Positions 1-64,000 of a DNA stretch of 64,000 bases are shown here, in pieces. The stretch comes from Pseudodesulfovibrio sp. JC047 (GTDB lineage: Bacteria; Desulfobacterota; Desulfovibrionia; Desulfovibrionales; Desulfovibrionaceae): positions 124,001 to 188,000 of the forward strand of contig NZ_WUEH01000002.1 of NCBI RefSeq assembly GCF_010468615.1, read 5' to 3'. The position numbers and the translations under genes were made by a program. Each line of letters begins with the position of its first letter. The stretch's first letter is position 1. The notes under the pieces were generated by a model that was given only the letters and a program-made list of their open reading frames with translations, was not told the origin of the DNA and made no database searches.

Positions 1-483
1 ACACAACAAATCAGCCAGCAGCTCGGGACGGCCATCCATGCGGATCGCGAATTGCGCCCCGCCCCGGAGGGAACCGGATGCGGTGCAAAGAAACCGGAGG
101 ACATCAGCCTGGGTAATAATGCCCTTGAGACGCCCCGCATCGACCACCGGCAATCCGCCGACCTTGTTCTTGACCAGCACCTCGGCCACCTCGGTCATGG
201 CAGTATCCGAATGCACACTGATTGGCTCTGAAGTCATGATGTCGCTGGCCGTCAGGGTATACAATCCCCCGCCCCGTTCCGTAGCACTATCCCCGGGAAT
301 GAATTTCGATGGCATGGCGTCACGAATATCCCGATCAGAAACAATACCGACCAACCGTCCCTGACTGTCAATCACGGGAAATTGCCGAATATTCTTCTCA
401 CGCAGGAATTCCGCAGCGTCCAGAACGGACGAGTTGACCCCCAGGGAAATGACATTGACTGTCATCCAATCTCTGACCAGCAT
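1..483 (-). CDS. CBS-domain protein (3' part outside window)
   Basis: The coding strand runs off the left edge, so only about the first 161 codons are visible. Two consecutive CBS motifs can be read: residues about 1-60 (a D-W-M-T start, then F-P-V-I-D and G-I-V-S-D-R-D) and about 78-135 (D-I-M-T, G-L-P-V-V-D, G-I-I-T-Q-A-D-V). Paired CBS domains form a Bateman module that senses adenine nucleotides or similar ligands. The visible residues after it could begin an ACT-like domain, but that is inference. The ATG at 483 follows a strong GGAGGTGG ribosome site. It lies 81 bases downstream of the hybrid kinase on the same strand, so co-transcription is possible. Confidence 0.85.
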   Translation of the reverse strand, partial: MLVRDWMTVNVISLGVNSSVLDAAEFLREKNIRQFPVIDSQGRLVGIVSDRDIRDAMPSKFIPGDSATERGGGLYTLTASDIMTSEPISVHSDTAMTEVAEVLVKNKVGGLPVVDAGRLKGIITQADVLRFLCTASGSLRGGAQFAIRMDGRPELLADLLC

Positions 484-564
484 ACTCCACCTCCTGCATG
501 ATATTTCACAGAATGATAATGAATGAAAAAGCCTACGTGTTCAAGACGTGAATTGCAACGAGAG

Positions 565-3435
565 TTACAGGTTCACCGCTTCCGCCTCGACAATTGCAAC
601 CAATACCTTGAAACTTTTCTTGAATATTGCAAGCTCTTCGATAACCGAATCAAGCTGTCCAAGATAACATCGTTTTTCCAACTCCCGCGATTTCCTGACC
701 AGATCCATGGCCAACACATGACTGGCCATATTCGTTATTGAATGAAGGGATGCCCCCACTTTCTTGGCATCACGGATCGTCACCGCCTCATCCAAATTCC
801 TGAGCTTTTCCTCTGATTCCACCACGAACAAATCGAGAATGTCCTTGAGCAGGGTCATGTTCCCCTCAAAGCGGTCAATCAGGGCCTGCATGTCCAGAGA
901 AACGGGAATATGACCACCGTCTGGCGAAACCGTGTTTCCGTTCACCGGGGCTGTCCCCTGTGGTACCCGTTCCCCCATACTGCGAAAAATGGCGTCGGAC
1001 AGCTCGTGCATATCGACCGGTTTACTCACATATTCAGTCATACCGGCCTCGAGCATCCGTTCCTTGTCACCCTTCATGGCGTAGGCCGTCAGGGCAATGA
1101 TCGGAATGGATCGATCATACAGCTTGCCGTCTGACGCCCTGATGGCCTGGGTCGCCTCAATGCCACTCATCTCCGGCATCTGTACATCCATCAAGACAAG
1201 ATCAATTTCTTGTCCATGCGTTTCCAAAATATTCAGGGCCTCAATGCCATTTTCGGCCGTGGTGATGGTATGACCAAACATGGACAAAAAATGCGTCAAG
1301 TACTTCAGGTTCAATGAATTATCTTCTGCCAGAAGGATATTCAGACACATGGTTTTGGGCATCAGCGGGAGGCGCGCCACCTCCTGATTCCGTTGTCTGG
1401 CAACACCGAACCATGCAGTAAAATGAAAAATCGAACCAAATCCTTCCTGACTTTCAACCCCGATTTCTCCGCCCATCATATTCACCAACTGGCGGGAGAT
1501 CGTCAGTCCCAACCCGGTTCCCTGATGTTTCTTGCGCAGGGAACTGTCCGCCTGGGTAAAACTGTCAAAAATCGTCTCCAGTTTATCGGCGGCAATGCCT
1601 GTCCCGGTATCCCTGACCTTGAAAAGCAGACACATCCGGTCAGACTCTCGCCGAGAAACGGACACCGTCAGTTCCACCAGTCCTCGTTCCGTGAATTTGA
1701 GCGCGTTTCCCAGCAAATTCCACAGAACCTGTCCCAACCGATCAGGGTCGCCGTTGAGTGTGTTCGGCACGTCATCACCCACGGAATATCGAAACACGAT
1801 GTTTCCGGAATCCGCCTGCGGACCAAAGGACCGCACACAGGTTTCAAGGGTGGAGCGAAAATTGAAATCCACGAAGGTGAGTTCCATTTTACCCGCTTCG
1901 ATTTTCGAAATATCAAGGATATCATTCACAATATTCAACAATGACCCCGCCGCATCACGAATCATGTCTACATGCTCCCGCTGTTCGTCGGTCAGTCCGG
2001 TGGTGACCACCATTTCGGCCATGCCCAAAATGCCACTGATCGGCGTCCTGATCTCATGACTCATGTTGGCCAGAAACATGGACTTGGCCAAATTCGCTTC
2101 CAAAGCCGCAGCAGAGGCTTCTTCTGCCGACCGATTTGCTGAAACAAGCTTCTCGCCAATACGCTTGTAATGAATGGCAGAGCCAAAAATATTGGCTGCA
2201 AGGGTCAAAGAATCAATTTCAACAGGTAACCATTCCCGTTCCATCCGATGTTCGGAAAAACCCAAAAATCCCCACCAGATATTACCAGCAAAAACCGGCA
2301 CGATCATAACCGACTTGGTGCCGGTCCCATCAAAAATGGCCCGTTCATTTTTTCGAAAATTTTTCACATGACCACAAATGATTTTACGACGGAGCAGCAA
2401 AGCCCGCCATGCGTCATGTTGAGGTGAAAAGCTCTGATTCACATATTCGGGATTTTCTCGAAGAGTGGAAATGCCCTCTGCCACCCATTCGTGACGCAGG
2501 GACAGGACATCCGCATTGGGAGCCTCTCCGCTTCGACTAAAAAAGAACAACCGGGTGACATCCGCGGCCTTCCCCAGATCGTCCAACGCACTGTCAAAGT
2601 CCTCTCCCCAATCTGCCTTGCGCAAAAAACGACTGGCAAACGACGTGAGCACTTGCAAAATCGCATCCCGACGAAAGAGAAGTTCCTCCAATTCTTTCTG
2701 CAAGGACACATCCCGGACCATGCCGTATGCCCGGCGAACCCCACCGGCATCGTCCCGCTCGACTTCCCTATTCACATGCAGATAATTGACCAATCCGTCC
2801 TTGCCCCGCACCCGATACTCGAAATCAAGCGGCCACCCCTGTTCAAAAGTAGCCTCATTGGCCCGATCAAACACCTCGATGTCTTCAGGATGGACGCAGG
2901 AACGAATGGAGGAGAACGCGTCATTCAGTGAATGACACCCCCGATCCATGATCCGACGAAACCCCTTGGACCACGAAACATGCCCGTCGGCGTTCATTTC
3001 CCAGCGACCGAAATGATCGATTTCCTCCATCCAGTCATACATGACCCGTTCTTTGGCCACCTGCCGTTCCAGGGCCAACCTGTTTTCCAGATGACGCAGA
3101 CTCCTGAACAGATTGGCCGACAGATCCTGCTCATACGGGAAACAGTCAAATGCCCCCAGTACAAACGCCATTTTTTCCTGTGGGCCTCTGGTCACGGCAA
3201 TGACATGGGTCTCATACTCATTGCACACCCGACGAATCGCCCGGGTCCAGGTCGCGTCCCCCTGATCGGGAACAAGCAGCACGCAATCCACATCCATCTT
3301 GTCCAGACGACGGACTCCGCGAGAAACCGAGGACAAATGGACCATCGTATATTCATGCCCTTCCAACAACGGTGCAAGGGATGTCGATTCAACCAGCTTT
3401 CCGGCTAAGACCAACAGCTTCAAATTTGCCTCCAC
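565..3435 (-). CDS. Hybrid sensor histidine kinase (PAS-GAF-HisKA-HATPase-REC-Hpt)
   Basis: A 956-residue cytoplasmic phosphorelay protein with no membrane segment. The order is: a receiver-like N-terminus (1-120) without a clear phosphoacceptor context; a PAS/PAC fold (about 140-245); a GAF-like region (about 260-425); HisKA with phosphoacceptor His460 in an S-H-E-I-R-T-P box; HATPase with N-box (L-G-N-A-L-K-F-T, 575-582), D-T-G-T-G-I and G-T-G-L-G-L-T; a receiver domain with Asp750 in L-M-D-V-Q-M-P; and a C-terminal Hpt domain with His898. All stations of a His-Asp-His relay are in one chain. The Hpt box reads L-H-S-I-T-N and lacks the usual Lys two residues after His. The frame starts at GTG 3435; an ATG two bases upstream is out of frame. 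The output regulator is not evident in the window. Confidence 0.93.
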   Translation of the reverse strand: MEANLKLLVLAGKLVESTSLAPLLEGHEYTMVHLSSVSRGVRRLDKMDVDCVLLVPDQGDATWTRAIRRVCNEYETHVIAVTRGPQEKMAFVLGAFDCFPYEQDLSANLFRSLRHLENRLALERQVAKERVMYDWMEEIDHFGRWEMNADGHVSWSKGFRRIMDRGCHSLNDAFSSIRSCVHPEDIEVFDRANEATFEQGWPLDFEYRVRGKDGLVNYLHVNREVERDDAGGVRRAYGMVRDVSLQKELEELLFRRDAILQVLTSFASRFLRKADWGEDFDSALDDLGKAADVTRLFFFSRSGEAPNADVLSLRHEWVAEGISTLRENPEYVNQSFSPQHDAWRALLLRRKIICGHVKNFRKNERAIFDGTGTKSVMIVPVFAGNIWWGFLGFSEHRMEREWLPVEIDSLTLAANIFGSAIHYKRIGEKLVSANRSAEEASAAALEANLAKSMFLANMSHEIRTPISGILGMAEMVVTTGLTDEQREHVDMIRDAAGSLLNIVNDILDISKIEAGKMELTFVDFNFRSTLETCVRSFGPQADSGNIVFRYSVGDDVPNTLNGDPDRLGQVLWNLLGNALKFTERGLVELTVSVSRRESDRMCLLFKVRDTGTGIAADKLETIFDSFTQADSSLRKKHQGTGLGLTISRQLVNMMGGEIGVESQEGFGSIFHFTAWFGVARQRNQEVARLPLMPKTMCLNILLAEDNSLNLKYLTHFLSMFGHTITTAENGIEALNILETHGQEIDLVLMDVQMPEMSGIEATQAIRASDGKLYDRSIPIIALTAYAMKGDKERMLEAGMTEYVSKPVDMHELSDAIFRSMGERVPQGTAPVNGNTVSPDGGHIPVSLDMQALIDRFEGNMTLLKDILDLFVVESEEKLRNLDEAVTIRDAKKVGASLHSITNMASHVLAMDLVRKSRELEKRCYLGQLDSVIEELAIFKKSFKVLVAIVEAEAVNL

Positions 3436-3694
3436 ATCTCAGACTCACTGTTTTTTTCAGCTATTCGGTATCAATCCATACTCGCAACCCCTCTTTCGAA
3501 CAAGGTTTTTCAAATAATTTTCAAGACTTCTCCCGACGGACACCCCGTCTTTCACCATCAAAAGTTCCAATGCAACCGGCTGAAAAGACAGTTGTTCCAT
3601 CGATCTACCCCTTGCTTTCTCCTCTCTCGGGGTTTACAGATAGAGCAAGGCGTACAGAACTGACAAACGATCACATTTTCCCACAGGTGCCACC

Positions 3695-4396
<702 letters not shown>

Positions 4397-4409
4397 CGGG
4401 AGTTTCTCC

Positions 4410-4832
4410 ATGGCACTCAAGACAGGCGGTGGATTTCTCAACGAAATCAATGTCACTCCCTTTGTGGATGTGATGCTGGTCCTGCTGATTATCTTCATGG
4501 TCACAGCCCCACTCATGACACAGGGCGTCGAGGTGGACCTGCCCGTGACAAAAACCGTCAAGAACCTTCCGCAGGACGCAGAACACCTTATCCTGTCCAT
4601 CCAAAAAGACGGTACCCTGTTTCTCGATGAATATCAGGTTGCGCCCGAGGAATTGCGGGACCATTTGAAACGCTTGGTCGCCACCCAGAAAAAACAACTT
4701 TTCCTCCGGGCCGACACAGCCGTCCCCTATGGGACTGTGGTCTCGATCATGGGAGACATAAAAGGGGCTGGCATCGACAAACTGGGCATTGTCGCCGAAA
4801 AGACACCACCTCCTGAAAAAGCGACAAAGTAG
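4410..4832 (+). CDS. ExbD/TolR family protein
   Basis: A 140-residue protein with one N-terminal membrane helix (about 17-37) containing the family Asp in F-V-D-V-M-L-V-L-L-I-I-F. A periplasmic domain follows. This is the partner of the preceding TolQ/ExbB-like channel; the Asp carries protons in this family. The ATG has a GGAG site 8-9 bases upstream. The stop codon at 4830-4832 lies four bases before the ATG of the next gene, which suggests translational coupling. The C-terminus is rich in Pro and Lys. Confidence 0.93.
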   Translation: MALKTGGGFLNEINVTPFVDVMLVLLIIFMVTAPLMTQGVEVDLPVTKTVKNLPQDAEHLILSIQKDGTLFLDEYQVAPEELRDHLKRLVATQKKQLFLRADTAVPYGTVVSIMGDIKGAGIDKLGIVAEKTPPPEKATK

Positions 4833-4836
4833 GAAT

Positions 4837-6300
4837 ATGCGACACGCGCTGAGCTGGTTTCTTTCCCTCCTCTTTCACGCCATTCTGGTGGTGACGCTGG
4901 TGCAATCCGTGGAACTCGAACCACTGTTGCCCGAAGATATTCTTGAGGTGGATCTGACGGAAATCGCCGAGCCGCAACCGATCATCCCCATGCCGCAGCC
5001 ACAGGCCATCCCCGAGCCGGACCCGACCGCCGAGCTGGCCGCTCCCGAAGAACCGGCCATTCCCGCTCCGCTGCCCATGAACAAAACCGTGGTTCTTGCC
5101 GACGAAATGCCGCCTCCGCCTGAACCGACACCCGCCCCCGAACCGGAACCCGATGTCGTGGAAATCAGCCCCAATAAAACTCTGGAGCCGGAGCCGGAAC
5201 TGGCAGATGACGGCAAACCCAAAAAAATCGTCATCCGCAAAGACTTTACCGTCCATCGCGGACACGAAGCCCGATTCGGACGGGCCATGATGGGAGATTA
5301 TTTTTCCTATTCGACCAAAGAATTTTCCGGCCAGTTTCGAACCAAGGACAACCGGGTCGTGTCCATCATCGATGCCAGAAACACCAAATATGGCCGATTC
5401 CTAATTTACGATTCCAAAAACAAGACGCTGCGACGACTCAAGCAGGCATTCGGCAAATACGTGTACACCATCGGGCCGTCAGTCTATGCGGACGAACCCG
5501 TCATCGGATCAGTCACCTTTCTGGCAAAAAACGACCGGATCGAACGGTTCATTCTCATGACCGACGACGACCGGATCGCCCATTATCCGCGCAAGGTTCA
5601 TGTCCGGGAAGAGGATGTCGCATTCCCGAGTTCCAGCGGGACCATCCAAGCCAACCTGTCCCTTCCCCCTTATGGGCAGGGACATGAAGGAGTCCTCGTC
5701 ATTCATGGCCCGAACTGCGTCAATCCCGGCCTCATTCAAGGATTCACCCGGGCCTTGTCCATGCACGACATGGCCACCCTGTACTCCATCCCTCGCGGCT
5801 GTTTTGACGACGGTGCAACGTCCGGTTCCATGGAAGACCTTATTGCCGACGCCCGCACCGCGTTCACCTATTTTGCCAAGCGCAAGGAAATCGACGCCCA
5901 CCATGTGGGAATCTGGGGAAATGGTCCCGGAGTACCCGCCTCCATCCGTATCGCGCATCAAACCAATCCGGCGTTTCTTGTCTGCGTTCTCACCGATTCC
6001 GTCAGCATCAAAGACATGCCGAACCGCGACACACTTGCCGCACTGGATATGCCGATTCTGTGGCTGTTCACCGGCAGAAAAACCGCTCGATGGACACCAC
6101 TCATCCGCACGCTTGAGACATGCCGTGATTCAAACAAACAGCCCTTCACCATCATCGTCGCCCCACTCAAGGCGAGTCAGGATGTCCTTGACGCCCAAGG
6201 AGACAACTCCGGCTGGGTCGAGCAGATTGCCGACGATCACGCGGCCCTTGCCACGTCCTGGATTCATTCATTGAAAAAAGCTCCTTCCTCTCAATTTTAA
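4837..6300 (+). CDS. TonB-like N-terminus fused to an alpha/beta-hydrolase-like domain lacking the nucleophile
   Basis: A 487-residue protein. The N-terminus has one membrane helix (about 5-24) and a Pro/Glu-rich periplasmic stretch (30-125) typical of TonB/TolA. The usual C-terminal TonB or TolA domain is absent. Residues about 135-255 form an uncharacterised domain. Residues about 283-475 look like a dienelactone-hydrolase-type alpha/beta fold, with an oxyanion-type V-I-H-G (288-291) and a nucleophile elbow G-I-W-G-N-G-P-G. In the GxSxG pattern the catalytic Ser is replaced by Gly363. It follows the TolQ- and TolR-like genes directly, so it is probably their energised partner. The ATG at 4837 was chosen over an upstream in-frame TTG (4789), which would lie inside the ExbD-like gene and precede the membrane helix by 16 residues. 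Confidence 0.75.
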   Translation: MRHALSWFLSLLFHAILVVTLVQSVELEPLLPEDILEVDLTEIAEPQPIIPMPQPQAIPEPDPTAELAAPEEPAIPAPLPMNKTVVLADEMPPPPEPTPAPEPEPDVVEISPNKTLEPEPELADDGKPKKIVIRKDFTVHRGHEARFGRAMMGDYFSYSTKEFSGQFRTKDNRVVSIIDARNTKYGRFLIYDSKNKTLRRLKQAFGKYVYTIGPSVYADEPVIGSVTFLAKNDRIERFILMTDDDRIAHYPRKVHVREEDVAFPSSSGTIQANLSLPPYGQGHEGVLVIHGPNCVNPGLIQGFTRALSMHDMATLYSIPRGCFDDGATSGSMEDLIADARTAFTYFAKRKEIDAHHVGIWGNGPGVPASIRIAHQTNPAFLVCVLTDSVSIKDMPNRDTLAALDMPILWLFTGRKTARWTPLIRTLETCRDSNKQPFTIIVAPLKASQDVLDAQGDNSGWVEQIADDHAALATSWIHSLKKAPSSQF

Positions 6301-6330
6301 AGTTTCTCGCCTTTCCATTATCATGTGAAT

Positions 6331-6349
6331 ACGATATGGCTTATATCGT
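6331..6349. promoter_or_regulatory. Palindrome upstream of response regulator
   Basis: ACGATAT and ATATCGT form perfect 7-base arms around a 5-base spacer, 117 bases upstream of the response-regulator start. It could be an operator for that regulator or for another factor. No poly-T follows, so it is unlikely to be a terminator for the upstream gene. Confidence 0.35.
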
Positions 6350-6465
6350 AACAATTCCGCATGATCGATTTTATCCTGTCAGCCATAGAGCAACACATAT
6401 CACTCACGCCATGCGGTAAAATCACAAACAGCTCAGCTCACAATACTTCAGGAGATACAGAGACA

Positions 6466-7131
6466 ATGGATATCATGATCGTCGATGACCACCCACTCTT
6501 CAGAGAAGGTCTCAAAACCATCGTCAAAAGGGACAATCGGTACACGGTATGTGCCGAAGCCGGAAACGGCAGAGAGGGACTTGCTCTGGCAAGAGATCAC
6601 TCTCCGGACATTATGCTAGTGGATATTTCCATGCCTGAAAAAAACGGTATCCAGATGGTTCGGGAACTCAAATCCTCACTGCCAAACACCCAGTTCATCA
6701 TCATTTCCATGCACTCGGAAGCCGATTACATCGTGGAAGCCTTTCGGGCCGGCGCCACGGGATACATGATCAAGGAATCCGCAGCCGGACAACTCATCAA
6801 GGGACTGGACACCGTGGCAGCCGGAGAACTCTTTCTGGACAGCGCCCTGTCTCAAGAGGTGGTCTTCAAACTGCTGCAAACAAAACCCAACTCTCCCGGT
6901 GGACGCAACGATCCATACGCCACCCTGACCCCCCGCGAACAGGAAGTCATGCAGATGCTGGCCGAAGGATTGACCGCGAAAGAAGTGGCCGAACGCCTTT
7001 TCATCAGCCCAAAAACCGTCGAAAACCACCGAACGAATCTCATGAAAAAACTCGGCCTCAAAAGCACGGTGGAACTGGTCCGGTACGCGGCCCGACTCGG
7101 GCTGATCGACATCGGCACCTGGGCCATCTGA
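6466..7131 (+). CDS. NarL/FixJ-type response regulator
   Basis: A 221-residue transcription factor. The receiver domain occupies 1-120 with the acidic pair D7-D8, phosphoacceptor Asp53 (M-L-V-D-I-S-M-P), the Ser/Thr switch in I-I-S-M-H and Lys in M-I-K-E. A LuxR-type helix-turn-helix follows at about 152-215 (L-T-P-R-E-Q-E-V-M-Q, then K-E-V-A-E-R-L-F-I-S-P-K-T-V-E-N-H). The ATG at 6466 is used because an AGGAGAT site lies about nine bases upstream and the receiver fold begins there; the longer frame from 6361 adds an unrelated leader. There is no adjacent dedicated kinase; the hybrid kinase 3 kb upstream is a possible but unproven partner. Confidence 0.93.
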   Translation: MDIMIVDDHPLFREGLKTIVKRDNRYTVCAEAGNGREGLALARDHSPDIMLVDISMPEKNGIQMVRELKSSLPNTQFIIISMHSEADYIVEAFRAGATGYMIKESAAGQLIKGLDTVAAGELFLDSALSQEVVFKLLQTKPNSPGGRNDPYATLTPREQEVMQMLAEGLTAKEVAERLFISPKTVENHRTNLMKKLGLKSTVELVRYAARLGLIDIGTWAI

Positions 7132-7145
7132 CCTCACAAAAAAGA

Positions 7146-7180
7146 AATCCCCTCCGCGAACAACTCACGGAGGGGATTTT
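7146..7180. terminator. Rho-independent terminator between convergent genes
   Basis: AATCCCCTCCG pairs with CGGAGGGGATT across an 11-base loop, followed by a short T run on the plus strand and preceded by A residues that give T on the minus strand. It sits between the response regulator (+) and the Hsp20 gene (-) and could serve both. Confidence 0.8.
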
Positions 7181-7206
7181 GGGTAGGGGGATGGCGTTCG
7201 GGTCGG

Positions 7207-7572
7207 TTACCCTTGCGAAATGGAAATCCGCTTGGGAAGAACCTTCTCAACCTTGGGTAAATGTAATTCCAACACACCATTGTCCAGGTTGGCCTTGATC
7301 CGATCCCGATCGACAATATCCGTGATGGACACCGACCGGATGTATTCGCACTCACCAAACTGCATTTCCGCGTACTGCTCGTCCGCATGGGGTGCCAAAT
7401 TCGTCATGCCCGTGACCGTCAATTCGCCTTCCTGCAAATCGATCGTCATGTTGTCCCGTTCGACGCCGGGCATATCCATATAGATATAAAATCCATCTTC
7501 GCGCTCAAGGATATCCGTCGCGGGACGGTACTGAGGCACACTTTTTTCTTCTTTCTTCATGACTTCATTCAT
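7207..7572 (-). CDS. Hsp20/alpha-crystallin family small heat-shock protein
   Basis: A 121-residue chaperone. The alpha-crystallin beta-sandwich spans about residues 20-115: Y-I-Y-M-D-M-P-G-V near the start, E-G-E-L-T-V-T-G in the middle, and D-N-G-V-L-E-L-H-L-P-K near the end. Such proteins hold unfolded proteins in oligomers without ATP. It starts at ATG 7572, 15 bases after the stop of a second Hsp20 gene on the same strand, forming a two-gene operon. The C-terminal I-S-I fits the I-x-I/V tail motif used in oligomer assembly. Confidence 0.93.
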   Translation of the reverse strand: MNEVMKKEEKSVPQYRPATDILEREDGFYIYMDMPGVERDNMTIDLQEGELTVTGMTNLAPHADEQYAEMQFGECEYIRSVSITDIVDRDRIKANLDNGVLELHLPKVEKVLPKRISISQG

Positions 7573-7587
7573 GCCGGTTCCCTCCTT

Positions 7588-8001
7588 CTAGCGTACATCG
7601 ATGCTGATATTTTTGGGTTTCACTGCCGCTGATTTGGGCAGGGTAATGGTCAAAATGCCATTTTTCATGGACGCAGTGACCGCATCCCTGTCCACGGGAA
7701 TGGCCATGTTGACAACTCTGTTGAAAACGCCACTCGGGCGTTCCTGACGATAGTATTTTCCCTGGGGAGCTTTGCGTTCTCCCTTGATGACCAGCGTTTT
7801 ATCAGTCAAGGTCAATTCGATGTCATCGACCGACATTCCCGGAACTTCTGCCCGTACATACACCGTGTTCTCATCGTTGCTCAAATTGAGCGGAGGATAG
7901 GCCAGCCGGTGATCATCGCGCATTGGGGAGCGCAAGAACTCTTCGAAGACCCGATCAAAGCGGGTCGGAAAATTGTAGAGAGTATTAAAATCAAGAACCA
8001 T
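7588..8001 (-). CDS. Hsp20/alpha-crystallin family small heat-shock protein
   Basis: A 137-residue small heat-shock protein upstream of, and co-directional with, the 121-residue one. The alpha-crystallin domain covers about 35-135, with V-R-A-E-V-P-G-M near its start and K-N-G-I-L-T-I-T-L-P-K near its end; the C-terminal I-S-I matches the tail motif. The ATG at 8001 has a strong AAGGAGGG site. The open frame continues 51 codons further upstream, but this extension covers a terminator hairpin and has no family similarity, so it was rejected. The two paralogues differ clearly in sequence, so mixed oligomers are possible (inference). Confidence 0.92.
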   Translation of the reverse strand: MVLDFNTLYNFPTRFDRVFEEFLRSPMRDDHRLAYPPLNLSNDENTVYVRAEVPGMSVDDIELTLTDKTLVIKGERKAPQGKYYRQERPSGVFNRVVNMAIPVDRDAVTASMKNGILTITLPKSAAVKPKNISIDVR

Positions 8002-8072
8002 GGATTTTCCCTCCTTTTTCGTGTTCCCCAAAACAGTATGCACATTTTTTTCATCGTCAAGGGCACCTGTGG

Positions 8073-8110
8073 AAAAAAAATGCTCCGTGCCCTTTTTCAG
8101 GACACGGAGC
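8073..8110 (-). terminator. Rho-independent terminator after Trm112-like gene
   Basis: Read on the minus strand, GCTCCGTG and CACGGAGC pair around an A-rich loop and are followed by eight T residues. It separates the Trm112-like gene from the Hsp20 operon downstream. Confidence 0.85.
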
Positions 8111-8135
8111 AGCATGAAACATCTGTCAGAAAATT

Positions 8136-8324
8136 CTATTTCGAGCCGTTCCACTCCTTCTCGGGAACAGCCTGGTCCGCCAACATGATCGGAATGTCAT
8201 CCTTCACGGGATACACACACTTGCAGGCAGCACATTTCAAACCATCTTCACCAGGCAACATTGTCACCGGCCCTTTGCATGTCGGGCAAACCAATATATC
8301 CAGCAGCTTCTTGTTCACAGACAT
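8136..8324 (-). CDS. Trm112/YcaR family zinc-ribbon protein
   Basis: A 62-residue protein of the Trm112 family. It starts M-S-V-N-K-K-L-L-D-I-L-V-C-P-x-C-K and has a second Cys pair (C-A-A-C-K) that can complete a zinc site, then V-Y-P-V-K-D-D-I-P-I-M-L, the family's C-terminal signature. In eukaryotes and archaea Trm112 activates methyltransferases; most bacterial members are uncharacterised. The ATG at 8324 follows AAGGAGG with good spacing, so the eight-residue upstream extension was dropped. Confidence 0.9.
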   Translation of the reverse strand: MSVNKKLLDILVCPTCKGPVTMLPGEDGLKCAACKCVYPVKDDIPIMLADQAVPEKEWNGSK

Positions 8325-8461
8325 CGATTCCTCCTTGTCCTTATCCAACCCTACCTGTCACTCGACGCACTGGCAACTCTCATTGTTCCCTTTACCTGCT
8401 CCCGGGGACGCGATATACAACACTTTCCCAAAGATGACACCTTAACACTCCACGGATACCC

Positions 8462-9325
8462 ATGAGCATCGATCTTCACACCCATTCCACCGCGTCTGAC
8501 GGCACCCTGTCCCCAAGAGAACTCATCAAGCTGGCCAAGGAAACCGGCCTGGACGCCATTGCCATCACGGACCACGACACGCTTCAGGGCATCCCCGAGG
8601 CCATGGAAGCGGGCAGGGAATTCGGTATCGAAGTCATTCCGGGAGCCGAGCTGAGTCTCGAATCCCCGGAAGGGACAGGATGGATTCATGTGGTCGCCCT
8701 CTGGATTCCCGAAGAAGCTCCCACCCTTCAAAAGGCCTTTGATTGGATACAGGAAGGTCGCAGAAACCGGAATCACGAAATCGTCGAGAAACTCCGTTCA
8801 CTGGGCATCAACATCACATATGAATCCGTGGCCGCCCGGGCCATGGGAACGCTTGGCCGCCCGCATTTCGCTCAGGAGCTACTCTCTTTGGGTGTCGTCT
8901 CATCCATGGAGGAAGCCTTCAAGGTCTGGCTCGGCGACAACGGCCGTGCCTATGTCCCAAAACGTAAACTCACCCCGGGACAGGCGTTTCCCATTCTCAA
9001 CGAATTAGGTGCCACATCCATCCTCGCCCACCCTTTTGCTCTGGGCCGGAACTATGCCGACACCGAAAAGATTGTCAAAGACCTCATGACCTATGGCATG
9101 GACGGCATGGAAGTCTATTACACCGAACACACCGATGCGGACATCAAGGAATACAAGGCCATGGCCGAACGACTCGGCCTGCTCATCAGTGGCGGATCGG
9201 ACTTTCACGGCTCGGTCAAACCCAAAATCCGTCTCGGCAAGGGCAAAGGTGGCCTACACGTCCCCACCGAATTGCTTGATCGCATGAAGGCGGACCGCCG
9301 GGCCAAGGGATTGCCGGTTGTCTAA
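8462..9325 (+). CDS. PHP-domain metal-dependent phosphoesterase (RNase AM/TrpH-like)
   Basis: A 287-residue hydrolase of the PHP superfamily. The metal-binding motifs are in order: D-L-H-T-H-S-T-A-S-D-G (4-14), I-T-D-H-D-T (about 38-43), P-G-A-E-L-S (about 60-65), an H-P motif in I-L-A-H-P-F and a C-terminal G-G-S-D-F-H-G. Characterised relatives (TrpH/YciV) remove nucleotides from 5' RNA ends or dephosphorylate 3',5'-bisphosphonucleotides; which of these applies here cannot be told. It begins a long co-directional run of genes. The ribosome site is weak. Confidence 0.9.
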   Translation: MSIDLHTHSTASDGTLSPRELIKLAKETGLDAIAITDHDTLQGIPEAMEAGREFGIEVIPGAELSLESPEGTGWIHVVALWIPEEAPTLQKAFDWIQEGRRNRNHEIVEKLRSLGINITYESVAARAMGTLGRPHFAQELLSLGVVSSMEEAFKVWLGDNGRAYVPKRKLTPGQAFPILNELGATSILAHPFALGRNYADTEKIVKDLMTYGMDGMEVYYTEHTDADIKEYKAMAERLGLLISGGSDFHGSVKPKIRLGKGKGGLHVPTELLDRMKADRRAKGLPVV

Positions 9326-9422
9326 ACCGACTTCATCACTGTCTGTCCACACATGAAGAACCGTCCATGTGCCAAAACATGCAGATGGTTGCTGTGAATT
9401 TCCCAAAGGGTCAACAAAACGT

Positions 9423-10139
9423 ATGAAACATGTCGGCATTGACGGATGCAAAAAAGGATGGTTCGCGGTCTGGACCACCAATACGCACTGGTTTTTCGAA
9501 CTGTACCCAACCTTTGAAGCGGTGTGGCAGGCCCATTCCAATGCCGCACTGCTGCTGGTGGACATGCCCGTGGGGCTTCCGGAAACCGGCACCCGTCAGG
9601 CCGACACTCTGACCAGACACCAGCTTGGTCCTCGAAAAAGCAGTCTCTTTAATACTCCGGTTCGATCCGCCGTGTACGCCCGGTCGAAACAGGCAGCGAA
9701 AGTACAAAATCGACAGCTTTCCGGCAAGTCACTCTCTGAACAATCCTTGAGTATTATACCAAAGATACGAGAACTCGATCAGGTGATGCAATCCTTTCCT
9801 GACGCCCGGTCAAAATGTTTCGAAGCCCACCCGGAACGATGCTTTGCCTCCTTGGGAGGCGAGCCTCAACCCTTTTCCAAAAAAGACATTGTGGGCATCA
9901 TGGACCGGGTGGCTCTGCTTGAAACACACATTCCCGGTCTCCGGGAATTCATTGCCGCCGTCCGCACCACTCATCCCATGAGTCACGTTGCCGGGGACGA
10001 CATTCTGGACGCCTGTGTGTTGGCGGTCACCGCGCAGAGGGGAAAAGCCGGGCTGCGACCAATCCCCGATCCCCCCGAAATTGACGCAACCGGACTCCCA
10101 ATGGCAATCTGGTTCAACGATCGCCATGACATTCCATGA
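9423..10139 (+). CDS. DUF429 family protein (predicted RNase H-like fold)
   Basis: A 238-residue protein beginning M-K-H-V-G-I-D-G-C-K-K-G-W, the standard DUF429 opening, followed by L-L-V-D-M-P-V-G-L-P and, near the C-terminus, D-D-I-L-D-A-C-V-L-A. DUF429 proteins are predicted RNase H-fold nucleases; the Asp residues in V-G-I-D-G, V-D-M-P and D-D-I-L-D-A would form the metal site, but activity is not established for most members. The ATG at 9423 fits the family start; the upstream 18 codons were dropped. Confidence 0.85.
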   Translation: MKHVGIDGCKKGWFAVWTTNTHWFFELYPTFEAVWQAHSNAALLLVDMPVGLPETGTRQADTLTRHQLGPRKSSLFNTPVRSAVYARSKQAAKVQNRQLSGKSLSEQSLSIIPKIRELDQVMQSFPDARSKCFEAHPERCFASLGGEPQPFSKKDIVGIMDRVALLETHIPGLREFIAAVRTTHPMSHVAGDDILDACVLAVTAQRGKAGLRPIPDPPEIDATGLPMAIWFNDRHDIP

Positions 10140-10150
10140 AAGGAGCACTC

Positions 10151-11392
10151 ATGCACACATGTGAATTCACGCAAAGCCCCCGCTATCTGGCCCTGTCACT
10201 CATGTTGAGCCTTGTGCTCATCATGGGAGCGTGTGTCAAAAAACCACTGGCACCGCTGCCAGTGGACCCGCTGGCCGTAAGTTTTCTGCCGCAAAAAGGG
10301 GAGTTCATTTCTCCATACGGCGACCAAATCAGCTTTGACGACATCATGAAAACCACCACGGGATATGACTATATCCTCATTGGCGAAGGGCACCGAAACG
10401 CCTGGGATCACCGTGTCCAGCAACAAATATTGGCCGGACTTTCAGAATCGGGCGACGGACTCTCATTGGGACTCGAAATGGTGGCCGTGGACAAACAGAA
10501 TGTGCTTGACGATTTCGGGGACGGACAAATCGCATTGGACGATCTCGCCGAAGAGCTGGAATGGCCCACCCGATGGGGCTACCCGTTTTCCCTGTTCAAA
10601 GGACATTTCGAACTGGCTCGACGAAACAGTATTCCCGTGGTCGGTCTGAACGTCCCTTCTGCCGTGACCCGCAAAATTACAAAGCAGGGCCTTGAATCCC
10701 TGTCTGACGAGGAAAAAGCGTTCCTGCCCGAAACCATCATCCCGCCGTCCAGCGACCAACAGGCCATGCTGGACATGATTTTCGAACAGCATGAAGCACG
10801 GGACGCCGAGAACATCGAGCAACGGGATCGGTTTCATCTGGTCCAATCCATCTGGGATTCCAAGATGGCCGAAGAAGCGGTCTCTGTCCGCCGAAAATAC
10901 GATTGGCCCGTGCTCATCATTGCCGGAGCCGGTCATGTGGAACAGGCATGGGGCATTGCCATGCGGCTCAGACGGCTTGATCCGGCGGCCCGTATCCTGT
11001 CCATCATGCCATGGCGAGGCGGCCCGTTCGATGCCGAAGCCGGAGACGTCTTTTTCTATTCTCCGGACAGCTATCAATCCAAAATGGGCGCGCTGTTGAC
11101 AACGGTTGATACCGGCGGTCTGCTCGTGGAGTCGGTTCAGCGCGGATCGCGCGCGGCCAAGGCGGGACTCCGCCCCGGTGACCGACTGGTGGAGGCTTCC
11201 GGCATTCCATTGGAACACCTGTTCAGCCTGCACATTGCCGGGTCCAAAGTTCATGAAGCGAATGAGGAATTGATCTTCACGGTCCAACGTGACGACACCC
11301 TCTTCGTGACCAACATGGGCCGACTCGGCACCCCGAAATCCATAAAAAAATCCCAAAAAACCTCATCTGAGACCTCTGGAGAACACCAATGA
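10151..11392 (+). CDS. ChaN-family lipoprotein with C-terminal PDZ domain
   Basis: A 413-residue lipoprotein. The signal peptide ends in L-I-M-G-A-C with the lipidated Cys at position 28. Residues about 55-300 match the ChaN/DUF399 family (Y-I-L-I-G-E-G-H-R-N near the start and I-I-A-G-A-G-H-V near the end), whose Campylobacter member binds heme at the cell surface. Residues about 320-395 form a PDZ-like domain (G-G-L-L-V, then K-A-G-L-R-P-G-D-R-L). The ATG at 10151 has GGAG upstream; the open frame extends five codons further. The following gene overlaps its stop by four bases (ATGA). A heme or iron role is inference from the family. Confidence 0.87.
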   Translation: MHTCEFTQSPRYLALSLMLSLVLIMGACVKKPLAPLPVDPLAVSFLPQKGEFISPYGDQISFDDIMKTTTGYDYILIGEGHRNAWDHRVQQQILAGLSESGDGLSLGLEMVAVDKQNVLDDFGDGQIALDDLAEELEWPTRWGYPFSLFKGHFELARRNSIPVVGLNVPSAVTRKITKQGLESLSDEEKAFLPETIIPPSSDQQAMLDMIFEQHEARDAENIEQRDRFHLVQSIWDSKMAEEAVSVRRKYDWPVLIIAGAGHVEQAWGIAMRLRRLDPAARILSIMPWRGGPFDAEAGDVFFYSPDSYQSKMGALLTTVDTGGLLVESVQRGSRAAKAGLRPGDRLVEASGIPLEHLFSLHIAGSKVHEANEELIFTVQRDDTLFVTNMGRLGTPKSIKKSQKTSSETSGEHQ

Positions 11393-11880
11393 TCCGTCAC
11401 GCTCTTGCCATTGCCCTTGTCATCATCTGTACCCCGTTCGCGGCCTTTGGCAGTGACCTGTCCGAATTCCTGCCTGAAACCGTGAGCGACATGCAACGGC
11501 TCCAGCTTGTCGTGGGCGACCAGGCACAACAGGAAGTCGATCAATTGCACGGCAAGGCACTCCCAGCCAAAGCCAGTGCCATTGGCCGATATCTCCGCCC
11601 CAAAGACGTGGGAACAGCGCGACCGGCCGAGGTCTGGCTGTCACGGGTGAGTTCGGAAAAGGAAGCCCGTCGTCAGGTCGGGGTCATGGTCCACAAGATG
11701 TATGAAAATCCGAAATCGCCCTTCAAGAATCCGAAAAAATTGCTGAAGAACGGTATTTCCGTCTACCGTTTCACTGGAATGGGCCAGGTGCATCTCATCT
11801 GGCATGTGGGTGACATCGGTTACTGGATCAGTGCCCAGCCCGATGATGAGACCCTGATGCTGGACACATTCTGTCGATAA
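11389..11880 (+). CDS. Exported protein of unknown function
   Basis: A 163-residue protein with a cleavable-looking signal peptide (positive start, hydrophobic 4-18, A-F-G-S at the cut region about 20-22). The mature part is one small domain with no motif that I recognise confidently. It resembles DUF6599-type lipoprotein-like families in general pattern, but that is only a guess. Its ATG overlaps the stop of the ChaN-PDZ lipoprotein gene, so the two are translationally coupled and probably act together in the periplasm. Confidence 0.8.
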   Translation: MIRHALAIALVIICTPFAAFGSDLSEFLPETVSDMQRLQLVVGDQAQQEVDQLHGKALPAKASAIGRYLRPKDVGTARPAEVWLSRVSSEKEARRQVGVMVHKMYENPKSPFKNPKKLLKNGISVYRFTGMGQVHLIWHVGDIGYWISAQPDDETLMLDTFCR

Positions 11881-11956
11881 AAACGGACCTCTCGGCTACC
11901 AATTGGCGCGGCCTTCGCGCTTTTCACCGCCCCGGTTTTCAGGTATTCAGCACACT

Positions 11957-12775
11957 ATGCCAGAACTGCCCGAAGTCGAAGTCATTGCCCGTGGGTTGAA
12001 CCACACGCTCAAGGGGCGCACCATTGTCTCCGTTGACGTGCCGGGCTTGACCCGCCTGAGCGACTCGGCGGAAATCCTCGTGCCCGGAGTCACGGGCCGA
12101 ACCATTCACCGGGCCTATCGACGGGCCAAGGTGCTCCTGATCGAACTGGACAACGCGACCACGCTGGTCTTTCATCTCAAGATGACTGGCCGGGTGGTCC
12201 ACAGTGCTCCCCGGACCATCACCTCACATGATCGAATCGTCTTCATCCTTGATGACGGGTCATGGCTCATCTTTTCCGACATGCGCAAATTCGGTTATGT
12301 CAAACTGATGGATGAACACCGGCTGGCGAATTGGGATTTTCTCCAAAGAGTCGGTCCCGAGCCACTTGAGACCTCGCCCGAAGATCTTGCCAAACGAATC
12401 AGCGGCCGAAAGACCGCAATCAAGGGGCTGTTGCTCAACCAATCCGTTGTGGCCGGTATCGGCAACATCTATGCGGACGAGTCCCTGTTTCGGGCACAAC
12501 TGCACCCGACGACTCCGGCCAACACCCTGACCCGGGCCGAGGCAGTGACCCTTTTTACTGAACTGCGGGCGGTCCTTGCTCAGGCCATCCGCGAAAACGG
12601 CAGCTCCATCTCGGATTACGTCACGGCCCACGGTGACGCCGGAGCCTTTCAAAACAGCTTCAACGTGTATGGCAAAAAGGGCCAGCCGTGTCCGTTGTGC
12701 TCCGCCCGGTTGCAAACGCTCACGGTGGCGGGACGGACCTCCACCTTCTGCTCGCACTGCCAACCAAAACGGTGA
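11957..12775 (+). CDS. mutM: Formamidopyrimidine-DNA glycosylase
   Basis: A 272-residue bifunctional DNA glycosylase/AP lyase that removes oxidised purines such as 8-oxoguanine. It starts M-P-E-L-P-E-V-E, giving the catalytic N-terminal Pro2 and Glu3 after Met removal. The helix-two-turn-helix region (about 145-180, N-Q-S-V-V-A-G-I-G-N-I-Y-A-D-E) and the C-terminal zinc finger (C-P-L-C ... C-S-H-C) are intact. Length is normal for the family. The ATG at 11957 is fixed by the requirement for Pro as residue 2; the longer open frame is discarded. Confidence 0.97.
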   Translation: MPELPEVEVIARGLNHTLKGRTIVSVDVPGLTRLSDSAEILVPGVTGRTIHRAYRRAKVLLIELDNATTLVFHLKMTGRVVHSAPRTITSHDRIVFILDDGSWLIFSDMRKFGYVKLMDEHRLANWDFLQRVGPEPLETSPEDLAKRISGRKTAIKGLLLNQSVVAGIGNIYADESLFRAQLHPTTPANTLTRAEAVTLFTELRAVLAQAIRENGSSISDYVTAHGDAGAFQNSFNVYGKKGQPCPLCSARLQTLTVAGRTSTFCSHCQPKR

Positions 12776-12883
12776 TCGGCGGTCCACTGGCGATTTCACC
12801 CGAAAAAAGATAGAAAAAACACGGAAGGGACGTCTTTTCCAAACAATGTCTATACAATTTCAAATGACCGTGCTGAGGATGCA

Positions 12884-14431
12884 GTGAACAGACACGCACA
12901 GACCATAGCGAAAAACGCGGCAGTGGTGGCAGGAGCCACGCTGATTTCTCGCATTCTGGGATTTGTCCGGGACATCATCGTGGCCTTTGCCCTCGGTGCC
13001 GGACTGTTTGCCGACGCGTTTTTCGTGGCGTTTCGCATCCCGAATCTCTTGCGCCGCCTCTTTGGTGAAGGGTCACTGACCATGGCCTTCATTCCGGTCT
13101 ATTCCCGAACCCGGGAAGAGCACGGCGAAGCAGCGGCACAGGCCATGGCACGGTCCGCCATGGTCTGGCTCGCGGTCATTCTCATCGGCGTCACCATACT
13201 CGTCGAAATTCTGGCCCGTCCCCTGACCATGGCCATTGCCCCGGGGTTCATCGACAATACCGAACAATTCCAGGTCACCATCGACCTGATCCGCATCTGC
13301 TTTCCCTATGTCATCTTCATTTGCGGCGTGGCCCTGTGCATGGGTATTCTCAATTCACAAGGGCACTTCCTTGCCCCGGCCCTGGCTCCGGTGGCCTTGA
13401 ATATAGCCCTCATAAGTGCCGCGCTGTTCGGCTATTTCATGGGATACAACGTCGCCTATTGCATGGCGTATGGCGTGCTCATCGGTGGGGCAAGCCAATG
13501 GTTCCTTCAACAACCCTTTCTGAAGCGGACCAACTTTTCATGGCGCGGCCCATGGTCATGGCGCAACAAGGGCGTGGCCCGGATGGGTTTGCTCATGCTC
13601 CCCACCGTGTTCGGTGCCGCAGTCTATCAATTGAATATCCTGCTCGGCACCCTGCTGGCCTCATTTCTCCCCGTAGGATCGGTCTCCTATCTGTATTATG
13701 CGGACAGACTGGTCCAATTCCCGCTGGGCGTCTTCGGTATCGCGGTCAGCACCGCAGCCTTGCCCAGTCTGGCACAACTCGCGGCCCGCAACGAAATGGA
13801 CGAATATGACAAAGCCCTGTCCGCCTCATTGGGATTGACGCTGTTCATCGCCCTTCCCGCTGCCACTGGTCTCATCGGGTTGGCCCACCCCGTCATCGGA
13901 CTACTCTTTGAACGCGGCGCCTTTACCGCACAGGCCGTCACTGCCACGGCACAAGCACTGATCGCCTATGCCGTTGGCCTGCCCTTCATCGCCCTTTCCC
14001 GGCCACTGGTCGCGGGATTCTACGCGCTGGAGGACACCCGCACCCCGGTCAAAATCGCGGTAGGCTGTCTCATCGCCAACGTGGGACTCGGTGTCTGGCT
14101 CATGCAGTCCTTGGCCCATGTGGGACTCGCTCTGGCTGTCAGCCTGTCCTCGCTGCTGAACTTCGGGCTGCTCCACATTTTTCTGACCCGCAAACGAGCA
14201 ACGCGCCTCCTGCCTGCCGGGTCCACGCTCAAGACAGCGGCCTTGTCCATCCTCATTGGCTGGAGCGCATATTTAACCGCGAGCTGGACACCGTGGTGTC
14301 TCGTACTCATCCCGGTATGGGTGCTCATTTACATCGGGTTGGCCCTGCTGCTCCGCCTGAATGAGGCGCAACTTCTCTTCGCAATGATTCGCACTCGGCT
14401 CAAACGCGGCACACCGCCAAAGGGGGCATGA
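12884..14431 (+). CDS. murJ: Lipid II flippase MurJ
   Basis: A 515-residue polytopic inner-membrane protein of the MurJ/MviN family, with 13-14 predicted membrane helices. Diagnostic stretches are I-S-R-I-L-G-F-V-R-D (about 22-31), A-F-F-V-A-F-R-I-P-N-L-L-R-R-L-F-G-E-G (about 46-64) and F-I-P-V-Y (about 71-75). It flips the peptidoglycan precursor lipid II to the periplasm. Translation starts at GTG 12884, supported by GAGGA upstream and by the N-terminal charge pattern. Its last four bases overlap the start of the methyltransferase gene. Confidence 0.96.
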   Translation: MNRHAQTIAKNAAVVAGATLISRILGFVRDIIVAFALGAGLFADAFFVAFRIPNLLRRLFGEGSLTMAFIPVYSRTREEHGEAAAQAMARSAMVWLAVILIGVTILVEILARPLTMAIAPGFIDNTEQFQVTIDLIRICFPYVIFICGVALCMGILNSQGHFLAPALAPVALNIALISAALFGYFMGYNVAYCMAYGVLIGGASQWFLQQPFLKRTNFSWRGPWSWRNKGVARMGLLMLPTVFGAAVYQLNILLGTLLASFLPVGSVSYLYYADRLVQFPLGVFGIAVSTAALPSLAQLAARNEMDEYDKALSASLGLTLFIALPAATGLIGLAHPVIGLLFERGAFTAQAVTATAQALIAYAVGLPFIALSRPLVAGFYALEDTRTPVKIAVGCLIANVGLGVWLMQSLAHVGLALAVSLSSLLNFGLLHIFLTRKRATRLLPAGSTLKTAALSILIGWSAYLTASWTPWCLVLIPVWVLIYIGLALLLRLNEAQLLFAMIRTRLKRGTPPKGA

Positions 14432-15246
14432 TGGGCCATATCGATACCACAGCCATCCTCAACCGACGGGACCAATTCCCGCGCGGATTGACCCAGCCGG
14501 ACGGCGGTTACCGTTTTTCGTTGGACTCCCTGTTGTTGAGCTGCTTTGCCACGGTTGGTCGGCGACACACAGGCATTGATCTCGGCTGCGGCTGCGGTGT
14601 CATCGGCATTGGAATGGCCCTGCGTCAGCCCGGAATATCCATCACCGGCGTTGAATTGAACCCGGACAGTCTCACGGCGGCACAGACAAATATCACGAAT
14701 CTGCATCTGCACGACAAAATAACCGTCACCCCGGGAGACGTGGCCACATGGCGGTCTGAATCCGTGGTGAATTTCGTAGTGGCCAATCCGCCATATCGAC
14801 AACTCGGCACCGGCAGAATCAGTCAGGGACAGGAACGGGAAACCGCCCGGTTCGAAGCACGAGCCACCTTCTCGGCCTTTGCCCGATGCGCTGCCATCGC
14901 ACTCAAGACCCGGGGCAAATTCATCTTTGTTCACCTCGCGGAACGCCTCCCCGACCTCATGCACGATGTGGCCGAAGCCGGACTGGTTCCCAAACGAATG
15001 CAGCTGGTCCACGGACGAGCAAATGAAACCGCCAAGATCGTACTCATGGAAACGATGAAGGCCGGTGGTCCGGGTGTCACAATCGAACCGCCACTGATCC
15101 TGCATGAAGGCACTGGCCCGGCGACCCGTTTGACGCAGGAAGCACTGAATTTTTGCCCGTATCTGGCCTGTAATACCGGGGCAAAATCCGGTGAGTCGGC
15201 CAAGCAGGACCCCATTGAGACTCCTCCTGAAAAGACAGATCGATAA
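14428..15246 (+). CDS. TrmN6-like SAM-dependent methyltransferase
   Basis: A 272-residue class I methyltransferase. Motif I is I-D-L-G-C-G-C-G-V-I-G (about 49-59), an acidic motif II follows (G-V-E-L-N-P) and N-P-P-Y occurs at about 119-122, the hallmark of N6-adenine/amino-group methyltransferases. The N-terminal F-P-R-G-L-T-Q-P-D-G-G-Y-R-F-S-L-D-S-L-L pattern fits the TrmN6/YfiC group that modifies A37 of tRNA-Val in Escherichia coli. The substrate here is inferred only from family. ATGATG gives two possible starts (14428 and 14431); the first overlaps the MurJ stop. Confidence 0.9.
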   Translation: MMGHIDTTAILNRRDQFPRGLTQPDGGYRFSLDSLLLSCFATVGRRHTGIDLGCGCGVIGIGMALRQPGISITGVELNPDSLTAAQTNITNLHLHDKITVTPGDVATWRSESVVNFVVANPPYRQLGTGRISQGQERETARFEARATFSAFARCAAIALKTRGKFIFVHLAERLPDLMHDVAEAGLVPKRMQLVHGRANETAKIVLMETMKAGGPGVTIEPPLILHEGTGPATRLTQEALNFCPYLACNTGAKSGESAKQDPIETPPEKTDR

Positions 15247-15263
15247 CCCAAAAAATAGTCAAA

Positions 15264-16607
15264 ATGATTAAAAAACTTATTATCGATAACTTCATGGCTC
15301 ATGAGCATACCGAGTTGGAACTCGGTCCTGGCCTGACTATTCTGACCGGTGGCAACAACACCGGCAAATCAGCGGTGGTCGAAGCGTTGCGCTGTCTGGC
15401 GACCAACCCGGTGCCGAGCCATAATATCCGGCACGGGGCCAAGGAAGCCCGGGTCAGCGTGGTGCTTGATGACGACACGAAGGTGGTCTGGATTCGCAAG
15501 AAGCGGTCATCCGGCTATGAACTCTGGAAACCGGGTGCCGAAGAACCGGAAGAGTATTGGAAATTTGGCCGAACACCGCCGGAAGACATCCGCGCCGCCC
15601 TCAAACTGGATCTGGTGGAACTCGAATCCGGCGACCCCGTGGATATCCATGTCGGCAACCAGCGCGAGCCGGTTTTTCTACTCAACAAACCGCCGAGCAA
15701 TGCAGCGGCCTTTTTTGCCGCGTCCACGGAAAGCGCGCATCTGCTGGCCATGCAAAACCTGCTGAAACGGCAAACCACAGACGCCAAACGACAGGCCCGG
15801 GAGCTGGACACCCAGACCGATCACATCGAAACGTCCATCGATAAACTGGCCCCATTACCGGACATCGAACTCCATCTGGACCGGACCCGAGAACTCGAAG
15901 CCGTGGCAACGGACTTTGAAAAAACACTCCCGGCTCTGGAAAACGCGTTGAAAAAGCAGCAACGGCTCTCCCAAAAACTGACCCGGACCACAGCGAACAA
16001 GGCCCTTCTGGAGACGATTTCCCCCCCGCCTGAAACGGCGAACACCACCGCGTTGAATACCCGAATTCACGCCCTGCAATCCCTTGAGAAAAAAGAAAGG
16101 ACGGCAGCGTCAAATCGCGACGTTCTCTCTCGGCTCCAGCCACCGACTCCACTTCAGGAAACCACACCGCTGGCCGCACTCATTCACGCGCTCCACACGG
16201 CCTCGGATGCGCTGCACACCGCCGAAACACAAACACCCGTTTTCGATCGGCTCAACCCGCTTCCCTCCCTGAATGCAACCGATGCACTGGCACAGTCCAT
16301 CGACACCATGTTGGCCACACGCTACCGGCGCGCACGCCTTGCCCGATGGGAAACGGTTCTGCATCAGATTGCTCCCCCTCCCGATATGGACTCTACGGAC
16401 ATGCTGGGACGAACTTTGACGCGAATGAGCGAACTCAGCACGCAGATCGAATCAACACGGGCAGACCTTGCGGTCTTGGAGAAAACATTGCGGACGCACG
16501 AAAAAACCGTGGAAAAACGACTTCAGGAACTGGGGCGTTGCCCCACCTGCGGCGGCACCATGACCGCAGCCACATTCATTGATTCCGGGAGTGACCATGA
16601 CGCTTGA
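15264..16607 (+). CDS. Rad50/SbcC-like N-terminal ATPase half with C-terminal zinc-hook CxxC
   Basis: A 447-residue protein. It begins like SMC/Rad50 proteins (M-I-K-K-L-I-I-D-N-F-M-A-H) with a Walker A motif G29-G-N-N-T-G-K-S36. No Walker B or ABC signature is present. Residues about 185-405 are helical, with five spaced units each starting with a Leu/Ile-x-Pro-x-Pro-like turn (for example I-S-P-P-P and L-N-P-L-P). The end carries R-C-P-T-C-G-G (Cys426, Cys429), which looks like a Rad50 zinc hook, only 18 residues from the stop. It thus resembles the outgoing half of Rad50 cut at the hook. The missing C-terminal half is encoded three genes downstream (17866-18519). The stop overlaps the nuclease gene start. 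Confidence 0.85.
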   Translation: MIKKLIIDNFMAHEHTELELGPGLTILTGGNNTGKSAVVEALRCLATNPVPSHNIRHGAKEARVSVVLDDDTKVVWIRKKRSSGYELWKPGAEEPEEYWKFGRTPPEDIRAALKLDLVELESGDPVDIHVGNQREPVFLLNKPPSNAAAFFAASTESAHLLAMQNLLKRQTTDAKRQARELDTQTDHIETSIDKLAPLPDIELHLDRTRELEAVATDFEKTLPALENALKKQQRLSQKLTRTTANKALLETISPPPETANTTALNTRIHALQSLEKKERTAASNRDVLSRLQPPTPLQETTPLAALIHALHTASDALHTAETQTPVFDRLNPLPSLNATDALAQSIDTMLATRYRRARLARWETVLHQIAPPPDMDSTDMLGRTLTRMSELSTQIESTRADLAVLEKTLRTHEKTVEKRLQELGRCPTCGGTMTAATFIDSGSDHDA

Positions 16608-17559
16608 ACATGTTCACGGCAACGGCCTGTTTTTCATCGCGGACCCCCATCTTGCGGACCATCCGCCGGGTCAACGGCTCCATGGCTACCTCGATCAGGT
16701 CATGAACAAAATCGAGGCCTGTCTCGATCAGGCACAGGAACTGGGCATGATTCCGGTCTTTCTGGGCGATCTGTTTCACTGGCCCCGTGACAACTCCAAC
16801 AAGATGCTTGTGGAACTCATTCGCATCTTTGGGTCGCGAACCTCGATTTTCCCCATCTGGGCCTTGGTGGGCAACCACGACAAATACCAATCCCGGTTCA
16901 CGGAAGACGTGTCGCTTGCGGTGCTCGAAGCCGCCGGAGTGCTCCATCTCATGAAGGACAGCGGTCCGCAATTCATTCTCGAGACTCCAACAGAACAGGT
17001 GCTCATCTGCGGTACCCCGGACGGGTCTCCGCTGCCCAAAAAATATGAGCATCAGCCCGATGATCCGGAAACCGTGCTCTGGGTGACCCATCACAACATC
17101 CAATTCCCCGAATTCATTGACCGGGCCTATTCCATCAAGGAGCTGCCCGGCATCGACTGGCTGGTCAACGGTCACATTCACCGTCCGCAGACCACCATCA
17201 CCAAAGGCCAGACCACGTGGGCCAATCCCGGCAATATCACCCGATTGACCTTCAACCGCCGGTCCATGGAACGTGAACCCGCAGCGTCCATCTGGACACT
17301 GGGGTGCGAAGATCTGGTCCCGTGGGTGGTCCCATTTCTGCCCTTTGACCACGTTTTCCCGGACCAGGAACTGCCCGCCGAGGAACTCGCTGCCGAAGGC
17401 GAGTCAAAATTCATCAGCGGACTGGAACGACTCGCGTGGCAACGCACCCATGAAGGCACCGGCCTGAAACAATTTCTTCAAGAAAACCTGAGTACCCAAA
17501 CCCCGGAAGGACATCTTATCTGGGGACTCTACGAGGAGGTCACACATCATGACGAATAA
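16597..17559 (+). CDS. Mre11/SbcD-like calcineurin-fold phosphoesterase
   Basis: A 320-residue metallophosphoesterase. The five metal motifs are visible: F-I-A-D-P-H-L (about 11-17), F-L-G-D-L-F-H (about 56-62), L-V-G-N-H-D-K (about 90-96), V-T-H-H-N (about 166-170) and V-N-G-H-I-H-R-P (about 188-195). This order matches Mre11/SbcD nucleases, which work with a Rad50/SbcC ATPase on DNA ends. Its position between the two halves of a Rad50-like ATPase supports that role; nuclease activity is inferred. The ATG at 16597 overlaps the upstream gene by 11 bases; an in-frame GTG at 16591 is an alternative. Confidence 0.88.
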   Translation: MTLEHVHGNGLFFIADPHLADHPPGQRLHGYLDQVMNKIEACLDQAQELGMIPVFLGDLFHWPRDNSNKMLVELIRIFGSRTSIFPIWALVGNHDKYQSRFTEDVSLAVLEAAGVLHLMKDSGPQFILETPTEQVLICGTPDGSPLPKKYEHQPDDPETVLWVTHHNIQFPEFIDRAYSIKELPGIDWLVNGHIHRPQTTITKGQTTWANPGNITRLTFNRRSMEREPAASIWTLGCEDLVPWVVPFLPFDHVFPDQELPAEELAAEGESKFISGLERLAWQRTHEGTGLKQFLQENLSTQTPEGHLIWGLYEEVTHHDE

Positions 17560-17869
17560 CCATACGGACACCACACGAGATTCCCGCGTCGAACAGGAAC
17601 TCAAAGAACTTCGAGACGACTATCAACACTTATGGGAGCGCAAGGTACGCACAGAGCAGGACGTCGACACCCTGACCACCCAGTTGGAGACCCTGAAGCA
17701 ACAGGCTCTGGCTGAATACGGCACCAGTGACATCAACGAACTCCAAACATTGTTGGAAGAGAAACGCCAACAAAACGAGAAGGTTGTCGCCGACTACCGC
17801 GAACATATCCAACAAATACAAACCGAACTCGAGCAGGTTGAAAACGCAGTGGATGGCGAAAAGGCATGA
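17549..17869 (+). CDS. Small coiled-coil protein of the split Rad50 operon
   Basis: A 106-residue, highly charged, almost entirely helical protein with heptad-like spacing of Leu, Val and Ile from about residue 14 to 100 and no Cys or membrane segment. It overlaps the nuclease gene by 11 bases and the ATPase C-half by four, so translation is tightly coupled. It may supply or brace part of the coiled-coil arm missing from the C-terminal ATPase half. That is inference from context; I recognise no family. Confidence 0.82.
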   Translation: MTNNHTDTTRDSRVEQELKELRDDYQHLWERKVRTEQDVDTLTTQLETLKQQALAEYGTSDINELQTLLEEKRQQNEKVVADYREHIQQIQTELEQVENAVDGEKA

Positions 17870-18519
17870 CCCTGGACGTGGACAAAAAAGCCCTTCGAAA
17901 GGCGGAACGTCGTTTGGACAGGCTCTCGGCATTGGCCGAGACCCTGCACAACGAGCATGGTCGCATCCGCGAAAAACAGACGTCAATACAGGAATTTTTG
18001 ACACTGGCTCCAAAGGCCCGAGACACATTGGAAGCCCTATCCACGGCCTTGTTCGGCAAGATTCTGGATGAGGTCGAAGCCAATCTGACCCATGCCATTC
18101 GAGAAATTCTCGGGCAGGACCGGGTGGTCACCACGGTGCGAGAGGTCAAGAACAACCGGCTTCAAATTCAGTTCCAGATTCGCAATCAGGGCAAGGAAGA
18201 CGAAATCGAGGACATCATGACCGGCCAAGGCGGCTCGGTCTGCAACATCCTCTCTGTGGGATTGCGGCTCATTGCCCTGTCTCAATTGCCAGAGGAGCAT
18301 CACCGACCTTTCCTCGTGCTCGACGAACAAGACTGCTGGCTCAAGCCCGCGCTTATCCCGAAATTCATGCGACTCATCGAAGCCATTGCCGACAGATTGT
18401 CATTGCAATTGCTCGTCATTTCACATCATCCACTTGATCTCTTCGCGGCTTCCGCCCACCGTATCTACGAACTGGTCCCGGATGTCGAGCGCGGCTCCAC
18501 CATCAAGCTGGTCAAATAA
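17866..18519 (+). CDS. Rad50/SbcC-like C-terminal ATPase half
   Basis: A 217-residue protein. It starts with a coiled-coil stretch (about 6-75). A signature-like segment G-Q-G-G-S-V-C-N-I-L-S-V (120-131) stands where ABC/SMC ATPases have their signature motif. Walker B is F-L-V-L-D-E-Q-D (149-156, D153/E154) and a switch His follows in V-I-S-H-H (184-188). There is no Walker A. It therefore complements the Walker A half encoded at 15264-16607. Both halves must associate for ATP hydrolysis if the model is right. The start overlaps the preceding gene (ATGA). Confidence 0.85.
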   Translation: MTLDVDKKALRKAERRLDRLSALAETLHNEHGRIREKQTSIQEFLTLAPKARDTLEALSTALFGKILDEVEANLTHAIREILGQDRVVTTVREVKNNRLQIQFQIRNQGKEDEIEDIMTGQGGSVCNILSVGLRLIALSQLPEEHHRPFLVLDEQDCWLKPALIPKFMRLIEAIADRLSLQLLVISHHPLDLFAASAHRIYELVPDVERGSTIKLVK

Positions 18520-18585
18520 TCGACCAATTTTCGCTGAACACCTCTGGACAAACGAAAAACCATACTTATTTTTGTAATACAGGGA

Positions 18586-18754
18586 GGACCCAGAAAGGGG
18601 TCCATGACATAGCCAAATTACCGCAACGGAGGGTACAGTCCGTTAAACCACGATTCACCATATATCAGCGAAACGAGTCGCGACCATACACAAATTAGTG
18701 TGCGCATTACGCCCCAAATGGGGATGGCCTGGATAGGCAAAGCGCACTTTTTTT
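18586..18754 (+). ncRNA. Candidate structured RNA or 3' untranslated element ending in a terminator
   Basis: After the split Rad50 operon lies a run of hairpins: GGACCC/GGGTCC (18586-18603), AACGGA/TCCGTT (18625-18644) and GCGA/TCGC (18668-18681). These are followed by a three-way junction in which GTGCGC (18700) pairs with GCGCAC (18742) around two small hairpins, CCCC/GGGG and GCCT/AGGC. Seven T residues follow at once. The terminal junction plus T tract is an elaborate terminator, or the end of a small RNA. No convincing promoter was found, so it may be processed from the operon transcript. Confidence 0.4.
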
Positions 18755-18762
18755 GCGCCCTC

Positions 18763-19460
18763 CACCAGCCCTGCCAGCGGTCACCTTCGGTGCGACCAGG
18801 ACGCTGTCCTGGACCTGCCAAAGGCCCCTTTGAAAAGGGGCCTCTGGACTCTCCGAAACTTTTTATTGCTCGCTTCGCTCGAGGCTGTCGGCAGCCTAAA
18901 TTCGAGCGAAATTGAAAAAAGATGAGTAAAAATGCCTTCGGCGACCAAAGAACCCTTTGAAAAGGGTTCTCTGGACTCTCCGAAACTTTTTATCGCTCGC
19001 TTCGCTCGAGGCTGTCGGTAGCCTCAGTTCGAGCGGCTCTTGGAAAGACGTTATAAAAAATTGCATTTTTTACAGACTCTTTTGAAAGATTTTAAAAAGT
19101 ACATTTTCTGCAAAGGTTCTTAATTCTATAATTTTCCCTTCTTCTCTCTTACTTCTTTACCCATCCCCTCCTTCTTCAATCCCACTCAATCGATAACGGA
19201 TGCCCTCGCCGAAGGCGCGCCAAAAAGTTCTGGAGGGGAGTCCAGAGGGGAACCTCTTCCAAGAGGTTCCCCTCTGGCCGCCGGAGGCATCCCTCATCCC
19301 ATACCCCACACGACAGCCGTGCCCTTACGCGAACACGCACACCTGCCGAAGGCACACAAAAAGTTTAGGAAAAAAGAGAGATAGGGGGTCTGGGGGAAAG
19401 GGAGAGAAAACCCCTTTTCAAAGGGTTTTTCTCTCCCTTTCCCCCAGCCGCCGGAGGCAA
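18763..19460 (+). repeat. Long composite hairpin-rich repeat, copy 1
   Basis: A non-coding composite of modules: an ACCAGCCCT... GGACGCTGTCC module; two tandem modules with GGCCCCTTT/AAAGG-type hairpins followed by CTCTGGACTCTCCGAAACTT and a GCTCGCTTCGCTCGAGGC hairpin (about 18820-18906 and 18949-19035); an AT-rich spacer; a module at 19203-19292 with the AGAGGGGAACCTCTT hairpin; and one at 19345-19460 with a long GGGAAAGGGAGAGAAAACCC hairpin. The same modules recur in reverse order and orientation at 60030-60510. It fills the space between convergent genes. No coding potential is evident. Confidence 0.85.
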
Positions 19461-19467
19461 TTCTTAC

Positions 19468-20847
19468 TTACTTATTCAATCCTGGTGTGCGAATGAACAT
19501 GCCGGGCTTGATTCCGGGATAGTCACATTGCAGGACATGTTTTTGACCGGGATGGGAGACATCGAGCCGTTCGCCGAGATCATTTTCCACACTAAATTCG
19601 GTGGATGACAAACGTGGCCGAACCATGCCGGGAATCAATAATTCCATATCGTTGGAAGTTGTCCAACGGGATTTGGTCTGAATACACCACTTGCCGTCCG
19701 CAAGGGGTTCAAGCACCCGGGCCAAAACCGAATGTTTTTCACCGGGGGCAGGCGGTTCGGCAATAACGCCACGAGCCTGGGGATCAAAAAAACCTGTGGT
19801 CAGAGGCCGGGTGGCCGCATTGACCAATTCAAACAAATATTTTTCTGCCTGAAATTGATTGAGCGCAACGTCATTCAACCCGGTCCGATAGGCATCCACC
19901 ACCTGAGCAAGATAGGCGGAACTCTTGGTCCGACCTTCCAGCTTGATTGACGCAACCTTCATGCGGGCGAACCATTCGAGATAATGCAGCAAACAGAGAT
20001 CTTCCGCCGCAAAAAACTTTGTCCACCGCTCGGTATCCAGAGCGATCGAAACCGCTGGATCAGCCACGGCATCAGCATCGGCTGCCGTGTCGAAAACGAA
20101 ATCATCAGACGGCGTATCAAAGGTAAAATCATCACACGGGGACGGTCCTTCTTCCCGAATCTCCCACAGATTCTCGCCGGGACGGGTCCGCTCCTCGAAT
20201 GTCACGGACGTGGGCCGATATTCATAGCGGCACGGATGGGAACATTCACCCAAATTACCGGGACGATCGTTCAAAAGCGCGGACATGTAACAGCGACCGG
20301 AAACAGCCATGCACATGGACCCGTGAACAAACACCTCCAGCTCCATGTTCGGCATCTGTTTACGCACGACTTCGAGCATCTCGGTCAACTCGGCAGAACG
20401 CAATTCACGCGCCACATTGACCCGTTTGGCACCATTTTCACGCCAGAAGCGCACGGATTCCGAATTGGATGTATTGGCCTGCGTGGACACATGGACGGGT
20501 ATCTCGGGCAGTTCTCGGCGTAACAATCGAATCACGCCGGGGTCGGCCGCGATCACGCCGTCGGGCTTGAGTTCACCCAGGGTTTCGATCTGCTCGCGAA
20601 CCTGCGCCATCATGGATTCACGCGGATAGACGTTGAGGGTATAATAGGCCTTGACCCCCGCCTCTTTGGCCTTGGCCAGACCAAGAGCGAGGCTGTCCTT
20701 GTCAAAACCTCCGGCTCCCGCTCGCAGATTCAGGCCATCGCCGCCAAGATAGACGGCATCCGCACCATATAAAATGGCGGTCTCCAACTTTTCCATGTCA
20801 CCCGCTGGTGCGAGTAACTCCGGTATATATGTACGAGTCTCTGACAT
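19468..20847 (-). CDS. Peptidase U32 family protein (RlhA/TrhP-like RNA hydroxylation factor)
   Basis: A 459-residue U32-family protein. The N-terminus has E-L-L-A-P-A-G-D-M-E-K-L, then G-A-D-A-V-Y-L-G-G. The family signature lies at about 170-200 (C-M-A-V-S-G-R-C-Y-M-S, then G-E-C-S-H-P-C-R), whose Cys residues match the iron-sulfur ligands of RlhA/TrhP-type proteins. Those relatives take part in 5-hydroxylation of rRNA cytidine or tRNA uridine from prephenate-derived chemistry; protease activity is doubtful for the family. Which RNA is modified here is not clear. The ATG at 20847 is preferred over a GTG three codons upstream. The gene is followed by the composite repeat. Confidence 0.9.
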   Translation of the reverse strand: MSETRTYIPELLAPAGDMEKLETAILYGADAVYLGGDGLNLRAGAGGFDKDSLALGLAKAKEAGVKAYYTLNVYPRESMMAQVREQIETLGELKPDGVIAADPGVIRLLRRELPEIPVHVSTQANTSNSESVRFWRENGAKRVNVARELRSAELTEMLEVVRKQMPNMELEVFVHGSMCMAVSGRCYMSALLNDRPGNLGECSHPCRYEYRPTSVTFEERTRPGENLWEIREEGPSPCDDFTFDTPSDDFVFDTAADADAVADPAVSIALDTERWTKFFAAEDLCLLHYLEWFARMKVASIKLEGRTKSSAYLAQVVDAYRTGLNDVALNQFQAEKYLFELVNAATRPLTTGFFDPQARGVIAEPPAPGEKHSVLARVLEPLADGKWCIQTKSRWTTSNDMELLIPGMVRPRLSSTEFSVENDLGERLDVSHPGQKHVLQCDYPGIKPGMFIRTPGLNK

Positions 20848-20998
20848 GGGCGCCACGCTACATGAAACAGCATCGGTTCGCCAGCGGGAAATACGCCCTG
20901 TTCAGCCATTTCCCCGCCTTTTTGCAGGCTTTGACCGACAAATGACGTTGCGAAAAAATTTCACTGAAAAAGGTTTGTGTCCTCAAATGACCGTGGAC

Positions 20999-21034
20999 AC
21001 AAAAACACCCGCACCGACGAATCGATGCGGGTGA
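20999..21034 (-). terminator. Terminator after PaaK-like gene
   Basis: On the minus strand CACCCGCA and TGCGGGTG pair around a 12-base loop and are followed by five T residues, 23 bases after the ligase stop codon. Confidence 0.8.
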
Positions 21035-21056
21035 GTCATGAACGAGAGAAACGCGG

Positions 21057-22322
21057 TTAGTCCCAGGTGCGCTTGTCTTCGATGGGTCGGATCTGCGGAG
21101 GCAGCGTCCCAGGAGCAAGCACCTTGAGAATCGGGCGCAGTTTGATTTTTTCACGGAACAGGTGCAACAGCTCGTCTTCCTGATTGAACTGTCCTGCTTC
21201 GATGGACAAAATCATTTCATCGATGCCACCGGGGTTGGTGACTTCGATCTGCCAACGCTTGACCTCTTCGAAACGTGCCATGACCTGTTCGACCTGGTGC
21301 GGGTAGACAAACATGCCCTTGATACGGGCGGTGGTGTCCACGCGGCCGACAATGCCACCAAGACGGGGGCTGGTCCGGCCACAGGCGCAAGGAGAACGAT
21401 CCAGATAGCCGAGATCGCCAGTAGCGAGTCGGATGAGCGGATACGTCCGATTGAACGCGGTGACAACGATTTCGCCGACTTCGCCGTCCTTGAGCGGGAT
21501 ACCCGTGTCAGGATGGCAAATTTCGACAAAGGCGCGGTTGGACAGATGCAGTCCGTTTTTGTGGAAGCATTCGTATCCGATACAACCAACGTCAGCCGTG
21601 CCGTAGCCCTGACGCATGATGCAGTCGAATTTCTTTTCCAACGTGGAGCGCATCTTTTCAGAGAATTTTTCGCCAGTGACAAAAGCGACTTCGAGGAACA
21701 GGTCCTTCCGCAGGGACAGACCCATTTCTTCAGCTTTCTGAGCCAAATGCATCAGATAGCTGGGAGTCCCGACATAGCCGGTCACGCGCAACTTCTGCAT
21801 GATTTCGATCTGCGAATTGGTATTACCGGGTCCGGCGGGGACAACGGCGCAGGAAAGATTGCGAAGGGGTTCTTCGAACATCAGCCCGGCGGGAGCGAGA
21901 TGGTAATTGAAGGTGATCTGGGACAGGTCACCGGAACGGAATCCGGCGGCGTAGAAGCCTTCGGTCCATCCCCAGTAGTCTTCGGAACGGTCTTCCGGAT
22001 CAAAGATCGGTCCCGGCGACAGGAAAACACGCTGCAATTCGCCCAAATCCTTGGTCAGCAACCCGCCAAGACGGGGTCCCATGGACTGAAGAAAGATGAG
22101 TTCTTTTTTCTTGATAATAGGGATATGCTTGATGTCATTGAGTACGCGGAACTTGTCCACATTGAACTGAGCACGATCAAAACGCTTCTTGACGTCCTCG
22201 GAATACCTGTAGGCATACGAGAGCAGTTCCTTGAGCTGCAACTGGTAATATTGCCTGCGTTCCGATTCGTCCAGTACCTCCCGACGAGAATAAATTCCCT
22301 CGGTGCGATCCTTTCTTGTCAT
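21057..22322 (-). CDS. Phenylacetate-CoA ligase (PaaK) family protein
   Basis: A 421-residue adenylate-forming enzyme of the PaaK group. Visible stretches include G-Y-V-G-T-P-S-Y-L (about 183-191), a R-Q-G-Y-G-T-A-D-V-G motif (about 242-251) in the adenylate-binding core, and R-L-A-T-G-D-L-G-Y-L-D near the hinge. Such enzymes activate aryl acids, with ATP, to aryl-CoA thioesters; in anaerobes the family also has members of unknown substrate. A four-Cys-like C-A-C-G segment follows the hinge. The ATG at 22322 has AAGGAG upstream. It stands alone with its own terminator. The substrate cannot be told from the sequence. Confidence 0.88.
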   Translation of the reverse strand: MTRKDRTEGIYSRREVLDESERRQYYQLQLKELLSYAYRYSEDVKKRFDRAQFNVDKFRVLNDIKHIPIIKKKELIFLQSMGPRLGGLLTKDLGELQRVFLSPGPIFDPEDRSEDYWGWTEGFYAAGFRSGDLSQITFNYHLAPAGLMFEEPLRNLSCAVVPAGPGNTNSQIEIMQKLRVTGYVGTPSYLMHLAQKAEEMGLSLRKDLFLEVAFVTGEKFSEKMRSTLEKKFDCIMRQGYGTADVGCIGYECFHKNGLHLSNRAFVEICHPDTGIPLKDGEVGEIVVTAFNRTYPLIRLATGDLGYLDRSPCACGRTSPRLGGIVGRVDTTARIKGMFVYPHQVEQVMARFEEVKRWQIEVTNPGGIDEMILSIEAGQFNQEDELLHLFREKIKLRPILKVLAPGTLPPQIRPIEDKRTWD

Positions 22323-22523
22323 ATGTATACTCCTTTGACTGGATGATTTCCCATTTTCAACAGGGAGCGGGACTATACCATGTCAAATATATTTTGCAAG
22401 AAATATTTTTTTTTGATAGCGATCTCAAGGGGTTACAAAAAACCTCAAAAATAAACGAAATCTTTTTCGAAATAAACTTGACAGAATAAAACCAAATAGA
22501 TAGACATACCCTCCTTGGAACGC

Positions 22524-22599
22524 GGGTCGTTAACTCAGTTGGTAGAGTATCTGCCTTTTAAGCAGAGAGTCACTGGTTCGAGCCCAGTACGACCCACCA
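22524..22599 (+). tRNA. tRNA-Lys (anticodon TTT)
   Basis: A 76-base cloverleaf: acceptor GGGTCGT pairs with ACGACCC, anticodon loop CTTTTAA gives TTT, T-arm loop TTCGAGC, and an encoded CCA end. Confidence 0.97.
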
Positions 22600-22603
22600 T
22601 CGC

Positions 22604-22679
22604 GTCCCCATCGTCTAGTGGCCTAGGACTCCGGCCTCTCACGCCGGCAACACCGGTTCAAACCCGGTTGGGGACGCCA
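22604..22679 (+). tRNA. tRNA-Glu (anticodon CTC)
   Basis: A 76-base cloverleaf: acceptor GTCCCCA pairs with TGGGGAC, anticodon stem CCGGC/GCCGG with loop CTCTCAC gives CTC, T-arm TTCAAAC and encoded CCA. Four bases separate it from tRNA-Lys, so they share a transcript. It borders an accessory region, a usual integration target. Confidence 0.97.
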
Positions 22680-22689
22680 CTAGAAGAAT

Positions 22690-22723
22690 AACGGGCTTCA
22701 TCTTTCGATGAAGCCCGTTTTTT
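22690..22723 (+). terminator. Terminator after tRNA-Lys/tRNA-Glu
   Basis: AACGGGCTTCATC and GATGAAGCCCGTT form a 13-base stem with a TTTC loop, followed by T residues. Confidence 0.9.
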
Positions 22724-22792
22724 GTTGTGTGAAAATTCGTGTAAATTGGATTCTGAAATCCTCGGAGATTGGTGTTTTGAAGACTATAACTT

Positions 22793-23572
22793 TTAGCACT
22801 CATCATCACCGTCTAAAAATTCCACATACGCAATGTCGCTATTAGGGACGGCGCAGTCTTTTCCGTCATAATCACAAACGGAAGCACCACTGACAGGTAG
22901 ATCATTCGAATATGTGTATGCGTAGTAAAGCGCAGCTTCAATGGTCCCTTGGTTTACTGCTGAATCCTCTGAGAACTTCACCACACAGGGGGTGAGGGCT
23001 TCTGAGACTTCATCGTATATTTCGTCGCCGAATTCGCGAGCATAGCCATCACATATGTCCACTATAATTTCAGGGAGTTCTAGATAATCGTGTAGAAACA
23101 AATCCTTAGCACGACAGGCAATTTCCCGAACTAACATTCCATATGGGCCAGAATGATCAGAATCGTCGAACTTGATATTGTATTTGTCATCATCAACACC
23201 ATTCTCGCGCATATCTTTAAGATTTTGGTAATCTTTGGTTCCCTCAAAGATTAAAAACAACGTTTCCCATATTAAATCTAGGGCTTCGCTCAGTGGCAAT
23301 ATCCCGTCTGAAAAGTCATTGCTTTCAAAGGTTCTAGTAAGATGAAACCAGCATACCGACTCGGTTTCACCAGGCTCTCCGAATTTTTCTACAGCGTAGT
23401 CATAGAGGTATTCTTCGGGTGCTACATCTGGCGAATTTTCAAAATCAGAATAGATAGCTTCTATGTCGATTGATTGCAGAATATTAATTAAGTCAGCCTG
23501 CTCGCAATCGAAGCACTCGCTTAAACTTTCAATTGTAGACTCGCCGTCTTCGCAATCCAAAACAAATCCCAT
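22793..23572 (-). CDS. Acidic hypothetical protein next to RhuM
   Basis: A 259-residue soluble protein very rich in Asp and Glu, with about nine Cys and no signal peptide or membrane segment. I recognise no family. Base composition is visibly more AT-rich than in the core genes. It lies 13 bases downstream of the RhuM gene on the same strand, so the two form an operon in the island next to tRNA-Glu. The acidity would suit a DNA-mimic or inhibitor-like protein, but that is speculation. Confidence 0.8.
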   Translation of the reverse strand: MGFVLDCEDGESTIESLSECFDCEQADLINILQSIDIEAIYSDFENSPDVAPEEYLYDYAVEKFGEPGETESVCWFHLTRTFESNDFSDGILPLSEALDLIWETLFLIFEGTKDYQNLKDMRENGVDDDKYNIKFDDSDHSGPYGMLVREIACRAKDLFLHDYLELPEIIVDICDGYAREFGDEIYDEVSEALTPCVVKFSEDSAVNQGTIEAALYYAYTYSNDLPVSGASVCDYDGKDCAVPNSDIAYVEFLDGDDEC

Positions 23573-23585
23573 TTCGCCTCCCTAA

Positions 23586-24608
23586 TTAGAACTTTTTCTG
23601 CTCGATCCCTTTTAGCAACTCCTCAAAATCGCGCTCGGCTTCGATCTCCGCTTCTTCCAACTCCCGCCGCCTACGGGCGTCATCAAACGCCTTGTATTCA
23701 CCATAGGCATAATTCTGAGCCTGTTTGTGGGAGACTGTACCCGCGTTGTTCAACACTTCCCACTCGTTGAAATCGATAAAGCGGTCGGCTATCTCAACCC
23801 ATTCCTGCATGGTGATGCGTTGCCGCTTCTCGGCACGGGTCTCGGCATGGTCGAGGAACATGTTCACGAGTCGGTCCAACGTGGAAAGTTCATCCTGTTG
23901 GAGGTAGTTCTTGGAAGTCACGACATCGCCCTTGCGGACCACATCTCCTTTGAAGTTGGTCAATCCCATGTTGGGCAAGGCGGCATGGGCGCGTCCAACC
24001 ACGATTTCAGCGGCGGTTTTGCCGGTGATGGCGAACAGCATTTTGTTTTGGATAGTTTTGAAAAACGTCTGGGCGGTTTCCGACTTGCTGTCATAGTCAG
24101 AGCTGGTCTGTGAAAAGAGGTCTCTCACCTTTTGGTAGAATCGCTTCTCCGAGGCCCGGATTGTCCGGATGCGTTCAAGGAGTTCGTCGAAGTAGTCCCA
24201 ACCACCGGGGTTCATCAACCGCTCGTCGTCCATGGTAAAGCCCTTGACCATGTATTCCCGCAACCGTTCGGTTGCCCATCGACGGAATTGGACGCCCACA
24301 GACGAGCGGACACGGTAGCCTACGGCGATAATCGCATCCAGGCTGTAAAACCGGGTATTGTATTTTTTCCCATCACTTGCAGTTATTAAGTAATCCTTAA
24401 TAACTGCCTTTTCATCCAACTCGCCTTCCTCAAAAATATGTTTCAAATGCTGATTGATGTTTGATACTGAAACTTGAAAAAGCTCAGCCATAAGCTTCTG
24501 GCTGAGCCAGGCTGTTTCATCCAAGAAACGGACCTCAACTCGGATGTTTCCATCAGGGGCCGGGAATATGTCTATCTGGGACTGCGGGGCTGGCATGTTG
24601 TCGCTCAT
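23586..24608 (-). CDS. RhuM family protein
   Basis: A 340-residue protein of the RhuM (virulence-associated) family. The N-terminal winged-helix-like part reads E-V-R-F-L-D-E-T-A-W-L-S-Q, then S-V-S-N-I-N-Q-H-L-K and Y-S-L-D-A-I-I-A-V-G-Y-R-V-R-S, all diagnostic. The C-terminal third is helical and charged and ends in an E/R-rich segment. RhuM proteins are widespread on mobile and defence islands; their biochemical activity is poorly defined. The ATG at 24608 follows AAAAGGA. The acidic orphan gene is downstream in the same operon. Confidence 0.9.
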   Translation of the reverse strand: MSDNMPAPQSQIDIFPAPDGNIRVEVRFLDETAWLSQKLMAELFQVSVSNINQHLKHIFEEGELDEKAVIKDYLITASDGKKYNTRFYSLDAIIAVGYRVRSSVGVQFRRWATERLREYMVKGFTMDDERLMNPGGWDYFDELLERIRTIRASEKRFYQKVRDLFSQTSSDYDSKSETAQTFFKTIQNKMLFAITGKTAAEIVVGRAHAALPNMGLTNFKGDVVRKGDVVTSKNYLQQDELSTLDRLVNMFLDHAETRAEKRQRITMQEWVEIADRFIDFNEWEVLNNAGTVSHKQAQNYAYGEYKAFDDARRRRELEEAEIEAERDFEELLKGIEQKKF

Positions 24609-24722
24609 TAGATATCCTTTTCAAGGTTGGTTGCGCGATCATAATACAGGCCGCTCTTCACAACAAGTCCGCACGGACAAAAGAAAACCCCGAGGCGTCA
24701 ATCTCCGAGGATTTATTTCAAA

Positions 24723-24885
24723 TTAGCCAAACACATCTTCCACAACATTCTTGATCCCCCCTAACCGATGCAGGTACAGCTCTGTTGTCATCAAATTCTT
24801 CTGCCGCAAGATGGCCTGAATGATGGAGATGTCCACTCCTTCCTGAGCCTGTATCCAGGCCGACAAAGCCGGGGGAATTCTCAGT
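24723..24885 (-). pseudogene. Remnant of a tyrosine recombinase (integrase) C-terminus
   Basis: Translated on the minus strand in the frame ending at the TAA (24725-24723), this stretch gives A-Q-E-G-V-D-I-S-I-I-Q-A-I-L-R-Q-K, then T-T-E-L-Y-L-H-R-L-G, then V-V-E-D-V-F-G. This is the typical C-terminal end of phage-type integrases, including the catalytic Tyr in L-Y-L-H. Everything upstream (the catalytic Arg boxes and N-terminus) is missing; the fragment abuts the hipBA promoter region. It is a scar of a former integration event beside tRNA-Glu. It is too short and in a different frame to appear as an ordinary gene. Confidence 0.78.
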
Positions 24886-24976
24886 CCGTTTCAAATAAGC
24901 ACACGGTTTCCCTGCAACAAATCCTCTGTTTGCACGAATCTGAAAACTAAAGTATAGTTTCGTCAAAACCATTTAA

Positions 24977-24994
24977 ACGAAATTATAATTTCGT
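24977..24994. promoter_or_regulatory. Operator palindrome of the hipBA operon
   Basis: ACGAAATTATAATTTCGT is a perfect 18-base palindrome ending 13 bases before the hipB start. A further TTTCGT half-site lies at 24958-24963 and an ACGAAA pattern overlaps the palindrome. HipB-type antitoxins repress their own operon through such repeats, so this is the likely autoregulatory site. Confidence 0.75.
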
Positions 24995-25007
24995 CTTGGA
25001 GATGTGT

Positions 25008-25355
25008 ATGGGGAAAATATCCAAAGCGGCGAAGGCACTTTCCCCTTCTGCCCTGACCGCACTGGGACAGCTCGGGACCAATATCCGGGAAGCCAGAACC
25101 CGACGAGGCATGACACAGGTTGAGCTTGCCACGCGGGCCTCCACCAATCATGTCACCCTGAAAAAACTGGAACAGGGGCAACCTTCTGTCGGCTTGGGCG
25201 TGCTGGTCCAGGTGCTGGACATCCTGGGGCTGGTGAATGATCTGCCACTCCTGGCCAATCCAGACACGGACTCGGTCGGAAAATCGCTGCAAGACCTCAA
25301 AAGACCGCAGCGGGTCCGGTCCTCATCAAAGAAACAGGATGCACTTGATTTCTAG
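25008..25355 (+). CDS. HipB-like antitoxin (XRE-type DNA-binding protein)
   Basis: A 115-residue protein with a Cro/CI-type helix-turn-helix at about 27-80 (I-R-E-A-R-T-R-R-G-M-T-Q-V-E-L-A, then V-T-L-K-K-L-E-Q-G). A basic, flexible C-terminal tail follows. It precedes the HipA gene by eight bases, the usual antitoxin-toxin order. It is expected to neutralise HipA and repress the operon. The ATG at 25008 has GGAG upstream; a TTG four codons earlier (24996) is the alternative and would fall at the end of the operator. Confidence 0.88.
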   Translation: MGKISKAAKALSPSALTALGQLGTNIREARTRRGMTQVELATRASTNHVTLKKLEQGQPSVGLGVLVQVLDILGLVNDLPLLANPDTDSVGKSLQDLKRPQRVRSSSKKQDALDF

Positions 25356-25363
25356 GAGGCACC

Positions 25364-26614
25364 ATGTCCACGGATACAACATATGTCTATATCCACCTCG
25401 GCACCGCTTTTGTCCCGGCAGGCCTGCTCTCCATGCACCAGACAGGCAAAGACGTTGTTTCTTCTTTTGCCTATGGTCGCCGATACCTTGCTCGCAAAGA
25501 TGCCGCCCCGATCGACCCGCTTCAATTGCCGCTTGGCCAGAATGAATATCACGCCAAGGGTCTATTTCGAGCGTTTCATGATGCCAGCCCGGATGGTTGG
25601 GGAAGGCACCTGCTGGACCGTGCCGCTGAAAGCGAAGGGGTGGTGCCCTCCGAGTTCGACTATCTGACAGTCCTCAATCAGCAGGACCGTATCGGTGCGC
25701 TCGCCTTTGGCCCGGACCTCAATGGACCCCGGCCATCAACACCTTCATGGCGACCACAGACACTTCACGGAGAGCAGCTCGATCTCGAACGAATGCTGCA
25801 AAATGTCGATACCGTCCTCAACCATGAAGCCCTGCCGCCCGACCAACGGCGGTTCCTGATACGCGGTTCGTCCGTTGGTGGTGCGCAACCAAAGGCTACC
25901 ATCGAATACGAAGGACGCCACTGGATTGCCAAGTTTTCACGAGAGTTTGAACACTGGCCCACGTGCCGAATCGAACTGGCCGCCCGGAACTTGGCGGCCC
26001 GGTGCGGCATCAGGGTTCCGACGTGCAAAATGATAGAAGTCGGCGGTCGGGATATTTTTCTGACGGAACGGTTTGACCGGGGCATATCCTCTGCCGACCG
26101 CATCCACTTTCTTTCGTCCATGACGCTCATCGGCTCCGACAGCATGACCCTCGGGACCTATGGTGACATCGCCCTGGCTCTCCGACGCTTCGGCATGGCC
26201 GATCATCTCAAGGACGACCTTCACGAACTCTTTCGTCGCATGGTCTTCAACATCCTGTGCAACAACTGGGACGATCATCTCAAGAATCACGGATTTCTCT
26301 ATGATATCCCCAGCGGCAAATGGCGACTTTCTCCCGCATACGACATCGTGCCGCAGCCCCAGCGGGACGGCAACGACGCAAGCCGCCTCACCCTCGGCAT
26401 CGGCAAACACGGTCGAGTCGCCACACTCGAAAACGCCCTGTCACGATCTCAAGATTTTGCTCTCGACCGCGATGACGCCCGTCAAATGGCTCATCAACTC
26501 CAGACAACCGTTCGTCAAAACTGGAAAGAGGCCAACAAGGAGGCAGGCGTTTCGACAGACAAGCTCCGCCTCCTTGAAGAAGCGTACCGAGTTGCGCTTC
26601 AAGGCGAAAAATAA
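25364..26614 (+). CDS. HipA-family Ser/Thr kinase toxin
   Basis: A 416-residue toxin of type II hipBA systems. The N-subdomain ends in the P-loop-like V-G-G-A-Q-P-K-A (about 171-178). The kinase core has W-I-A-K-F (Lys in the ATP site), N-N-W-D-D-H-L-K-N-H (catalytic loop, about 302-311) and A-Y-D-I-V-P (metal-binding D, about 326-331). HipA kinases phosphorylate translation factors (GltX in Escherichia coli) and cause growth arrest. All catalytic residues look intact. The start has a canonical AGGAGG site. It lies in the island next to the integrase remnant. Confidence 0.92.
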   Translation: MSTDTTYVYIHLGTAFVPAGLLSMHQTGKDVVSSFAYGRRYLARKDAAPIDPLQLPLGQNEYHAKGLFRAFHDASPDGWGRHLLDRAAESEGVVPSEFDYLTVLNQQDRIGALAFGPDLNGPRPSTPSWRPQTLHGEQLDLERMLQNVDTVLNHEALPPDQRRFLIRGSSVGGAQPKATIEYEGRHWIAKFSREFEHWPTCRIELAARNLAARCGIRVPTCKMIEVGGRDIFLTERFDRGISSADRIHFLSSMTLIGSDSMTLGTYGDIALALRRFGMADHLKDDLHELFRRMVFNILCNNWDDHLKNHGFLYDIPSGKWRLSPAYDIVPQPQRDGNDASRLTLGIGKHGRVATLENALSRSQDFALDRDDARQMAHQLQTTVRQNWKEANKEAGVSTDKLRLLEEAYRVALQGEK

Positions 26615-26756
26615 ACACACATTCCCGACACAATTGAGGAACTTATCGAAAGATGAAGTCCCCTTTTCAAATGCGATTTTCCATTTTGTGGAAGATCTCA
26701 ATCCTTCATTGGACGCAACGCCCTCCTGAAACCTGTCAAACGAAAAATGCGGATAT

Positions 26757-26777
26757 TTGACGGTATTTTGCCGTCAA
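26757..26777. promoter_or_regulatory. Palindrome in hipA-RHS gap
   Basis: TTGACGG and CCGTCAA are perfect arms around TATTTTG. It lies 137 bases upstream of the RHS gene in a 299-base gap (26615-26913) that otherwise has no gene that I can support. It may be an operator or a weak hairpin terminator for hipA; T residues are only in the loop. Confidence 0.3.
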
Positions 26778-26913
26778 GTCGCTACACGAGGCCGACATCG
26801 CGCGGCATTTGGCCGACACTGACCGGTTGTGCCCGTTTGCGCTGAAAAACCCGTGATACGCTCTTCGCAAAGACTGACAGGGCCGTGTTGCTCAGTGGCC
26901 CGAAGGAGAAAAC

Positions 26914-28227
26914 ATGAGCGTATTTGAATGCAGGCTGAAGCGTGACCAGAACGGTCGCATCGTTGCAAAACAGGAAATTGTTGCGGGCAGACCCATCACC
27001 TGGACGTATTCTTATGACAAGGAGGGGCGTCTTTTCGAGGCACACCTTGATGGACGGTTGATCTGCCAATGCTACTATGACAGGGAAGGCCGCCGACAGC
27101 GAGACACCTTTCCGGCTACCGTTGGATCGAGCTATCGGGACTATCGATACACCCCTGACAATCGGCTGATACGAGCGGGCAACAACACGTTTACCCATGA
27201 CAAAAACGGATTCCGATCCATCTGGTCAAACGGCGGCACATACTCCCTTTACGAGTACTCCCCGGACTACCGGCTTCTCAAAATGGAAGTGGAGGATCAG
27301 AATCGCGTGTACACCTATCGCCACAACAAAGACGGACAGCGGGCCGCAAAATATTTAAACGGCCAACGTGTCGAGGCATACCAATGGCTTGATTTCATTC
27401 GCCTTGGCGCGTTTCACGATGGACACAGGGCCTACGAATTCCACTATGCAGACAAAAACCGCCTGCCGTCATCCATGCGCCGCGAGGACGGGACCGTATT
27501 TACCCTGCATTACGATCAGATCGGCACCCTTCGGGTTGTTGCCGACGAGTCCGGCAACGTGATAAAGGAAGTGCTGTACGATCCCTTTGGCGGCATCATC
27601 GAAGACACGAATGAGGGCTTCCGAATCCCCATCGGTTTCGCAGGGGGCCTCCATGACCGAGATCTCGGCTTTGTCCGCTTTGGCTGGCGGGACTACGACA
27701 CCTTCACAGGCCGATGGACTGCCCCCGATCCGATAGGGGACAAGGGCGGAGACCCGGACTGGTACGGGTATTGTTTGGATGATCCGGTCAATGCGATTGA
27801 CCCGTTGGGGTTGGAAGGAGGCTTCTGGGGTGGAGTGAAAAAAATAGGAGCCGGTCTTGGTCAACTGTGGGACAAGGCTCCTGCGGGTATTGGTGCGGCT
27901 ATCACCAAGGGGACAAAGGGGGCAGGAGAAGATCTCAGCAAGACGGGCGAAGCTTTTGCAACCAACAAGGATTTGCAGAAATATACAGCGATTGCCTTGG
28001 GAGCAGGAGCCTTGCCCATTGCAGCGGCAGCAGGCACGACAGTAGCCCCAACCGTAGTTGGAGCCGCCATGCAACATCCTGATAAATTGGCAGCAGGAGT
28101 TAAAGCCGCCTACGACTTCACATCAAGTGCCGTCATAAAGGGACCGCCTGAACCGTCTCTTCCCGGTTATTTAGGGGGAGGTTTAAGCGAGGCGTATGAA
28201 TGGTACGAAACGAGTAAGGGGAAGTAG
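26914..28227 (+). CDS. Short RHS-repeat protein with C-terminal toxin-like tip
   Basis: A 437-residue protein. Residues about 1-300 carry RHS/YD-type repeats (Y-S-Y-D-K-E-G-R-L, Y-Y-D-R-E-G-R-R, Y-T-P-D-N-R-L) and end in the RHS core-associated boundary (F-G-W-R-D-Y-D-T-F-T-G-R-W, then D-P-I-G, Y-C-L-D-D-P-V-N-A-I-D-P-L-G-L). The last about 135 residues form a variable tip containing a long Ala/Gly-rich hydrophobic stretch (about 360-385). Full RHS proteins have over 1000 residues, so this is a short form with its own start (GGAG upstream) and no signal. The hydrophobic tip and a small membrane protein immediately downstream suggest a membrane-acting toxin and its immunity protein (inference). 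Fragments of the tip are repeated downstream. Confidence 0.88.
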   Translation: MSVFECRLKRDQNGRIVAKQEIVAGRPITWTYSYDKEGRLFEAHLDGRLICQCYYDREGRRQRDTFPATVGSSYRDYRYTPDNRLIRAGNNTFTHDKNGFRSIWSNGGTYSLYEYSPDYRLLKMEVEDQNRVYTYRHNKDGQRAAKYLNGQRVEAYQWLDFIRLGAFHDGHRAYEFHYADKNRLPSSMRREDGTVFTLHYDQIGTLRVVADESGNVIKEVLYDPFGGIIEDTNEGFRIPIGFAGGLHDRDLGFVRFGWRDYDTFTGRWTAPDPIGDKGGDPDWYGYCLDDPVNAIDPLGLEGGFWGGVKKIGAGLGQLWDKAPAGIGAAITKGTKGAGEDLSKTGEAFATNKDLQKYTAIALGAGALPIAAAAGTTVAPTVVGAAMQHPDKLAAGVKAAYDFTSSAVIKGPPEPSLPGYLGGGLSEAYEWYETSKGK

Positions 28228-28228
28228 A

Positions 28229-28417
28229 TTGAAAATAAAAATCTTAGAAATGATGTTGAGTGCAGTCATGACAATACATGGAATAGGCATGATCGTGACG
28301 AACGACTTTGAATATAGAGGTTTCCCCATCCCGGAGTGGGCAGCATATACGTATGCGCTGGGCGGTATCAGCATACTTCCTCTGGCTTGGTTCTTTCGAT
28401 CACGAAACAAGAAATAG
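28229..28417 (+). CDS. Small two-helix membrane protein, candidate immunity protein 1
   Basis: A 62-residue protein if started at TTG 28229, one base after the RHS stop; an ATG at 28196 inside the RHS gene is an alternative. Two hydrophobic segments (about 5-22 and 39-55) flank G-F-P-I-P-E-W, and the end is A-W-F-F-R-S-R-N-K-K. It is clearly homologous to the protein at 29780-29980 (shared G-F-P, L-G-G, L-A-W-F, R-N-K-K). Both directly follow a copy of the RHS tip, the arrangement of toxin and immunity genes. Function is inferred from this repeated context. Confidence 0.68.
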   Translation: MKIKILEMMLSAVMTIHGIGMIVTNDFEYRGFPIPEWAAYTYALGGISILPLAWFFRSRNKK

Positions 28418-28423
28418 AAGATA

Positions 28424-28458
28424 AAGCCCCTGACAGAAAATGCGTCGGGGGCTTCTTT
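28424..28458 (+). terminator. Terminator after RHS/immunity gene 1
   Basis: AAGCCCCTGAC and GTCGGGGGCTT pair around AGAAAATGC (one G-T pair), followed by CTTT. Confidence 0.75.
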
Positions 28459-28597
28459 GTATCGCCGAATTCCTTGGAAACGGATGGCACACAACCAACC
28501 GAATCACGATCATCTGGCCCAGCCGAGACGAATGACAGACAAATCCTTTCATACGAACAAAGAAACACCTTCCCTCGACCATATATCACTGAAACAG

Positions 28598-28683
28598 TGA
28601 CGTATTCACCCTGCATTACGATCAGATCGGCACCCTCCGGGGTGTTGCCGACGCGTCCGGCAACGTGATAAAGGAAGTGCTGT
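28598..28683 (+). pseudogene. Fragment of the RHS core region
   Basis: About 85 bases nearly identical to 27496-27581 inside the RHS gene (shared run around the codons for F-T-L-H-Y-D-Q-I-G-T-L and G-N-V-I-K-E-V-L). The frame is then lost. The following bases (to about 28735) still resemble the RHS boundary segment (cgGGACnACGACA pattern), so this is a decayed second RHS junction. The interval 28459-28840 has no intact gene that I can support. Confidence 0.75.
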
Positions 28684-28802
28684 TTTTTCTCATCGACGGG
28701 ACAACGACATCGCTGGTTCAACGAACTGCCCCTCAGGATTTGTGCTCCTGGAAAAATTCGATAATGTTTTCAAAAAATCCTGGAGCACCAAATAATCTCA
28801 AA

Positions 28803-28830
28803 CAAAAAGGCCGCCTTCGGGCGACCTTTT
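28803..28830 (+). terminator. TTCG-loop hairpin terminator
   Basis: AAAAAGGCCGCC-TTCG-GGCGACCTTTT: a stem with one mismatch and a stable TTCG tetraloop, ending in T residues, just upstream of the next gene's ribosome site. It closes the decayed RHS segment. Confidence 0.6.
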
Positions 28831-28840
28831 GGAGAATGGC

Positions 28841-29530
28841 ATGTATAAATGGTTCCAACTTTTTGTCATGGCCTTTTTTATGGTCACTCGCGCCGAATGC
28901 TCTATAGTAGATGGATATGAAACTGACATTTCATTGGAAATCCTTTCCTTGGGAATAAAGTTCATTCCGGCTTTTCTCGCCCTGACCGGAGTGAAATTGT
29001 GGATGCGGATAGCCGCGGTGAGCTGGACCATTTTCGGCTTTTCAAAAATCGTTTGGGGCATATATTTGTTGACCCAACGAACTCCACCCAATTCGTACGA
29101 CATCTTTTTGGGCTTTATCATTTGTTGCTTGGCCTACACCCTTTTTGTTCAGGAAGGCTCGAAACAGACTGATCTTCCCCTGTGGAAGGTCATATTGTGT
29201 TCACTGGCCTCTGCGGGTTTCTGGATTCCCGTACTGCGAATGACGGAACCAGCAGCCCATATTGCAGCACTGTACACCATCATAGCGATGGAGTGTCTGT
29301 TCATGACCATACCATACATATACATCGCGAGAGGAGGAAAGCGTTGGCCTTTGGGGGCAATTTTCATGGCTTTTGCAGCAGTTGGTTTCTCGTGGGGAGC
29401 CGTCCAACACGTCATGGACAAGAATTTCCATTCATTCGGTTTATGGTTCACTGCTCCGTATAGCGTCCTTTTGCTCTGGCTTTCATGGGGAATGTGGAAA
29501 AAGCAAAGAGGCCGAAATGGGCTCGTTTAA
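28841..29530 (+). CDS. Polytopic membrane protein of unknown function in RHS array
   Basis: A 229-residue protein with about seven hydrophobic segments and short loops. I recognise no family. It starts at ATG 28841 behind TTTTGGAG; an upstream TTG (28829) would overlap the terminator hairpin. It lies between two decayed RHS tip segments, so it may be a cargo or immunity gene of the array. Its larger size separates it from the two 62-66-residue candidate immunity proteins. Confidence 0.7.
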   Translation: MYKWFQLFVMAFFMVTRAECSIVDGYETDISLEILSLGIKFIPAFLALTGVKLWMRIAAVSWTIFGFSKIVWGIYLLTQRTPPNSYDIFLGFIICCLAYTLFVQEGSKQTDLPLWKVILCSLASAGFWIPVLRMTEPAAHIAALYTIIAMECLFMTIPYIYIARGGKRWPLGAIFMAFAAVGFSWGAVQHVMDKNFHSFGLWFTAPYSVLLLWLSWGMWKKQRGRNGLV

Positions 29531-29561
29531 ATGCTCTGTATCAAAACGGAAATTGTGGGAG

Positions 29562-29780
29562 GGAGCCTTGCCCATTGCAGCGGCAGCAGGCACGACAGTA
29601 GCCCCAACCGTAGTCGGAGCCGCCATGCAACATCCTGATACATTGGCAGCAGCGTCACAGATGACGGTAGATTTTGCTTCTGGAGCTTTTGATGAAGGGC
29701 CACCGCCTGCCTCGTGGCCTGGTTATTTGGGTGGTTTTGTTGGCAAAGGTCATACTGCGTATAAAAAAAGGAAAAAGTAG
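29562..29780 (+). pseudogene. Orphan RHS toxin tip, copy 2
   Basis: Codons for A-L-P-I-A-A-A-A-G-T-T and V-V-G-A-A-M-Q-H-P-D are nearly identical to the tip of the intact RHS gene. Then the sequence diverges (S-Q-M-T-V-D-F instead of K-A-A-Y-D-F) but keeps G-P-P, P-G-Y-L-G-G and a Lys-rich end. It has no RHS core and no start of its own. Its stop codon overlaps the start of the next candidate immunity gene. It is a displaced alternative tip, as seen in other RHS loci. Confidence 0.78.
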
Positions 29781-29980
29781 TGAGAGTTAAGCCGATAGAA
29801 ATCATGATGAGCCTGACAATGATAATAACAAGTCTCCTAAGCCTCAATTCAGATGTGTCCTTTTTTAAGGGGTTCCCTGTTTATACCTGGGTAGAGTATA
29901 TTATCTTGGGCGGGGGGCTTGCAATCCCCATTCTCGCTTGGTTTCTTCGCTCTCCATCCCGCAATAAAAAGGACGAATGA
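29780..29980 (+). CDS. Small two-helix membrane protein, candidate immunity protein 2
   Basis: A 66-residue protein starting at GTG 29780, overlapping the stop of tip copy 2 by one base. It has two hydrophobic segments (about 6-22 and 38-55) around G-F-P-V-Y-T-W and ends A-W-F-L-R-S-P-S-R-N-K-K. It is homologous to the 62-residue protein after the intact RHS gene. The pairing of diverged tips with diverged small membrane proteins supports a cognate toxin-immunity relation (inference). Confidence 0.68.
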   Translation: MRVKPIEIMMSLTMIITSLLSLNSDVSFFKGFPVYTWVEYIILGGGLAIPILAWFLRSPSRNKKDE

Positions 29981-30057
29981 ACAACGAACTCCCCTGAAGA
30001 TCACACTTCAGGGAAGTTCAATAATTTGAAGTAAGTAGAGTTGTTACGAGAACTTCC

Positions 30058-30216
30058 ATGCAACATCCTGATACATTGGCAGCAGGAGTTAAAGCTGCCT
30101 ATGACTTCACATCAAATGCCCTCATAAAGGGACCGCCTGAACCGTCTATTCCTGGTTATTTAGGGGGAGGTTTAAGCGAAGCGTATGAATGGTACGAAAG
30201 GAGTAAAAGGAAGTAA
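30058..30216 (+). pseudogene. Orphan RHS toxin tip, copy 3
   Basis: Fifty-two codons beginning M-Q-H-P-D-T-L-A-A-G-V-K match the last third of the intact RHS tip almost exactly, including G-P-P-E-P-S and P-G-Y-L-G-G-G-L-S-E-A-Y. The copied segment continues past the stop (30214-30216) into the first bases of the immunity gene 1 equivalent (TTG at about 30218) and then breaks off near 30245. It is a partial third copy of the tip/immunity boundary. Upstream, 29992-30013 forms a CCCTGAAG/CTTCAGGG hairpin. Confidence 0.78.
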
Positions 30217-30240
30217 GTTGAAAATAAAAATCTTAGAAAT

Positions 30241-30312
30241 CATGTTGAAACTCCTGATATCGAACCTGTAATTGACGGACTTCCTTTACCTCTTATCGAG
30301 GAGACTCAATGA
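30241..30312 (+). pseudogene. Tail of another toxin tip, coupled to the next gene
   Basis: In the frame ending at TGA 30310-30312 the sequence reads E-T-P-D-I-E-P-V-I-D-G-L-P-L-P-L-I-E-E-T-Q. Pro/Ile/Glu-rich tails of this kind end many RHS tips. The stop overlaps the ATG of the 113-residue gene (ATGA). Upstream the frame merges into tip copy 3 without a start, so this is the surviving end of a fourth tip joined by recombination. Confidence 0.5.
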
Positions 30313-30650
30313 CAGACAAAAATACCCCTGTGTTTCCGATCTTCATATTTGAAGGGCACGACATCAGTGTCTTTCTTTCCTCCGACAACATGAGCAATTA
30401 TTTAGAACACTATGATGTTATGGATTCCCTTTTTGTGGGTTATGATTTTGAAGGGAGACTGCTGGATTTATACGTTGAAGAGGACATGAGAGTTCAATGC
30501 AAATTGGCCAGCACTGACAAAAACAACCCTGAATTATTGCAAAAATTAACAGAAGCTTTGACTGACACACCTTACCATTCTCTTCTGGTCAATAATCTAA
30601 TGAAAAAAATCTATGCTGTCGCCTTATTCACCGAGAAAGGGTTCAAGTAA
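30309..30650 (+). CDS. Small soluble protein, candidate immunity protein 3
   Basis: A 113-residue acidic soluble protein with no family that I recognise and no membrane segment. It has a strong GAGGAG site and its ATG overlaps the stop of a truncated toxin tail, which is typical of a toxin/immunity junction. It differs fully from the two small membrane proteins, so it would belong to a different toxin type (inference). Confidence 0.65.
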   Translation: MTDKNTPVFPIFIFEGHDISVFLSSDNMSNYLEHYDVMDSLFVGYDFEGRLLDLYVEEDMRVQCKLASTDKNNPELLQKLTEALTDTPYHSLLVNNLMKKIYAVALFTEKGFK

Positions 30651-30726
30651 TGATTTTTAATAGAGACACAATAAGCCTTGGAAGGATCGGATAACGATCT
30701 TAAAAAAGTGTCAAACGCCACCCCTC

Positions 30727-32076
30727 TCACTCCTTTCGTTCCTCTTGGTACCGGATGCCCAGCCGACGCATTTTGCGGTAGAGCGTGCTGGGATCAATGG
30801 CCAAATCCCGGGCGGCCTGGCCTCGATTTCCATGATGCCGCTGCAAGGCTTCTTCAATAAGCACACGTTCCATCTCTTTGAATGAACATGGCCGATCTCC
30901 ACGGCCCAAGGGAGTCGCCTGACTGCGCAATTCCGGGGGCAAATGCCGGTATTTGATGCGCTCCCCCCGACACAGCACAAAGGCCTGTTCAATAATATTT
31001 TCCAATTCTCGCACGTTGCCGGGATACTCGTACTCCAAAATTCGGGCCATGGCCCGCTCGGACAATCCGGCGACAGCCTTGCTTTGCAGATGATTAAATT
31101 TTGTCACCAAATGATCGACCAGAAGCGGTATGTCGCCCCGACGCTCCACAAGCGGGGGCAACACCAAATGCACCACTCGAATACGATAATACAAATCATC
31201 CCGGAATGTTCCCTGACGCACCAGTTCCGCCAAATCCCGTTTTGCCGCCACAATGATTCGGACATTCACCTTGACCGGGTCCACCCCGCCCAACGGTTCA
31301 ATATATCGCTCCTGCAACACCCGAAGCAACCGAACCTGAACCACCGGGCTGAGATCACAAATTTCATCCAGAAAAATCGTTCCCCCCTCTGCCAACGCGA
31401 ACCGCCCGGGCTTGTCCCGTCTGGCATCGGTAAATGCCCCGGCTTTGTAGCCGAACAGTTCGGATTCCAACAAGGTATCAGGGAGCGCGGCACAGTTCAC
31501 CGCCACAAAACGCCCCTTTCTTCGGGGGGACAAATTATGAAGCGTGCGGGCGAACAGTTCCTTCCCGGTTCCGGTGCTGCCTTCGATCAGGACTGTACTC
31601 TCGCTCTCGGCAACCAACGGCAACAACGCAAACAATTTGGTCATGGCCGGGCTGCGGCCAATAATATCCTTGAACGTGTACCGGGCTTCAAGAGCCTTGC
31701 GCAATTGCTCGACCTGCGAAAGATCCTGAAAGGTCTCCACCCCACCGATAACCAGCCCTCGCTCATCTCGGAGCAGGGCTGTGGCGATCCGAACCGGCAC
31801 CCGCTCTCCCTGGGCCGTGGTAATGTGCGTGGTCGCGTTCACCACCGGATGTCCCGTGCGCAACGTGCGTTCCATGGCACATGACCGTTTGCACAAATCC
31901 GCTCGAATGATATCTCGACACTGACAGCCCTCTGCTTCATGACGAGAGACCTTGGTGATGCGTTCGGCGGCGGCGTTGAACGATAGGATACGTCGCTCCA
32001 GATCCACAGTGAACACCCCCTCGTTAATGGAATCGAGAATGGTGTCATGAAAACGATTTCGAGATGATTTCTTCAT
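30727..32076 (-). CDS. Sigma-54-dependent transcriptional activator (PAS-AAA-Fis)
   Basis: A 449-residue enhancer-binding protein. A PAS domain at about 8-125 contains four Cys (C-Q-C, then C-K-R-S-C) that may bind a cofactor or sense redox. The AAA+ domain (about 140-370) has Walker A G-S-T-G-T-G-K-E, Walker B G-T-I-F-L-D-E and G-A-F-T-D-A where most members have G-A-F-T-G-A. A Fis-type helix-turn-helix ends the protein (G-N-R-G-Q-A-A-R-D-L). The gene is divergent from an octaheme cytochrome gene that has a sigma-54 promoter, so it is the likely activator. The ATG at 32076 follows GGGGGAA; 18 upstream codons were dropped. Confidence 0.93.
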   Translation of the reverse strand: MKKSSRNRFHDTILDSINEGVFTVDLERRILSFNAAAERITKVSRHEAEGCQCRDIIRADLCKRSCAMERTLRTGHPVVNATTHITTAQGERVPVRIATALLRDERGLVIGGVETFQDLSQVEQLRKALEARYTFKDIIGRSPAMTKLFALLPLVAESESTVLIEGSTGTGKELFARTLHNLSPRRKGRFVAVNCAALPDTLLESELFGYKAGAFTDARRDKPGRFALAEGGTIFLDEICDLSPVVQVRLLRVLQERYIEPLGGVDPVKVNVRIIVAAKRDLAELVRQGTFRDDLYYRIRVVHLVLPPLVERRGDIPLLVDHLVTKFNHLQSKAVAGLSERAMARILEYEYPGNVRELENIIEQAFVLCRGERIKYRHLPPELRSQATPLGRGDRPCSFKEMERVLIEEALQRHHGNRGQAARDLAIDPSTLYRKMRRLGIRYQEERKE

Positions 32077-32129
32077 CAGGAATTCCCCCCGGTAAACGGC
32101 TTCCTTCCCTCTTTCCACTCCGAAAATCA

Positions 32130-32173
32130 TGCATTGTGCAAAAGACTATGCGCTCTATCGTGCATTCTGCACG
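32130..32173. promoter_or_regulatory. Two tandem palindromes, candidate enhancer sites
   Basis: TGCA-TTG-TGCA (32130-32140) and CGTGCA-TTC-TGCACG (32159-32173) are centred 31 bases apart, about three helical turns, and lie about 70-110 bases upstream of the -24 box. This fits binding sites for the divergently encoded activator. Confidence 0.65.
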
Positions 32174-32244
32174 TTTCCTTGCAACGGCCGGCACAGGCAA
32201 AAAATTATTCCAATAAAAATCAGGCAATTAGAAGCACTCAATCA

Positions 32245-32260
32245 TGGCACAACTGTTGCT
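32245..32260 (+). promoter_or_regulatory. Sigma-54 promoter of the octaheme cytochrome gene
   Basis: TGGCAC-N5-TTGCT matches the -24/-12 consensus (TGGCAC-N5-TTGCA/T) closely. It lies 103 bases upstream of the cytochrome start. Confidence 0.85.
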
Positions 32261-32362
32261 TTTTCCATACCATGAAAAGGGTGACTGGCACTGCAAAAAG
32301 CCCGAGAGAACACCACTTCATCCAGAGCCGGCATCCCGTTGCAATCCAAACAAGGAGGAGTC

Positions 32363-33439
32363 ATGCGAATTGGACTGTTCTGTTTCCTGTTTCTTGCCGG
32401 TGCCTGTCTCTTGATGACAGGTCCCACTCTCGCCAAGGATTCGGCAGACACGGAAAAGTGTTTTGCCACCAGCCTGCACCACACGACCAGAGGCATGGAA
32501 CACTGGTACGATGCCAAGGACGGTTTCAGTGCCGTGACCGGGGTGCCGTACAAGGATTTGGGTTGCAAGAACTGTCATGTGACCTCATGCAACGACTGCC
32601 ACTTGGTAAAAACAGAAAAAGGATACGCCTACTCCACGGAAAAAGCCAAAAAATCTGAAACCTGTCTCAAATGTCATTCACGAGAAAAAGCCACATTGAG
32701 CATGGACAAGGCCAGAGGCTTCGAAAGTGTCCACATGACCAAGATGAGCTGTTCCGAATGTCACTCCCAACGCGAAGTCCATGGCGATGGCACCTGCTAC
32801 GAAAGTATGCGCGCTCCGGGTGCGCTAGATACCAAATGTACCAACTGTCACACGCAGGACGGCGGCGAAGGGCCGGATGTCCCGGATTCAAAATCACACA
32901 AAATTCACACTGAAAAGCTTGATTGCACGGCTTGTCACGTCTCCAACACCATGACCTGTTACAATTGCCATTTTGGTGTTCTCAAGGAAACAGGCAAGAA
33001 GTCAGAGAGTTTCGCCGCCAAGGCCAAGGACTTCCTGCTTCTGGTCAAATACGATGGCAAAGTCACCAGCGGGACCCTTCAGACGTTGGTCGGACCGGAT
33101 AACTATCCCTTTGTGACATATGTCCCGTATCTCACCCATTCCATTATGGCCGAAGGCCGCACATGCGAACAATGTCACGCCACCGAGGCCGTCTCCGCAC
33201 TGGCCAAAGGAGAAAAATACGCGCCAGGAATCGTTCAAGACGGCAAGCTCTCCTTCAAAAAAGGCGTGATTCCTCTGGTTCCCGATCTGCTGGATTGGCC
33301 GTTCCTCGAAAAGAAGAAAGGCGCTTGGGTCCCCTTTACCCCAATCAACAAACCCATGGTCCAACTCGGTGTCTATGCTGAACCATTCAACACCGATGAA
33401 CTCAAAAAGATGAACACCAAACAAACATATACTCCATAG
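32363..33439 (+). CDS. Octaheme c-type cytochrome
   Basis: A 358-residue exported protein with a signal peptide (about 1-24) and eight CxxCH heme sites: C-K-N-C-H, C-N-D-C-H, C-L-K-C-H, C-S-E-C-H, C-T-N-C-H, C-T-A-C-H, C-Y-N-C-H and C-E-Q-C-H. It should be periplasmic. I do not recognise a specific enzyme family; it could be an electron carrier or a reductase. The start (32363) follows AAGGAGGAG. It is monocistronic, with a sigma-54 promoter upstream and a strong terminator downstream, and divergent from its likely activator. The substrate or signal is unknown. Confidence 0.93.
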   Translation: MRIGLFCFLFLAGACLLMTGPTLAKDSADTEKCFATSLHHTTRGMEHWYDAKDGFSAVTGVPYKDLGCKNCHVTSCNDCHLVKTEKGYAYSTEKAKKSETCLKCHSREKATLSMDKARGFESVHMTKMSCSECHSQREVHGDGTCYESMRAPGALDTKCTNCHTQDGGEGPDVPDSKSHKIHTEKLDCTACHVSNTMTCYNCHFGVLKETGKKSESFAAKAKDFLLLVKYDGKVTSGTLQTLVGPDNYPFVTYVPYLTHSIMAEGRTCEQCHATEAVSALAKGEKYAPGIVQDGKLSFKKGVIPLVPDLLDWPFLEKKKGAWVPFTPINKPMVQLGVYAEPFNTDELKKMNTKQTYTP

Positions 33440-33470
33440 CCACCCCCCACCCCCGCTATGGAAAAGATTC

Positions 33471-33500
33471 AGGGCCATGGTCGACCATGGCCCTCTTTTT
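33471..33500 (+). terminator. Terminator after octaheme cytochrome
   Basis: AGGGCCATGG-TCGA-CCATGGCCCT is a perfect palindrome followed by CTTTTTG. Confidence 0.93.
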
Positions 33501-33898
33501 GTTTTCCAAAGATGTCGATACAAAAATCGAGATTCTCATGCAGGCTCCTTATATTTAGAACAAAATTCATTACACTCTCTCCATTTTCTTCGAATATTCT
33601 CCTTCAAAAAAACGCTGTATGTCATGTGGGATCAACAAACAGTCCCAGTCCGATATATCTCCCATTTCCATGCCCCCGACTCAACAAAAGCTCCTTCATT
33701 CCACCCAAAACGGATTCATGGCCTGCTTGCAAGACTCCGAGGAGTTTTGAAAGGGGTCTTTTATGATGGCAACACGTCAAAAAAAGCGTAGTATAGGCAT
33801 AAGGTCCTTCATTTCAGGTGTTCTGTCATGCCCACACCGTCTCGACCATGCCTGAAAAAACGTTCACAGTCTCAATCTCTTGGGACATGGAGAGGTCC
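33501..33898. other. Gap without a supported gene
   Basis: Short open frames here are Ser/Pro/Phe-rich with no family likeness and no good ribosome site. The stretch presumably holds the promoter of the YbgA-like gene, but I could not identify clear -35/-10 boxes. Confidence 0.5.
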
Positions 33899-34852
33899 AT
33901 GGAAAACACAAAAATCAGATTGGGAATTGCACGATGCCTTTTGGGAGAAAAAGTTCGGTATGACGGTTCACAAAAACTGGACCGATATCTCCGGGATACT
34001 CTTGGGCACTATGTTGAATGGGTACCGATCTGTCCCGAGGTGGAAACAGGGATGTCTGTGCCACGGGAGGCCGTGCGACTTGTCGGGGACAGAGACGCTC
34101 CCAGACTGGTGGGGCGATCTTCCGGAAAGGACTGGACCAACGCCATGCGAAAATGGGGAGGAAAACGGCTCAAGAAGCTCGAAACCGAAGATATTTGCGG
34201 GTATATTTTCAAGTACGGCTCACCCTCGAACGGCATGTCACGCATCAAAGTCTACAATGAAAAGGGAATGCCCAGACATGATGGAACCGGATTATGGGCC
34301 GCCATGGTGATGCGTCGGTTTCCGCAACTGCCGTTTGAAGATGACGGACGGTTGCATGACCCTCGGCTCCGGGAAAATTTCATCGCACGAATCTTCACCT
34401 TGAAACGATGGCGAGAAGCCATGACCGCTGCGTCCGGTCCCGGAAATCTCGTTGATTTTCACACCCGTCACAAAATGCTCATCATGGCCCACAACATCAC
34501 GCTCTATCGGGCCATGGGCAAACTGGTGGCGCAGGCCGGGACAGCGGATATCGACACCTTGGGTGCCCAATATTTCTCTCTGCTTTTCAAGGCACTCTCC
34601 TACAAGCAGACGACCAAGAAAAACGTCAATGTCCTCCAGCACGCCATGGGGTACTTCAAGAAGGAACTTTCTGCGGCCGAAAAAAGAGAACTGCTCGACA
34701 TCATCAGCCAATATCACCGGGGACTTGTGCCCTTGGTCGTCCCGATAACACTGATAAATCACTATGTTTCAAAATATGAAAAGACCTATCTGGCTCTGCA
34801 ACACTATTTACGGCCCTACCCGGCTGAACTCATGTTGCGAAACCAGGTGTGA
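33899..34852 (+). CDS. YbgA-like protein (DUF523 + DUF1722)
   Basis: A 317-residue protein combining DUF523 (about 1-155; R-L-G-I-A-R-C-L-L-G, then V-P-I-C-P-E-V-E-T-G-M) and DUF1722 (about 185-300; F-H-T-R-H-K-M-L-I-M-A-H, then Q-T-T-K-K-N-V-N-V-L-Q-H). The same pairing occurs in Escherichia coli YbgA, whose gene neighbours a photolyase gene; here a photolyase gene is two genes downstream. Function is not known. DUF523 has conserved Cys that suggest an iron-sulfur or metal site (Cys10 and the Cys of I-C-P). The ATG at 33899 follows GGAGAGG. Confidence 0.9.
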   Translation: MENTKIRLGIARCLLGEKVRYDGSQKLDRYLRDTLGHYVEWVPICPEVETGMSVPREAVRLVGDRDAPRLVGRSSGKDWTNAMRKWGGKRLKKLETEDICGYIFKYGSPSNGMSRIKVYNEKGMPRHDGTGLWAAMVMRRFPQLPFEDDGRLHDPRLRENFIARIFTLKRWREAMTAASGPGNLVDFHTRHKMLIMAHNITLYRAMGKLVAQAGTADIDTLGAQYFSLLFKALSYKQTTKKNVNVLQHAMGYFKKELSAAEKRELLDIISQYHRGLVPLVVPITLINHYVSKYEKTYLALQHYLRPYPAELMLRNQV

Positions 34853-34870
34853 GCCAGAAAAGGAGCAGCG

Positions 34871-36421
34871 GTGAATCGAAGAAATGGCATCATCTGTGTT
34901 CTTGGCGCCACCGGCTATGTCGGCGGGCGGCTCGTTCCCACCTTGTTGAAACAAGGATGGCGAATCCGTGCGGTTGGTCGATCCATTGAAAAACTGGCGT
35001 GTCGTCCTTTCGCGTCAGACCCGCGATGCGAAATCGTCGCGGCCGACCTCTTTGACACGGACTCGGTCCGCAAGGCCCTGGACGGGTGCCATGCGGCCTT
35101 TTACCTGGTGCATTCCATGCAAGGGCGAGGGGATTTCGCGGCCAAAGACCGGCAGGCCGCCCACAACATGGTGCAGGCCGCCGAACACGCCGCCATCGAA
35201 CGGATCATCTACCTTGGCGGACTCATTCCCGATGACCCGGATATCAGCCATCATTTGCAATCCAGGGCCGAGGTTGGCGACATTCTGGCCAGTGGCCCGG
35301 TTCCCTGCACCCGCTTCCGCGCCGGGGTCATTCTCGGCTCAGGCAGCGCGTCATTTGAAATCGTGCGGTATCTGGTGGATCGGCTTCCAGCCATGGTCAC
35401 GCCCAAATGGGTTCGCACGGAATCCCAACCCATCAGCATCCGCGATGTGCTCTTCTACCTGTCGGAAAGTCTCGATCATCCCGAGACCATTGGCGAAGCC
35501 TTTGACATCGGCGGACCGCACATCGAGACCTATGAACGGCTGTTCCGCATCTATCAGGAAGAAGCCGGACTCAAAAAACGTTTAATCGTCCCGGTGCCCT
35601 TTCTTTCACCCAAACTCTCTTCCTACTGGCTGGGCTTTGTCTCGCCCATCCCGGTGGCCCTGGCGCGTCCATTGGTGCTCGGACTGAAAAATCGGGTTGT
35701 GTGCAAGGACACCCGTATCCGACACATCATGCCATGCGAACTCTCCGATGCACGGACAACAATCCGGCGAGCGTTGGAAAAGGTCAAACAACACACGGTG
35801 ACCACCTGCTGGTCGGACGCCGGAGCCATCCACACCCCGGAATGGATCGCCTGCGGCGACGCCCCGTATGCCGGAGGTGCGGTCTTTGAAAGCGCCTACC
35901 GAATCAAGATGGAAGGGTGCCCGGATGCATTGTGGTCCAAAATCGTCTCCATCGGCGGCGACAATGGATGGTATTGTTGCAACAGGCTATGGGGATTGCG
36001 CGGGATGCTCGACCGCTTGTTTGGCGGCGTGGGACTGCGACGTGGCCGACGTGACCCGGAGCAACTGGCTATTGGTGACGCGCTGGATTTCTGGCGGGTC
36101 ATCGACATCCAACCGGCGGAACGGCTGCTGTTGCTGGCCGAAATGAAGCTCCCGGGCGAGGCCCTGCTGGAATTCACCATGGAGCAATCCGGAACAGACA
36201 ACACCCAACTGACCATGACTGCCAAATTCCTGCCCCGAGGCGTTGCCGGACTGGCGTACTGGTGGTCGGTCTACCCCCTGCACGCACTGATCTTCAAGGG
36301 CATGATCTCGGCATTGGCCGAACAGACCGGATGCACGATTCTTGACGGCCCCTTTCCGGTTGATAAAACGGCTCCCAAGTGCCACATTCCACAGACACAT
36401 TCGCACCAAGGACCCAAATGA
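34871..36421 (+). CDS. NAD(P)-dependent SDR-like protein with DUF2867 C-terminus
   Basis: A 516-residue protein. The N-terminal half is an atypical short-chain-dehydrogenase fold with the glycine-rich motif G-A-T-G-Y-V-G-G (about 13-20), then A-F-Y-L-V-H-S-M and I-I-Y-L-G-G-L. The C-terminal part (about 330-490) fits DUF2867. The substrate is unknown. It lies 18 bases after the YbgA-like gene and overlaps the photolyase start by four bases (ATGA), so it is part of a light-repair-associated operon. It starts at GTG 34871 with AGGAG. Confidence 0.9.
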   Translation: MNRRNGIICVLGATGYVGGRLVPTLLKQGWRIRAVGRSIEKLACRPFASDPRCEIVAADLFDTDSVRKALDGCHAAFYLVHSMQGRGDFAAKDRQAAHNMVQAAEHAAIERIIYLGGLIPDDPDISHHLQSRAEVGDILASGPVPCTRFRAGVILGSGSASFEIVRYLVDRLPAMVTPKWVRTESQPISIRDVLFYLSESLDHPETIGEAFDIGGPHIETYERLFRIYQEEAGLKKRLIVPVPFLSPKLSSYWLGFVSPIPVALARPLVLGLKNRVVCKDTRIRHIMPCELSDARTTIRRALEKVKQHTVTTCWSDAGAIHTPEWIACGDAPYAGGAVFESAYRIKMEGCPDALWSKIVSIGGDNGWYCCNRLWGLRGMLDRLFGGVGLRRGRRDPEQLAIGDALDFWRVIDIQPAERLLLLAEMKLPGEALLEFTMEQSGTDNTQLTMTAKFLPRGVAGLAYWWSVYPLHALIFKGMISALAEQTGCTILDGPFPVDKTAPKCHIPQTHSHQGPK

Positions 36422-37758
36422 CGATCAACGAATTACGAGTCCACCCACTGCGTACAGGCACGCCCGGTCCCGGCCCGGTCATCTACTGGATGAGTCGGGA
36501 ACAACGGGTTCAAGACAACTGGGGACTCCTGTATGCGCGCCAATTGGCTGGTCAAGACCGCCCACTGATCGCCGTCTTCTGCCTGGCCCCGACCTTTTTG
36601 GGAGCCACGCTGAGACAATATGACTTCATGCTTTCCGGGCTGGAAACCGTGGAACAGGCATTGGCAGACCATTCCATTCCCTTTTTTCTGGAACAAGGGG
36701 ACCCGGCAACCGTCATCCCACGCTGTGTGGCCGATTACAAAGCCGGATGTGTGGTCACGGATTTCGATCCCCTGCGCATCAAACAACACTGGCAACAGGC
36801 CGTGGCTGCCCGCCTGAATGTGCCTTTGTTCGAGGTCGATGGGCACAACGTCATCCCCGCACGCATCGTGTCCGACAAACAGGAATATGCCGCCCGCACC
36901 ATCCGCCCGAAAATTCACCGGCTTTCCCACGAATTTCTCGAAGATTTCCCGACGTTGACCCCACTGAAACACCGACCGATCACCAGTGATCCCGTGGACT
37001 GGGCACACGTCCGGGCATCGCTTGATCTGGATACCACGGTCGGTCCGGCCATGCTCACTCCCGGCGGACAAGCCGCCCATGACGCGCTCGCCGATTTCGT
37101 GGATCACCGACTGGACGGATACGCGCAAGACCGCAACGATCCCAATGCCGAGGCCACGTCCCGACTTTCCGGATACTTCCATTTCGGCCAACTGGCCCCG
37201 CAACGTGCGGCGTTGGCCGTAGCCGCCTCAAACAAAGGTGACGACCAGGCCGCGTATCTCGAAGAATTGATTGTTCGCCGGGAATTATCCGACAACTTTT
37301 GCCTGCATAATCAGCACTATGACAGCCTCCGAGGTGCCGCACCCTGGGCACTCAAGACGCTGGATGCACAACGGGACGCTCCTCGCAGCCACGAATATCC
37401 ATATGAAACCTTTGAGGCGGCCCAGACCCATTCGGCACTCTGGAACGCGGCCCAAAGCCAACTGATCACGACCGGATTCATGCACGGGTACATGCGCATG
37501 TTCTGGGCCAAAAAGATTCTCGAATGGACCGCCTCACCCGAAGAAGCCCACTCCATTGCCCTGCGGCTCAATGATCGGTTCCAACTCGATGGGGGGGACC
37601 CGAACGGATATGTGGGTGTTTTGTGGTCGGTAGCCGGACTGCATGACCGGGGCTGGAAAAACAGGCCAGTCTTCGGTTCCATCCGCTACATGAATGAAAA
37701 CGGATGCCGCCGAAAATTCGACGTGGATCGCTATTGCCGAACATGGCTGCCTGCGTAG
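36418..37758 (+). CDS. Class II CPD photolyase
   Basis: A 446-residue DNA repair flavoprotein of the class II cyclobutane pyrimidine dimer photolyases. The N-terminal Y-W-M-S-R-E-Q-R-V-Q-D-N-W (about 23-35) and C-terminal stretches W-A-K-K-I-L-E-W and G-G-D-P-N-G-Y-V-G-V-L-W-S-V-A-G are diagnostic for class II rather than class I (PhrB of Escherichia coli). It uses FADH- and blue light to split dimers. A functional photolyase in a presumed anaerobe suggests exposure to light. It ends the operon with the YbgA-like and SDR genes. The ATG overlaps the upstream stop. Confidence 0.93.
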   Translation: MTINELRVHPLRTGTPGPGPVIYWMSREQRVQDNWGLLYARQLAGQDRPLIAVFCLAPTFLGATLRQYDFMLSGLETVEQALADHSIPFFLEQGDPATVIPRCVADYKAGCVVTDFDPLRIKQHWQQAVAARLNVPLFEVDGHNVIPARIVSDKQEYAARTIRPKIHRLSHEFLEDFPTLTPLKHRPITSDPVDWAHVRASLDLDTTVGPAMLTPGGQAAHDALADFVDHRLDGYAQDRNDPNAEATSRLSGYFHFGQLAPQRAALAVAASNKGDDQAAYLEELIVRRELSDNFCLHNQHYDSLRGAAPWALKTLDAQRDAPRSHEYPYETFEAAQTHSALWNAAQSQLITTGFMHGYMRMFWAKKILEWTASPEEAHSIALRLNDRFQLDGGDPNGYVGVLWSVAGLHDRGWKNRPVFGSIRYMNENGCRRKFDVDRYCRTWLPA

Positions 37759-37954
37759 ACACCGTCATTTTCGCACGCAATTCACCACAATCCAATTCCA
37801 CTCTTCGAAACACTCGAAACTTCCTTCTTTCGACATATTTTCGCACGACGTTCCTCAATAAGACGAATTCCCATTGAATTTCACGGAGTAACAATCCATA
37901 CTTAAGAATACGGGTATGGAAAATGATTTCCACCCGAGACACACAGGCTTTTCC

Positions 37955-39946
37955 ATGGGCATTGCCACAGACATCATTCTCATCGTCATTGTCGCGTTCT
38001 TTTGTGGCATCATCGCCCAACGAATCGGACTCCCCCTGATTCTCGGGTATATTGGCGCAGGTATCATTCTCGGGCCGCATACCAGCGGTTACACGGTGTC
38101 CGGAGTCCACGAAATCGAACTGCTTGCCGAGATCGGTATCGCCCTGCTGCTTTTCGCACTGGGACTGGAATTTTCCTTGAAAGACCTCAAACCCGTCAAG
38201 AAAATAGCCCTGATCGGCACCCCTCTCCAAATGCTGCTCACCATCGGGCTGGGGTACGGAATGGGGCATCTCATGGGACTGGACTGGAAATCATCCATCT
38301 GGCTTGGGGCGATCGTCTCCTTTTCGAGTACCATGATTCTGCTCAAGACATTGATGAATCAGGGGTGGATGGGCACACTGTCCAGCAAGGTCATGATCGG
38401 GATGCTCATTGTTCAGGATCTGGCGGTCGTCCCGATGATGATTATTCTCCCCGAACTGAACGACCCAGTGCTCGGACTGCCCAAACTCGGATTCGCCGCG
38501 CTCAAGGCCGCCGGTTTCATCGGAGGGATGATTCTCCTCGGCACCCGCCTCCTGCCATGGCTCATGGCTCGTATTGCCCGGCTGGGATCGCGGGAGCTGT
38601 TCCTGCTCGCCATCGCGGCCATCGGTCTCGGAGTCGGCTACCTGACCTATCTCGCCGGGCTATCCTTTGCCTTTGGCGCATTTGTCGCGGGTATGGTCCT
38701 GAGTGAATCGGAATACGGTCATCAGGCCCTCAGTGATATCATTCCGTTGCGAGATATCTTCGGGCTGTTGTTCTTCTCGTCGGTCGGCATGTTGTTCGAC
38801 CCCAATTTTCTGGTCGAGAATTCGCTTGATGTGCTCTGGCTTCTGGCCATTGTCTGCGTTGGAAAAGGACTCATTTTCGCCATGGTCGCGTCCGTCTTCA
38901 AATACCGAAATGTCGTCCCGCTGGCCGTTGGACTGGGACTATTTCAGGTGGGTGAATTCTCGTTTGTCCTCGCCCGACTCGGCCTGTCCACCGGGTCCAT
39001 CGATGCGACCCTGTATTCGCTGGTCCTGACCGTCACCATCCTGTCCATGGTCCTGACCCCGTTCGTTTCCGGCCAGACCGCCCGACTCTACGCCTTGAAG
39101 AAACGGTGGTTTCGCCATGAAGCACTGGAATCAAGCCACCTTCCCCCAAAAGGATTACATGAGCACATCGTGATTTTGGGCAGTGGTCGTATCGGCCAGC
39201 AGGTCGCTCACATTTTCAAACGGTTACAGACCCCGTTTGTGTTGGTCGAACTGGACCACCGACGGTTCGAAGCAGCAAAAAAAGATTCACTCCCCGCAAT
39301 CTATGGCGATGGGAGTCAGGAAATCGTGCTGGATGCCGCCCATATCCGAACCGCCAAGCTCCTGCTGATCACCGTCCCCAACCTCGTCACCACCGGGTCC
39401 ATTGTCCACAATGCCAAAAGACTCAATCCCGACATTGACATCATTGCCCGATCGTCAAGCACCGAGAACATCAATACCATCAAGCAACTCGGGATTTCCG
39501 AAGCGGTCCTGCCCGAATTTGAAGCCAGTCTGGAAATGGCCCGACAATCCCTGCTGCATTTCCATCTTTCCCCAATGGACATTCATCGCCACACGGAAAA
39601 GATTCGACAGGAACTGTACTCGACATGGTGCGATTCTGCCGACCAATACCGAGAGTTATCCCAGTTCCGCACCGCCGAGCATCAATTCGACCTGCAATGG
39701 CTCGACCTTGCCGAACACAGCCCGTGGGCGCACAAATCCATCGCTGATAACAACATCCGTCGAAAGACCGGCGCATCCATTGTCGGGCTGGTTCACAACG
39801 GCGAACTGCTCACCAACCCGGACGCCCGACACATTCTTGTGCCCGGAGACAGACTTGCCATCATCGGCAATGACGAGGCCAGACAACAGTGTGTGCGTCA
39901 ATCCGCACCACCAAGCCAGTCTGAAGCCGCGTCATCCGTTGCATGA
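37955..39946 (+). CDS. Kef-type monovalent cation/proton antiporter with TrkA domains
   Basis: A 663-residue inner-membrane protein. About 12 membrane helices (residues 5-385) form a CPA2-type exchanger ([11 protein letters not shown], then F-A-L-G-L-E-F-S). A TrkA-N Rossmann domain follows (about 398-515; [12 protein letters not shown]) and a TrkA-C-like domain ends it (about 575-645). Family members export potassium or sodium in exchange for protons, gated by nucleotide or glutathione binding. Two in-frame starts compete: ATG 37916 and 37955; the second starts just before the first helix and was chosen, but neither has a good ribosome site. Confidence 0.9.
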
Positions 39947-39989
39947 CAGACTCGTCATCCCCCTCCTTTAGCTGATAAACAGACCTGGA

Positions 39990-40020
39990 ACGGCCGCAAA
40001 GGAACCCTTTGCGGCCGTTT
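39990..40020 (+). terminator. Terminator after Kef-like antiporter
   Basis: ACGGCCGCAAAGG pairs with CCTTTGCGGCCGT around a short loop, followed by TTTGTT. Confidence 0.85.
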
Positions 40021-40062
40021 GTTCACCACACCCGATGGAGGTCTATATTTTGATGGGGGGCA

Positions 40063-40764
40063 TCATACGGATGTGGAGGCTAGGGGGTTGAGAGGTTTTC
40101 GACTTCCCGCAAAGGCGAGGATCAATCCGAGCATGATCCCGAGAAAGGCCGCGAACAGGACCTGAAATTCCCCGGGCAGCATGAAGGTGACGGTGTGTGC
40201 GGGAATCCAGAAAAACGGAATGGTCTTCTTGAAAACGAAATGCCACATCACGGACCAGTCGAGTTGTTTCAAGAGCATCGCGATATCAATGGAGCTGAAA
40301 AAACCGCCCAAGGTGCCATTGGTCCGGGTAATATGCATGTCCGTGATCTTGTGAATGGTCATCATCACGGGTGCGAAAAGCAGGTTCAACGCCGTACTGA
40401 CCATGAACGCACTCATCACGGTTGCCACAAGAGATGTCCCGGTCCCGGAAAACCCGACGTGTGCCAACAACACCGGAACGCCAGTCGTGAAAATGGTAAA
40501 GGCACTCTTGATGAGCATACCCAAAACACCCCAGACAAGCATCCGGGGGACCACCCCGAATCCCGGACGGGAATAGACACCGGCCACGATACGCAAGGCC
40601 AGACATTCTCCAAAGGTGGCAAGGATCGCGAACTTGACGAAGCTCATGAAAAATCCATGGGCCACACTCACCGATTTGAAGGTGGCAAAGGCACCGGGAA
40701 CCAGCATGAAAAAACCAAGGACCACGGCAATGACGACAAGGACAGCACAATCTGATCGTTTCAT
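40063..40764 (-). CDS. Conserved inner-membrane protein
   Basis: A 233-residue protein with about five hydrophobic segments (about 5-28, 38-62, 73-100, 105-135, 200-225). Near the C-terminus it has a pattern F-F-W-I-P-A-H-T-V-T-F-M-L-P that recalls the Mpv17/PMP22 region in general shape, though I cannot assign it. It follows the ADP-forming ligase gene on the same strand after 65 bases, so it may be part of the same transcript. A transport role for the ligase pathway would be speculative. Confidence 0.8.
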   Translation of the reverse strand: MKRSDCAVLVVIAVVLGFFMLVPGAFATFKSVSVAHGFFMSFVKFAILATFGECLALRIVAGVYSRPGFGVVPRMLVWGVLGMLIKSAFTIFTTGVPVLLAHVGFSGTGTSLVATVMSAFMVSTALNLLFAPVMMTIHKITDMHITRTNGTLGGFFSSIDIAMLLKQLDWSVMWHFVFKKTIPFFWIPAHTVTFMLPGEFQVLFAAFLGIMLGLILAFAGSRKPLNPLASTSV

Positions 40765-40829
40765 TGTTCTCTATGTGTTGAAGACTTTCACAAAAAGGGG
40801 CGGACGGTCCGACCATCCACCCCGAAACA

Positions 40830-43265
40830 TCACGCCTGCGCCGTCTGGCGGAGCACGTCCGCATACAATCGGCTTTCAATGAATTTCGCCAGACAAGCCA
40901 CGGCTCGATCACAGACCGGGAAAACCAGTACGCCGTTGGCGTTCAGGGTCCGGCGCATGGGGTCGAACATCTCGCCCCCGTCCACCACACCGACCAAAGG
41001 CTTATCCATGGTCTTGTTCGTCTCGATGATCATATTGACCACACTGGCATCGGATTCCATGGGGAATGCCTCAGAACCCGGCAGGGTCTTGGTGGTCGGT
41101 CCCAACGGTCCCAACCCGATCACCACGGCGTCCACATTCTCGTCAGCAGCCAGAATTTTCACCATATCCACGTGGGTCTGATCGTTTGCCCCGGCATTGA
41201 TATCCAACGGATTGTGAACCGACACCAGTGAATCCAACCGCTCGGCCTTGAGCACTTCACCGATCCGTTCTCGGGATTGCGGAGAAAACGATGCCAAGGA
41301 CATCTTGTAGTCATCGGATTGAATCGAATCGGCAATACCCACGGCTTCGAATCCGCATCCACTGACAGCGGCCAGCCGATTGCCGGTCACTTTCTTGTCG
41401 GCCATGGTCTCGGCCATCAGGAAAAGATCCTGAAATTCCGTAAAGGTCTGTGCAACAATGGCTCCAGCCTGACGCACACAGGATTCGCAGACCATATAGT
41501 CCCCGGCAAGGGAAGCGGTATGGCCGCTGGTGGCGTCTTTGCCTTCCGGGGTCCGACCTGCCTTGTAAAAAACCACGTCCTTACCGGCCAGGACGGCCTC
41601 ACGAACGGCGGTACAGAATTCGAGTCCATCAAGATCGTTGAACCCTTCCGCATAGATGGCGATAACATCGACTTCATCAGAATTCTTGAAGTACTTCATC
41701 ATGTCGCCCAAGGTAAGATCTGTCTGGTTGCCCATGGACAGCATGTACGCGGGATTCAGGGCCGGAGTCTGGCTCAACCGATGGACCATGAATGCGCCAC
41801 TCTGACTGATAAGCGCAGCCCGACGATACTCCGTGGTCTTGGCGCGAGGGAATTTCTCGTCCGGGATGAACCAGGTGTCATATTTTCCCGGCCTGGAAAT
41901 AACCCCCATGCAATTGGCACCGATGAAGATGGGTCCGCCGTCGTCCGTGCCGTGGGCCTCGTCAATGGCGGCCATGACCCGGGCCGCATCTTCCTTGCTG
42001 TCCGCGGTTTCACCGAGTCCGCCGGGAATCAGCATCACGGATTGTGCAACATCGAGCCGCACCACATCATTGACCAACGCGGGCACATGCTTTGCGGCCA
42101 CGCCAACCACAAACAGGTCCATCTTTTCCGGCAGGGATTCAAGATTCGGGAAGCACTTCACCCCGTCGATACTGTCAACGCCATCGCGCAGGATGAAAAC
42201 ATCTTCCCTGGCCATCCCGCTCTCAAGCATGTTGTGCAGGATGGTTCGTGCAAAATTCTGCCGTGTTGCCGACACGCCGATAATCCCGACCTTTTTCGGA
42301 TGCAGCATGTTTCGAATCTTTACCACGGGCCGCGCATTCTTTCGCGTTCCCGGCAGGGAGAACCGACACATCCCATCCAGAGGGACCATCAGGAAGTTGG
42401 TGAAGGCATACGGGTTGATCTCCATTTCCTCGATAATGAAATCCGCTTCCGGATTCGTGGACGAAAATTTCCGTCCCATTTCGAGAAAGGAGTTGAAACA
42501 TTCAATGAGTTGTTCGTCCGTGACCACCCGTCGCTGTCCACGGGTCAGGCCCGCGAGCTTGCGATAGGAAATGGTTTTCTTGAACATGGCGAAAAAGGCC
42601 TCGCCATCCACCAGTTCACAGGACGCCGCAACAATGGCCTGTCCCTTTCTGAACCGTTTGGCATACAGCTCGGTATCGGTACCACCCAATCCGGCACTGA
42701 GAATCATCCCGAACTCCCGGGTGTTACGCAGGCCAACAATCAGCTCGTTGCCAAAGGAACTGGAGTCCGGCGGCATGAATTGCACCAGCAAAACGCCCTT
42801 GATATCGCCACTGATGGCGGCGATCAATTCCTGACCGGACAGACCGCGATACTTGGCAGGTGCGAGGCTAACGTTCCGCTCGATTTCAGCCGCATAGTTT
42901 TCAGGGACTTCGTACTGTATCTTTCGAATGGCCGACCGGATGGCGTTGGGTTCCTTTTTCACGATCCGCACACCGCCGACTTCAGTCTTGTGGATAATGG
43001 TCGGCGACACGATCTTGAGAACGACTTTTTCACCGGGCAAGGCAAGCAACTCGTCATCTGACGACCGCGCACCACGGGGCACGAGAATACTCTTTGGCGG
43101 CGTTTCCGCCCCGGAACGACTCAACAAATTGTACACTTCGTATTCGAAAAGCCGATCTCGGCCTTCTTCCTGCGCCGCCCGAAAAATCTCGGATATGGCG
43201 TCAAACTGTATGGTAACCGCATCATGTGAACTTTGGGTATGCGATTCTGTCGGCAGCACGTTCAT
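40830..43265 (-). CDS. ADP-forming acyl-CoA synthetase (acetate-CoA ligase family, fused subunits)
   Basis: An 811-residue NDP-forming acyl-CoA synthetase with the beta (ATP-grasp) part first (about 25-310; V-V-L-K-I-V-S-P-T-I-I-H-K-T-E-V-G-G-V) and the alpha (CoA-binding) part after it (about 325-780; K-V-G-I-I-G-V-S-A-T). The phosphorylated His is in S-G-H-T-A-S-L-A-G-D. It converts acyl-CoA, ADP and phosphate to acid, CoA and ATP. It lies 87 bases downstream of the fused 2-oxoacid:ferredoxin oxidoreductase gene on the same strand, so it probably conserves energy from aryl- or branched-chain acyl-CoA made by that enzyme. The ATG at 43265 was chosen by AAGGA spacing; the upstream 18 codons lack family similarity. 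Confidence 0.9.
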   Translation of the reverse strand: MNVLPTESHTQSSHDAVTIQFDAISEIFRAAQEEGRDRLFEYEVYNLLSRSGAETPPKSILVPRGARSSDDELLALPGEKVVLKIVSPTIIHKTEVGGVRIVKKEPNAIRSAIRKIQYEVPENYAAEIERNVSLAPAKYRGLSGQELIAAISGDIKGVLLVQFMPPDSSSFGNELIVGLRNTREFGMILSAGLGGTDTELYAKRFRKGQAIVAASCELVDGEAFFAMFKKTISYRKLAGLTRGQRRVVTDEQLIECFNSFLEMGRKFSSTNPEADFIIEEMEINPYAFTNFLMVPLDGMCRFSLPGTRKNARPVVKIRNMLHPKKVGIIGVSATRQNFARTILHNMLESGMAREDVFILRDGVDSIDGVKCFPNLESLPEKMDLFVVGVAAKHVPALVNDVVRLDVAQSVMLIPGGLGETADSKEDAARVMAAIDEAHGTDDGGPIFIGANCMGVISRPGKYDTWFIPDEKFPRAKTTEYRRAALISQSGAFMVHRLSQTPALNPAYMLSMGNQTDLTLGDMMKYFKNSDEVDVIAIYAEGFNDLDGLEFCTAVREAVLAGKDVVFYKAGRTPEGKDATSGHTASLAGDYMVCESCVRQAGAIVAQTFTEFQDLFLMAETMADKKVTGNRLAAVSGCGFEAVGIADSIQSDDYKMSLASFSPQSRERIGEVLKAERLDSLVSVHNPLDINAGANDQTHVDMVKILAADENVDAVVIGLGPLGPTTKTLPGSEAFPMESDASVVNMIIETNKTMDKPLVGVVDGGEMFDPMRRTLNANGVLVFPVCDRAVACLAKFIESRLYADVLRQTAQA

Positions 43266-43352
43266 TGAAAGATCCTTGTTATACTGAATTATCAAAAAGC
43301 CCGACAGGGACACGGACATCCCAAAAGGTGTGCCCCTGTCGAGTTTGTTTGG

Positions 43353-45851
43353 CTAAAGGAGTTTTTTCCCTGCATTGAAAGCAGCGTAGTTCGCGTTCCA
43401 GATCGCGGGCTTGGGGCTGACATTCTTGAGGGCCTGGAACCAGAATTCCTCGGGGAAGGCATCAAATGGAGACAGGGTGCTCAATGCGCCCATCATGACG
43501 ACATTTGCGATGCGACCAGTCGCGTCACCCAATTCCAAAGCGGCCTTGAGCACATCGACAATAACGACATTATACCCTGCCAGCGCATCGGTGATCGCTT
43601 CGGTTGACGGATACATGGCCTCGTCCACACCATGCGGAAGCACCTCTGTATCGGCCAGCAAAACCATGCCGCCGGGACGGAGCGTGTTCAAAAAGCCGGG
43701 CCGGAGCACTTCACTTTTTTCCATGCTGACCAGACAATCGGCCGTACCGGGCAACAAGGTCGGTGAAATGGCTGCTCCACAACTGAAGGTGGACACCACC
43801 GGACCGCCCATCTGGGCCATGCCGTGGGTCTCGCCCTTGACCACGTTGGTGTCATCATATCCGGCCAAAAACGCCAGTTGCGTCAACACGCGACCAAAGA
43901 AAAGGTTGCCCTGACCGCCGACACCACGAATGGCGACAGCGAGACGTTCCGGAAGTGAAAGCGCACTCTTTTCCGGCAGGATCAATGTCTCGGGTGCATC
44001 CGGCAGCGTGACGCGGGCCGAGGTTTCGGTCTCGGATGGTTCGGCCACGGAGATGGCCTTGACCGGACACATCTGGGCACAGGCAGCGGCCTGGCTCACA
44101 CAGCCGGTACACAAATTATTGAACGACGGCAGTCCGTCCTTGTCCGCCTGAATGCCCGGACAGATCTGACACAATCCACACCGTTTGCAGATATCCGCAT
44201 TCACGGTCATCTTTGTTCCGTAGGCAGATTTTGGGACCTTGCGGATGCACGATCCCGTGACCACGAGCGTCGTGAATTCGCCTTTCTCCGCATTGGCCAG
44301 AGCCTCGGTCAAACCGCGCCGAATGGCCTTGCGATCATATCCACTCGCTTCGATGACCTGTGCGCCATGCGCGGCCAGTGTCTTCTGAAGATCAAAGGAA
44401 TTCTCATGCCCGGCAAGGTTCACAGGTGAAGTCGGCCCAGGCTGACCGCCTGTCATGGCCGTCCAGTTGTTATCGAGAATGACCTTGACGCCCGGGACAT
44501 TCCTGAACAGCGTGTTCCTGGTCGCGTCCAACCCGCTATGACACTCCGTGCCATCTCCCAACACACTGATGCACTTGGCGGCCTTGTCGGGATTGGCAAG
44601 GACGTATCCCATCCGGTTGCCTTCGCTGGCCCCCATGGCCAAGCCCGTGTCAACCGCATCCATGAAATGAAGCAGGGTATTACAGCCGATATCACCGAAA
44701 CTGGCTTCGATTTCCCCTTTCTTCTTCATCTGACGAACGGTTTCGCCAAACAGCCGATACGGACATCCGGCACAGATCATGGGTGGCCGTTTGAGCGGCT
44801 CCACGCCGTGAACGAGAGTTTCTTCCAAAGGATATCCCAACAGTGCGGACACCGATGCAGGGTCCCACTCGGTACGAGTATCTGTTTCCGCCTTGCCCAC
44901 AACGGCCAGCCCCTCGCGCTCGATGGCTTCCTGAAGGTACCGATATCCGTCTTCGACCACGTACACCGGCCCGTCAATGGCCGCATGAAATTCTCGAATC
45001 CGCTCCATGGGCAATGGCACGGTCAATCCGAGCGACAGGATATCGAAATCCTTGCCCAAAGACTGTCGCACTTCCCGAACCATGATGTCGCCTGCGCCAC
45101 AGGTAATGATACCGACTTTTCCGGCACCCTTTTCCCAGACATTCAACGGGCTTTGTTCGGCCATGGTTTTCAGGGCGGGCCACCGCTCGGTCACCACCAG
45201 ATCATAATTCTTGCGGGCAACCACCGGCAACGTATTGAATTCGCTAAGCGGAACCGTCACCGCGGCGCGCTCACGGGTCTTCTGCTCCGTCAAACGAACC
45301 AGCCCTTCACTGTGACACAAGGTGCCACTGACAAGAATCACGCAGGGGGTTCTGTACTCACGGCTGATATTGGCAGCGATTTCACTGGCGATGTGCAATT
45401 CCTGATGGTTGCGCGGCTCAAAAACAGGGATGAACGAACTCCGAATCAAGGGCCGGGGGTCAACAAGATGCTGGGTCGAACTGGGGGTGAAATCGGCGGC
45501 CACGTAGTAAACCAACGCGCCACGCTCCTCCGTGAAAAAAGCCGAACTCGTCAGCAAGTCACCCGCCTGAAACAACCCCGGAATCTTCATGGTGACAACA
45601 CAGTCGTTGCCAGCCATGGAATGACCATGGGCAACGGCCACCGCTGTCGCCTCGCTCACGGACCAGCCCACTTCAATCAGATCCTGAACATTGCTCAATC
45701 CCTTGTCGATGACCTCGGTACTCGGTGTTCCGGGATATCCGTCCACCGCATGAATACCGGACCGCACACATCCCACCGCAAAGGCGATGTTCCCCTGGAG
45801 GACAGTGGCTTTACCGGCTTCACTGGTGCACAATTTCTTGATTGGATTCAT
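43353..45851 (-). CDS. Indolepyruvate:ferredoxin oxidoreductase, alpha and beta subunits fused
   Basis: An 832-residue enzyme. Residues 1-545 form the IorA part: pyrimidine-binding domain (G-Y-P-G-T-P-S-T-E-V), core, and the thiamine-diphosphate domain with G-D-G-T-E-C-H-S-G-L and N-N-W-T-A-M-T-G-G-Q. A ferredoxin domain follows (about 548-620) with C-K-R-C-G-L-C-Q-I-C-P and C-T-G-C-V-S-Q. Residues about 645-832 are the IorB gamma-type domain (R-G-V-G-G-Q-G-N-L-F). It oxidises arylpyruvates from aromatic amino acids to aryl-CoA with reduction of ferredoxin. IorA and IorB are usually separate proteins. The ADP-forming ligase downstream completes a substrate-level energy pathway. Confidence 0.93.
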   Translation of the reverse strand: MNPIKKLCTSEAGKATVLQGNIAFAVGCVRSGIHAVDGYPGTPSTEVIDKGLSNVQDLIEVGWSVSEATAVAVAHGHSMAGNDCVVTMKIPGLFQAGDLLTSSAFFTEERGALVYYVAADFTPSSTQHLVDPRPLIRSSFIPVFEPRNHQELHIASEIAANISREYRTPCVILVSGTLCHSEGLVRLTEQKTRERAAVTVPLSEFNTLPVVARKNYDLVVTERWPALKTMAEQSPLNVWEKGAGKVGIITCGAGDIMVREVRQSLGKDFDILSLGLTVPLPMERIREFHAAIDGPVYVVEDGYRYLQEAIEREGLAVVGKAETDTRTEWDPASVSALLGYPLEETLVHGVEPLKRPPMICAGCPYRLFGETVRQMKKKGEIEASFGDIGCNTLLHFMDAVDTGLAMGASEGNRMGYVLANPDKAAKCISVLGDGTECHSGLDATRNTLFRNVPGVKVILDNNWTAMTGGQPGPTSPVNLAGHENSFDLQKTLAAHGAQVIEASGYDRKAIRRGLTEALANAEKGEFTTLVVTGSCIRKVPKSAYGTKMTVNADICKRCGLCQICPGIQADKDGLPSFNNLCTGCVSQAAACAQMCPVKAISVAEPSETETSARVTLPDAPETLILPEKSALSLPERLAVAIRGVGGQGNLFFGRVLTQLAFLAGYDDTNVVKGETHGMAQMGGPVVSTFSCGAAISPTLLPGTADCLVSMEKSEVLRPGFLNTLRPGGMVLLADTEVLPHGVDEAMYPSTEAITDALAGYNVVIVDVLKAALELGDATGRIANVVMMGALSTLSPFDAFPEEFWFQALKNVSPKPAIWNANYAAFNAGKKLL

Positions 45852-45926
45852 TCTTTTGGTCTCCTGATGGTTTATCGTGCTCTTGGGGGATCGCCATGGT
45901 CATCCCCATCACAAGTGCATGGAGCT

Positions 45927-45955
45927 GTATTATATAAAGTCAGACTTTATGTCAA
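45927..45955 (-). promoter_or_regulatory. Promoter and operator of the iorAB-type operon
   Basis: On the minus strand TTGACA (45955-45950) and TAATAC (45932-45927) are 17 bases apart. A perfect inverted repeat ATAAAGTC-A-GACTTTAT (45934-45950 read on plus) fills the spacer. The core GTC-N-GAC is that of FadR-subfamily regulators. A FadR-type regulator gene is divergent 210 bases away, so it is the likely ligand-responsive repressor. Confidence 0.7.
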
Positions 45956-46162
45956 CGCACTCTTCTATTTTTTAGTACCAATTTAAACATTGAAATATTT
46001 GCTCTTTTTAATATATTCAATCTTTCTAGTTCGGACAAATATCCTTTGTGAGAACTTTTTACTCATATAAAAAGTTAAAAGAACAGACATAAAGGCCAAC
46101 GAATCGACAGCGGCCGATATATACGGTATTGTCGATAAAATTCAGTTAAAAAAGGACGTCTC

Positions 46163-46900
46163 ATGGGTGGCAAGCCGAAGAAAGACACATCTCACCGGAA
46201 TCAAGGCCGATGCGAAGATGTCGTTGCGACCATCAAACGCGAAATTCTCCTCAAACAGTATGTGCCGGGCGACGCCTTGCTCCGCGAGGAGTTGCTCGCC
46301 AAACGGTACGGTGTCAGCCGGACCATGGTCCGAGAAGCCCTCGGGGTGTTGAAAACCCAGGGGTATCTGGAATCCAAACGGGGCAAAAGCGGCGGGACAT
46401 TTGTCAAGAACATCATCGAATCCAGTGCGATGGGGAACCTTTTTGGCGACCTGATACTCATGGGTTCCATGAGTATCAACGACCTGCTTGCGGCCCGGTT
46501 GCTCATTGAGCCTGAAGGATGCCGTCTGGCAGCCATGAATGCCTCGCCCCGCGACTTGCAAAAACTTGAAGACATCATTCAACTCGTCTCCACCGAAAGC
46601 GACGAGATCAAGAAAACCGAAGCGAACGTCAAATTTCACATCCAGATCGGCAAACTCAGCGGCAATCCCTTTTATGAGATGTCGATCCGCAGTTTCATGA
46701 GCTTCACAACAATGTTTACCCAAAAACTCGGGTCGGCTGCCGTCAAGATTCACAATGATTCTGACCACCAAAAGATTCTGGACGCATTGAAGGCCCGTGA
46801 TCCTCAGCTTGTCTATGAAGTCATGTACGTCCACGTCTCGGGTATGAAGGAAAACATGGTGTCCATGGAAAAAATGCTTCGTGACGCCCATCTCGGTTAA
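46163..46900 (+). CDS. GntR-family regulator, FadR/FCD type
   Basis: A 245-residue transcription factor. The N-terminal winged helix (about 14-80) reads D-A-L-L-R-E-E-L-L-A-K-R-Y-G-V-S-R-T-M-V-R-E-A-L. The C-terminal all-helical FCD domain (about 95-225) has metal-binding His residues typical of the FadR/LldR group. Ligands in this group are organic acids such as lactate, pyruvate or acyl-CoA. The gene lies between the 2-oxoacid oxidoreductase operon and the lut operon, and both have a matching operator, so it is a good candidate for the shared regulator. The ATG follows AAGGA. Confidence 0.93.
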   Translation: MGGKPKKDTSHRNQGRCEDVVATIKREILLKQYVPGDALLREELLAKRYGVSRTMVREALGVLKTQGYLESKRGKSGGTFVKNIIESSAMGNLFGDLILMGSMSINDLLAARLLIEPEGCRLAAMNASPRDLQKLEDIIQLVSTESDEIKKTEANVKFHIQIGKLSGNPFYEMSIRSFMSFTTMFTQKLGSAAVKIHNDSDHQKILDALKARDPQLVYEVMYVHVSGMKENMVSMEKMLRDAHLG

Positions 46901-46921
46901 CCACTTGATTTTCGACAAAGC

Positions 46922-46957
46922 AAAGGCTGACGCACCCCGTGCGCCAGCCTTTTTTTC
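46922..46957. terminator. Bidirectional terminator between gntR-type and lutC genes
   Basis: AAAGGCTGACGCAC and GTGCGCCAGCCTTT pair with one mismatch around CCC, followed by T residues on the plus strand. Confidence 0.85.
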
Positions 46958-47018
46958 AGTATAAAAGCCCACCGTATCCTGGTGTCAACAAACACGATTT
47001 TCCTGGTTCGATCATGAA

Positions 47019-47693
47019 TTACACCGCAGAATCATCGACAATCAGCACGATCAGCTTGACTGGCCCGTGAATACCGACACGCAGGGTGTTTTCAATATCA
47101 GCCGATTTGGACGGTCCCGAAATGAGGACCGCATTCCGAGGCCGTCTTTCCACCCAGTCGAATTTCTCAACCGCTGCGGAAAACGACGGATATATTTCTG
47201 AAGTCCGCACGGCTGCGATGTACACCGGAGGCACCAGAGACAGAAGCCTCGGCTCCACCTTATCCGGCCACAACAGCACGGCGGCTTCGTCCGCGATACC
47301 CGCTTTGACACTGGTAATCGAGGCCTTGGCCGTGGCGAACAGGATGTCCTTGCTGTCGGGATTCTCATTGTCCCAATACAACAATTCGGCGTCATCATCG
47401 CCCCATTCCTCAGCGATTTTCTGCCCGATCCATGTGGTCGGTGCCTGAATCAGATTCTCCAACGAATGGTCCTGCAAAACAGCACGGACCGTGGGAATAA
47501 CATCCTTGAGCGAACACCGAAGCACGGTGCTCCAGGTCGCTTCCATTCTTTCGGCAAATTCGTCCACCACCTCGGCGTGGGACCGTTTTCCTTTTTCAGA
47601 TTCGGGAAACCACGGCTCGACAGGCTCGGGATAGGCACTATTTTTCCCGGCTCTCAACCGTGAAAGAATCGCTGTGCGCGCATTACTTGCCAT
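47019..47693 (-). CDS. lutC: LutC-type LUD domain protein
   Basis: A 224-residue protein of the LUD/YkgG family (LutC), third gene of the lactate-oxidation cluster. Typical features are the C-terminal half with I-A-D-E-A-A-V-L-L-W-P, then N-A-V-L-I-S-G-P-S-K-S-A-D-I-E and H-G-P-V-K-L-I-V-L-I-V-D. LutABC oxidises L-lactate to pyruvate in the iron-sulfur route first found in Bacillus. The ATG at 47693 follows AAGGAGGAAG. It overlaps the end of lutB by 11 bases; the longer open frame (to 47810) is discarded. Confidence 0.9.
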   Translation of the reverse strand: MASNARTAILSRLRAGKNSAYPEPVEPWFPESEKGKRSHAEVVDEFAERMEATWSTVLRCSLKDVIPTVRAVLQDHSLENLIQAPTTWIGQKIAEEWGDDDAELLYWDNENPDSKDILFATAKASITSVKAGIADEAAVLLWPDKVEPRLLSLVPPVYIAAVRTSEIYPSFSAAVEKFDWVERRPRNAVLISGPSKSADIENTLRVGIHGPVKLIVLIVDDSAV

Positions 47694-49092
47694 TGTCTTC
47701 CTCCTTGAGCAAATCGAGCATTCCTTTTGAGGCGAATTCGGGACGGACACGGCTGTCTGTCCACGCCTTGAGCGGGCCCCATGCGGGCATGACCTGCCCG
47801 GTGTGGGCAAAGGTCTTCCGGGTCATGGACCGCAGACCGCCAGACGTCATGACCTTGGCCCAGAAACTCCAGGCTGCGGTTTCATTGAACGTCCGGTTGG
47901 TTCCATGCCCCTGCACGACCCCGGCCTTGTCAACGCCTTCAACCCGCAACCGACGAACAATGTCAGGAATGGGAATCATCACGGGACAAACTTCGCTACA
48001 GGCACCGCACAAAGACGATGCGGCCGCCATATATCCATGTTTATCCAGCCCATTGAGCTGGGGCATGATCATGGTCCCGATGGGACCGGGATAAGTGGCA
48101 TCATAGGCATGACCACCAATCCGTTTGAAAATGGGACAATGGTTGATGCAGGCTCCACACCGCAGACATTGCAGACTCTGCCGCAATTCCGGGTCTTTGT
48201 GGATATTGGATCGTCCGTTGTCCAACAACACCAGATGGACCTGTTCAGGCCCTTCGGGATGCCCCTCGGAGCGGGGACCACTGACCATGTTGAAATAGGT
48301 GCTGATACGCTGGCCCGTGGCCGAACCAACAAGCATCCGCAGGGCGAGCGGCAAATCAACCATCCGCTCCACGACTTTTTCAATGCCGGTGATGGCGATA
48401 TGCACCTTGGGAACAGACGCGCACATCCGGGCGTTCCCCTCATTTTCAACCACGGAAATGGTGCCGGTTTCCGCCACCGCGAAATTGACACCAGTCACGC
48501 CCACGTCAGCCGTTCGGAACCGTTCCCGCAGATACTTGCGCGCCTCGGCCTGAAGGATGTCCGGGTCACTGGTATATTCAGTGCCCAAATTATCCGTAAA
48601 CGCCTCGCCAACCTGCTCCTTGGTCACATGCAGGGCCGGAGCAATGATGTGAAATGGCGGTTCTTTCCTGAGCTGAATGATGAATTCACCCAAATCAGTT
48701 TCCATGGGCACACAGTCATGTTTTTCCAGATAGTCATTGAGGTGGATTTCCTCGGTGACCATGGACTTGCTCTTGACCAACGTCCGACCATTCACGCTCT
48801 GCATGATCTTCAGGACAATGGCACTGGCCTCTTCGCCGGTTTCCGCCCAATGCACCTGAACACCGTTTGCCGTACACTCCTTTTCCAGTCGTTCCAGCAC
48901 GTCTGGCAATCGGCCCACAACACGCTGTTTGATATCCCGAATACATTCGCGCATGGCTTCGGTCTTGTCGGAATCCGTGAACAGACTGGCCCGGCCTCGC
49001 CGGAAATTGCCCATGACAAATTCGAGATGACCGCGTTGCGCCTTGTTCGACAGGGCCTTTTTCACATTGGCGGTGAAGTGGTCGTTACCCAT
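47683..49092 (-). CDS. lutB: LutB-type iron-sulfur protein
   Basis: A 469-residue protein combining a LUD domain (about 60-290) and a ferredoxin-type domain with two cysteine sets: C-L-R-C-G-A-C-I-N-H-C-P and C-G-A-C-S-E-V-C-P. In LutABC this subunit carries the clusters that move electrons from lactate oxidation. The ATG at 49092 follows GGGAGCGG and overlaps the end of lutA by eight bases. Overlaps through the three lut genes indicate coupled translation. Confidence 0.93.
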   Translation of the reverse strand: MGNDHFTANVKKALSNKAQRGHLEFVMGNFRRGRASLFTDSDKTEAMRECIRDIKQRVVGRLPDVLERLEKECTANGVQVHWAETGEEASAIVLKIMQSVNGRTLVKSKSMVTEEIHLNDYLEKHDCVPMETDLGEFIIQLRKEPPFHIIAPALHVTKEQVGEAFTDNLGTEYTSDPDILQAEARKYLRERFRTADVGVTGVNFAVAETGTISVVENEGNARMCASVPKVHIAITGIEKVVERMVDLPLALRMLVGSATGQRISTYFNMVSGPRSEGHPEGPEQVHLVLLDNGRSNIHKDPELRQSLQCLRCGACINHCPIFKRIGGHAYDATYPGPIGTMIMPQLNGLDKHGYMAAASSLCGACSEVCPVMIPIPDIVRRLRVEGVDKAGVVQGHGTNRTFNETAAWSFWAKVMTSGGLRSMTRKTFAHTGQVMPAWGPLKAWTDSRVRPEFASKGMLDLLKEEDNGK

Positions 49093-49834
49093 TGATCCGC
49101 TCCCAGATGAAGTCGGCAATGTGGACCCCTTTCACGGGTGAATTCTTTTTCTTCAAATGCCCGGCAATATTCATCAGACATCCACAGTCGCCCACAATAA
49201 AGAGATCGACGCCGGTTTTCTCGATGTACATGGCCTTGTCCCGAACCATGGCCTCGGACAACTCCGGCTCCTTGACCGAAAAAGTCCCACCAAAGCCGCA
49301 ACATTCATGCTCATTTTCCAAAGGAACGAGAGTCACATTTTCAAGTTGCTCCAGCAGCGCCTTGGAGTCTTCCACACAGTGCATTTCCCGTTCAGCGTGA
49401 CAGGACGAATGCCATGTCACGCGTTTGGGTGCGCCCTTGTCTTCATACTGAACCTTCAGCGTCGCATTGAGGTATTGCGTTAATTCGTGGATCCGCTTGG
49501 AGAACCGGCAGACCATGCCATACTCCGGCCGTCCCTCGAACAACCGGGGGTAATGGTACCGCATCATGGCCGCACACGATCCCGAAGGAACGATAATCGG
49601 ATGCTCGTTGTCCTTGAAGACTTCAACCTGATGCAGGGCGACCTTGCGGGTCTGGTCCATGTAGCCGGAGTTGTAGGCTGGCTGACCGCAACAGCTCTGA
49701 TCCTCGGGATACACCACATCCAGCCCTTCGCGACGAAGGAGTTTGATACCGGCCATACCGTATTCGGGATAACACATGTCAACAAGGCAGGTGCCGAAAT
49801 AATTGACGATTCCCGATGTATTGCTTGAACTCAT
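49085..49834 (-). CDS. lutA: LutA-type CCG-domain protein
   Basis: A 249-residue protein with two CCG domains. Cys-rich motifs of the family occur twice: F-G-T-C-L-V-D, then S-C-C-G-Q-P-A in the first half and S-S-C-H-A-E, then E-C-C-G-F-G-G in the second. These ligate a 4Fe-4S cluster in related heterodisulfide-reductase subunits. It is the first of three lut genes and lies six bases after the transporter gene, so transporter and lactate oxidase are one operon. Confidence 0.93.
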   Translation of the reverse strand: MSSSNTSGIVNYFGTCLVDMCYPEYGMAGIKLLRREGLDVVYPEDQSCCGQPAYNSGYMDQTRKVALHQVEVFKDNEHPIIVPSGSCAAMMRYHYPRLFEGRPEYGMVCRFSKRIHELTQYLNATLKVQYEDKGAPKRVTWHSSCHAEREMHCVEDSKALLEQLENVTLVPLENEHECCGFGGTFSVKEPELSEAMVRDKAMYIEKTGVDLFIVGDCGCLMNIAGHLKKKNSPVKGVHIADFIWERING

Positions 49835-49840
49835 GATTGC

Positions 49841-51019
49841 CTACCTTTCCGCCTTGGCTGCGGCCATGCTGTACGCATCGCTTGCCTCGGCCTTCCAAAG
49901 GCCCACGCCCCTGAGAATGACGGGCAGGCAGATAACAATCAATGCCATCCAGCCGACAGCACCGAATCCGGTGGCCACCAGCGGAATCAGTCCGAACTGA
50001 GCCACGCCCCAACAGACGATGAGCAACAGCAAGGAAGCGAGAATGGAATGTTTCCGATTGTTCTCGGCCTTTTGCGCTTCGTTCATGTTCCGGCCAAACA
50101 GAATGACCAAACGGTTTGCGACACCAAAGATAAGGGACACGCCCGTGGACACGGATGCCACGATCAAGGTGATGGACAAGACGATCGGCATGATCTGTCC
50201 GCCGATGCCTTTCTGAACAACGAACAGTGACGGCACAACCTGCGTCAATGAGCCTTCGTCATAGAAAGAGATAATACCGAAATAGGCCAGATACAGAATA
50301 CCCGCATTGAGAAGGAACCCGACAAACGCGGCTTTCTTCAAATCTTTGGTATCCGGACAGGCCTTGGCGTGCACGATATATGCGCCGATGGCACAGCCCT
50401 GCAATCCACCGTATTTCAATCCCCACCACAGGGCTTCCCATACGGAGGTATCCGAACTGGCAGCAGATGTCGCGTCATGAATCGTTTTGAGGTTCGCCAT
50501 AATCTTCGGAAAAAAGGCGATGATATTCGGGACATACACACCCAACAGACAGATCATCATGAAAATGGAAATAACAGTGGCAACCTTGCGCACCAGGTCC
50601 GCACCAAAAATGGTCAACAGGAAAATGACCAGACCGATAACAACCGTATTAAGGAGAAAGTTTGTTCCGAGCATCGCCTCCAAGGTGGACCCACTGGTCG
50701 CAAAAGCCACAGCCGTCGCCAAAATCATCGTCACATTCAACACCACCGAATGAATGGGACTCATGATTTTTTCAAACGGGTAGTAAATCCGTTTGGCCCA
50801 TGAAGCATAGTCATACGTGTTATATTTAACCGCCAGAACCCAGCCGAAATACAATGTAAGCCCCGTTGTGGCCATCGCGACTGCGGGCATGAAAACTGCC
50901 GTCCAATGATGCCGGATGAAGAAATCGACCGGCTGACGACCAGAGGCAAACCCACCGCCGAAATGAACGCTAAACCATACAAACGCAAGACTGAAATACG
51001 TCAAGTTTCGTTTGCTCAT
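49841..51019 (-). CDS. YkvI-like membrane transporter, first gene of the lut operon
   Basis: A 392-residue protein with about ten to twelve hydrophobic segments. The N-terminal F-V-W-F-S-V-H-F-G-G-G-F-A-S-G-R-Q is characteristic of the YkvI group in the amino acid-polyamine-cation transporter superfamily. It leads the lut operon, so lactate or a related organic acid is a plausible substrate; most lut clusters instead use an LctP/LldP permease, so this would be a substitution (inference). The ATG at 51019 follows TGGAG; a second in-frame ATG at 51034 lies upstream of that site. Confidence 0.85.
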   Translation of the reverse strand: MSKRNLTYFSLAFVWFSVHFGGGFASGRQPVDFFIRHHWTAVFMPAVAMATTGLTLYFGWVLAVKYNTYDYASWAKRIYYPFEKIMSPIHSVVLNVTMILATAVAFATSGSTLEAMLGTNFLLNTVVIGLVIFLLTIFGADLVRKVATVISIFMMICLLGVYVPNIIAFFPKIMANLKTIHDATSAASSDTSVWEALWWGLKYGGLQGCAIGAYIVHAKACPDTKDLKKAAFVGFLLNAGILYLAYFGIISFYDEGSLTQVVPSLFVVQKGIGGQIMPIVLSITLIVASVSTGVSLIFGVANRLVILFGRNMNEAQKAENNRKHSILASLLLLIVCWGVAQFGLIPLVATGFGAVGWMALIVICLPVILRGVGLWKAEASDAYSMAAAKAER

Positions 51020-51845
51020 AACTGAAAACTCCATTTTTTAAACACGGTTAAATACCACTCAGTTACTTTTTCATGGACTTGGACGCCGACAATTTAGGCC
51101 TAAATTGCATCTCCTGTAGCGGTATAGCTGTACAAAAGACGGACTTTTAATACGACCATTACAAAATTGTGTCAATACGATTATGACATTTTTGCGACAT
51201 AACCACGCTGACCCATTTTTTTGTTATAGCGTAACTAACAAACATGATTAGTTTAAATTAAAAATAGAACGCGCTCGATATTCAGTTCTATAAGGTCATA
51301 CAATAAGATTTTATCAGCATCAAAACTGCGAAATCTCATGAAAATTTAGGGAAATGAAAAGAAAGCATAGTGTTAAATTCCGAATTAAACCGGTATTATA
51401 CATGTCATTCGATATTTCTTACACGCTAAAAATGAAAACATCATACATATTAGAATACGCTAACACTTTGAAATATTGTGACTAGATTAAAAAGAAAAGA
51501 GGAAAGACTGCACGCCTTTCCTCTCGCATCAAGAAAGACACCCCGTCTTCTTGAATCAAAAGAGCATAATACGATTTAAACACACGCATTGTACCTGCTT
51601 TCGTCTTTTCTCTTGAGAAGAAGGACAACGCTTCGCACGACAAAATCCGCCGAAGGGGAAAACCGTATTTCTCAATAACTCCAGATATTCAACATGAATA
51701 CATTATCAATGTTATTTGAAATGCCCACATCTTCTCCCCTCGGCACTGTGACACAAGCACGCTGTCCCATAAAAAAATATATAATAGGACTAAAAGGTCA
51801 AATATCGTATCCATCTAAAAAATATGAACTTCAAGGGAGCATCTT
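51020..51845. other. 826-base AT-rich intergenic region
   Basis: This holds the lut promoter at its left end and the chemoreceptor promoter at its right. GAGGAAAG/CTTTCCTC (about 51510-51527) and AAGAAAGAC/GTCTTCTT (about 51532-51553) are two weak hairpins in the middle. I see no supported gene: the 96-residue frame at 51694 overlaps the chemoreceptor start and lacks family likeness. Confidence 0.6.
51090..51175 (-). promoter_or_regulatory. Promoter and operators of the lut operon
   Basis: On the minus strand TTGACA (51175-51170) and TATTAA (51152-51147) are 17 bases apart, a good sigma-70-type promoter. AAAGTCCGTCTTT overlaps the likely start site (51147-51135) and matches the AAAGTCNGACTTT motif of the ior promoter with one mismatch. 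A perfect 18-base palindrome CAATTTAGGCCTAAATTG (51090-51107) lies in the leader and may be a second operator. Confidence 0.65.
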
Positions 51846-53900
51846 ATGGCATTTAAGGATTTTTCACTTCGGATTAAAATCGGAGGAAGCGTCTGTCTCG
51901 CTGTTTCGCTCATCCTCCTTGTTTACGCAGGTATCGTTGTTTCAAAAACAGAATCGATTTCCATTAATTCTGCCAAACAAATAGCCAATGAAATGGCAAA
52001 CCGGTACGGCAATCAAGTCAAAAACAACATTGAAAGAGCCCTCGATGCCGCCGTGACCACTGCTGCGACCTATGAAGGGCTGGTCACCAACAAACGTCTT
52101 GTTGACCGAAAGGTCATCGATGAGATGCAAAAGAGCGTGCTTCGATCCGAGCCCTCTTTCTATGGTATTCAATCCTGTTTCGAACCCAACGCGCTTGATG
52201 GCCGAGACGCTGAATTTCACGCCACAGGCGACCCGCAATGGGAACACATGGGCGGCGCATACGGGAACTATTGGTGGGAAGAGTCCGGCACTCTCAAGGT
52301 GACGAACCTGACCAAATACGACTACCCCAACACGCGTATCTGGTATCAAGGCCCACGGGACAAAAACGGTCCATACCTCACCGAACCATATTATTCGGAT
52401 GTTTCCAAAACCGAAATTGCGACCATCAGCGTTCCGGTCAAGGACAACGGAAAATTCATCGGGATCGTCGGTATTGACGTGGGTTTGGGAGCCTTTCAAC
52501 AGATGGTGGATGGCATTCACCCCATGGGAAGCGGCTATGCATTCATCCTCTCCAACCAAGGGCACTGCGTGGCCCACCCTGACAGCTCGGTCGTGGGCAA
52601 GAACTTTACCGAAGCATTTCCCCGGGAATTGAAAAGCACTATCCTCAACACCCTGGAACAGGGAAAGACATTTGAAGAATTCGTGGTTTCTCCCCTAGAC
52701 AACACCGAATATCTGTTCGTGTTTCAACCGGTTCTGCTCAAGGGGACAGGAACCCCGTGGTCCATCGGCATCGCCATTCCCAGAGACACCATCTATGCGG
52801 ACGCCAACGCATTCGTCTACCTGAGCATCTTTTTGGCCATCGGAGCGATTGTCCTGGTCATTATCCTGGTGCTTCTGATCGTCAAAAATATTACCGGCAC
52901 ACTGAATAAAGTCATTACCTTCGCCAAAAGAATCGCGGACGGCAATCTCATGGCCCATCTCGATATCAACCAGAAAGACGAGATCGGCATCATGGCTTCG
53001 ACGCTCACGGATATGGGCGCGAACCTCAGAGCCGTTGTCGGAGACGTGCGCACAGTGACAGGCAACGTGGCCTCCGGTTCGGAAGAGCTTTCCTCCACCT
53101 CAGTCTCCTTGTCTCAGGGCGCGACTGAACAGGCTGCGTCCATTGAAGAAATCTCGTCCAGCATGGAAGAAATGGCCTCGAACATCAGCCAGAACGCAGA
53201 AAATTCCGCAAAAACGCAAAACCTTGCCCACGGTGCTGCCGTCCAGGCCGAAGAGGGTGGAGAAGCCGTGGCCGGTGCGGTCACCGCCATGCGCAAAATC
53301 GCTGACAAGATCAATATCATTGAAGAAATAGCCCGACAAACCAACTTGTTGGCCCTGAACGCCGCCATTGAAGCCGCGCGTGCTGGTGAACACGGCAAGG
53401 GATTTGCCGTTGTCGCCGCAGAAGTCAGGAAACTGGCGGAACGGTCCGGTGTGGCTGCGGGAGAAATCAGTCAACTCGCCGTCGAAAGCGTGGATGTCGC
53501 GGATCGGGCAGGGGAGCTGCTCAGCAAATTGGTCCCGGACATTCAGCACACGGCGGAATTGGTCGAAGACATCACCACCGCCAGCCACGAACAAAACACT
53601 GGTGCAGCGCAAATCAACGCCGCCATCCAGCAGCTCGACAGTGTGGTTCAACAAAATGCCGCGGCTTCGGAAGAAATGTCTTCGACATCGACACAACTGT
53701 CCGACCAAGCGGCACATTTGCAAGCCACGGTTGATTTCTTCAAACTCGATGAAGAGAACAGTCGCTTGACTGTCCAGGCAACCCGACCAACGGCACAGGC
53801 ATTGAATCCCGCACCGTCCACTCCGAGACAGTCGGCCCATCAGGCATCAAACGGCATTGCCCTTAATATGGAAAATGACGAAGGATTTGAGCGATTCTAA
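51846..53900 (+). CDS. Methyl-accepting chemotaxis protein (Cache sensor)
   Basis: A 684-residue receptor with a first membrane helix (13-33), a periplasmic Cache-type sensor (about 35-295; I-W-Y-Q-G-P-R near the middle and [15 protein letters not shown] near the end), a second helix (about 318-342), HAMP (about 343-395) and a cytoplasmic signalling domain. Its conserved tip is [19 protein letters not shown]. The end (E-G-F-E-R-F) lacks the CheR/CheB docking pentapeptide. Ligands of Cache sensors are usually small acids or amino acids. The ATG at 51846 follows GGGAGC. No chemotaxis kinase gene is adjacent. Confidence 0.95.
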
Positions 53901-53940
53901 CGCAGCAGTGCTTGCATTGCATTCTTGAAATGGACAAAAA

Positions 53941-53972
53941 AAACAGGTCCCGGCACATGTCGGGACCTGTTC
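53941..53972. terminator. Bidirectional terminator
   Basis: AACAGGTCCCG and CGGGACCTGTT pair around GCACATGT between the convergent chemoreceptor and cytochrome b genes; A and T tracts flank both sides. Confidence 0.85.
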
Positions 53973-53985
53973 TTGATATCTCAAT

Positions 53986-54633
53986 TTATGAGGATTTTTT
54001 TTCCCACTCTTCCACTTCAAAGTCTTCAGGCACTTCTTCCCAGCCGGAAAACATGGCCGCCACATGTGCGGTCACTGAATGCCCCGTGGTCGTCATATAG
54101 ACATGAATGATCAGGAAGATGAGAAGGGCAAAGCCCCCGATCAGGTGCAACACAGCCACCACCCGAAGAGAAAGGAAACTCAAGCCCCAGTCAGCCCAAT
54201 TATTATATCCCCAATACAGAAAGCCAGTCACCATCTGGAACGGCAACAAAATGGCGGTCAGGCCAAGATAGGTCAACCGTTGCATGGGGTTGTGTTTGGC
54301 ACTCAGGGACTTGTGAACGGGATGATCTTCTCCTTTGAATATGCCGGAACTGTAATATCGTACCACTTCGAAAAGCTTTTTGGTGGTCGGGATATACTGT
54401 TTGTATTCGTGCGTGACAAACATCCAGAAAACAAAGAAAAAGAACATGCCAAGCCACAACAGCCCCACGGTATTGTGCAGGTCGACCGCCCCCATGAACC
54501 CCAACAACTCAAAGGAGCCGTGGATTTCAAATCCTGTTAACAAAAGCAGAATGATCGTGACAGCCTGAAACCAATGCCAAAACCGTTCGAACTTGGAATA
54601 CAGATATATTTTTTTCATGGATTTTTGATGCAT
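53986..54633 (-). CDS. Cytochrome b561-type membrane subunit
   Basis: A 215-residue protein with four membrane helices and heme-ligand His residues in the pattern of formate-dehydrogenase gamma/b561 proteins (F-E-R-F-W-H-W-F, D-L-H-N-T-V-G, V-L-H-L-I-G-G, L-I-I-H-V-Y). It lies three bases after the octaheme cytochrome gene on the same strand. The pair resembles a quinol-oxidising membrane module feeding a periplasmic multiheme reductase. Direction of electron flow (menaquinol to the octaheme protein) is inferred. Confidence 0.93.
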   Translation of the reverse strand: MHQKSMKKIYLYSKFERFWHWFQAVTIILLLLTGFEIHGSFELLGFMGAVDLHNTVGLLWLGMFFFFVFWMFVTHEYKQYIPTTKKLFEVVRYYSSGIFKGEDHPVHKSLSAKHNPMQRLTYLGLTAILLPFQMVTGFLYWGYNNWADWGLSFLSLRVVAVLHLIGGFALLIFLIIHVYMTTTGHSVTAHVAAMFSGWEEVPEDFEVEEWEKKSS

Positions 54634-54636
54634 GGC

Positions 54637-56358
54637 TTACCTCTCTTTCCTTTTGAGCCCTGAAGTAAAGCGCATGACGCCATGAACCACGACCGCAAAC
54701 AATGCGATACCAACGCCAAACCATCCCATGGAATCCACAATTCGTGTCGTGTCCCGACCCGGCAGATACACCCCTGAAAGGGTTGCAAGCCGACCATCAG
54801 GGGCATGACACTGCATACATTTGAGCGCGTGTTCCCGAGGCGCGACCATATGCGTGGTGGGGAAGGCATACGCTGTTTCAACAAACCCGAATTCGCCGCT
54901 GTACTGCTGCCCCGCGTATTTCATGCCGACCTCAATGGCTTTCTCCCAGTCAAACCCTTTCCAATAGGCAGTCTTGTCCGTCTTATCAAAAGGATAGAGA
55001 TGCGGAATCACCATGGTCTTGTTGATCTTGTCATAGGGTGAGATGGCCCGATGGACCTTGAACGGCATGATTCGAGAATCCGGGTCGTTCAAATCGCCTT
55101 TGGGCCGATTCAACCACACCGCTCCCGAAGGATCAATGGCGTCTTCGGTCGTGACATGATCCATTGTTCCATCAAACCAATAATATTCTGGAACCACGTC
55201 CTTTTCCCAAACAAATTCCCCTTTTTTCTTGAGAAAAATGGGTTTTCCCGCAGGTCCGATGACCTTGGACTTGCCACCGACCAGCCGACCGGCTCTGGAC
55301 CAATCCCACCACATCTTGGTGGACTGCGCACGGGCGAATTCAGGAATGTGACACGCCTGACAGGCCACCCTGTCGGTGTGGTCATTGAGTTTGGAATACA
55401 TACCCCCGCTCATGTGTGGCTGATCGCCATGGCAAGATTCACACATGATCTTGTCTCCAAGGTCATCCTGAAGCAGACTCTTGCGCTCAACGGCAGCCGG
55501 TTTTTCATAAATTCGCCCGGCAATATGGTGATTACGCGTGGTGTGACATCGGGTACACGCAAAATCCTGCCCCCCGGATCCCCTTGTGCCCATATGAACG
55601 TCGAGTGTCTTGTCTGGATTCACCAATGATGAATCCAGATCTCCATGTTTAACGGCATCTGCCCCACCGCCGAAGAAATGGCAGGTGCCACAATTTTTCC
55701 GTGTCGGTCGCCCAACAGACTGAGCCACCAACGACCAATCTGGGGCAAAATAGGTTTTCCCATTTGATTTGAACACCACCCCTTTCTGTTCACCTGGATG
55801 CAGCGGGTCCGCGACATATTTCGCAGGGTAGCCAGCGCCAGCCGGAAACTTCTTGTACGTTCCCGTGCGTTCATGACACACGAGACAGTCAACTTTTTCC
55901 TGTGACGAGAAATCAAAATGGATGTCCTTCCAACCATACCCGGCATGACATGATGTGCAACGAGCCTCGTTGCTTGCCGTGTTAATTCAGAAATTGTTGA
56001 CGGAAATGCCCCCTTTTCCGAATTTGGCAGGATTGCCGGCCTCATCCTTGTCGCGCCATGTCCAGTGGATTGTTTCATGAAACTGCAACGCGGCCAGGTT
56101 GTGACATCCGAGACACGCCTTGGTCACCGCTTCAGGTTGCATGGTCTTCTGGGCTTCCGAGTCAAATCGCAATTGCGCAAACTGACTGTGATCCGCCGTG
56201 ATCGTCTGTGTCAGCGGTTTTGCCTTGGTCGCCTGAATAGCCAACTTTCTGCCAGGAGCATTCTCATGATCCACTGCGGCCCACCCAACTCCAACATGCA
56301 CCACCACAAGCAACACTGCCAGGGCCATCAACAGCAGTCGCCGATTCCGAGTAATCAT
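54637..56358 (-). CDS. Octaheme cytochrome of tetrathionate-reductase (OTR) family with in-frame TGA, probable selenoprotein
   Basis: A 573-residue protein if the in-frame TGA at 55989-55987 is read as selenocysteine at residue about 124. N-terminal signal-anchor (about 6-25) and C-terminal membrane helix (about 545-565). Eight heme sites in one frame: C-L-G-C-H upstream of TGA, and C-T-S-C-H, C-L-V-C-H, C-G-T-C-H, C-T-R-C-H, C-E-S-C-H, C-Q-A-C-H and C-M-Q-C-H downstream. Reading through gives G-I-S-V-N-N-F-U-I-N-T-A-S-N-E-A-R-C. In the OTR family I recall a Cys close to the active-site heme in this stretch. A SECIS-like hairpin follows the TGA. Sequence on both sides is free of decay. The ATG at 56358 has CAGGAGG. 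A b-type cytochrome gene follows. Confidence 0.85.
55957..55989 (-). promoter_or_regulatory. Bacterial SECIS-like element after the in-frame TGA
   Basis: After TGA (55989-55987) there are 13 bases, then GCAACGA-GGC-TCGTTGC (55973-55957): a perfect 7-base stem with a GGC loop. The loop starts 20 bases after TGA, inside the range usual for bacterial SECIS elements, and begins with G as these do. Confidence 0.7.
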
Positions 56359-56526
56359 GGATAACCTCCTGTTACTCTCTCCCGCCATTTCCCAACGGTC
56401 TCACGAGCCCCAAAAGATACTCGTTTACCTATATGTGCATGTTTTCACGAAGAATGTCCATGAATCGAATTATTTTTACGGTCATTTGGTACTATTTGTA
56501 TGAAAACGGGGTATTATATCCACATT

Positions 56527-57531
56527 CTATCCCTTAAGAGGGGGAGAAACCATGTTTTCGACCACGGCCTGGGGAAACCCGAAAATCCGTGAGGTAAACC
56601 GCACGTACCAGGCGGCGGACTGCACCTGTATGACATAGGCCAAAGCCAGGACCAGAGCGGCATCCGAGCCTTTTTGGCCAAATGCATTCAGGGCGATGGC
56701 AAGGGCAATGGACAGGTTGCGCATGACCGACCCATAGACCAGGGCGATAGCGTCATCTCGTGACAAAAAGAACTTACCTATAACAGTACTCAATACAAAA
56801 TTCACCGAATAGATCAAAATAAGCGGTACGAGTATATCGAACAAGACTTCCGGGGCCGAGACAATGGTGCGTGCTTTGAGAGCCAGAGCCACAAACACGA
56901 TCCCAAGAACACCAAGGGTGGAAATCGGAGGGAACTTTGGTCCCACCTTTTTTTGAAAAACAGTCTGCCCATATCGTTTGACCAAGGCCCGTTGGGTCAC
57001 AAATCCCAAAAACATGGGCAAAAATACGATCAGCACAATCTGTTTGAAAACGGCCAGAATCTCTATGGACAGTGTTTCTCCCATGAGTGCCTGCACATAC
57101 ACAGGGGTTGCCAACGAGCCACACACCAGCCCGATAACGGTCATCTTGATGGCGGCAGACATGTTTCCCTTGGCAAACCCGGTCCAGGAAATGGTCATTC
57201 CACTGGTCGGGACCAATCCGACCAAAAGCAGTCCGAGGGCCAGGGAGGGAGCGTCTTTGAAAAAAAGGAGACCAATGCCATACGCCAAAAAAGGGACCAC
57301 CCCGAAATTCAAGAGCTGTGTCAGTATTTGAGCTTTGCCATCGCCCCCCTCAAAGACCTTTTTGATCTTGAGCGTGACCATCATGGGGTACACCATGAGA
57401 AAAGTGAACGGGACGATCAGGGCTGTAAGCCAGCGCGCGTCGGCAAACAATCCATACAGAAACCCGGCCGTCATCATCACAGGGATGGCGACGACCAGAT
57501 TTTTCGTTATTTTTTGAAGGATTCCAAACAT
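56527..57531 (-). CDS. BASS-type sodium symporter / arsenite permease-like protein
   Basis: A 334-residue protein with about ten membrane helices of the bile acid:sodium symporter superfamily, which also contains ACR3 arsenite exporters. The conserved G-L-V-P-T-S-G-M-T-I-S-W (about 125-136) and L-V-Y-G-S-V-M-R-N-L-S-I-A-L-A (about 267-281) are visible. No arsR or arsC is adjacent, so arsenic resistance is not supported by context; other substrates (organic acids, sulfur compounds) are possible. The gene follows a zinc-ribbon gene on the same strand after 21 bases. Confidence 0.88.
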   Translation of the reverse strand: MFGILQKITKNLVVAIPVMMTAGFLYGLFADARWLTALIVPFTFLMVYPMMVTLKIKKVFEGGDGKAQILTQLLNFGVVPFLAYGIGLLFFKDAPSLALGLLLVGLVPTSGMTISWTGFAKGNMSAAIKMTVIGLVCGSLATPVYVQALMGETLSIEILAVFKQIVLIVFLPMFLGFVTQRALVKRYGQTVFQKKVGPKFPPISTLGVLGIVFVALALKARTIVSAPEVLFDILVPLILIYSVNFVLSTVIGKFFLSRDDAIALVYGSVMRNLSIALAIALNAFGQKGSDAALVLALAYVIQVQSAAWYVRFTSRIFGFPQAVVENMVSPPLKG

Positions 57532-57552
57532 GCACTATCCTCGTTTAAACGA

Positions 57553-57771
57553 TCAATCCTGTCCGGAATCGCCCATTTCCGTTTCTCGGCATTCCGGATC
57601 GGAACAACACGGAGCCTCGCCATCGCGATACACCACCACACCACTGCGGACCGGTTCCACGATAAAGCGGCTGGCACATTCGGCACAATTGACATAAAAG
57701 GGACGATAATCTCCATGATCGGTGGTTTCCTGGCCTGCGTTGCAATACGGGCAATGAACTTGGGTACTCAT
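57553..57771 (-). CDS. Small zinc-ribbon protein
   Basis: A 72-residue protein with two CxxC pairs (C-P-Y-C and C-A-E-C) forming a zinc ribbon, and a further C-C-S-D-P-E-C near the end. No family was recognised. The ATG at 57771 follows AAGGAGG. It leads the transporter gene in a two-gene operon and is divergent from the Crp/Fnr regulator. Confidence 0.85.
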   Translation of the reverse strand: MSTQVHCPYCNAGQETTDHGDYRPFYVNCAECASRFIVEPVRSGVVVYRDGEAPCCSDPECRETEMGDSGQD

Positions 57772-57879
57772 GAGAACCTCCTTACAGTGTTTTGTTCTGA
57801 TGTGCCTTCACCCTATCCATTCAACAGCGGTCAGCCATTGATCTCGATCAACACAACACACTTTTTTCAGGATTTCTTC

Positions 57880-58527
57880 ATGCAGATACCCACTCTCAAG
57901 AACGCCATTCGGAATTTCCCCATATTTTCCCAACTTCAGGAGCACCAGCTCGATCGGCTGGCCTCCCACGCGGAAATCATGGAATTCCCCAAACGCTCTC
58001 TGTTTTTCAGCGAAGACAATGCAGCCCACGGACTTCATGTTCTGCTATCCGGACTGGTCAAGCTTTTCAAAATATCCGAAGACGGCAAGGAACAGACCAT
58101 TTTCCTCTTTGGCCCTGGAGAACCATTCTGTCTCTGTTCGGCTTTTTCCGATGGACGACTCCCTGCCAATCTCGCGGCATTGGAAAAAAGTACCGTCCTC
58201 TTCATTCCCCCGAAGGAATTCGACGCCATGGTCCGCGAAGATCCGTCCATCCTCCTTGCCATGATGCGCGTCATGTCCAGACGGCTCAAGGAAGCCATGG
58301 ACATGATCGATTCCCTCTCGCTCAAGCAGATACCCTCACGGCTCATGGCCTACTTTGAAACTCACCACACCAACGGTCTGGTTTCTCTGGATATCTCACA
58401 CCGGGAACTGGCCAAGATCATCGGCATCACGCCAGAAGCCTTGTCCCGCACGCTCAAGAAGATGGTTGACCACGGTTCCATTTCCATGGACGGCACCGAC
58501 TTCGTGCTCGCCGACATCCCATCCTGA
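57880..58527 (+). CDS. Crp/Fnr family transcription regulator
   Basis: A 215-residue protein with a cyclic-nucleotide-binding-like beta-roll (about 15-125; F-G-P-G-E-P-F and an effector-type pocket without the Arg-Ser pair of CRP) and a C-terminal winged helix (about 150-205; I-S-H-R-E-L-A-K-I-I-G-I-T-P-E-A-L-S-R-T-L). The four N-terminal Cys of FNR are absent, so it does not hold that oxygen-sensing cluster. Similar proteins in sulfate reducers sense other signals. It is divergent from the zinc-ribbon/BASS operon and close to the OTR-like reductase genes, which are possible targets. The ATG at 57880 replaces a long false upstream open frame. Confidence 0.9.
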   Translation: MQIPTLKNAIRNFPIFSQLQEHQLDRLASHAEIMEFPKRSLFFSEDNAAHGLHVLLSGLVKLFKISEDGKEQTIFLFGPGEPFCLCSAFSDGRLPANLAALEKSTVLFIPPKEFDAMVREDPSILLAMMRVMSRRLKEAMDMIDSLSLKQIPSRLMAYFETHHTNGLVSLDISHRELAKIIGITPEALSRTLKKMVDHGSISMDGTDFVLADIPS

Positions 58528-58623
58528 AAAAACCCACTCGCCTCGTAGCCGACAAAAACACCTCACCCGTTGAGACAACGCTGAACATCATATAGAGTCA
58601 TGGAAAAATGTCTGGGAGGGATC

Positions 58624-60015
<1,392 letters not shown>

Positions 60016-60029
60016 CTTTTTTCGAAGAG

Positions 60030-60510
60030 TTGCCTCCGGCGGCTGGGGGAAAAGGAGAGACAAACCCTTTGAAAAGGGCTTTTTCTCTCCTCTTCCCCCA
60101 GACCCCCATCTCCTCTTTTTTCCTAAACTTTTTGTGTGCCTTCGGCAGGTGTGTACGTCAGCGTGATGACACGGCTGTCATGTGGAATGTGGGATGCCTC
60201 CGGCGGCCAGAGGGGAACCTCTTGGAAGAGGTTCCCCTCTGGACTCCCTTCCAGAACTTTTTATCGCGCCTTCGGCGAGGTTCCACGACATCCATTAAGT
60301 GGGATTGAAGAATGAAAAGGAAAAAGAGGGAAGAAAGTTTTGTAAAAAAAATGCAATTTTAAACAATGTTTTTTTCAAGAACCGACAGCTTCGAGCGAAG
60401 CGAGCGACAAAAAGTTTAGGAGAGTCCAGAGAACCCTTTTCAAAGGGTTCTCTGGCAGGTCCAGGACAGCGTCCTGGTCCCGCTGAAAGCGACCGCCGGT
60501 AGGGCTGGTG
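60030..60510 (-). repeat. Long composite hairpin-rich repeat, copy 2 (inverted)
   Basis: This carries the same modules as 18763-19460 in reverse orientation and reverse order: the GGGAAAGGGAGAGAAAACCC-type hairpin module with the TGCCTCCGGC edge (60030-60150), the AGAGGGGAACCTCTT hairpin module (about 60192-60280), the AT-rich spacer with a shared TTCTTCAATCCCAC segment, and the CTTCGAGCGAAGCGAGC and CTCTGGACTCTCC-type modules ending in the GGACGCTGTCC module (to 60510). It has one hairpin unit fewer than copy 1. Several hairpins end in T or A runs and could stop transcription after the fumarase gene. Confidence 0.85.
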
Positions 60511-60779
60511 TCGTTGAAAGTGTGATAGAGAGGGATGAAAAGGGGGGAGAGAATCCATCGTCCTGCCATCCGGCACTGGGGAGAAGTGCTCGATTCAGGT
60601 GGCGGAGAGACTGCTTTTGGCAGTCAAGCATCATGGCTTTGCTGATTTTTCTGGAGAGAAAGAACCAGCGTGGCATTGTTGCACACACCGTGTGGAGGCA
60701 GGCGATGAACTCAGTTCGCAGTCGGATCGGTTTTGGAGAAAATCGATCCTTTGGCTGCGAGAAATAGTGATTTGGGTGA
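60511..60779. other. Gap without a supported gene
   Basis: Short frames here are not convincing. AAAATCGATCCTTTGGCTGC contains no strong hairpin. Nothing else is seen. Confidence 0.5.
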
Positions 60780-60938
60780 TCAGACCAGTTGACTGATTCC
60801 GATGCTCATGAGAAAGGCAATACCGACCCAGAGAAACGTTTTCGTCACTTTGAGACGTCTGGGCATACAATATGTTGTATCGCAATCTTCGGGTGTAAAC
60901 ATGTACACGAGGCCATTGGTTTTTTCTTCACGGAACAT
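60780..60938 (-). CDS. Small membrane protein (52 residues)
   Basis: An open frame too short for a usual cutoff: ATG at 60938, stop TGA at 60782-60780. The ribosome site AAGGAG lies six bases upstream. The protein has a polar N-terminus with two Cys (C-D-T-T-Y-C), a basic stretch (P-R-R-L-K-V-T-K) and one C-terminal membrane helix (W-V-G-I-A-F-L-M-S-I-G-I). The basic-then-helix order suggests an N-in topology. It is divergent from a LysR gene, so it may be its target. Confidence 0.65.
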   Translation of the reverse strand: MFREEKTNGLVYMFTPEDCDTTYCMPRRLKVTKTFLWVGIAFLMSIGISQLV

Positions 60939-61085
60939 GGCGTACTCCTTGATCTACCCTTGAAATTCATGGAATTATCTCACGTATACGTAGCCAAAAA
61001 GGGATCGAGTGGTCCAATAACAATGCGTGAGACTATATATAAGCAAACCTGATAGCTCTCTGTACTTTTGAAGGAATCGAAAAAG

Positions 61086-61973
61086 ATGGAATTATATCAG
61101 CTTAAAACGTTTGTTGCCGTGGCAGAGGAAGGGAATTTTACTCGTGCGGGAAAGCGGGTTCATGCCTCCCAGCCAGCGGTGAGTGCGCATATCAAGGCCT
61201 TGGAAGACGAGCTTGGCGTCCGGTTATTTGACCGGGTGGCACGTGGAGTTGAGTTGACCCATGCCGGTGAGGAATTGGTGCATGATGCCATTGAGGTGCT
61301 TGCTGCGGCGAACACGTTGGAGGCCCGGGCCGTGACATTGGGTGGTGCGGTGACGGGACAGATGACGTTGGGTTTGTGTGCCGATCCGAAGTATCTCAAG
61401 GTCAGCGGCCTGCTCAATCAGATTGGTGAACGGTTTCCTCGGTTGAATTTGAAATTGGCCATGTCGCCTTCAGGGACCGTGCTTAATGAGATTCGGGCAC
61501 GTAATATGGACGCCGGTTTTGTTTTTTCTGGGAACCCGTATGGAGATCTCACGAGTATCAAATTGGCTGATCCGTTGTATTGTGTCATGGGTGCGGCACA
61601 TATGGAACAGGATTTGGCCAAGGCCGGGCCGGAGGAATTGTCTGCATATACGTGGGTGGTTGCGACGAGCAACAGTCCGCTTAGAGAATTACAGGTTCAG
61701 CTTTTCAATAAATATGGCATTATTCCGGCTCAGATCATCAGCGTGAATTCGGAAGAACTCATGCGGCCATTGGTGGTCGAAGGCAAGGCGTTGGGCGTGA
61801 TGCGGGATGATGAGGCGGACACGCTTCTGGCATTGAACAAGGGGGCAGAGTGTCCCTTGTTGGGACGTCATTCGCTGGAGATGAATTTTGTGTATCGCAA
61901 AAGCCAGGCCGAGGATCCGTCCATGGTCATGCTGATCGACATCGTGCGCAAGGAATGGGGGCTGGAGGACTAG
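61086..61973 (+). CDS. LysR-family regulator 1
   Basis: A 295-residue regulator starting M-E-L-Y-Q-L-K-T-F-V-A-V-A, with a winged helix (about 1-60; N-F-T-R-A-G-K-R-V-H-A-S-Q-P-A-V-S-A-H-I-K-A-L-E) and an effector domain (about 90-295). The ATG at 61086 has AAGGA; the TTG at 61068 is less likely. A paralogue faces it and their stop codons share bases (CTAG 61970-61973). The target could be the divergent 52-residue membrane protein. Confidence 0.92.
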   Translation: MELYQLKTFVAVAEEGNFTRAGKRVHASQPAVSAHIKALEDELGVRLFDRVARGVELTHAGEELVHDAIEVLAAANTLEARAVTLGGAVTGQMTLGLCADPKYLKVSGLLNQIGERFPRLNLKLAMSPSGTVLNEIRARNMDAGFVFSGNPYGDLTSIKLADPLYCVMGAAHMEQDLAKAGPEELSAYTWVVATSNSPLRELQVQLFNKYGIIPAQIISVNSEELMRPLVVEGKALGVMRDDEADTLLALNKGAECPLLGRHSLEMNFVYRKSQAEDPSMVMLIDIVRKEWGLED

Positions 61974-62851
61974 ACCGTGTCCCATACCGAGGTGACATGG
62001 TGGATGACCGCTTGCATGACCGGGTCTTGATCGCGTCGTTTCAGGTAGACGAATCGGGCATCGATGAACAGTTCGTCAAACGCCATGGCATGAACCGGTT
62101 GACCGATGCGGCTGGCGGCTTCGATTTCCCTTTTTCGGAGAAAGGCGACGCCCTTTCCGGCAGCGACCAGCACACGAATGACCTCGTCACCGTCCACTTC
62201 CAATTGTGGTGGAAGCTGGGTGTGCCGGGCCTGAAAAAACGGGGCCGTGAGTTTTTGTAGCGGATTGTCGCTGGGGTCCATGATCCACGGCAGATCGGCC
62301 AACGCTTCGATACCGCCGGAAATGCGATCTTTCCATTTATCCGGGACAGCCACATAGAAGCGGGTCTTTTGCAACATGATTGATTGAATGTCCGTGTGAC
62401 GCGGCTCGCCGAAAATGAAACCGCAATCAAGCCTCCCAGCCAGAATGGCATCCTGTATCTGGGCACTGGCCCGCTGTTGTATCTGAATGGTCAGTCTGGG
62501 ATGTTCATCACCTAGAGAGTTGAGCAACGGCACGATACGCAAGAATTCCGCATCCGTATTCAGACCGATGGACACATCCCCCACCAACTCGTCACCCATG
62601 TTTCGAGCTTCAAGAACCAGCTCGCGGGCAGCCTTGAGCACGTGTTCCGCCTTGTTCTTGAGCCGCTCCCCTGCCTCGGTCAATCGCATTCCCTTGGGCG
62701 TTCGAATGAACAACCGGGTCTCCAGTTCTTCTTCCAATGCCTTGATATGTGCGCTCACTGTGGGCTGGCTCGTGTGTAGCCGAACAGATGCTCTGGTCAG
62801 ATGTTCTTCGGTGGCGACAACAACAAATGTTTTTAGTTGATAGAGTTCCAT
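61970..62851 (-). CDS. LysR-family regulator 2
   Basis: A 293-residue regulator starting M-E-L-Y-Q-L-K-T-F-V-V-V-A, with the same winged-helix layout (L-T-R-A-S-V-R-L-H-T-S-Q-P-T-V-S-A-H-I-K) as its convergent neighbour and a diverged effector domain. The high likeness of the N-termini and the tail-to-tail position suggest an old inverted duplication. Its own target is not obvious; the 462-base region in front of it reaches to rubrerythrin. Confidence 0.92.
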   Translation of the reverse strand: MELYQLKTFVVVATEEHLTRASVRLHTSQPTVSAHIKALEEELETRLFIRTPKGMRLTEAGERLKNKAEHVLKAARELVLEARNMGDELVGDVSIGLNTDAEFLRIVPLLNSLGDEHPRLTIQIQQRASAQIQDAILAGRLDCGFIFGEPRHTDIQSIMLQKTRFYVAVPDKWKDRISGGIEALADLPWIMDPSDNPLQKLTAPFFQARHTQLPPQLEVDGDEVIRVLVAAGKGVAFLRKREIEAASRIGQPVHAMAFDELFIDARFVYLKRRDQDPVMQAVIHHVTSVWDTV

Positions 62852-63069
62852 GCCTTGCCCCCCCCCATTTCATGTCGAGTTGATTATTCATACCGATGAA
62901 CAGTGGTTTTGTCATCAGAAAAGCCGAACAACTTGATCGATCAAAACAATTGGATTGCCAGCGCATGTTCTCGTAAATCTTCATACATGGAAATCAGTTG
63001 AGGGGTTCACCCATGAATCCTGTGATTTTCTTGGGAACATCGTTCCCCCATAATAAGCGGGTTTGAGCT

Positions 63070-63124
63070 GCCTTTGTCTGGGATATTCATCCTTTCCTCC
63101 CAGACAGAGGCCGTTCTTTTTTTT
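63070..63124 (+). terminator. Orphan rho-independent terminator
   Basis: GCCTTTGTCTGGGA (63070-63083) pairs with TCCCAGACAGAGGC (63098-63111) with one G-T pair, followed by a run of T residues to 63124. No gene on the plus strand ends before it, so it must close an unannotated transcript or attenuate one. Confidence 0.8.
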
Positions 63125-63225
63125 ACCAACAAACACGCATCCAGTCTCATTTCCAATATATGGTCTTTGATTGGTCAAAATTCGCAGGATATTGTATCTG
63201 ACCTGTAAATAGTGCTTGATTTTTT

Positions 63226-63288
63226 AAATGGGAATCATTACTGATTAATTCCCATTTATGCCTATTCACAGTACAAATACTGGTACTG
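63226..63288 (+). promoter_or_regulatory. Operator-like palindromes before rubrerythrin
   Basis: AAATGGGAAT (63226) and ATTCCCATTT (63248) are perfect 10-base arms around 12 bases; CAGTAC (63269) and GTACTG (63283) form a second pair. Rubrerythrin genes in sulfate reducers are under peroxide-responsive control (PerR); whether these are such sites is inference. Confidence 0.45.
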
Positions 63289-63313
63289 CAACCAATCGAG
63301 ACAGGAGAAGACA

Positions 63314-63811
63314 ATGAGCAAGACTTTGGAAAATTTGAAAGAAGCGTTCGCAGGCGAGTCCCAGGCCAACCGGAAATATCTGGCGTTTGCCGAAAAGGCG
63401 GACAAGGAAGGCAAGCCCGGAGTTGCGAAATTGTTTCGGGCAGCGGCAGCGGCCGAGACCATTCATGCTCATGCGCACCTGCGCTTGATGAAGGGCATCG
63501 GGTCCACCGAAGAGAACCTGAAGGCCGCCATTGAAGGTGAGACCTTTGAATTCAAATCCATGTATCCCGAGATGATGGAAGATGCCAAGGCCGAGGGCGA
63601 AAACGCGACGCTGCGGTATTTCGGATTTGCCAACGAAGCCGAGAAAATCCACGCCGAATTGTACACGCAGGCATTGGAAGCCGATGATGACACCTTTGCG
63701 GAAGCCGATTTTCATATCTGTTCCGTGTGTGGGCATACCATGAATGGCGAACCGACTGAAAAATGTCCCATCTGTGGTGCGGCTCCCAAGGCATACACCA
63801 GAGTTGACTAG
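63314..63811 (+). CDS. Rubrerythrin
   Basis: A 165-residue cytoplasmic peroxide reductase. The four-helix domain (1-130) has the diiron ligands in E-x-x-A-x-x-x-Y/H patterns (G-E-S-Q-A-N-R-K-Y, A-E-T-I-H-A-H-A-H, N-E-A-E-K-I-H). The C-terminal rubredoxin-like domain carries C-S-V-C-G and C-P-I-C-G. It reduces hydrogen peroxide with electrons from rubredoxin or similar carriers. The start has AGGAG. Its own terminator follows, so it is monocistronic. Confidence 0.96.
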   Translation: MSKTLENLKEAFAGESQANRKYLAFAEKADKEGKPGVAKLFRAAAAAETIHAHAHLRLMKGIGSTEENLKAAIEGETFEFKSMYPEMMEDAKAEGENATLRYFGFANEAEKIHAELYTQALEADDDTFAEADFHICSVCGHTMNGEPTEKCPICGAAPKAYTRVD

Positions 63812-63833
63812 ATTTTTCCCCCTGATGTTTCAG

Positions 63834-63868
63834 ACCCCGGTCCAGATTTTTCTGGCCGGGGTTTTTTC
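63834..63868 (+). terminator. Terminator after rubrerythrin
   Basis: ACCCCGG and CCGGGGT with inner CCAG/CTGG pair around ATTTTT, followed by six T residues. Confidence 0.88.
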
Positions 63869-63993
63869 ATGGGGTTGAGCGGGGATGATTTTTTCTGCTT
63901 TTCTCCGTGGAGTCCGGTATCACTTGCTTGATAAAATCGGTGAATTTCCTTACACCGTGTACATCCCGAAAACAGAGAGAAGGGGAACTACTC

Positions 63994-64000
63994 ATGAAAA
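63994..64000 (+). CDS. Start of a gene cut by the window edge
   Basis: An ATG at 63994 follows AGAAGGGG with good spacing; only seven bases are inside the window, so the product is unknown. Confidence 0.4.

What the first reader, a model, noticed from the sequence alone, without database searches (positions are those of the whole stretch)
54637..56358. Probable selenocysteine-containing octaheme cytochrome of the tetrathionate-reductase family
A single in-frame TGA (55989-55987) splits an otherwise intact eight-heme protein. One CxxCH site lies before it and seven after it, all in the same frame, with normal coding on both sides. A perfect hairpin GCAACGA-GGC-TCGTTGC starts 13 bases after the TGA, so its G-starting loop lies 20 bases downstream, as in known bacterial SECIS elements. 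The context (N-N-F-U-I, then C-T-S-C-H) is where, as I recall, OTR proteins carry a Cys beside the active-site heme. Replacing that Cys with selenocysteine would change the chemistry of a reductase for tetrathionate, nitrite or hydroxylamine. It is coupled to a b561-type quinol oxidase subunit.
Basis: partly seen in the sequence, partly recalled or inferred. Interest (0 to 1): 0.88.

Follow-up and report, generated by a model that had tools for sequence, protein, structure and literature searches.

The report
Selenocysteine octaheme cytochrome beside cytochrome b561
A relative of sulfate-reducing bacteria carries a predicted eight-heme respiratory reductase in which an apparent stop codon is read as selenocysteine exactly where relatives have an invariant cysteine; the protein family was already listed as containing selenoproteins, but the comparison here is strong and shows how widespread the selenium form is.

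Summary
An in-frame TGA (55989-55987, minus strand) interrupts an otherwise intact eight-heme protein of the OTR family (TIGR04315), followed 13 nt later by a perfect 7-bp, GGC-looped hairpin. Residue 124 aligns with Cys64 of Shewanella OTR, 1SP3. In 83 distinct homologous loci the codon is TGA (40) or Cys (43), nothing else. The own genome has selA, selB, selC and selD; its selD has an in-frame TGA and the same hairpin layout. In TGA forms the hairpin codons are frozen at nucleotide level, in Cys forms not. A second, unrelated hairpin marks a separate clade of 23 selenium forms. Selenocysteine insertion is thus very well supported by comparison, not shown biochemically. A b561-type cytochrome gene follows in 82 of 83 loci. 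The family already stands as 'GenBank annotated' selenoprotein in a 2026 review table (PMC13188914), without Sec motif, so this is a new member of a known kind. Added here: position, two SECIS types, repeated Sec/Cys changes, spread (26 of 44 other strong hits in a phylum sample). Substrate unknown.

The parts
54637..56358 (-). Selenocysteine-form octaheme c-type cytochrome of the OTR family (573 aa, one TGA read as Sec), with N-terminal and C-terminal hydrophobic helices (predicted)
   Evidence: helices from the sequence and from the low-confidence model
55987..55989 (-). In-frame TGA, residue 124, aligned to Cys64 of 1SP3
   Evidence: TGA in 40 and Cys codons in 43 of 83 distinct loci
55957..55973 (-). 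SECIS-type hairpin GCAACGA-GGC-TCGTTGC, 13 nt after the TGA; its 3' arm encodes the first Cys of the heme II motif
   Evidence: the same 17 letters 13 nt after TGA in 19 loci (17 distinct), the other 23 TGA loci having the second hairpin type; codons frozen
55945..55959 (-). Second CxxCH motif (heme II, called the catalytic heme in Shewanella OTR)
   Evidence: heme II as catalytic heme from passages of PMC4484225
55648..55650 (-). Lys237, aligned to chain residue 153 of 1SP3; that this is the axial lysine is recalled
   Evidence: Lys in 83 of 83; a lysine axial ligand in Shewanella OTR, without number, in a passage of PMC12285233
53986..54633 (-). Membrane b-type cytochrome (PF01292) directly downstream; probable quinol-side partner
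   Evidence: homologue on the same strand starting within -60 to 200 nt of the stop in 82 of 83 loci (before it)
56527..57531 (-). SBF/BASS-type transporter upstream; seen only in close relatives, so not taken as a core part
   Evidence: found in 6 of 17 type A loci and in no other of the 83 (the loci hold limited upstream sequence)
57838..57851 (+). FNR-type palindrome TTGATCTCGATCAA (box recalled) between a divergent Crp/Fnr-type regulator gene and the cluster; possible operator
   Evidence: only match to TTGATNNNNATCAA in 64 kb, mean 0.08 in shuffles, 7 of 100 shuffles with one or more; same letters in 9 of 116 loci, repeats and own included; 137 nt before the gene start in L039

Best explanation
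The gene makes a periplasmic, probably membrane-anchored octaheme reductase of the OTR family. The ribosome reads the internal UGA as selenocysteine, using SelB, tRNA-Sec and the hairpin that starts 13 nt downstream. The selenium sits at the position of OTR Cys64, 10 residues before the attachment motif of heme II, the catalytic heme. Electrons probably come from the quinol pool through the b561-type subunit and pass along the hemes to the active site, where the selenolate would help bind or cleave the substrate, most likely a sulfur-sulfur bond (tetrathionate, polysulfide, thiosulfate) or else nitrite/hydroxylamine. Supported by comparison: Sec insertion site, SECIS constraint, family, partner gene. 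Inferred: location of the protein, electron path, selenium's catalytic role, substrate. The confidence given is for Sec insertion in an OTR-family protein; the catalytic role is nearer 0.6.
For: Family and alignment to Cys64. Sec machinery: selC 76.2 bits over cut-off (ARAGORN tRNA-SeC), selB 398.9, selA 601.2, selD 338.6 with one internal TGA; selD hairpin CTCCAGG-GGA-CCTGGAG has the same 13-nt spacing, 7 bp and GGN loop (read by eye). Homologues: 83 distinct loci, 40 TGA and 43 Cys codons at the column. Synonymous identity of codons 128-136: 0.88 vs 0.51 elsewhere (type A), 0.84 vs 0.45 (type B), 0.48 vs 0.43 (Cys forms). SelB at 1e-70 in 38 of 40 TGA genomes. b561 gene downstream in 82 of 83. 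TGA loci fall in 4 (type A) and 8 (type B) family groups. Hairpin meets the bacterial SECIS model in PMC13188914 section 5.
Against: No protein or 75Se data. SelB was not found in 2 of 40 TGA genomes (G367, 610 contigs, 96% complete; G665, 370 contigs, 81% complete) and was found in 32 of 34 Cys-form genomes, so its presence does not separate the two. No Rfam match in the stretch. Stems hardly vary, so base-pair covariation gives no support. The structure prediction failed (mean pLDDT 32.5), so distance to the heme was not measured. A same-genus relative with Cys (G229) shows selenium is not indispensable for the family.
Confidence: 0.93

Rival explanations
1. The TGA is a real stop: a nonsense mutation or sequencing error in a decaying gene.
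For: Under table 11 the gene falls into two ORFs.
Against: Same TGA in 10 other same-genus genomes and 3 further genomes of the family search and in 26 non-own hits of the phylum sample; all eight heme motifs of the own gene intact and no other frame break; hairpin codons frozen only in TGA forms.
Confidence: 0.02
2. Read-through of TGA by another amino acid (Trp or Cys by near-cognate decoding or a changed code).
For: The frame stays open under any sense reading.
Against: The column is otherwise Cys in 43 of 43 loci, never Trp; selA/B/C/D are present; the hairpin is conserved at nucleotide level.
Confidence: 0.03
3. It is a selenoprotein, but the enzyme reduces nitrogen compounds (nitrite, hydroxylamine, NO) and not sulfur compounds. 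(Not exclusive with the Sec reading; the odds are for this substrate question.)
For: Shewanella OTR reduces nitrite and hydroxylamine as well as tetrathionate (passages of PMC4484225); a Crp/Fnr-type regulator gene lies divergent from the cluster with an FNR-type palindrome between.
Against: An FNR-type box also fits plain anaerobic control; the box is within 1200 nt upstream in only 1 of 81 loci examined (in the own locus it lies further off, before the upstream genes).
Confidence: 0.35

Closest known systems
Octaheme tetrathionate reductase of Shewanella oneidensis (1SP3)
   Same: E 1e-108 in two stretches; Cys64 segment and the aligned lysine kept
   Different: Sec in place of Cys64; C-terminal hydrophobic helix and a b561 gene downstream, whereas the Shewanella enzyme is called soluble periplasmic in a passage of PMC6449678
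Selenoprotein entry 'Tetrathionate reductase family octaheme c-type cytochrome' (TIGR04315, WP_331457571.1) in PMC13188914 Table 1
   Same: Same NCBI family, listed with one Sec (I read section 5 and parts 1-2 of 3 of section 7)
   Different: Marked 'GA, GenBank annotated', Sec motif 'not available'; the parts I read say nothing on its position, SECIS, spread or function. Which hairpin type the accession carries could not be seen
ExtKL, predicted selenocysteine multiheme cytochrome of Geobacter
   Same: A multiheme c-type cytochrome predicted to carry Sec (passages of PMC5877670 and PMC1914089)
   Different: Another family (NF040886), five hemes; Sec appears to lie outside the N-terminal heme domain
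BOGUAY_2386 tetrathionate/nitrite reductase of orange Beggiatoaceae
   Same: OTR-type enzyme with a thiosulfate-reductase-like cytochrome b subunit gene among those downstream (passages)
   Different: No Sec mentioned in the passages seen; other thiosulfate/polysulfide reductase subunit genes follow too

Membership tests
OTR family (TIGR04315) | Score over the curated cut-off, full profile | tested here: met
   577.6 bits vs 375; profile 2-440 of 440 (TGA given as C)
OTR family (TIGR04315) | Eight heme-attachment motifs | tested here: met
   8 CxxCH
OTR family (TIGR04315) | Lysine axial ligand of the catalytic heme | tested here: inconclusive
   Aligned Lys237 in 83 of 83; ligation itself not testable; that residue 153 is the ligand is recalled
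OTR family (TIGR04315) | Tetrathionate/nitrite/hydroxylamine reduction | not testable with these tools
   needs purified protein
Bacterial selenoproteins | In-frame UGA aligned with Cys of homologues | tested here: met
   40 TGA, 43 Cys of 83; Cys64 of 1SP3
Bacterial selenoproteins | Bacterial SECIS: loop 3-9 nt with G in first two, stem 4-16 bp, loop 16-37 nt from UGA, energy -7.5 or lower | tested here: met
   7 bp, loop GGC, 20 nt, -14 kcal/mol for 50 nt; model from PMC13188914 section 5
Bacterial selenoproteins | selA, selB, selC, selD in the genome | tested here: met
   all over cut-off
Bacterial selenoproteins | Sec shown in the protein | not testable with these tools
   needs 75Se or mass spectrometry

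The most novel reading that the evidence does not exclude
The main form of this b561-linked octaheme enzyme in much of the phylum is a selenoenzyme, in which selenium beside a lysine-ligated catalytic heme does the bond cleavage: a heme-selenolate active site without a natural parallel that I know of (recall, not searched), gained or lost several times with at least two unrelated SECIS elements.
Probability: 0.4. Interest if true: 0.72.

Novelty: new member of a known kind. Interest (0 to 1): 0.45.

Why it matters
If selenium sits at the catalytic heme, natural Sec and Cys twins of one enzyme (down to one genus, and in G418 both in one genome) let the chemical role of selenium in a multiheme reductase be tested directly. 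A plain ORF reading splits this respiratory gene in two, so it can be missed in genome surveys, and the name 'tetrathionate reductase' may not describe its work there.

Tried and rejected
Pseudogene, sequencing error and other read-through were rejected on conservation. Hairpin energy alone does not prove a SECIS (202 of 562 codons of the gene are followed by a stem of 7 or more when G-U is allowed; z only -2.29). Rfam gave nothing in 54600-56400. One pattern search of the own genome for the same hairpin core after a TGA found only this gene, 1 match, and its reversed control pattern also had 1 match, so that search says little. The TAG reported inside the G276 hit lies at position 537 of 550 in a Cys form and is read as its true stop; the same holds for an extra stop near the end of L086. 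The BASS transporter was considered as a functional clue and dropped, since it was seen only in close relatives. SelB presence was tried as a separator of Sec and Cys forms and is not one. Structure prediction failed from a 9-row alignment; no fold search was made. Paper searches that name selenium or selenoproteins together with this protein or with multiheme cytochromes: (open-licence PMC only); in their listings and the passages I opened, only PMC13188914 names it; PMC9312934 (2022) had no hit for octaheme or tetrathionate. Searches were on OTR or its active site; Cys64 as a term was found in none of the 20 of 55 papers listed, and one search was too broad to use.

Rows dropped before counts: of loci L017-L115 I left out L027 and L028 (partial), L059-L061 (selA, selD and pattern loci), L066-L073 and L075 (repeat fetches), then L032 and L040 as identical; 83 remain. 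From all 26 non-own TGA hits but only 14 of 18 stop-free hits at 1e-140 or better were fetched; the 30 best loci plus G029, G115, G116, G276 and G224; so 40 to 43 is not a frequency. Several rows come from one genus (8 of 23 type B from g147; 11 of 17 type A from the window's genus, the two Pseudodesulfovibrio records counted with it). L025 is partly unreadable at heme motif 1. The second tree also left out L074. Both trees are quick ones.

Full report
What is there. On the minus strand, 56358-54637 is one open frame of 573 residues if the TGA at 55989-55987 is read as an amino acid. An AGGAGG lies just before the ATG. Eight CxxCH motifs are intact, one before and seven after the TGA. The protein scores 577.6 bits against TIGR04315, cut-off 375, and has PF11783. 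The one solved relative found at 0.001 is 1SP3, the Shewanella octaheme tetrathionate reductase, E 1e-108; in that alignment residue 124 falls on the Cys of NNFC, which I count as chain residue 64.

Is the TGA selenocysteine? The genome holds a tRNA-Sec gene (also found by ARAGORN), selB, selA (3.3 kb from selB on the same contig) and selD. SelD itself carries an in-frame TGA followed, by eye, by 13 nt, a 7-bp stem CTCCAGG/CCTGGAG and a GGA loop. The cytochrome has the same layout: 13 nt, GCAACGA/TCGTTGC, loop GGC. This meets the bacterial SECIS model as given in section 5 of PMC13188914. Hairpins as such are not rare, and the fold z-score is only -2.29, so the case rests on comparison.

Comparison. 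In the family search 81 of 288 genomes had a match at 1e-40; 14 hits, own included, carry one TGA: 11 in the window's genus (own included) and 3 in other genera. One further same-genus homologue of this class (G229) has Cys. In a phylum sample 69 of 395 genomes had a match at 1e-60; of the 44 non-own hits at 1e-140 or better, 26 carry one TGA and 18 no stop (counted by me from the listing; several are from one genus). I fetched and aligned loci: after removing duplicates 83 remain, with TGA in 40 and Cys codons in 43 (22 TGC, 21 TGT) at the column, and nothing else. This is the classical sign of Sec/Cys exchange.

Two hairpins. Each of the 40 distinct TGA loci has one of two hairpins: type A (17; GCAACGA-GGC-TCGTTGC, always 13 nt after TGA, protein NEARC; 4 family groups) and type B (23; CTGGTGC-AGGT-G(C/T)ACCAG, always 17 nt after TGA, protein NWCRC; 8 family groups). 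Codon choice in 128-136 is frozen in both (mean synonymous identity 0.88 and 0.84 against 0.51 and 0.45 elsewhere; the highest 9-codon windows that could be scored lie there), and not in Cys forms (0.48 against 0.43). The Cys forms mostly read NEPRC (E in 31, P in 28, R in 29 of 43), so the hairpin also dictates amino acids, including an added Cys in type B (23 of 23). Because the stems are nearly invariant, covariation gives no information.

History. In a quick tree type B is one side of a branch (SH-aLRT 99; 97 with the SECIS columns and L074 removed). Type A is not: the data reject one clade (p-AU 1.5e-5), and the fewest Sec/Cys changes on that tree are 6. So Sec was gained, lost or transferred repeatedly. 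These are quick trees with some long branches; the direction of change is not settled.

Context and working. A b561-type cytochrome gene lies directly downstream here and in 82 of 83 loci, all 40 Sec forms and 42 of 43 Cys forms, L074 being the exception. This suggests a quinol-fed complex; a cytochrome b subunit gene is also reported among those downstream of BOGUAY_2386. Shewanella OTR reduces tetrathionate, nitrite and hydroxylamine, with heme II as the catalytic heme (passages of PMC4484225) and a lysine axial ligand (passage of PMC12285233). The aligned lysine is kept in 83 of 83. That Cys64 lies in the active site of 1SP3 and that residue 153 is the ligand are my recall and were not checked on coordinates; the model is unusable. 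Selenium at this place would give a stronger nucleophile and a more easily reversed oxidation; that is inference.

Known or new. PMC13188914 (Table 1, section 7 parts 1-2 of 3) lists 'Tetrathionate reductase family octaheme c-type cytochrome, TIGR04315, WP_331457571.1' as a selenoprotein known from GenBank annotation, with no motif. My searches brought up no other paper that names it, in an open-licence library that lacks most subscription journals. ExtKL is another predicted Sec multiheme cytochrome. So the finding is correct, not first; the added value is the support by conservation, the two SECIS types, the partner gene and the spread.

Noticed in passing
type B loci, e.g. L080 near the TGA: In type B selenium forms the hairpin region reads NWCRC in 23 of 23, adding a Cys two residues before the heme II motif; an RNA element seems to write an extra Cys beside a heme site.
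   Followed up: partly
window 57838-57851: The only TTGATNNNNATCAA palindrome in 64 kb lies between a divergent Crp/Fnr-type regulator gene and the cluster, and also 137 nt before the gene in L039.
   Followed up: partly
L060, about 2403-2370 (minus): The genome's selD is itself a likely selenoprotein gene (internal TGA) with the same hairpin geometry as the cytochrome.
   Followed up: partly
hits to about residues 207-519 (e.g. G236, G253, G244): A second class of OTR-like proteins in longer open frames (about 720-1150 aa), without internal stops, occurs in the same genus and family; L074 (G224) is perhaps one, and no b561 match lies in its fetched stretch.
   Followed up: no
L077 and L114 (both G418): One genome carries both a Sec form and a Cys form of the enzyme.
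   Followed up: no
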